From the IMG/VR virus record IMGVR_UViG_3300034068_001002, positions 1 to 22,411 of that record: 22,411 bases of DNA. One strand, written 5' to 3'. The position numbers were made by a program, and so were the translations under genes. Positions 1 through 22,411 of this stretch are shown one piece after another (positions within the stretch are counted from its first letter, which is position 1; the number at the start of each line of letters is the position of its first letter). This stretch comes from a virus. Under the pieces are notes generated by a model, which worked only from the letters and a program-made list of their open reading frames with translations, searched no databases and was not told the DNA's origin.

Positions 1-437
1 ATATGATCTGGATTAAAATAAGGTATAATCTGTTCAACAATCTGTAATGTATCATCAATGTGTCTAGTATATATGAATAGACTAAAACCAACATTAACAG
101 GTACTTGTTCTGTTATAATTGCTGGATCGTCTATACAAACAGTTCTTGATAGTAGCGGTGTGTTTCTATTTCTACGACGAGATGCATCTGTAGCAACATT
201 CGTCATAATATAGCTCATACGTGGAAGTTGGTTTTCAATACGAATACCATCATTTATTGATGATGGTTCCAACAATCTTCTAATGAATTTTTCTTGTGAA
301 GCATATGTAATTGGAACACGTATATTTAAATCAGGACCATTATCAGGATTATCATGATTAACAAAAATATTATTAAATAATGATCCAAAACCTACAACCA
401 ATTTTCTTAAATTTTTGTTATAAAAATAGTCAAACAT
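1..437 (-). CDS. 15: gp15-like tail completion / sheath stabiliser (partial)
   Basis: This is the N-terminal part (about 145 residues) of a T4 gp15 homologue; the rest lies beyond the window start. In T4, gp15 forms a hexameric ring that caps the contractile tail and joins it to the head neck. The translation begins MFDYFYNKNLRKLVVGFGSL and later has RVPITYASQEKF and IVEQIIPYFNP. As I recall T4 gp15, it has the same landmarks (MFGYFYN, IRVPITYASKEHF, IVEQILPYFQP) in the same order, which makes this one of the firmest calls. The ATG at 437 follows an AAGGA ribosome site with suitable spacing and lies 9 nt after the gp14 stop, so it is the last visible gene of the gp13-gp14-gp15 neck run. Confidence 0.9.
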   Translation of the reverse strand, partial: MFDYFYNKNLRKLVVGFGSLFNNIFVNHDNPDNGPDLNIRVPITYASQEKFIRRLLEPSSINDGIRIENQLPRMSYIMTNVATDASRRRNRNTPLLSRTVCIDDPAIITEQVPVNVGFSLFIYTRHIDDTLQIVEQIIPYFNPDH

Positions 438-446
438 GTTTTATCC

Positions 447-1112
447 TTATGTGCAGTCTTCATCTGCGAAGGGATTATTTGGATCAAATGTATATCCCGT
501 TGATTCAGTCTTAAGAACATCATTAATACCTGCAGTCGTTCCAAGATTATTATTAAGAGGAATAATTTGTGACCCAGAGTAGCCCCGAGTTTGGCTAAGA
601 AGAGCATCGATTGCTTGGTTATCTGTGGCAATTTTCTCGTAACTATAAGTGAAGAGTTCTGCAGTTATCATGTAACTATACAATTTACCCATCACATATA
701 ATGGATTTTCATGTTCTACAAAATTTATTTCAAATAAAGATTTGGAAAGAGGAAAATAAATAAGGTCTCCTTCTCTTGGTCTAGTAACTGCAGGAGCCCT
801 ATACGTTACTTCTTCATTAAATCGTTTTCTTGCAAAAAGTAAACTTACTTTATCTTTAATTTCTAATCCAAATTGAGTAATCATATCCGTACCATCAAAT
901 GACTTATAGTTTAGTAAATACATTTCTAATGTAAATGCTTTTGTAAATGCAGATGCTGGGTCTTCTCCAAACAACTTATCAATAGCAAAATAATCACGGG
1001 GAACATATATACAGTCTTGTCCCATAGCCTGTATTATTTCTATAGTTATACCTTCAACAAGATTTTGTTCTTGTGTGTTGGTATAATTGCTAATGTATGG
1101 GTTTGTTGTCAT
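447..1112 (-). CDS. 14: gp14-like neck protein
   Basis: A 221-residue neck protein of the T4 gp14 type. In T4, gp13 and gp14 complete the filled head and form the collar to which the tail joins. The call rests on position between gp13 and gp15 (the T4 order) and on the family pattern: an N-terminal acidic helix (VEGITIEIIQAMGQDCIYVP), a central stretch about operating on a FARKRF segment, and REGDLIYFPLSKSLFEINFVE, in which an uncharged beta strand precedes the final helices. It is slightly shorter than T4 gp14 (about 256). Its ATG follows the gp13 stop by 1 nt in the string GGATAATATG, so translation is probably coupled to gp13; there is only a GGA as ribosome site. Confidence 0.85.
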   Translation of the reverse strand: MTTNPYISNYTNTQEQNLVEGITIEIIQAMGQDCIYVPRDYFAIDKLFGEDPASAFTKAFTLEMYLLNYKSFDGTDMITQFGLEIKDKVSLLFARKRFNEEVTYRAPAVTRPREGDLIYFPLSKSLFEINFVEHENPLYVMGKLYSYMITAELFTYSYEKIATDNQAIDALLSQTRGYSGSQIIPLNNNLGTTAGINDVLKTESTGYTFDPNNPFADEDCT

Positions 1113-1113
1113 A

Positions 1114-1941
1114 TTATCCGATCATAGGATCTGGTGGCAGTTCTTGTGTCTTCTTTAATAGTTCTTCAATCGCATTAAGTTCCTGTTGAGCATCTTGCAT
1201 CATGGCTGGTGCATTTAAAGAAGCACCACCAGGAAGTGGAACACCAGAAAATTTAATAAGATTCTGAGCCCATTGTTTTTTCAATAATGCTGTATAATGT
1301 CTTTTAAAGATTCTATCATTCCAGGTTTTAGGATATCGTGTGGTATCAACCTCAACATAGGCTTCAACCATAAGAATAGATCCAACGGGAATTTTACTAT
1401 AATCTGTTTCTAAATACAGACGATCTGTTGTTTTTGTATAGGTATAAGAAACTGGATAATTAAAAATATCATTAATAAGTTTAATATAACTCATACCTTC
1501 CATGTAACTTGCAACAGGTGCAGCTGAAAATGAAGATTGATTCATATATAATCCAAAGAAATCAAAAAGAGTTAGTTGATACCTTAAATCAAACATGTAA
1601 TCTCCAATAGAAGTACTTGGAGCATACACTTTTGTAATACTTCTAATCGCTGATGCATTTGGCCAATAACCTGTAAGACCATTCTCATTAGTTTTAATTT
1701 GAGCACCAAGAGCTGGTCCAAAAGTAGTTGTATCAAATGATCGAGTAGCCAAATCATTTGCAGTAACTGCATATGCATATAGAGCTCTTTGATTAAAATC
1801 AAAATGCCTTTCATACATGTATTCTAAAGATTCATCCAATCGATCTTCTGCTTGCTGAGAATCAATATTTACTTGCACAACAGGTGATCCCAATGTACGG
1901 TAGCAATAGTTGATAAAATCTTGTCGTGTAGTTATAGCCAT
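1114..1941 (-). CDS. 13: gp13-like neck protein
   Basis: A 275-residue homologue of T4 gp13, the neck protein that seals the portal with gp14. The start, TRQDFINYCYRTLGSPVVQVNI followed by DSQQAEDRLDESLEYMYERHFD, is the usual beginning of gp13-like proteins in T4-like phages, where residues 1-40 describe an adaptor-like helix pair. A later segment KTWNDRIFKRHYTALLKKQWAQN (about residues 205-227) is a basic amphipathic helix near the C-terminus, also typical. It is the first gene of a gp13-gp14-gp15 set and has its own late-type element (CATAAATA) 8 nt before the ATG, with no Shine-Dalgarno. The start context is TAATATG, shared with seven other genes in the window. Confidence 0.85.
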   Translation of the reverse strand: MAITTRQDFINYCYRTLGSPVVQVNIDSQQAEDRLDESLEYMYERHFDFNQRALYAYAVTANDLATRSFDTTTFGPALGAQIKTNENGLTGYWPNASAIRSITKVYAPSTSIGDYMFDLRYQLTLFDFFGLYMNQSSFSAAPVASYMEGMSYIKLINDIFNYPVSYTYTKTTDRLYLETDYSKIPVGSILMVEAYVEVDTTRYPKTWNDRIFKRHYTALLKKQWAQNLIKFSGVPLPGGASLNAPAMMQDAQQELNAIEELLKKTQELPPDPMIG

Positions 1942-1949
1942 ATTAAAAA

Positions 1950-1957
1950 TATTTATG
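1950..1957 (-). promoter_or_regulatory. Late-type promoter element before gp13
   Basis: CATAAATA on the minus strand, one mismatch from the T4 late -10 consensus TATAAATA. It sits only 8 nt before the gp13 ATG and overlaps the last codons of the Cys-rich gene region just upstream. If initiation happens at T4 spacing, the leader is only about 3 nt. Confidence 0.55.
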
Positions 1958-2399
1958 TATTTTCTATAATCTTATTAATTTTATCAAACATTTCTTCATT
2001 GGCTGGATTACTGTTTACAGTTATTTGAACTAATTGTACTATGTCTGGGGGTAATTGCTCTATTATTTTTTTTCTATCCCCATCTGCTTTATCATAAAAA
2101 TTTGGATCATAGTTGGTAAATCCCGGCATTTGAAGTGGGCAACTTAATGTTGGATAATCTAATTTGCAATATTCACCGGGTTCTTTAATTAACCAAGTAC
2201 TGGGTTTGTCACCACACCCACACTTACCACAAAAAAAATAATTAGAAGTTGCACTTTTATTCAAAAATTTACATGGTGAAAGCATACCATTCCCATAACA
2301 TGAAATATATCTCAACTGTTTAGTTGGTATGTCTGTCTTGGTATTTTTGAATCCGCGTGATGCAACTGACATTGCATACAACATAATTTTAGTAATCAT
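1953..2399 (-). CDS. Cys-rich protein with CxxCGCG motif, function unknown
   Basis: I do not recognise a named function. The 148-residue protein carries a compact cysteine cluster: CGKCGCG near residue 80, then a Lys-Leu-aspartate stretch with YCKLDYPTLSCPLQMPGF. The pattern CxxCGCG - about 17-20 residues - KLxxPxxxCP suggests a small zinc-binding knuckle. The 198-residue protein at 14803-15399 has the same pattern, so the two are probably related over this module. The N-terminus is basic (FKNTKTDIPTKQLR) and the C-terminus is a charged helix. Proteins of this general look occur among the structural genes of marine T4-like phages, from memory. It starts 1 nt after the stop of the gp7/gpI-like gene (CCATAATATG) with no Shine-Dalgarno, so translation is likely coupled. 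Confidence 0.75.
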   Translation of the reverse strand: MITKIMLYAMSVASRGFKNTKTDIPTKQLRYISCYGNGMLSPCKFLNKSATSNYFFCGKCGCGDKPSTWLIKEPGEYCKLDYPTLSCPLQMPGFTNYDPNFYDKADGDRKKIIEQLPPDIVQLVQITVNSNPANEEMFDKINKIIENT

Positions 2400-2400
2400 A

Positions 2401-3024
2401 TTATGGGGTAGTATAAATGTAACTCATTCCGGCTGGCAGCACACTTCGTTGTAAAAAAGATTTATGTTCTTCAGATATATCTGCAATAATTTCTATCACA
2501 TTGGAACCGTAATTAGAAACAGATGTAGTACTATAGTCATATCCCAATAAGGTTACCAAAACGTATTTAATTGCTGTAGTGGTTCCTTTGATATCAAAGT
2601 ATTGTGAATCAACATGAATAGAAAATCTTCTAATATTTGGTAAAATTTCTACTAATCCTACAGAAGAAAAATCTTCTCCAGGAAAATAAAATTCAGCTAA
2701 ACCCTGCAGTAGTTCTTCGGGCATTTCCATTGGAGATCGTAAAGTCTCCCATTCAATGTATGCTCCGTAACCATATTTAATACTAAACAACCATCTTAAA
2801 TAATTTTTTAAAATTGGAACAATTTTAACATTATTAGTATCAGCTTCATATTCTCTAATAATCCATTCTGGTAATAAAGATTCTAATGTAAGTTGATCCC
2901 CAATAAATTTATCTTTACCTACATTTAATAACTCAGAACCATACATTTTAAATGCATTTGCTTGCATCAAATTTACTTTAGACTCTAAAGTAACTGGTAG
3001 TTTAAGAAAAAATAGAGGAATCAT
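2401..3024 (-). CDS. Putative baseplate wedge protein, gp7/P2 gpI-like by position
   Basis: A 207-residue protein that I identify mainly from context. It follows gp25 and gp6 with a 4-nt ATGA overlap. The order W (gp25-like) - J (gp6-like) - I is the conserved baseplate order of simple contractile phages such as P2, where gpI is a small wedge protein and the counterpart of the core of T4 gp7. T4 gp7 itself is over 1000 residues, so this would be a minimal version. The sequence has LLPEWIIREYEADTNNVKIV then YLRWLFSIKYGYGAYIEWETL, and a C-terminal alpha/beta part (about residues 130-200: IRRFSIHVDSQYFD, IKYVLVTLLGYDY). No catalytic motif is visible. It could instead be a lineage-specific wedge protein. 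Confidence 0.6.
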   Translation of the reverse strand: MIPLFFLKLPVTLESKVNLMQANAFKMYGSELLNVGKDKFIGDQLTLESLLPEWIIREYEADTNNVKIVPILKNYLRWLFSIKYGYGAYIEWETLRSPMEMPEELLQGLAEFYFPGEDFSSVGLVEILPNIRRFSIHVDSQYFDIKGTTTAIKYVLVTLLGYDYSTTSVSNYGSNVIEIIADISEEHKSFLQRSVLPAGMSYIYTTP

Positions 3025-4094
3025 ATTGCGTAGACTACTCCTATACCAGCAATAGTACGTGATTGTAAATAGTCAATAAGAAGAGTCTGGTTATCTGATG
3101 ATAATCCAGTAACATATACATTAACGGTACCTGGAGTATCACCATTTCTTACAGTAATCAAAGTAGAATCTTCAGTTCCACCAATACTAGAACTTAGAAT
3201 AGCCTTTTCAAAATCTTTCAATGTGACACATCTATCTTGACCATTTGCATTAAATAACACTTTTGCTCTTGCAGTATCTACAGATATAGTATCGTAACCA
3301 CCAGAAGCTGAACCAATACTACTCAATAAACCACTTGGATCAACAACAGTACCACCGTTTCCGGCTTTACCATTTGATATAATTGCACGAACAAGAACTG
3401 ATTCAGATGTAGGAACAGTTGCAGCGTTAGCAAAATTATTAGTAACCAAATATCCATTTGATCCATGTGTTACAGTAAAGAAATTATTATTTATTGAAGT
3501 AGTTGTATTTCCTTTACTAACTCGTGTCCATTTAACTTTTTCAGATTTGTCTAATGAATTTGGAATAACATAAAAGGAAATTGTATTGGGGTCTATATTA
3601 TATGGAAGTATAATAGATTGACTTACGTGATCATAATTTGAATAAGTTTCAACTGATGATCCTGAATACAAATATGTTTCAATAGGACTTAAAGATCCAT
3701 CTACTAAATCAAGTGGATAAAATTTTAAATTTGCACCACTAGTGGATGTTGCTGCAAATCCTTCATACTCTCGTATATAAGATTGTGCAATAACTCGAAC
3801 CGAGGCAGATTGAGTTAATGGAACTAAAACTGAATGATTTGATGCAATTGAAACTATAGACTCTAAGAGTGTTGCTGTAGATAAAAATGATTCAGTAAAC
3901 CCAAATTGAGCATATACACCATTATATGCTGTGGCAGTTGCAAGAGTTCTTAATAATAGATTAGCTGTGCTTGCTTCATCTCTAAAAGAAATATCAGTTA
4001 GACCTGGTTGAACTTCTAAAAAAGAAGTCAATGAATCCATAATATTTTCAAAGTCTAAAGAAGCAACATTTAAGGATTTTAAATTATATGTCAT
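3021..4094 (-). CDS. 6: gp6-like baseplate wedge protein (short, baseplate J type)
   Basis: A 357-residue baseplate J / gp6 family protein. In T4, gp6 dimers form the continuous ring that joins the six baseplate wedges. The N-terminal third matches the gp6 pattern: short helix, FLEVQPGLTDISFRDEASTANLLLRTLATATAYNGVY, then FTESFLSTATLLESIVSIASNHSVLVP. The C-terminal half has the J-type signature: KAGNGGTVVDPSGLL, ARAKVLFNANGQDRCVTLKDFEKAI (about residues 270-298). T4 gp6 is about 660 residues, so this is a cut-down form nearer to P2 gpJ. It overlaps both gp25 (4 nt, ATGA) and the next gene (4 nt), so the three should be made in a fixed ratio by coupled translation. Confidence 0.85.
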   Translation of the reverse strand: MTYNLKSLNVASLDFENIMDSLTSFLEVQPGLTDISFRDEASTANLLLRTLATATAYNGVYAQFGFTESFLSTATLLESIVSIASNHSVLVPLTQSASVRVIAQSYIREYEGFAATSTSGANLKFYPLDLVDGSLSPIETYLYSGSSVETYSNYDHVSQSIILPYNIDPNTISFYVIPNSLDKSEKVKWTRVSKGNTTTSINNNFFTVTHGSNGYLVTNNFANAATVPTSESVLVRAIISNGKAGNGGTVVDPSGLLSSIGSASGGYDTISVDTARAKVLFNANGQDRCVTLKDFEKAILSSSIGGTEDSTLITVRNGDTPGTVNVYVTGLSSDNQTLLIDYLQSRTIAGIGVVYAI

Positions 4095-4474
4095 GTTAGA
4101 GGTATTTCAATTCTACAGGAAGATTTGTTTTGTGAATTTAAACTTAATTCTGTTAAAAAATTAATATCAAAAATTATTACTGTATCCGAATAGTAGTTAA
4201 TAGAAACTTTAACATCAAAGATTTTTTTAATTGATGATTTAATTGCTGCCTGTAAAATATTAACTATAAGTTGTCTATTGACACCTATATCATATACATA
4301 ATCACTAATATTTGCACCAAAAGAAGGATTCATCATATTTTCTCCTTTATTGGTACGTAAAATGTTTTCAATTTGTTGAACAATTGAATTTGTTCCATCA
4401 ACGTATGCAATATCCTTTGTTCCATTAAGTGTGAATACTGGTTCTAATAAAATTGAAAAGTCTTTAGTACGCAT
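4091..4474 (-). CDS. 25: gp25-like baseplate wedge protein
   Basis: A 127-residue protein of the GPW/gp25 family, the small wedge component that anchors gp6 and nucleates sheath assembly. The hallmark is NKGENMMNPSFGANISDYVYD at about residues 42-62, corresponding to the family's R-x-x-x-GE-x-x-x-x-P-x-FG-x-x-L signature. It is preceded by IVQQIENILRT and followed by two beta strands (KVSINYYSD, TVIIFDINFL). Length fits T4 gp25 (132). It has a TATAAATA element 6 nt before the ATG and no Shine-Dalgarno, so it probably starts its own late transcript, and it ends in a 4-nt overlap with gp6. Confidence 0.92.
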   Translation of the reverse strand: MRTKDFSILLEPVFTLNGTKDIAYVDGTNSIVQQIENILRTNKGENMMNPSFGANISDYVYDIGVNRQLIVNILQAAIKSSIKKIFDVKVSINYYSDTVIIFDINFLTELSLNSQNKSSCRIEIPLT

Positions 4475-4480
4475 ATTAAA

Positions 4481-4488
4481 TATTTATA
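4481..4488 (-). promoter_or_regulatory. Late promoter TATAAATA before gp25
   Basis: An exact T4-type late -10 element on the minus strand, in the only non-trivial gap (17 nt) between the Cys-rich hub-like gene and gp25. The ATG of gp25 is 6 nt further on, so a T4-like start site would produce an almost leaderless mRNA. Confidence 0.7.
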
Positions 4489-4491
4489 TCT

Positions 4492-5343
4492 TTAGGACCA
4501 GTTATCATAATTTTTACTTGAATCAAATGGATTATTAAACACACCAGTCTTATTTGGAACATTTATCGTATCATCCCATGGATTTTCTGAAGGCGTTGCT
4601 GGACTACTGCGTGTAGTCGTTTTACCAGATGTAGGTGATAAAATATCTGTAAGAGCAAGTTGAGTTTCGTGTGTACCTGTATTAGTAAACATGTGTTTAA
4701 CACCTAAAACATAATACATACCATTAATTGGAGATGTTCCAGCAGAATATGGATATCCGCTGCTATTATTTGCTAAAACTTCAACCAAATCACCACACCG
4801 TAAACTCATATCTCCAGAAATATTAATTGTTACTTTTCTTCCAAAGGTTATTGAATCTAAAAACTCTTTACGTTTAACAGGAGCATCTTTAGGAGTATTC
4901 CAAAAAGTAGCAACATTTAAACGTAATTTTAAATAAGCTTCGAATTTAGAACCAAGTTCTGGGCAACTACAGTTAAACGGTGCTTCTGGAAGTCCCCATA
5001 AACAACCATAAAAATCTGGTCCAAGGTTTGGATTAGATTTTATCTTCAGACATTCATTAGATGCAGTACCAAGATAAATATCAACAGGATATGATATTCC
5101 GGCAGGACCACACATTCCAGGAAAAGACCACAGAGACTTAGATCCTGTTACTCCTACTGCAGCAGCAATTTTAGCAATATTGGGAAATTTTGTTAGACAA
5201 TCTTCTAAAGATGTTGGGGTGGCTGTGACACCTTGAGTTATCTGAGCATTTGCACAGACATATTCACCACGTGCACCAAAATTACCAATAGGTGTTGATA
5301 ATACATTTGAACCAAGTGTTACAATTTTTCCTTTTTGTGGCAT
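4492..5343 (-). CDS. Putative baseplate hub component, C-terminal gpD-like strand module
   Basis: A 283-residue protein of uncertain identity. Residues about 165-235 look like the closing beta module of gpD/gp27-type hub proteins: GRKVTINISGDMSLRCGDLVEV, then GMYYVLGVKHMFTNTG and THETQLALTDI. This is the usual 'get to the binding value, then T-x-L-x-L' ending of hub proteins. The first half is rich in Cys and Gly (C30, C49, C78, C98, C114, C125, C127 by my count) and I recognise no lysozyme domain in it, unlike T4 gp5. The C-terminus is disordered and Asn-rich with FNNPFD. The gene overlaps the large hub gene by 1 nt (TAATG), so the two are translationally coupled and may be two pieces of one hub. 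It could instead be a spike-like adaptor. Confidence 0.6.
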   Translation of the reverse strand: MPQKGKIVTLGSNVLSTPIGNFGARGEYVCANAQITQGVTATPTSLEDCLTKFPNIAKIAAAVGVTGSKSLWSFPGMCGPAGISYPVDIYLGTASNECLKIKSNPNLGPDFYGCLWGLPEAPFNCSCPELGSKFEAYLKLRLNVATFWNTPKDAPVKRKEFLDSITFGRKVTINISGDMSLRCGDLVEVLANNSSGYPYSAGTSPINGMYYVLGVKHMFTNTGTHETQLALTDILSPTSGKTTTRSSPATPSENPWDDTINVPNKTGVFNNPFDSSKNYDNWS

Positions 5344-7289
5344 TAGCAGGTCCCATCTAAAACGTTTTCAGCAATAAAGTAATACATAACTTTACCTTTT
5401 AATTCTGGTGGTACTGTTATATTACCATCCATTGATATTTTTTCTGCACTTATACGATACATTTTTACAATATGATCTATAGCTGCACCGGCTGGATTAA
5501 CAGTTGGAGTATTACATCCAATAGGTCTATATTTAAAGCCATTAACTTCTGCAACCCATCCAGGTGGTAAATATGTATCAATTCCACCAGCAGTTCTTTC
5601 ATTTAAATTTATTGCCCAAGTATCTTGAGTTGCACCAGCCATATTTGTATCATCACCTGTCCACAATTCCATTAAAGACCAATAAGTACTTCCTGCACTA
5701 TTATTAAATTGTAAACCTTGCCACTTATATCTCCACTTTAATACTGGACCAACTGTTTGTCCAGGACTATCTTCTTCTTGATAATCAGCAACTAATTTAT
5801 CTGGTTCATATTTTGTCAACCTTGCAAAGAATGATGAATCATCATTACCAAGACAACATAATACATACATAACAAAATTTTCTCTTTCAATTTTTCTTCT
5901 AGTTTCCAGATTGGCAGGAGAATATGATGATCCTTTATATAATTCTGTAAGATTTTTTTGAATTTCATTATAATAAAAACCAGTAGTATTTGGAACAGCA
6001 CCAGGAACTGGTATTCTTGGATAATCTGGATGAACTGCTGTCATATCAAATATATTTTTCCACATTTCAGTATTATCTGCACGTGAAAAATAACCACTAT
6101 GACCCATATAATTAGTATTTGAGTATGTTTTTGCTAATCCAAATTCACCTGAACCATGTGTAGCTGGAGCATTATTATTTACAGTATTGATATCAGAAAT
6201 CCATCCATAATCTTTATCATAAAATACTTCATCAGCACCAGATGTAACTCCAGCAGATAAACCATTGGATGCAATAGTTTCAATATTATATTTTTCACCA
6301 TCATCTTGAAAATGAAATGTTAGTGCTTGAGTTGTGTATGAGGCTGCACACATACCAGCTGGAACAGTATCTAAAAATTTAGGAGTTTTTCTAACATAAA
6401 AATAATTTTTAGAAACCCATTGATTGGTTGGATCAGTAAGTAAAACATAAATCTTTTTATATGTTTTTCCATTTGCAGCTTTTTGTGTTGGACTATCACC
6501 ATTATAAATACTATATCTATAATTTTTAGTGTTATAATTACCAGTAGCAATTGTATCAGTAGTTAAATCAGATGGAAAATGTTTAAAATTAATATAGTCA
6601 CCAAATTCTGTCCAAAACATAAAGCGTGGTTCACGTGTTATCTTATCTACTGCTAATGAAGAAAGATAATTTAAATACTGAAACGCATTATCAGTAACAG
6701 ATAAATTTAATTTATTATTTCCAATATTTAATTGTTTTAATGAAAAGAAATTATCGGCAGGAGTTAATGTACCAATATGAGTATCTTGAGTTGAACGAAT
6801 TTTAGTTTTTATATTAGTACTGGCTGCTTTAAATAATTCTTCAATAGTATAAACTCTATCTTCAAGTGTAAGTGCAGTAATAAGTAAATCAGCTGCTGCT
6901 GTTTGTTGTGATAATTTGTAAAAACTATTAGTAAAATTAATTGAAACAAAATTATCTTCATTATCAGAAGCAGCATTTGTTACACTTGCAGTACTAGTTA
7001 TTGATAATAAACGTGGTTTAGCACCATCATTAAATGAAACCAAAATACTATCAATTTTATTATTTTGAATAAAATTTATTATATCGCCTGTGTCACGTAC
7101 AACAAGAGCACCTACTGGATAAATTGTAAATACAGTTTCTTCCATTTCTAAGCGTATGAATTTACATTCAGCATTCTTTTTTGGATCTGAACTCAATATA
7201 TCAAAAGAATATCTTTCATCTTTTGAATTTTTAAAAAATAAAGATACTATCGGAGAATCAAATGCGTTTGAACGTGTATTTATTGCCAT
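5343..7289 (-). CDS. Baseplate hub protein, gp27-like (large)
   Basis: A 648-residue protein that I take to be the central hub of the baseplate. N-terminal residues 1-100 look like a beta-barrel tube domain: FDSPIVSLFFKN, ETVFTIYPVGALVVRDTGDI. About residues 145-240 hold the gp27-like middle region: YTIEELFKAAST, TDNAFQYLNYLSSLA, then PRFMFWTEFGDYINFKHF. The last motif ('F-W-T-x-x-G-x-x-I/F-x-F') is a hallmark of phage hub proteins. The remaining 400 residues are aromatic- and Asn-rich and not recognised. T4 gp27 is 391 residues, so this one carries extra material. It lies between gp53 and the 283-residue hub-like gene and is joined to both by stop/start contacts (1-nt gap, 1-nt overlap). Confidence 0.65.
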   Translation of the reverse strand: MAINTRSNAFDSPIVSLFFKNSKDERYSFDILSSDPKKNAECKFIRLEMEETVFTIYPVGALVVRDTGDIINFIQNNKIDSILVSFNDGAKPRLLSITSTASVTNAASDNEDNFVSINFTNSFYKLSQQTAAADLLITALTLEDRVYTIEELFKAASTNIKTKIRSTQDTHIGTLTPADNFFSLKQLNIGNNKLNLSVTDNAFQYLNYLSSLAVDKITREPRFMFWTEFGDYINFKHFPSDLTTDTIATGNYNTKNYRYSIYNGDSPTQKAANGKTYKKIYVLLTDPTNQWVSKNYFYVRKTPKFLDTVPAGMCAASYTTQALTFHFQDDGEKYNIETIASNGLSAGVTSGADEVFYDKDYGWISDINTVNNNAPATHGSGEFGLAKTYSNTNYMGHSGYFSRADNTEMWKNIFDMTAVHPDYPRIPVPGAVPNTTGFYYNEIQKNLTELYKGSSYSPANLETRRKIERENFVMYVLCCLGNDDSSFFARLTKYEPDKLVADYQEEDSPGQTVGPVLKWRYKWQGLQFNNSAGSTYWSLMELWTGDDTNMAGATQDTWAINLNERTAGGIDTYLPPGWVAEVNGFKYRPIGCNTPTVNPAGAAIDHIVKMYRISAEKISMDGNITVPPELKGKVMYYFIAENVLDGTC

Positions 7290-7290
7290 A

Positions 7291-8121
7291 TCATGTATAT
7301 TTAACAGTAATTAAATTGACAGTAACTTTAGATAATTCGCTTGGAACAAAGGTATTTATTTTTTTACTAACTGCAACTACGGCTTCTTCATTGGTGTATT
7401 GTGTTTTTGGATTATAAGCACCATCTGGAATATTAAATTGCAAAGGAACATCCTCTATTGCCATATTTCTAAAAGAAATATTACTAGTTACATTAGCATA
7501 TTGTATTATTTTATTTGATTTTAAATATTTTTCAGTACCTATAGTAGTAATAGTATCTGTAGTAGAAGCAATATAACCAGTAGATGATTTAAAATCAATA
7601 TATTGTTGAGGAGCAGGAGCTATAATATCTAAAGTCATACCAACCACAGATGGTTTAATTGTTACTTTTTTAGTATATGAATCTTGTTCTTCAACAACAA
7701 AAATTGGACCATTTAAATCAAAATTACCAACATAACTATAGTCATATGGATTTCCACCTGTTGCTGCATATGGTAAAATAATACTTCCTGGAAGCATATA
7801 ATCACCAAGACTAGTACCATTATCTAACCCTATTTTTGTTACATACTTATCTTGATTTTTTTTATTAAATTCAGTAGAATTGTCTTCTAATAGTGTAAAT
7901 GGATTAATCCAGTTATTGGCTAATAGAAGCAACCAAAAAGAATTAGGGTCTTCATATAATTTTGATGCTGCTTCTACTAAAGTGGTTTTTGAATCAAATT
8001 CAAATTCTTTTTTAGAAACTAAATCAAAATTAAATTTATAATAACTAAAAAAATCACTAATAGTGTATGTACCATTTGTAGTTTCAAAATTACGTTTTGG
8101 TAATTGATCAAAGTATTTCAT
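7291..8121 (-). CDS. 53: gp53-like baseplate wedge protein
   Basis: A 276-residue T4 gp53 homologue, the wedge protein that bridges inner baseplate and gp6/gp25. The diagnostic block is AASKLYEDPNSFWLLLLANN followed by INPF (about residues 50-74), equal to the gp53 pattern 'A-x-x-L/IY-x-x-P-x-x-x-W-x-x-L-x-x-N'. Upstream, TISDFFSYYKFNFDLVSK matches the N-terminal 'D-I-F-x-x-Y' helix. It is longer than T4 gp53 (196) by a C-terminal beta-rich region and an acidic-then-basic end (EEAVVAVSKKINTFVPSELSKV). It lies 2 nt after the gp48 stop (TAATTATG) and 1 nt before the hub gene. Confidence 0.85.
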   Translation of the reverse strand: MKYFDQLPKRNFETTNGTYTISDFFSYYKFNFDLVSKKEFEFDSKTTLVEAASKLYEDPNSFWLLLLANNWINPFTLLEDNSTEFNKKNQDKYVTKIGLDNGTSLGDYMLPGSIILPYAATGGNPYDYSYVGNFDLNGPIFVVEEQDSYTKKVTIKPSVVGMTLDIIAPAPQQYIDFKSSTGYIASTTDTITTIGTEKYLKSNKIIQYANVTSNISFRNMAIEDVPLQFNIPDGAYNPKTQYTNEEAVVAVSKKINTFVPSELSKVTVNLITVKYT

Positions 8122-8123
8122 AA

Positions 8124-8948
8124 TTATCCACCATATCCAAAATAAAAATCTGAAATTTCAGATTTAGACCATGTTGCATTAGCTTCGGGAACATATGTAC
8201 CTGTTTCAAATTCTGTAAAGTTTAATCCAAGCAAAACAGCAGAAGATCGTAGATCTGGTAAATAACGAACAATCGGATCCCCATAATCAGCATGTTTGAC
8301 AACTATTCCACTCAATACGCATGGAAGTGGTTCACCAAACCAATCAGCAGTTGAATTTTGATTATAGTCACCATTACCAGATTGTCCATTAGAATTACGT
8401 AATACACTAATATTCCATAGTCTCTGTGGATAACTACGTTCTGGCAATCCAGTTGCTACTATAGGGTATGAACCTTTACGAAATGTTCCAATAATCTCAG
8501 ATACCGTTAAGGATTCATTAGAACTTTTAGGTGTAAAAAGATATTCAAAATAATAACTTTTTCTTGCTTCAGAAATCATAGTAAGTTCAGTAATATTGCT
8601 AAATCTTCGGTATGTATCTGTTGCATATTGTCTTTCTGCAAAGAAACTGATTGGTTGCATGACTCGGGAATATAATGTTCCAAAGTTCTCTAAACCACCA
8701 CTATTTGCTGCTCCTGCCATAGAAATTACAGGTCCTACGGGATTTTGACCTTCACCAAATTGGTGAATGACACTATATCCTGGTTCTTTTGGCATAGGAA
8801 GCACTATACGAGCAGCAGAACGGGATATGATGCTCTCACGTGTTCTTTCAAAGTTCTTCAATGAGTAGTTTGCTACATCAAAACATAACTGTAGAGGAAC
8901 TTCATTTTTAGAAGCATTTGAAAGAGGATAAATATAGTTTGAAGGCAT
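8124..8948 (-). CDS. 48: gp48-like baseplate tail-tube cap
   Basis: A 274-residue protein of the gp48/gp54 type, which in T4 sits on top of the hub and is the platform on which the tail tube polymerises. Matches to T4 gp48, from memory: an IVLPMPKEP segment (T4 'ILLPRSKS'), then YYFEYLFTPKSSNESLTVSEII (T4 'FTWDLTPRSTEDLMAII'), a W within PQRLWNISVL, and an end-of-protein AVLLGLNFTEFETG typical of this family. It is shorter than T4 gp48 (364). I prefer gp48 to gp54 because the next structural gene on the other strand better fits the smaller tube-initiator role. It is the first gene of the minus-strand baseplate operon, with a TATAAATA element 8 nt before its ATG. Confidence 0.75.
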   Translation of the reverse strand: MPSNYIYPLSNASKNEVPLQLCFDVANYSLKNFERTRESIISRSAARIVLPMPKEPGYSVIHQFGEGQNPVGPVISMAGAANSGGLENFGTLYSRVMQPISFFAERQYATDTYRRFSNITELTMISEARKSYYFEYLFTPKSSNESLTVSEIIGTFRKGSYPIVATGLPERSYPQRLWNISVLRNSNGQSGNGDYNQNSTADWFGEPLPCVLSGIVVKHADYGDPIVRYLPDLRSSAVLLGLNFTEFETGTYVPEANATWSKSEISDFYFGYGG

Positions 8949-8956
8949 TCTTATAA

Positions 8957-8964
8957 TATTTATA
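8957..8964 (-). promoter_or_regulatory. Late promoter TATAAATA for the baseplate operon
   Basis: Exact T4-type late element on the minus strand, 8 nt before the gp48 ATG. It is the presumed start of the gp48-to-gp15 transcript. Only 6 nt separate it from the opposed late element of gp4. Confidence 0.7.
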
Positions 8965-8970
8965 AAATAT

Positions 8971-8978
8971 CATAAATA
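8971..8978 (+). promoter_or_regulatory. Late-type promoter CATAAATA before gp4
   Basis: One mismatch from TATAAATA, on the plus strand, 6 nt before the gp4 ATG, with no Shine-Dalgarno between. It is back to back with the gp48 element in a 36-nt intergenic region. Confidence 0.6.
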
Positions 8979-8984
8979 TTTTAA

Positions 8985-9419
8985 ATGGCATACAGAACAC
9001 AATTTTTTCCACAAAATAAACAAAAGTATGTTGGTGATTCCCAAAAAATCATCTGCAGGTCACTATGGGAGCGAACCGTTTGTAAATTTTGTGATGACCA
9101 CCCAAGTATTATGAAATGGTCATCTGAAGAAATTGCTATTCCATACTTTCACCCAATAGACAATAGAGTTAGAAATTACTATCCAGATTTTTTGATTCAG
9201 TTTCAACAAAAAGAAAAGTTGTGTTTATGGATGGTTGAAGTTAAACCAAAAAAACAAACGATCTTAAAAGAAAATGCTACTAAAAATGAAAAATATACTT
9301 GGGTAGTCAATAATGCAAAATGGGAAGCAGCTAAAAATTATTGCACTAAGAATAATATTGAATTTAAACTTCTAACAGAAAAAGAGTTATACAACAAATG
9401 TCATCTTCACAAAATTTAA
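8985..9419 (+). CDS. 4: gp4-like head completion nuclease
   Basis: A 144-residue homologue of T4 gp4 (also called gp50/65), the head-completion protein with a TnsA-like PD-(D/E)xK nuclease fold. Key residues are all visible: E29 in SLWERTVCKFCD, D68 in NYYPDFL, and E85 and K87 in MVEVKPKK. That is the complete E...PD...ExK set. The length matches T4 gp4 (150). It starts the plus-strand run divergent from the baseplate operon. The ATG at 8985 has no Shine-Dalgarno, and its own late element is 6 nt away. The last 22 nt overlap the following tube-protein gene in another frame. Confidence 0.9.
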   Translation: MAYRTQFFPQNKQKYVGDSQKIICRSLWERTVCKFCDDHPSIMKWSSEEIAIPYFHPIDNRVRNYYPDFLIQFQQKEKLCLWMVEVKPKKQTILKENATKNEKYTWVVNNAKWEAAKNYCTKNNIEFKLLTEKELYNKCHLHKI

Positions 9420-9952
9420 ATAATATTGAAACTATAAAAACTTATTTGGACACTCATCAGGGTCTTCAAAGAGCTAATAGATATTCTGTTTTAATAAAAA
9501 ATAAAACAACGAATGGTGCTGCTTTAAAATGTTATCCAGAAGCAATATCCTTTGGTGCAAGGGCTACAAATTACATATATGATAATTTACAAGGATATGG
9601 TTATGGTCGTGCTGTTCCCAACTCAAGTAAGTTTGTTGGTGGAATAGTTATGACATTTATGGTTACCGGAGATTTAGATATTTTAACATACTTTAATAAC
9701 TGGTTTGATTTTATGTATAAAAAAAATGCTAATAGTGTGTTTACAGTACCTTACTATGATGAGTCTGTTTTAGGTTCTGAATTATATTTAACTTACTTAG
9801 ATCTAAATGGTAATCCTGCTCCCGGACGTTCTTTGTGGACATTTAAAGAAATTTATCCTATAGAGTGTATGCCATTAGAATTATCATCAAAACCCGACTC
9901 TCCACTTTTATATCAAGTTGTATTAAATTATCGAAGCATTGAAAGAACATAA
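9398..9952 (+). CDS. 54: gp54/gp19-fold tail tube initiator or tube protein
   Basis: A 184-residue tail-tube-fold protein. The N-terminal QRANRYSVLIKNK parallels the 'R-x-N-x-F-x-V-x-I' opening of gp19 and gp54. A later GGIVMTFMVTGDLDILTYFNNWFDFMY is the 'I-x-F-x-x-D-x-x-x-x-R-x-F-D-x-W' helix-turn of the family, and PLLYQVVLNYRSIE is the closing strand. I favour gp54 (initiator between gp48 and the tube) because of the neighbours gp48, gp53, gp4 and gp26, whereas the major tube gene gp19 normally sits next to the sheath gene gp18, which is not here. Its size (184) is closer to gp19 (163) than to T4 gp54 (320), so a gp19-type protein cannot be excluded. It overlaps gp4 by 22 nt. Confidence 0.65.
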   Translation: MSSSQNLNNIETIKTYLDTHQGLQRANRYSVLIKNKTTNGAALKCYPEAISFGARATNYIYDNLQGYGYGRAVPNSSKFVGGIVMTFMVTGDLDILTYFNNWFDFMYKKNANSVFTVPYYDESVLGSELYLTYLDLNGNPAPGRSLWTFKEIYPIECMPLELSSKPDSPLLYQVVLNYRSIERT

Positions 9953-9962
9953 GGAAACTAAT

Positions 9963-10619
9963 ATGGATATTTTGAATTTATTTAAAGAGGCTCAACCAAA
10001 GTTTGAAACAACTTTACCGTTTAGTAAGAAACAAGTTTTATTTACTGCATTTAAAGTAAAAGATGCTAAAAAAATTGCTTTAGTATTACAAGAAAATAAT
10101 AAGAAATTATCTTTAATAGCTCTTTATGAGTGCATTAAAGAAAATTCTAATTTAAAAAATGTTGATGATTTATGTTTGGCAGATGCCGAATATTTATTTT
10201 TACAAATTAGATCCAAAAGTGTTGATGAACTTTTAAATGTCCTAGTTAATGGTAGCAAATATCAGATTCAAATTAATAACATTATTACAAAAAATAATTT
10301 ACAGATTCAAACAATTTTAATAGGATCTTCAATTGTTTTAAATTTAGAATCTCCAGTACTATCAGATTTGTTAAAACAAGACAGCTTTGACGATCACACT
10401 TATGCAAAAGCATGTATTAAAAGTATAAACATATCTGGACAAGTATTTTACCTAGATAAATTTTTAAATAAAGAATGTCAGGATATTATTGATAACCTAC
10501 CAATTTCAACCATTAAAGATCTTAATAAATTTGTAGAAACCGAACCCAGACTTTATTTTGCCATAAAGGATGAAATAAACGAAAGTGAGGTAAACGGTTT
10601 CCTAAGTTTTTTTATCTAG
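9963..10619 (+). CDS. 26: gp26-like baseplate hub assembly / tail assembly chaperone-like protein
   Basis: A 218-residue T4_baseplate-family protein (T4 gp26 is 208). The N-terminus TLPFSKKQVLFTAFKVKDAKK and the middle LYECIKEN followed by VDDLCLADAEYLFLQIRSKS (roughly residues 50-80) give the family pattern 'P-x-S-x-K-x-x-x-F-x-P-F-x-x-K ... D-x-E-Y-L-F-L-x-x-R-x-K-S'. I chose the ATG at 9963 over the upstream ATG at 9939 because AAGGA at 9951-9955 is 7 nt before it; the upstream start would overlap the previous gene. The last codons are AGT TTT TTT ATC TAG, and the T7 run at 10607-10613 is a slippery site. A -1 slip continues into a 67-codon open frame (see the extension entry). gp26 assists hub assembly in T4 and is not in the mature baseplate. 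Confidence 0.8.
   Translation: MDILNLFKEAQPKFETTLPFSKKQVLFTAFKVKDAKKIALVLQENNKKLSLIALYECIKENSNLKNVDDLCLADAEYLFLQIRSKSVDELLNVLVNGSKYQIQINNIITKNNLQIQTILIGSSIVLNLESPVLSDLLKQDSFDDHTYAKACIKSINISGQVFYLDKFLNKECQDIIDNLPISTIKDLNKFVETEPRLYFAIKDEINESEVNGFLSFFI
10607..10613 (+). promoter_or_regulatory. Candidate -1 slippery heptamer T TTT TTT in gp26
   Basis: The heptamer is correctly phased: in the gp26 frame it reads aGT TTT TTT ATC TAG. A -1 slip replaces ATC-TAG by TAT-CTA-GCA and continues for 67 codons. A GAGG lies 16 nt upstream. Just downstream is a weak CTAG-CAT-CTAG hairpin; no strong stimulatory structure is seen. Confidence 0.55.
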
Positions 10620-10816
10620 CATCTAGTTACTTTGATATAATTGATTATTATAAAACTAATTTTTCATTATTTAAAGAACTAAAATGGTCTATATCGGATA
10701 TTGAAAATATGTATTTTTGGGAGAGAGAAGTTTATATAAATGTTTTAGTCAATCATAATCAAGATTTACAACAACAGCAGCAACACACAGAAGCAACAGG
10801 ACAATACATTGGATAA
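10613..10816 (+). CDS. Frameshift extension of gp26 (gp26-X), no start codon of its own
   Basis: This 67-codon open stretch fills the apparent gap between gp26 and the next gene and reads YLASSYFDIIDYYKTNFSLF, then KELKWSISDIENMYFWEREV, YINVLVNHNQ and a five-Gln run before TAA at 10814. It looks coding: aromatic, charged and amphipathic, without random stops. In its frame the stop upstream is at about 10585, and no ATG, GTG or TTG occurs until the ATG at 10709, which would give only 35 residues. The frame is entered exactly by a -1 slip at the T7 run, giving a fused product of about 284 residues. That is the layout of lambda G/GT and P2 E/E+E' tail assembly chaperones. An independent short gene from 10709 is the alternative. 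Confidence 0.55.
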   Translation, partial: YLASSYFDIIDYYKTNFSLFKELKWSISDIENMYFWEREVYINVLVNHNQDLQQQQQHTEATGQYIG

Positions 10817-11309
10817 TACAACTAAAATCGATGTTCAGGCAGAAAAAGTAGCTTTTAATGATGCTATTGTACAATCAGGTACAACTAACGATATGACAAA
10901 ACCATCTGAACCAGTTACAAAAATGGAATTGCCAAAAACTGAATTGTTAGGAGAAAAAGCAAATATGCCGTCAATTGAAATAACACCTGTTACTCCACCA
11001 AGTAACTATGAGACAGACAATAGAAATAACATGAATCCAGTTGTACCTGCTTCACGTGAATCAAAATTATTAAAAATGCAAACAAGTTCACCAGATACTG
11101 CAAATAATAAAAAAACAACTAATATTGAAAAACAAATATCACAAAATATACTTCCTTCAATTCAAAAAATTGCACAACAAGTAAATGACATGGGTGTATC
11201 AAAAGGAAAACAAGTAAGTATGACTGAAGAACGACCTACTATTGCACCCGTAAATTTAATTTTTATAGAAAGATCGGCTAGAGCATCACAACCACCTGCT
11301 TGGTCATAA
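10809..11309 (+). CDS. Low-complexity protein of unknown function (TTG start)
   Basis: A 166-residue protein with no family that I recognise. It opens MDNTTKIDVQAEKVAF and is then rich in Thr, Pro, Asn, Lys and Glu (for example PSIEITPVTPPSNYE), which suggests intrinsic disorder. Residues about 115-135 (NIEKQISQNILPSIQKIAQQ) could form an amphipathic helix. It ends PVNLIFIERSARASQPPAWS. The start is TTG at 10809; AGGA at 10798-10801 is 7 nt upstream, and the TTG overlaps the stop of the gp26 extension by 8 nt. In a chaperone-frameshift layout the next gene is often the tape measure, but this is far too short and has no long coiled coil, so I leave it unassigned. Confidence 0.6.
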   Translation: MDNTTKIDVQAEKVAFNDAIVQSGTTNDMTKPSEPVTKMELPKTELLGEKANMPSIEITPVTPPSNYETDNRNNMNPVVPASRESKLLKMQTSSPDTANNKKTTNIEKQISQNILPSIQKIAQQVNDMGVSKGKQVSMTEERPTIAPVNLIFIERSARASQPPAWS

Positions 11310-11310
11310 A

Positions 11311-11334
11311 AAAAGCCCCCTTGCGGGGGCTTTT
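11311..11334. terminator. Bidirectional intrinsic terminator between gp26 block and gp32
   Basis: Perfect inverted repeat with arms AAAAGCCCCC and GGGGGCTTTT around a TTGC loop. It lies 2 nt after the stop of the plus-strand gene and 1 nt from the gp32 stop, with U-tracts in both directions (TTTT rightward, and the A-run on the left gives TTTT leftward). Its symmetric form suits termination of both convergent transcripts. Confidence 0.9.
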
Positions 11335-11335
11335 C

Positions 11336-12196
11336 TCAGTCGTTTTCCATTTCAGAGAAATACTTTAGAGGATCCTTTTCCTCTACATCTTCTGATGCAA
11401 TAGGATTCGAATCTACATCATCTTCAATACTCTTAGCTGATGCAAACTGTGCACGAATATCGTCTCCAGTAATCTTATTAAAACGATCCTTGAGTTCTTG
11501 ATGACTCTTAAACTGACTCTTGTCAGTAAACTCCTTAAGAGGATATTGTGTCTTCCAGAGTTCTTCTAACTTCTTATCATCTCCACCAAGGAGAGGAGCA
11601 GGAGATGAAAACTCGGAACGATCATAGTTTACATAACCACCTACGTTGCGAATCTTGATCTTGAAGTCAGCACCAGTCCAAAAGTTAAAGGGATCTACTG
11701 CCTTCTCGTCTTGGTATTCTGGATGAGCAAGTCCCTGAATCTTCTGGAAGATCTTGGTACCGTATTGATAAAGAAAAACCTTTCCCTTATTCTCTGGGTT
11801 TGCAGGATCTTCAAGAACAAGAATGTTGGAGATGTAAGTCAACTTACGCTTACGGTTTCTTGCAATATTCTTGTCATCTTCGATACCACTGTTCCACAGT
11901 TCTGTGTTTGCTTCACAGATAGGACACTTTTCTCCAAGAGTCGTTGGGCAGTTCTCAAATAGCCATCCACCCTTTCCCTTGAATGCATGGCTGTAGATAG
12001 AAACAAAAGGACTATCTTCTCCTGCAATCTCAGGAAGGAATCGAATTACTGCGTAACCGTTTCCTGACTTATCGATACCGGGCTTCCAAATACGTTCATC
12101 TTTGTAACTCTCCTTTGAGGTGAGCTTATCCATACGCTCGGTTAGGGATGCGACTGAGTTCTTACTCTTCTTCTTGAAATCTGAAAAATTTGCCAT
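11336..12196 (-). CDS. 32: gp32 single-stranded DNA-binding protein
   Basis: A 286-residue T4 gp32 homologue that coats ssDNA during replication, recombination and repair. The zinc site is visible: H70, C83, C91, C94 (SHAF ... ENCPTT ... EKCPIC), equivalent to T4 His64-Cys77-Cys87-Cys90. N-terminal KKKSKNS (residues 8-14) resembles the basic-Ser/Thr LAST motif of cooperative binding. The C-terminus is strongly acidic (IEDDVDS, SEDVEEKD), as expected of the protein-protein interaction tail. Aromatics Y68, W78 and F80 line the central domain. Lys codons are mostly AAG and Leu/Thr codons often end in C, unlike the AAA-rich late genes, which suggests selection for high expression. It follows gp33 and its promoter lies within gp33. 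Confidence 0.96.
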   Translation of the reverse strand: MANFSDFKKKSKNSVASLTERMDKLTSKESYKDERIWKPGIDKSGNGYAVIRFLPEIAGEDSPFVSIYSHAFKGKGGWLFENCPTTLGEKCPICEANTELWNSGIEDDKNIARNRKRKLTYISNILVLEDPANPENKGKVFLYQYGTKIFQKIQGLAHPEYQDEKAVDPFNFWTGADFKIKIRNVGGYVNYDRSEFSSPAPLLGGDDKKLEELWKTQYPLKEFTDKSQFKSHQELKDRFNKITGDDIRAQFASAKSIEDDVDSNPIASEDVEEKDPLKYFSEMEND

Positions 12197-12212
12197 ATGT
12201 AACTTTCTTTCC

Positions 12213-12229
12213 CCAGGGATCTACCCTGG
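12213..12229 (-). promoter_or_regulatory. Leader hairpin in the gp32 mRNA (possible autogenous operator)
   Basis: On the minus strand CCAGGG-TAGAT-CCCTGG forms a perfect 6-bp stem with a 5-nt loop, ending 16 nt before the gp32 ATG, just upstream of a GGGGAAAG purine run that could act as ribosome site. T4 gp32 represses its own translation through a leader structure; this hairpin is in the right place for such an operator, but that role is inference. Confidence 0.55.
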
Positions 12230-12242
12230 CCTTTGTCTTTTA

Positions 12243-12270
12243 ATTATACCATGAATAAACGATCAGTCAA
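12243..12270 (-). promoter_or_regulatory. Sigma70-type promoter for gp32
   Basis: Minus strand TTGACT (12270-12265), 16-nt spacer, TATAAT (12248-12243), close to consensus. The -35 lies within the final codons of gp33 (stop at 12263), so gp32 can be transcribed from its own promoter as well as with gp33. Confidence 0.85.
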
Positions 12271-12496
12271 CTGGTAACTTCTTTGTTTTACAGTTTTTTA
12301 ATAAATGTTTTTCTTTGGCTTCAATTTGAATTTTTTCTACAATTGGTCTACTGACCAATTTTCCAGCAGTACCGGGATCTATACCCATTTCTTCTGCTAA
12401 TTCTATAATTGCATCCATAAAACTCAGTTTTGTGAGAGTTACTCTCTCTAAAACTTGGTTTGAAAATTTTTCTTTGGCGGTCTCATCTATATACAT
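12263..12496 (-). CDS. 33: gp33-like late-promoter coactivator
   Basis: A 77-residue protein of the T4 gp33 type, which links the sliding clamp and the RNA polymerase beta flap so that polymerase with gp55 uses TATAAATA late promoters. The core LSFMDAIIELAEEMGIDPGTAGKLVSRPIVEKIQIEAKEKHLL follows the family pattern of two helices, an acidic turn, then 'A-x-L/K-x-x-x-x-x-x-x-K-I-x-x-E-A'. The C-terminus ends KTKKLPVD. It is shorter than T4 gp33 (112), as in marine T4-like phages from memory. Position next to gp32 matches T4, although the gp59 gene that lies between them in T4 is absent. The ATG at 12496 has no clear Shine-Dalgarno. Its presence fits the many late elements in this window. Confidence 0.75.
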   Translation of the reverse strand: MYIDETAKEKFSNQVLERVTLTKLSFMDAIIELAEEMGIDPGTAGKLVSRPIVEKIQIEAKEKHLLKNCKTKKLPVD

Positions 12497-12543
12497 GACT
12501 ACAGTATATATCGTAAATCAAAATAATCAATAATTAAATACAT

Positions 12544-12550
12544 CTAAATA
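12544..12550 (+). promoter_or_regulatory. Late-type element CTAAATA before the 306-residue gene
   Basis: CTAAATA on the plus strand, 26 nt before the ATG, a variant of the TATAAATA late element. It lies in the 80-nt divergent region between gp33 and the plus-strand virion-type genes; AGGT at 12565-12568 could serve as ribosome site. Confidence 0.5.
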
Positions 12551-12576
12551 TTGATGACTCATTCTAGGTAAAAACT

Positions 12577-13497
12577 ATGGGAAGCACAACAGACTCAATT
12601 CCAATTCAAACATCTGGTCTTACCGCAAATATTGCTACTGATTATATCGGTACAGGTGGAATAACTGGACATTATCAATTAATCAAACTTGCATATGGCG
12701 TTGCAGACTCTGCAACCATAGTTAGCGGTTCTAACCCATTCCCAGTAACTATTGCGGGTGGTATGACAGCAACAATTTCTGGATTTACAGGAACCATTCA
12801 GGTTCAGGGTGTTGGTGGCGGTACTCCGGTACCAGTATCTGGAACTGTTGTAGTTACTGGTATTACCACTTCACAACTGTATGTTACCACTACAAGTGGT
12901 TCTAGAGTTGAAATTACTGGTGGTATTCCACTCACCAAAACCAAAGATGCTATTTCTGTATTTGGTCCAAATGGTATCACCTACGTGTATGCCCACCTTG
13001 TTGACGCTGCAGGAAAGTCATTAAGTTATAGCAACGGTGCCTTGAATGTGAATATTCAAGGAGTTACTATCAGTACAAATATTCAATCGACGGTTGGTAT
13101 ATATGGAATATCTGGAGCAACTGCTATAGGTATTAATGATACAAACGTTCTTTTAGGAATGACTGGTATAAATGCACAGGTAGTTGGTTTAAGAACTGAT
13201 TTACAAGCCTTGGGGGTTGGGCGTGCTACTGCGTTTAAAACTGGTAGAGCCAGTGCTGGATCAGGATCTGCAGTACAAATGGATTCAGCTGGATATACCT
13301 GTTACGCTGGAATAAATATTCGAGCAATCTCAACAAATACTGATTTTGTATATTTGGGAAATAGTGGCAGTTTGGTTGGTGCCTCTGGTTATGCATTAGA
13401 TCCAGGTGAAAATGTATTTCTTGATATTCAAAATACAAATAAAGTTTATTTAATTTCTAATACAGGAACACAAGTCATAACCTATATGGGTTCATAA
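12577..13497 (+). CDS. Putative virion structural protein, Gly/Thr-rich beta
   Basis: A 306-residue protein that I do not identify by family. It is rich in Gly, Thr, Ser and Val, with repeated short beta units (PFPVTIAG, MTATISGFTG, PVPVSGTVVVTG, VNIQGVTIS), the kind of composition found in phage fibre or decoration proteins. The C-terminal 80 residues (GSAVQMDSAGYTCYAGINIRAI, then VYLGNSGSLVGASGYALDPGENVFLDI, NTNKVYLISNTG) form a beta-sandwich-like block common at the end of virion surface proteins of marine phages. There is no signal peptide or membrane segment. It is the first gene of a late-type plus-strand pair (the second starts 1 nt after its stop). Confidence 0.65.
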   Translation: MGSTTDSIPIQTSGLTANIATDYIGTGGITGHYQLIKLAYGVADSATIVSGSNPFPVTIAGGMTATISGFTGTIQVQGVGGGTPVPVSGTVVVTGITTSQLYVTTTSGSRVEITGGIPLTKTKDAISVFGPNGITYVYAHLVDAAGKSLSYSNGALNVNIQGVTISTNIQSTVGIYGISGATAIGINDTNVLLGMTGINAQVVGLRTDLQALGVGRATAFKTGRASAGSGSAVQMDSAGYTCYAGINIRAISTNTDFVYLGNSGSLVGASGYALDPGENVFLDIQNTNKVYLISNTGTQVITYMGS

Positions 13498-13498
13498 T

Positions 13499-14797
13499 AT
13501 GTCATTTGTTTTAAACGTTGTAAAATCGTTTACCAATTATGGTATAGTTCTTTCTGGAACTACCATTGATCCAGCATTAACTAAAGGATTCTTTTCAAGT
13601 AGCCCAAATATTTCAATAATTGGAAATTCATGTTATATTGATTATTCCAATACTTCAAATATTTCAGATCTTACATATTTAAAAAAATTATTTTCTACTG
13701 CTGCAGTTGGAACAACCTATGCATTATTGTACGGAGATTATTTTGATGAAGTTAAAAATATAAGAACCGATATATCTGGTGTATTTTCTAAATCTAGTTT
13801 TACAAATAATGGCAAACTACTAATAGGTTCTATTGTATCTGGTTTAACATATACATCAAATTATTCATATTATGATAAAAGTTATTTTGTAAATCCACCA
13901 CAATATACAACTGGATATACCGGTACTGCTAATTTAAATTTTATTACAAATAATATTACTAGTAACCCTGCAAAATCATTTATAAATTCTGGACTTATAG
14001 GAAGTAGTTTTGATCATGAAGAATATATTGAATTAAGTGGAACTACTTTAAATACAGGAAAATTAAAAATAAATTCAGTAATCAAACTGAAAGATAATAA
14101 AGAATTATTATATATTGATAATACATTGGTTTCAGAAAATTTAGGAAATACAGCTACAACATCTAATTTTTATATACGTGGAAACGCTAATCCAGATATT
14201 TTAAATAAAAGTAGAAAATTATTAGGATGTTATGTCATATATGATTCTAATGGAAACCAAACTAACTGTTTTGAAAACCAAAATCAACTACAGGGATTTT
14301 TAAGGTCTCAATCAATTTCTGTTGGATATTCTGCCTATTGGGTACCATGTCTAGATTGTTCGAGATTAACAGATAACGCTTTAAATGCTGCATCTAGTGA
14401 TAAAACATTATTCTTTGATGCTAGTGTTTTCTTTTATGTTGAGCAACAGGCATTAGCAACTCTTAATGATGCATTAGAAGTAGTTTTATCTTATGTATAT
14501 ACATTAAAATCTAATGCAGTTAGCAATTCTAGTTTACAGGTAACAAGTGCTATAACCTTTACCGTTGAGAATGGATTTAAAATAGATTTAAGTCACCCAA
14601 GTCTAAAGGGATTTAATGTTGAAGTATATCTTGATTCACTTTATACTATACCGATGACTCAATACATTTACAAACTTGGCATTTTAGGATTTGATCAAGC
14701 TAGCTTAATATATCAAAAGAATGCTAGTAGTTCAAAACTGTTATATTTACAGTTTACTGGACCAACTACAATTAATGTACAGATTACAGTAATTTAA
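13499..14797 (+). CDS. Putative virion protein, Ser/Asn/Thr-rich, unknown
   Basis: A 432-residue protein with no recognised family. It starts MSFVLNVVKSFTNYGIVLSG, is rich in Ser, Asn, Thr and Tyr, and has few charged residues, typical of an extracellular beta structure such as a fibre. It includes Cys pairs in a PCLDCSRLTDNALNAAS segment (about residues 281-297), followed by a more helical part (EQQALATLNDALEVVLSYVY) and a beta ending (LQFTGPTTINVQITVI). It begins 1 nt after the previous stop in the context CATAATATG, without Shine-Dalgarno, so it is probably coupled to its neighbour. The pair may form a two-protein surface structure, but this is inference. Confidence 0.6.
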   Translation: MSFVLNVVKSFTNYGIVLSGTTIDPALTKGFFSSSPNISIIGNSCYIDYSNTSNISDLTYLKKLFSTAAVGTTYALLYGDYFDEVKNIRTDISGVFSKSSFTNNGKLLIGSIVSGLTYTSNYSYYDKSYFVNPPQYTTGYTGTANLNFITNNITSNPAKSFINSGLIGSSFDHEEYIELSGTTLNTGKLKINSVIKLKDNKELLYIDNTLVSENLGNTATTSNFYIRGNANPDILNKSRKLLGCYVIYDSNGNQTNCFENQNQLQGFLRSQSISVGYSAYWVPCLDCSRLTDNALNAASSDKTLFFDASVFFYVEQQALATLNDALEVVLSYVYTLKSNAVSNSSLQVTSAITFTVENGFKIDLSHPSLKGFNVEVYLDSLYTIPMTQYIYKLGILGFDQASLIYQKNASSSKLLYLQFTGPTTINVQITVI

Positions 14798-14820
14798 AAA
14801 ATTTACTTTGTTAAATTTTT
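14797..14820. terminator. Possible AT-only hairpin between convergent genes
   Basis: A perfect 9-bp inverted repeat (AAAAATTTA, loop CTTTGT, TAAATTTTT) at the junction of two convergent genes, overlapping both stop codons' surroundings. It is made only of A and T, so it is weak and a chance structure is possible in such AT-rich DNA. Confidence 0.35.
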
Positions 14821-15399
14821 AATCATACTAACAATACCTTTAATAGAATCTGTAGTATCAGAAATTTTAAAACCAGATCCCATTGCTGCTCCAAATTTTC
14901 CTTTTGGACATATAAGTGATGGCATTCGTAATTTTACAGAAAGTCTTGTTCTTTCTGATCCAATACCACATCCACATCCTTTACACCAACCAATTTCATC
15001 TGATACACTACTAATATTATTTACTCTAAATGGACAACCCATACATTGAGTTTTTCTTACATCATATATTTCATCATCTACCTTACCCTGCATCATTTGT
15101 GATGTTTCTGCTGAAATATATTTTTTAGCTTTATCTATAGAAAATGATGAATCCGTTTTTCTTATAGTCATATTTGTAAATTGATTTGTTTCTTTGTCTT
15201 TGTTTAATATATCATCAGTATAACTCTGTCTACTTTTACATTTCATACAATCAGTTACTTTAGGATTTTCAAATAATTTTAAATCACATGTGTGTGTACA
15301 AGTATCAAACTGAGCTTTCCAATGAGTACAATTAACTTCTTCATTATATGTTGAAGATGTTGAACATTGATAATATTTTTTTCTAAAGATTTCTGACAT
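14803..15399 (-). CDS. Cys-rich protein with CxxCGCG motif, partner of the Gly-rich gene
   Basis: A 198-residue Cys-rich protein of unknown function. Many Cys are spread in pairs: an N-terminal set (YYQCSTSS, CTHWKAQFDTCTHTCDL, DCMKCKS), then a second set TQCMGCPFR, WCKGCGCG and RMPSLICPKGKFG. The second set repeats the module of the protein at 1953-2399: CxxCGCG, then K-L-x-x-P-x-x-x-CP. It is likely to bind metal, possibly zinc, by inference. It begins 1 nt after the stop of the 850-residue gene (AATTAATATG), with no Shine-Dalgarno, so it is probably made in proportion to that protein and may help it fold or attach. Confidence 0.7.
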   Translation of the reverse strand: MSEIFRKKYYQCSTSSTYNEEVNCTHWKAQFDTCTHTCDLKLFENPKVTDCMKCKSRQSYTDDILNKDKETNQFTNMTIRKTDSSFSIDKAKKYISAETSQMMQGKVDDEIYDVRKTQCMGCPFRVNNISSVSDEIGWCKGCGCGIGSERTRLSVKLRMPSLICPKGKFGAAMGSGFKISDTTDSIKGIVSMIKNLTK

Positions 15400-15400
15400 A

Positions 15401-17953
15401 TTAATTTACCGACATATCACCACAACGATTATCATATTCATAATCTGAAGTAAAGGATGGACATGGTGGACTACACGTATCAGTTCTAGCTAAATAATCT
15501 GCATTATCTGGAGAAACTGTTAGAGAACAACTGCATACAGATAATCCTAATCCTGATAATGGTGTCCACGTATCATGTTCATTTCCAGTATAATAAGAAA
15601 AATTTCCAATTGTAGCATCTCTTAGACCAGGGTCAGGAGGATATACATCTTTAGGTCCAAGTCCACTATGTTGTACAATACCGCATGGAGTAAGATACGT
15701 ATGTGTTGCTCTATAAGTATATGTTGCTTTACCATCAGAAATTGTACGTATAGGAGCTTGAATTGTATCTACAAAATTACCACCAACATAATATTGACCA
15801 CCACTTAAATTGGTAAGAGATACACGACCACCTAATAATGAATTAAACATATCAATTATATCTGATAATGGTCCTTGTTGTACATTAACTTCTGCATCAC
15901 AAATTTTCCATATACCAGTTGCAGGTGGAATACTAGGTTCAATGGATGGAACACAATCGTATTCTATAGAAAACACTGGATCCAAGTCAATATGATCTCC
16001 AGTAAAATAAAATAAAGTAGATAATAAATACGATGTACCCAACCCACCATGTGGACATGTATCTGTTGAACTAGGATTTCTAACAGTAATACCGCCACCA
16101 AAACTACCATTAAGTGGTATTACACCATTAATTGCATATGAATGTTTTCCACAGCATGGTGTTCCTGGTGGTGGAGGTGGATCTCCTGGGTTTCCACAAT
16201 AATATTGATAATGTACTGTTGGACCTTGAACATCAATTGAAAATTGACAGTTTTCTGCATAATATGGATGGCAGTCTGTATATGGAATATTTATGGTTTT
16301 AGTACATGATTCTGGTGAAGGTTGATTACATATTGGTTGAGGACCATCAATTGGATCTAAACATTGTTTTGTAACATTTTCGGTTACTTGTCCAGGAATA
16401 ATCCAATTATTATTAGACTTAGAACAACTATATATCCAACCATTATATACTGATAGATACTGATCTGGTTTTCCTTTAGTATTACAACAAACAAAAACTT
16501 CATTAAATGGATCGCACCCACAGTTTGCACAATTCACACCAGTAAGTGGGCAAAGAGGACTGCATACAATTTGTGAACAACACGCAGGTCCTATTGGTTG
16601 ATCAAAACCACCACCCCAGTCACCATCCCTATCATTTAATGACCATCTAGCATCTACAATATCTGTTGTAGTTGGAACTTTATATATTTCTTCACAACTT
16701 TGATCACATAAACCTAATAAAACATAATCTTCATCACCTATAGTAAATAAAGGTGTATATCCTCCTTGAAATCCACCACCAGGTGGAACTGGTCCAAGAT
16801 CTTCAACAATTTGATCGTATTGAATTTTAGTTAAACATATAAAAACCTTCTCTGGTAATTCATTTTTTCTTGGATCACACTCACATTCACCTCTAATATA
16901 ATATTGAACAACCTCACCATTAGAACCATTAATTCCACCATTAAGTGGTGGAGTACGACCACCAATACCTGATGTTTCAGTCAGCCACGGATTACAATAA
17001 TTTGCTGATAAATCATTTTTAGATTCAAATGCATATGCAGATAGACCTGCAAATATAGTTGATGAACCACCACCTCCACCAGCATCCCATGCACCTCCAC
17101 CACCACCGTATAATCCACCACCTCCACCTCCACCACTACCTTTTATTGCATTAGGACCTACACGTACAGATCCTTTACCACCAGATAGTTTTGTTCCATC
17201 TTTTGCACGATCATTAATTCCACCACCGCCACCAGACCCACCACTTGTTTGTGTACCACCACCACCGGATCCACACAATCCTGGAGGAGGTGGATTTTGA
17301 TTAAAAAATTCATAATATACACCAGGTTCTCCAGGGTATCCTGCTGTAATACCAGCATCACCACCATATTTTCCACCATTAAAAAGTACCAATTCTGAAG
17401 GTGTGGCTGATAATGCAAATCCTGCTCCTCCACCACCACCTGCAACGGCTAGAGGATTTTGATACCAATTAGTACCATTACCGATCACCGATCCACCCCC
17501 ACCATCACCGTTTATGGCATAGGCTTCTCCACCATTTTGATAATTTTCAGGAATAGAATCCCACAATACGTTAACCCAACCACCAGAACCACCTGCACCA
17601 CTTTTTACAACATCATCAAGATTAGCATTTTTCTGATATTCAATATAAGAACCGTTACCACCAATTCCATCTTCATAAGGATTATCAAAAGTTACACCCG
17701 ATGCTCCACCACCAGCACCACGTAAGAGGTATCTAATTTGTCTACTTGCATCAAATACTTTTTGACCATTAACATAACGAAATGGACCACGCAAATCATC
17801 TTGTATTACACCAAATCCAGGTATAGTTACAGGAGATCCTATTGCATAGTGTGCCCATTGGGGTATACCCTCAGAAAATCTTCCAGCACTAACAAATCTA
17901 CATGGAACTGCCAAATAATTTTCACCAACACAACAACAAGCTTTTTTAGGCAT
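15401..17953 (-). CDS. Large Gly-rich/Cys-rich protein, candidate receptor-binding fibre
   Basis: An 850-residue protein. The first 20 residues carry a CCC triplet and further Cys. Residues about 78-345 are extremely Gly-rich, with runs of 5-7 Gly (GSGGGGGGGLYGGGGGAWDAG, split between short aromatic or charged segments), the composition of polyglycine-type sandwich adhesins such as T-even gp38 or Gly-rich fibre tips. Residues about 355-850 are rich in Cys, Pro and Asn (CECDPRKNE, CCSQIVCSPLCPLTGVNCANCGCDPF). I infer a host-binding fibre or tip, but no family match is certain. It has a TATAAATA late element 17 nt upstream and starts the operon with the 198-residue Cys-rich gene. Runs of GGT/GGA codons make this DNA locally repetitive. 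Confidence 0.6.
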   Translation of the reverse strand: MPKKACCCVGENYLAVPCRFVSAGRFSEGIPQWAHYAIGSPVTIPGFGVIQDDLRGPFRYVNGQKVFDASRQIRYLLRGAGGGASGVTFDNPYEDGIGGNGSYIEYQKNANLDDVVKSGAGGSGGWVNVLWDSIPENYQNGGEAYAINGDGGGGSVIGNGTNWYQNPLAVAGGGGGAGFALSATPSELVLFNGGKYGGDAGITAGYPGEPGVYYEFFNQNPPPPGLCGSGGGGTQTSGGSGGGGGINDRAKDGTKLSGGKGSVRVGPNAIKGSGGGGGGGLYGGGGGAWDAGGGGGSSTIFAGLSAYAFESKNDLSANYCNPWLTETSGIGGRTPPLNGGINGSNGEVVQYYIRGECECDPRKNELPEKVFICLTKIQYDQIVEDLGPVPPGGGFQGGYTPLFTIGDEDYVLLGLCDQSCEEIYKVPTTTDIVDARWSLNDRDGDWGGGFDQPIGPACCSQIVCSPLCPLTGVNCANCGCDPFNEVFVCCNTKGKPDQYLSVYNGWIYSCSKSNNNWIIPGQVTENVTKQCLDPIDGPQPICNQPSPESCTKTINIPYTDCHPYYAENCQFSIDVQGPTVHYQYYCGNPGDPPPPPGTPCCGKHSYAINGVIPLNGSFGGGITVRNPSSTDTCPHGGLGTSYLLSTLFYFTGDHIDLDPVFSIEYDCVPSIEPSIPPATGIWKICDAEVNVQQGPLSDIIDMFNSLLGGRVSLTNLSGGQYYVGGNFVDTIQAPIRTISDGKATYTYRATHTYLTPCGIVQHSGLGPKDVYPPDPGLRDATIGNFSYYTGNEHDTWTPLSGLGLSVCSCSLTVSPDNADYLARTDTCSPPCPSFTSDYEYDNRCGDMSVN

Positions 17954-17970
17954 AATAAAGTCTCACATCT

Positions 17971-17978
17971 TATTTATA
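17971..17978 (-). promoter_or_regulatory. Late promoter TATAAATA before the Gly-rich gene
   Basis: Exact TATAAATA on the minus strand, 17 nt before the ATG. The leader between (GATGTGAGACTTTATT) has a weak GTGAG. The element follows the terminator hairpin of the neighbouring early gene directly, so early and late transcripts on this strand are insulated. Confidence 0.7.
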
Positions 17979-17986
17979 CCATAAAA

Positions 17987-18017
17987 CAACAAAGGCTCCC
18001 AGAAGGAGCCTTTGTTG
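17987..18017 (-). terminator. Intrinsic terminator of the early winged-helix gene
   Basis: A 13-bp perfect stem: left arm CAACAAAGGCTCC, loop CAGAA, right arm GGAGCCTTTGTTG, followed on the minus strand by TTTTA. It lies 19 nt after the stop of the gene at 18037-18273 and just before the next gene's late promoter. Confidence 0.85.
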
Positions 18018-18036
18018 CGAATAAATTATTTAAATT

Positions 18037-18273
18037 TTACCGACTACGAGAGCGAACTACTCGATAGTGTGCACGACCCTTAATGGTCTCACAAACTACG
18101 GTATACTTGAGATCCATACGATCAAAAGCCTCACGAAGGTTACTCATGGTTGCGCGCATATTTGCAACCTTAAAACGCTTACGAGCCTCACATGCATTCA
18201 GGGGAGTACCTGAGCGCATATAATCAAACACCTTCTGAATCTTTGTCGGACGGTCAACAGTAGTAATATCCAT
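18037..18273 (-). CDS. Small winged-helix-like DNA-binding protein (early)
   Basis: A 78-residue basic protein that I read as a helix-turn-helix/winged-helix domain: TKIQKVFDYMRSG (helix 1), ACEARKRFKVANMRATMSNLREAF (helix-turn-recognition helix), then VVCETIKGRAHYRVV (beta wing) and a basic end RSRSR. The pattern 'KIQK-x-L/F...S-x-x-E-A-x-x-x-F-x-x-x-x-x-x-x-S-x-L-R' is common in small phage wHTH proteins. The gene has a sigma70-type promoter, a strong AAGGAAAG ribosome site 5 nt before the ATG, and its own terminator, so it is a monocistronic early unit. Its DNA is visibly richer in GC than its neighbours. Function (regulator, host takeover factor) is inference. Confidence 0.7.
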   Translation of the reverse strand: MDITTVDRPTKIQKVFDYMRSGTPLNACEARKRFKVANMRATMSNLREAFDRMDLKYTVVCETIKGRAHYRVVRSRSR

Positions 18274-18304
18274 AGAACTTTCCTTTCTTATAAGAAGTTG
18301 CTAT

Positions 18305-18332
18305 ACTATACACTATAGATTTAACCTGTCAA
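18305..18332 (-). promoter_or_regulatory. Sigma70-type promoter for the winged-helix gene
   Basis: Minus strand TTGACA (18332-18327), 16-nt spacer, TATAGT (18310-18305). Perfect -35 and near-consensus -10, 31 nt before the ATG. It is divergent from the late promoter at 18341. Confidence 0.85.
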
Positions 18333-18340
18333 GTGATTAT

Positions 18341-18348
18341 TATAAATA
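18341..18348 (+). promoter_or_regulatory. Late promoter TATAAATA before the HExxH gene
   Basis: Exact TATAAATA on the plus strand, 21 nt before the chosen ATG at 18370. A T4-like start near 18354 leaves a leader that contains GAGGAGGG (18358-18365), a strong ribosome site, and excludes the upstream in-frame ATG at 18352. Confidence 0.75.
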
Positions 18349-18369
18349 ATAATGACTGAGGAGGGCTTT

Positions 18370-18969
18370 ATGGAACAGAAGAGTCATCAGTTTATAAAAT
18401 TTGTACGCAAACATCTTGCCCAATATGGCATGAAACTTATACTGGGACGCGGTAAATGCGTCAATGTAGACGGTTTTCGCTGTTCTGGGTGCTTTGATGA
18501 GTCTGGAAAGGCGATTCGGATAGCCAGACACTGTAATGAATTTTTACATGTTCTGGTTCATGAATATTGTCATTTTTTACAGTACATTAATAGCAGTAAA
18601 GTATATGAAAAGTCATATAAAGCATCAAATATTGTAGATGGGTGGTTAAAGGGTAAAAATTATGCTGCTAAAGATGTTAAAAGAGCATTTTTTATCGTTC
18701 GTTCAATGGAAAGAGACTGTGAAAAACGAGCAGTTCGTTTAATTAATGAATTTAAATTAAAAATTGATACAAAAATGTATTCAAAACGGGCTCACGTATA
18801 CATTTATAGCCATTTCATGATGGAAAAATCACGAAAGTTCTATTCTTTCAAACGAGATCCATATTATAGCAAATGCGTTTTACGCATCATGCCTTCTAAC
18901 ATGGCTGTTCTCAGTCACGTGTCTATTCCAACAAAGGTCTATTCTGTTTTAGAATCTTTGATGAAATGA
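18370..18969 (+). CDS. Putative zinc metallopeptidase (HExxH)
   Basis: A 199-residue protein with HEYCH at residues 64-68, the HExxH zinc-peptidase motif in a helix (LHVLVHEYCHFLQY). A later E-rich helix, SMERDCEKRAVRLINEF (about residues 111-127), may supply the third ligand. Before the motif are CVNVDGFRCSGCF (C30, C38, C41), a possible second metal knuckle. There is no signal peptide, so an intracellular role is likely; substrate unknown. I chose the ATG at 18370 rather than the one at 18352 because the GAGGAGGG ribosome site is 4 nt before it and the upstream ATG is near the expected transcription start. Its 3' end overlaps the gene at 18939 by 31 nt on the opposite strand. Confidence 0.75.
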   Translation: MEQKSHQFIKFVRKHLAQYGMKLILGRGKCVNVDGFRCSGCFDESGKAIRIARHCNEFLHVLVHEYCHFLQYINSSKVYEKSYKASNIVDGWLKGKNYAAKDVKRAFFIVRSMERDCEKRAVRLINEFKLKIDTKMYSKRAHVYIYSHFMMEKSRKFYSFKRDPYYSKCVLRIMPSNMAVLSHVSIPTKVYSVLESLMK

Positions 18970-19304
18970 CTTTGAGCATATTTGGCAACAAACTTGGTAA
19001 ATGGTTGTTCTCCATATGGCCAGCGATCAATTGGATCCATAAATCCATGTTGAATTAGATCATCAATATGTTCATCCATCATTGATAGAGTTACATCATC
19101 TACATTCCATTTTAGATCTCCACCATAATCAATTGATGGTTCATCTGCTGCCATTTGTTCTGCAACAGCAAGATCGGATATCTTTGCAAGATTTCCAAGA
19201 ATTTCTAATGATTTAGCACATTGATAAAAAAGATCCTTGTTGATAGGATCTTCTTCTTTGCGTGCTAGTTTTCGGACTTCGTAAACTAGTTCTGAAATTT
19301 TCAT
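18939..19304 (-). CDS. Hypothetical acidic protein, 121 residues
   Basis: No family recognised. The N-terminus MKISELVYEVRKLARKEEDP is a charged helix, followed by a second helix (LFYQCAKSLEILGNLAKISDLAVAEQMAADEP) and an acidic stretch DDVTLSMMDEHIDDLIQHGFMDP, and a Tyr/Phe end. A good AGGAG lies 5 nt before the ATG and overlaps the stop of the upstream gene (CCTAGGAG), so it is coupled to it. The last 31 nt overlap convergently with the HExxH gene: the end of each gene is coding on both strands. The role is unknown; position next to a mini-Dps-like gene suggests no obvious partner. Confidence 0.65.
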   Translation of the reverse strand: MKISELVYEVRKLARKEEDPINKDLFYQCAKSLEILGNLAKISDLAVAEQMAADEPSIDYGGDLKWNVDDVTLSMMDEHIDDLIQHGFMDPIDRWPYGEQPFTKFVAKYAQSHFIKDSKTE

Positions 19305-19312
19305 ATTAACTC

Positions 19313-19675
19313 CTAGGACAAGGTTAGTAAGTATTTGGTTTGTTGTACCAAAGCAAGCATCTCATCCCTTATATTTAACAATGCAGTTTGATTTGGATCT
19401 AATTCTTTTGTAATTTCTTGAGTTAAATAGTCTTCAAATGAATCAAGAACTTGAACAGCACTTGTTCTAAAAGGACCATTTAATTCTAAAGTATTAATTT
19501 GTTTTAATTCATCTTTACCTAGAGATCCCATATAAGTCTCGGCAAATGTATCTAGTAAAGCATCAATACCTGTGTAGGCTGCTCCTAATGCAATATGTGC
19601 GGAGTATGACTTAGTTCCCCAGTGATGAAGACGTAATTCGTTTTGAAAATTTAAAATTATTTTAATGCAGGACAT
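19313..19675 (-). CDS. Ferritin/Dps-like small protein (DUF5856-like)
   Basis: A 120-residue all-helical protein. LHHWGTKSYSAHIALG (about 16-31) followed by LLDTFAETYMG (40-50) gives H18-W19, H27, D42 and E46, which parallels the Dps ferroxidase line-up 'H-W...H...D-x-x-A-E' with the same H-to-D spacing of 15 and D-to-E spacing of 4. Dps's second Asp (four residues after the second His) is absent (G31). The rest predicts two more helices (FRTSAVQVLDSFEDYL, LNIRDEMLALVQQ). It is shorter than Dps (about 167). The DUF5856 name is from memory. It may bind iron or nucleic acid, or be only a structural relative. A late-type AATAAATA is 7 nt from the ATG. Confidence 0.6.
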   Translation of the reverse strand: MSCIKIILNFQNELRLHHWGTKSYSAHIALGAAYTGIDALLDTFAETYMGSLGKDELKQINTLELNGPFRTSAVQVLDSFEDYLTQEITKELDPNQTALLNIRDEMLALVQQTKYLLTLS

Positions 19676-19682
19676 GTTATAA

Positions 19683-19690
19683 TATTTATT
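19683..19690 (-). promoter_or_regulatory. Late-type element AATAAATA before the Dps-like gene
   Basis: AATAAATA on the minus strand, one mismatch from TATAAATA, 7 nt before the ATG, no Shine-Dalgarno between. It sits in a 72-nt gap that also holds a 14-nt AT palindrome (19705-19718). Confidence 0.5.
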
Positions 19691-19747
19691 CTTTTATAGG
19701 TTTAACATATTAATATGTAAAAATTTTTAATATTCTTAACGAAACAT

Positions 19748-20470
19748 TTATAAAATAGGTTTTACTTTATATGGTGTAAATTGTGCTGAACCTGGGTAGT
19801 TTGCAGAACCTAGTAGAGGAACTGATGGATGTGATCCAGTATATCCAGTTTTACCATTTTCACCAGATATACTTGCCCCGTAAGAATATAATAAAGGTGG
19901 TCCAAGACCATCACTATTATTGTTAGTACCCATATTAGATGCATGTGGTCCATGTTGATACCACGCATTTCCACTAGCGCTGTCTGTAACATATGTCATT
20001 CTCCATATTAATTCACCACTATTTCCAGGAGTTTGATTTACAATATAAAATTTATGTGCAACATTAAGAAGAACCTGATTTCCAAAACATACACCAATTG
20101 CTATAGCCATTCCACGTCCTAAAGTTATTCCTTTGGTATTATCTTGTGTAAGTCCTATTGAAGGAGTGTTATAAAACGTTGAACCAACATTAAAATCACT
20201 TCCATTTAATGCTAATTTATATGCAACCTGTATACCAGTTGGACCACTTTTGGTTATATCCATTCCAGTCTCTGCACAAATCATAAGAGACAAAGTTCCA
20301 CCATTAACAGCAGTACTATTACGATATAATGGTGGAGTAAATATATAACCACAACCGTTAGGACCAGAAAAATATATATCTAAAACACGAGGACATCTTC
20401 CAAGTGGTTGTCGAACTCCAGTGGAATCTACGTAATCATTATAATATGTTGGGGGTGTAGGTGTTGTCAT
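19748..20470 (-). CDS. Hypothetical Gly/Ser/Pro-rich virion-type protein
   Basis: A 240-residue protein with no recognised family. It starts with a Pro/Thr-rich tail (MTTPTPPTYYNDYVD), contains Cys residues in RCPRVLD, PNGCGYIF, MICAETG and IGVCFGN, and is otherwise beta-rich with Gly, Asn and Ser, ending in SGENGKTGYTGSHPSVPLLG. The last stretch has a collagen-like flavour (Gly every few residues) but is short. It is the last gene of a three-gene late operon with the two proteins upstream and starts 8 nt after the previous stop without Shine-Dalgarno. A surface or fibre role is the best guess from composition, at low confidence. Confidence 0.55.
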   Translation of the reverse strand: MTTPTPPTYYNDYVDSTGVRQPLGRCPRVLDIYFSGPNGCGYIFTPPLYRNSTAVNGGTLSLMICAETGMDITKSGPTGIQVAYKLALNGSDFNVGSTFYNTPSIGLTQDNTKGITLGRGMAIAIGVCFGNQVLLNVAHKFYIVNQTPGNSGELIWRMTYVTDSASGNAWYQHGPHASNMGTNNNSDGLGPPLLYSYGASISGENGKTGYTGSHPSVPLLGSANYPGSAQFTPYKVKPIL

Positions 20471-20478
20471 ATAGTTAA

Positions 20479-20793
20479 TTATGGGGTTAATATAATTTTT
20501 GTAATTAAAGAATTATTATCTGATAAATTAATAAACTCTATAATAGTTTCTTCAGGTAAAGAATCTACATCACATCTAACTGTAAATATATCTGTAATAT
20601 TCATTACATATGGACTGGTATATTCTGTCCATATATTATTTAACTGATAATAAATTTTTATTAATGGATTAGGACAATTGCACTGTACTGTAATAGGTTC
20701 TTCAGGAGCAATGCTATATCTTCCAAATAATAAACTACTTGGAATCGTTTCTACTGTTGTAGCAAAAAATGGTATGTTATAAGATGTGCTCAT
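20479..20793 (-). CDS. Hypothetical 104-residue beta-rich protein
   Basis: No family recognised. It is a small beta-rich protein: FFATTVETIPSSLLFG, YSIAPEEPITVQCNCPNPLIKIYYQ, IWTEYTSPYVMNIT, then TVRCDVDSL and IIEFINLSDNN. The pattern (about 90 residues of alternating strands with a Cys in the second and the fourth) resembles an Ig-like or fibronectin-like domain, which occurs in phage virion proteins, but this is inference. It lies between two virion-type proteins in the same minus-strand operon, 9 nt after the stop of the gene at 20803. Confidence 0.55.
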   Translation of the reverse strand: MSTSYNIPFFATTVETIPSSLLFGRYSIAPEEPITVQCNCPNPLIKIYYQLNNIWTEYTSPYVMNITDIFTVRCDVDSLPEETIIEFINLSDNNSLITKIILTP

Positions 20794-20802
20794 AGTTTAA
20801 AT

Positions 20803-21441
20803 TTATCCTATAGTATCTGCAAAATATGTTGCTACTACTGCTTCGTTGTCATTATCATTTATTAGGTTAAATGAAATCGTAGCCGTTTCGAGATTATTTG
20901 ATTCAACATATTCAGTATTTCGTTCAATATAAATTCTAAATTGACTAACAGATATATTAAGAGAATCTGTTCTAGTAATTGAAGTACTAAACTGTGTAAA
21001 TTGGGTAAAAGTGGCTCCTGCATCTACAGATAAATAAATTTTAAAAGCTTCTCTATATTGGCTTGTACTTTCTAATGACATATTAATTGCACAACTATTA
21101 CCATTAAGAGTTACATTACCAAATGAAGCAAGAGTTGTAATAGTTCCAATATCTCTATTATCACTAGTATCTACTGCATATATACAATTATCTATAATAA
21201 ATGCAGGACCAGAAGAGGGATCTGTTTCATCTGCAACAGTACCATAATCATACATCAGTAAATCTTGTAAAGAAATATTAGGAAGTGAAAATCCATTATT
21301 TTGGTTGACCCAACTATTTGTTGCTTCATCCCATGCAAATGGTCCCATTTGAGTATTAACAATTTTACCAGTGTATCCAGAAGACATCATTGAATTCTGC
21401 ATACCTTCCATAAAAATTTTCATTGATTTGCCTACACCCAT
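20803..21441 (-). CDS. Putative virion protein, first of a late operon
   Basis: A protein of 212 residues from the ATG at 21441 (217 from the ATG at 21456). I favour 21441: AGGA/GAGG at 21450-21454 is correctly spaced 9 nt before it, and the TATAAATA at 21460-21467 would start the mRNA at about 21453, after the upstream ATG. The N-terminal helix (MGVGKSMKIFMEGMQNSMMSSG) is followed by MGPFAWDEATNSWVNQNNGF, which resembles the short 'W-D-x-x-x-N-x-W-V-N' phage motif seen in some virion proteins, and by about 150 residues of beta-rich sequence with an EAFKIYLSVDAGATFTQF segment. It opens the operon with the two genes below it. Function is unknown. Confidence 0.6.
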   Translation of the reverse strand: MGVGKSMKIFMEGMQNSMMSSGYTGKIVNTQMGPFAWDEATNSWVNQNNGFSLPNISLQDLLMYDYGTVADETDPSSGPAFIIDNCIYAVDTSDNRDIGTITTLASFGNVTLNGNSCAINMSLESTSQYREAFKIYLSVDAGATFTQFTQFSTSITRTDSLNISVSQFRIYIERNTEYVESNNLETATISFNLINDNDNEAVVATYFADTIG

Positions 21442-21459
21442 AGATTGATTCCTCATCTA

Positions 21460-21467
21460 TATTTATA
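21460..21467 (-). promoter_or_regulatory. Late promoter TATAAATA inside the end of the deaminase gene
   Basis: Exact TATAAATA on the minus strand. It overlaps the TAA stop (21463-21465) of the deaminase-like gene and starts the late operon that ends at 19748. Confidence 0.7.
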
Positions 21468-21837
21468 GAATTTGTATTCCCTCATCGTTAGTATAATAAA
21501 TTTTATGGAATGCTTCATTACACCATTTGGCACACACAGAGCATGGTTTTGAGTTTCTATAGTTACCAAATCTATTAAACCGAAAATTGAGAAGAGTTAA
21601 TTTTTCTCCTCTTAGTGACTTTGGTATTTTTCGGTAGGCATCAAGTTCTGAGTGCATATCAGAACCACGATATCCCAAACGAAAAGTATCGGGGTGGGTC
21701 TTGAACACATTTTGACCCACCGCGATAATTTTCCGCTTATATATGACCAGTGAGATGTGTTTCTTTTGTCTCTCCATTGCCATTGAAAGGGGTTTGGCAA
21801 TAGGAACAAAATGTTCAATCACATGATCTATATTCAT
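21463..21837 (-). CDS. Cytidine/deoxycytidylate deaminase-like protein
   Basis: A 124-residue protein with both zinc-deaminase motifs: HSE at residues 62-64 (MHSELDAYRK) and PCSVC at 98-102 (SKPCSVCAKW), giving H62, C99 and C102 as zinc ligands and E64 as proton shuttle. The spacing between them (about 35 residues) fits the family. The expected strand before the first motif is present (HISLVIYKRKIIAVGQN). It is shorter than T4 Cd (193) and has HSE in place of the more frequent HAE. Substrate (dCMP, cytidine, RNA or DNA base) cannot be told from this. It follows the Sm-like gene by 3 nt and shares its early promoter. Confidence 0.85.
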   Translation of the reverse strand: MNIDHVIEHFVPIAKPLSMAMERQKKHISLVIYKRKIIAVGQNVFKTHPDTFRLGYRGSDMHSELDAYRKIPKSLRGEKLTLLNFRFNRFGNYRNSKPCSVCAKWCNEAFHKIYYTNDEGIQIL

Positions 21838-21840
21838 GAT

Positions 21841-22152
21841 TTACACAGTTAACTTTAATCCACTAGGACCACTAACAGTTCCCGTGCTAGTAACAATACC
21901 CTTATTGAGACTACTATCATACTGAGATTTTAGTTCATCTAGAGGATCAACAGTGAATGCAACAAAGCTCTTTGGAACTGTAACACCCTTAGAAGCCTTA
22001 CTGTACATCATCCAAGGCATTAGTCCAATCTGACCTTGTTGCATAGGAATAAGAACTGCAGGGTCTTTAAATGTCCATGTAGTCTCTGTTTCATTAAATC
22101 TTGCTAAAATTTCTTCACCCGAATTAAGTCTAAATATCTTTACATTACTCAT
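21841..22152 (-). CDS. Sm-like (LSm/Hfq-type) protein of marine T4-like phages
   Basis: A 103-residue protein that I place with the small Sm-like proteins common in marine T4-like phages, from memory and with limited certainty. NVKIFRLNSGEEILARF is a typical strand-turn-strand with 'L-x-x-G-E-E-I/L', similar to an Sm1 start, then WTFKDPAVLIPMQQGQIGLMPW and a beta strand FVAFTVDPLDELKSQYDSS. The tail is Thr/Ser/Gly-rich and likely disordered. Ribosome site AAGGA is well placed (about 7 nt before ATG), and a sigma70-type promoter is about 25 nt upstream. As the first gene of an early-type operon, it may bind RNA, but this is inference. Confidence 0.6.
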   Translation of the reverse strand: MSNVKIFRLNSGEEILARFNETETTWTFKDPAVLIPMQQGQIGLMPWMMYSKASKGVTVPKSFVAFTVDPLDELKSQYDSSLNKGIVTSTGTVSGPSGLKLTV

Positions 22153-22175
22153 TTTGGTATCCTTTGTATATTTTA

Positions 22176-22203
22176 ATTATATCACTCTTAATAATAATAG
22201 CAA
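22176..22203 (-). promoter_or_regulatory. Sigma70-type promoter for the Sm-like/deaminase operon
   Basis: Minus strand TTGCTA (22203-22198), 16-nt spacer, TATAAT (22181-22176). A perfect -10 and fair -35, with the same 16-nt spacing as the other two early-type promoters in this window. Confidence 0.75.
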
Positions 22204-22214
22204 GCATTAATCAT

Positions 22215-22411
22215 ATGAAATCATTTAAACAATATTTGGCTGAAGATAATGGCGAAGCAAAACAACCAGCTAAGACATATCATGAAAAATTTCATAGTAA
22301 ATTAGAAAAAGAATTTGGAAAAGAATATCTAATAATGATGGATGCTGCAAAAAGAAATGATATTCCTGATACAGATTATGATGGTATAGCAATGTTAGGT
22401 GCAATACGACG
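22215..22411 (+). CDS. Protein with T4-type capsid-targeting N-terminus (partial)
   Basis: The first 65 residues of a plus-strand gene, cut by the window end. It begins MKSFKQYLAEDNGEAK. T4 internal head proteins (for example IPIII) begin with a similar capsid-targeting peptide, MKTYQEFIAE, cut by the prohead protease after its Leu/Ile-x-Glu; here LAE (residues 8-10) fits that cleavage rule. The rest seen is charged and helical (KFHSKLEKEFGKEYLIMMDAAKR). There is no clear ribosome site in the 14 nt before the ATG and no evident TATAAATA. The capsid role is inference from the short N-terminal motif, which is also seen in phage proteins without proven internal location. Confidence 0.6.
   Translation, partial: MKSFKQYLAEDNGEAKQPAKTYHEKFHSKLEKEFGKEYLIMMDAAKRNDIPDTDYDGIAMLGAIR

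Follow-up and report, generated by a model that had tools for sequence, protein, structure and literature searches.

A gp26 homologue in an uncultured T4-like phage very probably yields short and long tail assembly chaperones by -1 ribosomal frameshifting

Background

Phage P2, which has a contractile tail, expresses its gpE/gpE+E' pair from a slippery site rich in T and with a short extension at the C-terminus; the locus described here is alike in these respects, but the P2 proteins are smaller. In lambda, the two chaperone forms, gpG and gpGT, are both needed and in a set ratio (review PMC5009743); the present locus resembles them in having short and long forms, but its slippery sequence and proteins are unlike those of lambda and no sequence similarity is claimed. 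The same 2016 review (PMC5009743) lists T4 as an exception to tail-chaperone frameshifting. T4 gp26 and gp51 are listed elsewhere as hub assembly chaperones, and gp51 is described as essential, absent from the particle and of unknown function (T4 review, PMC3004832). According to the papers citing their work, the chaperone genes of T4-like phages were identified by Vladimirov, Gautam and Davidson (2022, Virology 566:9-15, PMID 34826709): PRFect (PMC10885494) cites them for T4-like phages with short and fused long chaperone genes and no frameshift, and PMC12846349 cites them for poly-T -1 signals in the TAC-N genes of T4-like phages. The initial annotation of the DNA analyzed here knew of no description of such a chaperone pair for T4; by these accounts the T4-like pair has been described. 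The frameshift is reportedly conserved in several T4-like groups.

Results and Discussion

The window, meaning the whole 22,411-nt stretch of viral DNA that was analyzed (IMG/VR record IMGVR_UViG_3300034068_001002), encodes on its plus strand a 218-residue gp26 homologue (9963..10619), the putative short chaperone form (TAC-N), which matches PF12322 (E 7e-22) and the baseplate hub family phrog_150 (E 1.5e-24). Its 3' end reads AGT TTT TTT ATC TAG, so that a T TTT TTT heptamer in gp26 phase (10607..10613) is separated by the single sense codon ATC from the zero-frame TAG (10617..10619) that closes the short form. A -1 slip would enter a gp51-like C-terminal domain on the same strand (10613..10816) that begins with TAT at 10613, translates as YLASSYFDIIDYYKTNFSLFKELKWSISDIENMYFWEREVYINVLVNHNQDLQQQQQHTEATGQYIG, exactly 67 residues, and ends with TAA at 10814-10816, giving the putative long form (TAC-NC). 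The nearest upstream stop in the -1 frame is TGA at 10586-10588, and the first ATG, GTG or TTG of that frame is at 10709, 32 codons inside the extension, leaving a separate gene without a conventional start. These features agree to the base with the initial annotation, which had noted the in-phase run 3 nt before the gp26 stop, the 67-codon open frame and the lack of an ATG, GTG or TTG at its beginning. The feature span it gave, 10581-10816, is right at its end, but position 10581 merely lies inside gp26 and the functional unit starts from the heptamer or from a GAGGT at 10587.

In-phase T6/A6 heptamers occur 20 times in the 6780 codon pairs of the window's open reading frames (about 3 per thousand, in an AT-rich window), and about 0.3 would be expected by chance within four codons of a stop across 27 genes. 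The T-run by itself, from the window alone, is therefore weak evidence; the case goes beyond chance because the extension is homologous to gp51 and because the same site and frame change are found in 205 of 207 distinct relatives.

A search with the extension alone hit phrog_634, the family of gp51, annotated "baseplate hub assembly catalyst", with E 5.1e-16, and tblastn with the extension matched hundreds of phages, mostly cyanophages, with most matches beginning at the slippery FF. For the extension, dN/dS is about 0.07-0.19 between the nearest relatives and close to 0.06-0.08 in more distant pairs, whose dS approaches saturation; the tail of gp26 gives similar values, low in both parts. The check proposed with the initial annotation thus came out well below 1, at about 0.06-0.19 in close and moderate pairs, and on these comparisons the extension is a real protein under purifying selection. 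As a separate observation on public annotation, the gp51 entries of P-HM2 (L002 1603-1695) and P-SSM7 (L018 2106-2201) are stubs of about 30 residues whose start falls within the conserved extension, probably a misannotation in both phages.

A role for gp26 as a chaperone, also proposed initially, is supported by homology to T4 gp26/gp51 and, more tentatively, by predicted structure. The AF2 model of the window gp26 has a pLDDT of 90, and in its N-terminal part it is similar to the tail assembly chaperone of HK97 (2ob9), with Z 6.5 over 86 aligned residues (VIA-align), a score that unrelated folds can reach; the next unrelated row of that comparison had Z 3.1. The two share 9% identity, and a further, beta-rich half is present at the C-terminus of the window gp26. 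Foldseek of the model against the PDB returned no match at E below 0.5, a PDB sequence search with the gp26 profile returned no match, and the BFVD matches of the model were gp26-like proteins. A gene of this kind is expected between the tail tube and tape measure genes. Immediately upstream lies a tail-tube-like gene on the plus strand (9398..9952; phrog_45 tail tube, E 5.5e-7). The next open reading frame downstream (10809..11309, plus strand, 166 aa) starts with a TTG that falls within the end of the extension; it had no family match, so no recognizable tape measure gene follows the window extension. Homologues of this frame follow the extension in lineage relatives, and the cyanophages have a long gene at the same position, which in S-CAM7 matches tape measure families (E 4e-7). 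The 10809-11309 product is of low complexity, and its homologues within the lineage share a C-terminal motif like ERPT..P.NLIF..R..R.S..P.WA.

Loci for comparison were gathered by scanning viral contigs with gp26 and with the extension, together with cultured phages, and were chosen by homology, not by the slippery site. The extension lies in the -1 frame relative to gp26 in 286 of the 288 loci having both parts; the two in-frame loci are T4 and Aeromonas phage avDM4, in which the matched gene is gp51. An in-phase T TTT TTY/A is present in 205 of 207 distinct -1 loci (T TTT TTC in 164, T TTT TTT in 39 and T TTT TTA in 2), nearly always 0-3 codons, and usually one, from the gp26 stop. The run is missing from RB43, a two-gene phage whose frame relation is incidental, and from L239, in which gp26 is apparently cut by a deletion joining it to the extension; L239 appears to be a decayed gene or an assembly fault. 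The slippery site also occurs in Sinorhizobium, Rhizobium, Methylophilales and Desulfovibrio phages. Among the cultured phages, Synechococcus phage S-SCSM1 (L313 1445-1670) is a counter-example: it keeps T TTT TTC, but a stop follows FFRLES in its -1 frame, and the segment resembling gp51 is read from an ATG in the +1 frame. This segment is either an uncoupled gene or the result of an error in the sequence. The T-run and -1 continuation that the initial annotation had proposed to look for in related T4-like phages are therefore kept, and the absent run, closed frame or separate start that would have spoken against it are not found as a rule, S-SCSM1 and L239 being single exceptions.

Because kin loci are not independent, loci were clustered at 85% identity before codon usage was compared, leaving 145 representatives, with RB43 and L239 (both lacking the run) left out. 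All 145 have a T directly ahead of the run, where the genes' own codon usage predicts 87.4, while the codon to which this T belongs encodes seven different amino acids (Ser, Asp, Ala, Asn, Thr, Arg and Gly). The first Phe of the slippery FF is likewise TTT in 145/145, and the T TTT TT form is found in only 5 of 136 other FF pairs of gp26 bodies. This pattern points to synonymous constraint on the slippery site.

Taken with the low dN/dS and the open -1 frame kept in relatives, the conserved T-run supports the programmed -1 frameshift on gp26, and it is very probable that gp26 and its -1 extension are two forms, TAC-N and TAC-NC, of a tail assembly chaperone made by ribosomal frameshifting. The observations behind this are the anatomy of the site and its conservation, the selection acting on the coding sequence, the homology to T4 gp26 and gp51 alike, and a fold that resembles a known chaperone; from them we infer the slippage itself, its efficiency and the roles of the two forms. 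Most ribosomes would terminate at the TAG at 10617, yielding the 218-residue short form, while on T TTT TTT a minority would shift one base backward, both Phe tRNAs re-pairing on TTT TTT, and translate a further 67 codons. The long form would then have 284 residues, made up of the first 217 through FF and the extension. If the roles follow those of lambda gpG/gpGT, the short form may coat the tape measure protein and the extension may recruit tail tube subunits.

The alternative that survives best, though it appears very unlikely, is that the extension is a separate small gene (gp51) with its own start or with re-initiation after the gp26 stop. An ATG does occur early in the -1 frame in 107 of 145 relatives, usually 15 nt after the start of the heptamer and just past the stop, and public cyanophage records annotate gp51 from that early ATG; in S-SCSM1, moreover, the gp51 segment is apparently uncoupled from the slip. 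However, 24 of the 145 representatives have no ATG, GTG or TTG there and 14 have only GTG or TTG, the first start in the window comes 32 codons into the extension, and the annotated gp51 of P-HM2 and P-SSM7 starts inside the conserved domain. A Shine-Dalgarno (SD)-like element found at many of these loci lies too far from the common ATG to act on it, its end being about 24 nt upstream. In T4 the segment forms the C-terminus of gp51, itself a gp26-like protein, and a separate gene leaves the T TTT TTY constraint unexplained.

RNA polymerase slippage on the T-run, in place of ribosomal slippage, is less likely still as the source of the long form. The window has seven consecutive T, as do 39 of 205 relatives, but 164 of the 205 have T TTT TTC with only six T before the C, and six T is a short run for polymerase slippage in bacteria; in addition, ribosomal slippage is typified by a fixed phase to the reading frame and by an SD-like element. 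The least likely explanation, that sequencing or assembly went wrong at an error-prone T7 homopolymer or that the gene has decayed, gp26 being really one long in-frame protein, is already refuted by independent genomes: the same frame change is found in the independent contigs L004, L005 and L006 and in many cultured phages that different groups sequenced, and dN/dS is low in both parts.

Candidate stimulators of the proposed ribosomal frameshift differ among lineages. The window has an SD-like GAGGT on the plus strand (10587..10591), 15 nt before the heptamer; GAG GTN is present at the corresponding position in 17 of 19 window-lineage loci, with AAGGAGGT in several lineage relatives, and its function as a stimulator is putative. 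The spacing of about 15 nt in the window lineage is farther than the 9 nt of the cyanophages. GAGGG lies exactly 9 nt upstream of the heptamer in 98 of the 145 representatives, and the Glu codon there is GAG in 98 and GAA in 19, compared to 9 and 30 in other Glu-Gly pairs (Fisher p 8e-12). Downstream, the 50 nt after the heptamer fold with a mean z of -2.18 in relatives versus -0.44 in gp26 interiors, both measured against shuffles. A stem of 8-12 pairs about 5 nt downstream of the heptamer is present in a subset of relatives, at least 6 contiguous pairs in register occur in 62 of 144, and a consensus stem across relatives gives a modest signal (paired 0.625 versus 0.558 permuted). A 9-10 bp stem is present in some window-lineage relatives, about 7 nt past the heptamer, whereas the window itself has a weak stem and no convincing downstream structure (z -1.29; z -0.19 over 50 nt), and RNAalifold on an ungapped stack of window-lineage sequences found no common structure. 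A stem-loop as the universal stimulator was accordingly rejected for the window on its weak folding z, the consensus stem being confined to a subset. Many relatives share with the E. coli dnaX -1 signal the layout of SD-like element, slippery heptamer and 3' stem-loop, although the heptamer is A AAA AAG in dnaX and T TTT TTY here; the window differs further in the absence of a clear stem and the greater distance of its SD-like element. These two departures, together with the lack of a recognizable tape measure gene after the window extension and the closed -1 frame of S-SCSM1, count against the frameshift reading.

The locus shares with described T4-like chaperones the PF12322 and phrog_634 family, short and long forms and a poly-T -1 site, as far as these are summarized in PMC12846349. 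T4 gp26 (208 aa) and gp51 (249 aa) are PF12322 members encoded on opposite strands and are, by this homology, paralogues. The profile of the frameshifting gp26 aligns to gp51 residues 6-200 (E 9e-14), ending at the Phe that matches the slippery FF, and the extension aligns to gp51 204-250 (E 3e-10, profile alignment); since gp51 aligns to gp26 and then to the extension, T4 has one gene for the short form and another for the long form. The frameshifted arrangement does not extend to T4 itself, which has separate genes 26 and 51. A hidden frameshift in T4 gp26 was considered and rejected, its end (GAG TTC TTT GAG TTA CTA TAA) having no slippery heptamer. Two PF12322 genes are present in T4, avDM4 and RB43, with the long one fused in frame, compared to one in KVP40 and ten other frameshift phages. 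Both parts of the window locus are homologous to the T4 gp26/gp51 family (PF12322, phrog_150/phrog_634), and the 22 kb window record, itself a fragment, contains one gp26 match; the window lineage is placed in the frameshift branch of the family, with one gene, and not in the two-gene branch of T4. In an unrooted tree, frameshift and T4-type copies are split by a branch supported 99/98, with the gp51s forming one group. The tree alone cannot root this split, but because KVP40 and nt-1 belong to the Straboviridae like T4 and yet retain the frameshift, duplication in the T-even line is favored as the derived state. In RB43 (L019 2001-3294), the long (51) and short (26) copies are tandem, overlapping and on the same strand, unlike the divergent T4 copies, an arrangement suggesting that the gene was duplicated in tandem and that an inversion occurred in the line leading to T4. 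At another locus (L328 2501-3246), T4-type gp51 was matched over residues 1-247 by tblastn, and the plain translation has 16 stops, the frame being broken in this contig.

On balance, we lean slightly toward a wider reading, in which the chaperone frameshift of T4-like phages outside the T-even line would be a dnaX-like signal whose parts turn over by lineage, and T4 26/51 would be its duplication. The cyanophages would then combine an SD-like element at 9 nt with a stem, the window lineage would have its SD-like element at about 15 nt with a weak or absent stem, and each T4 copy (26, 51) would have become fixed to one product.

Conclusions

The chaperone frameshift was already known in T4-like relatives, as far as the papers citing Vladimirov et al. 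2022 report it, and the uncultured lineage of the window is a clear new case. In many public cyanophage records gp51 appears as an independent gene whose start is arbitrary; such entries should instead show the frameshift extension of gp26. The listing of T4 as an exception to tail-chaperone frameshifting fits these results, in that relatives of T4 would frameshift, whereas T4 itself makes each product from its own paralogous gene, and this two-gene view of T4 would give gp51 a simple function.
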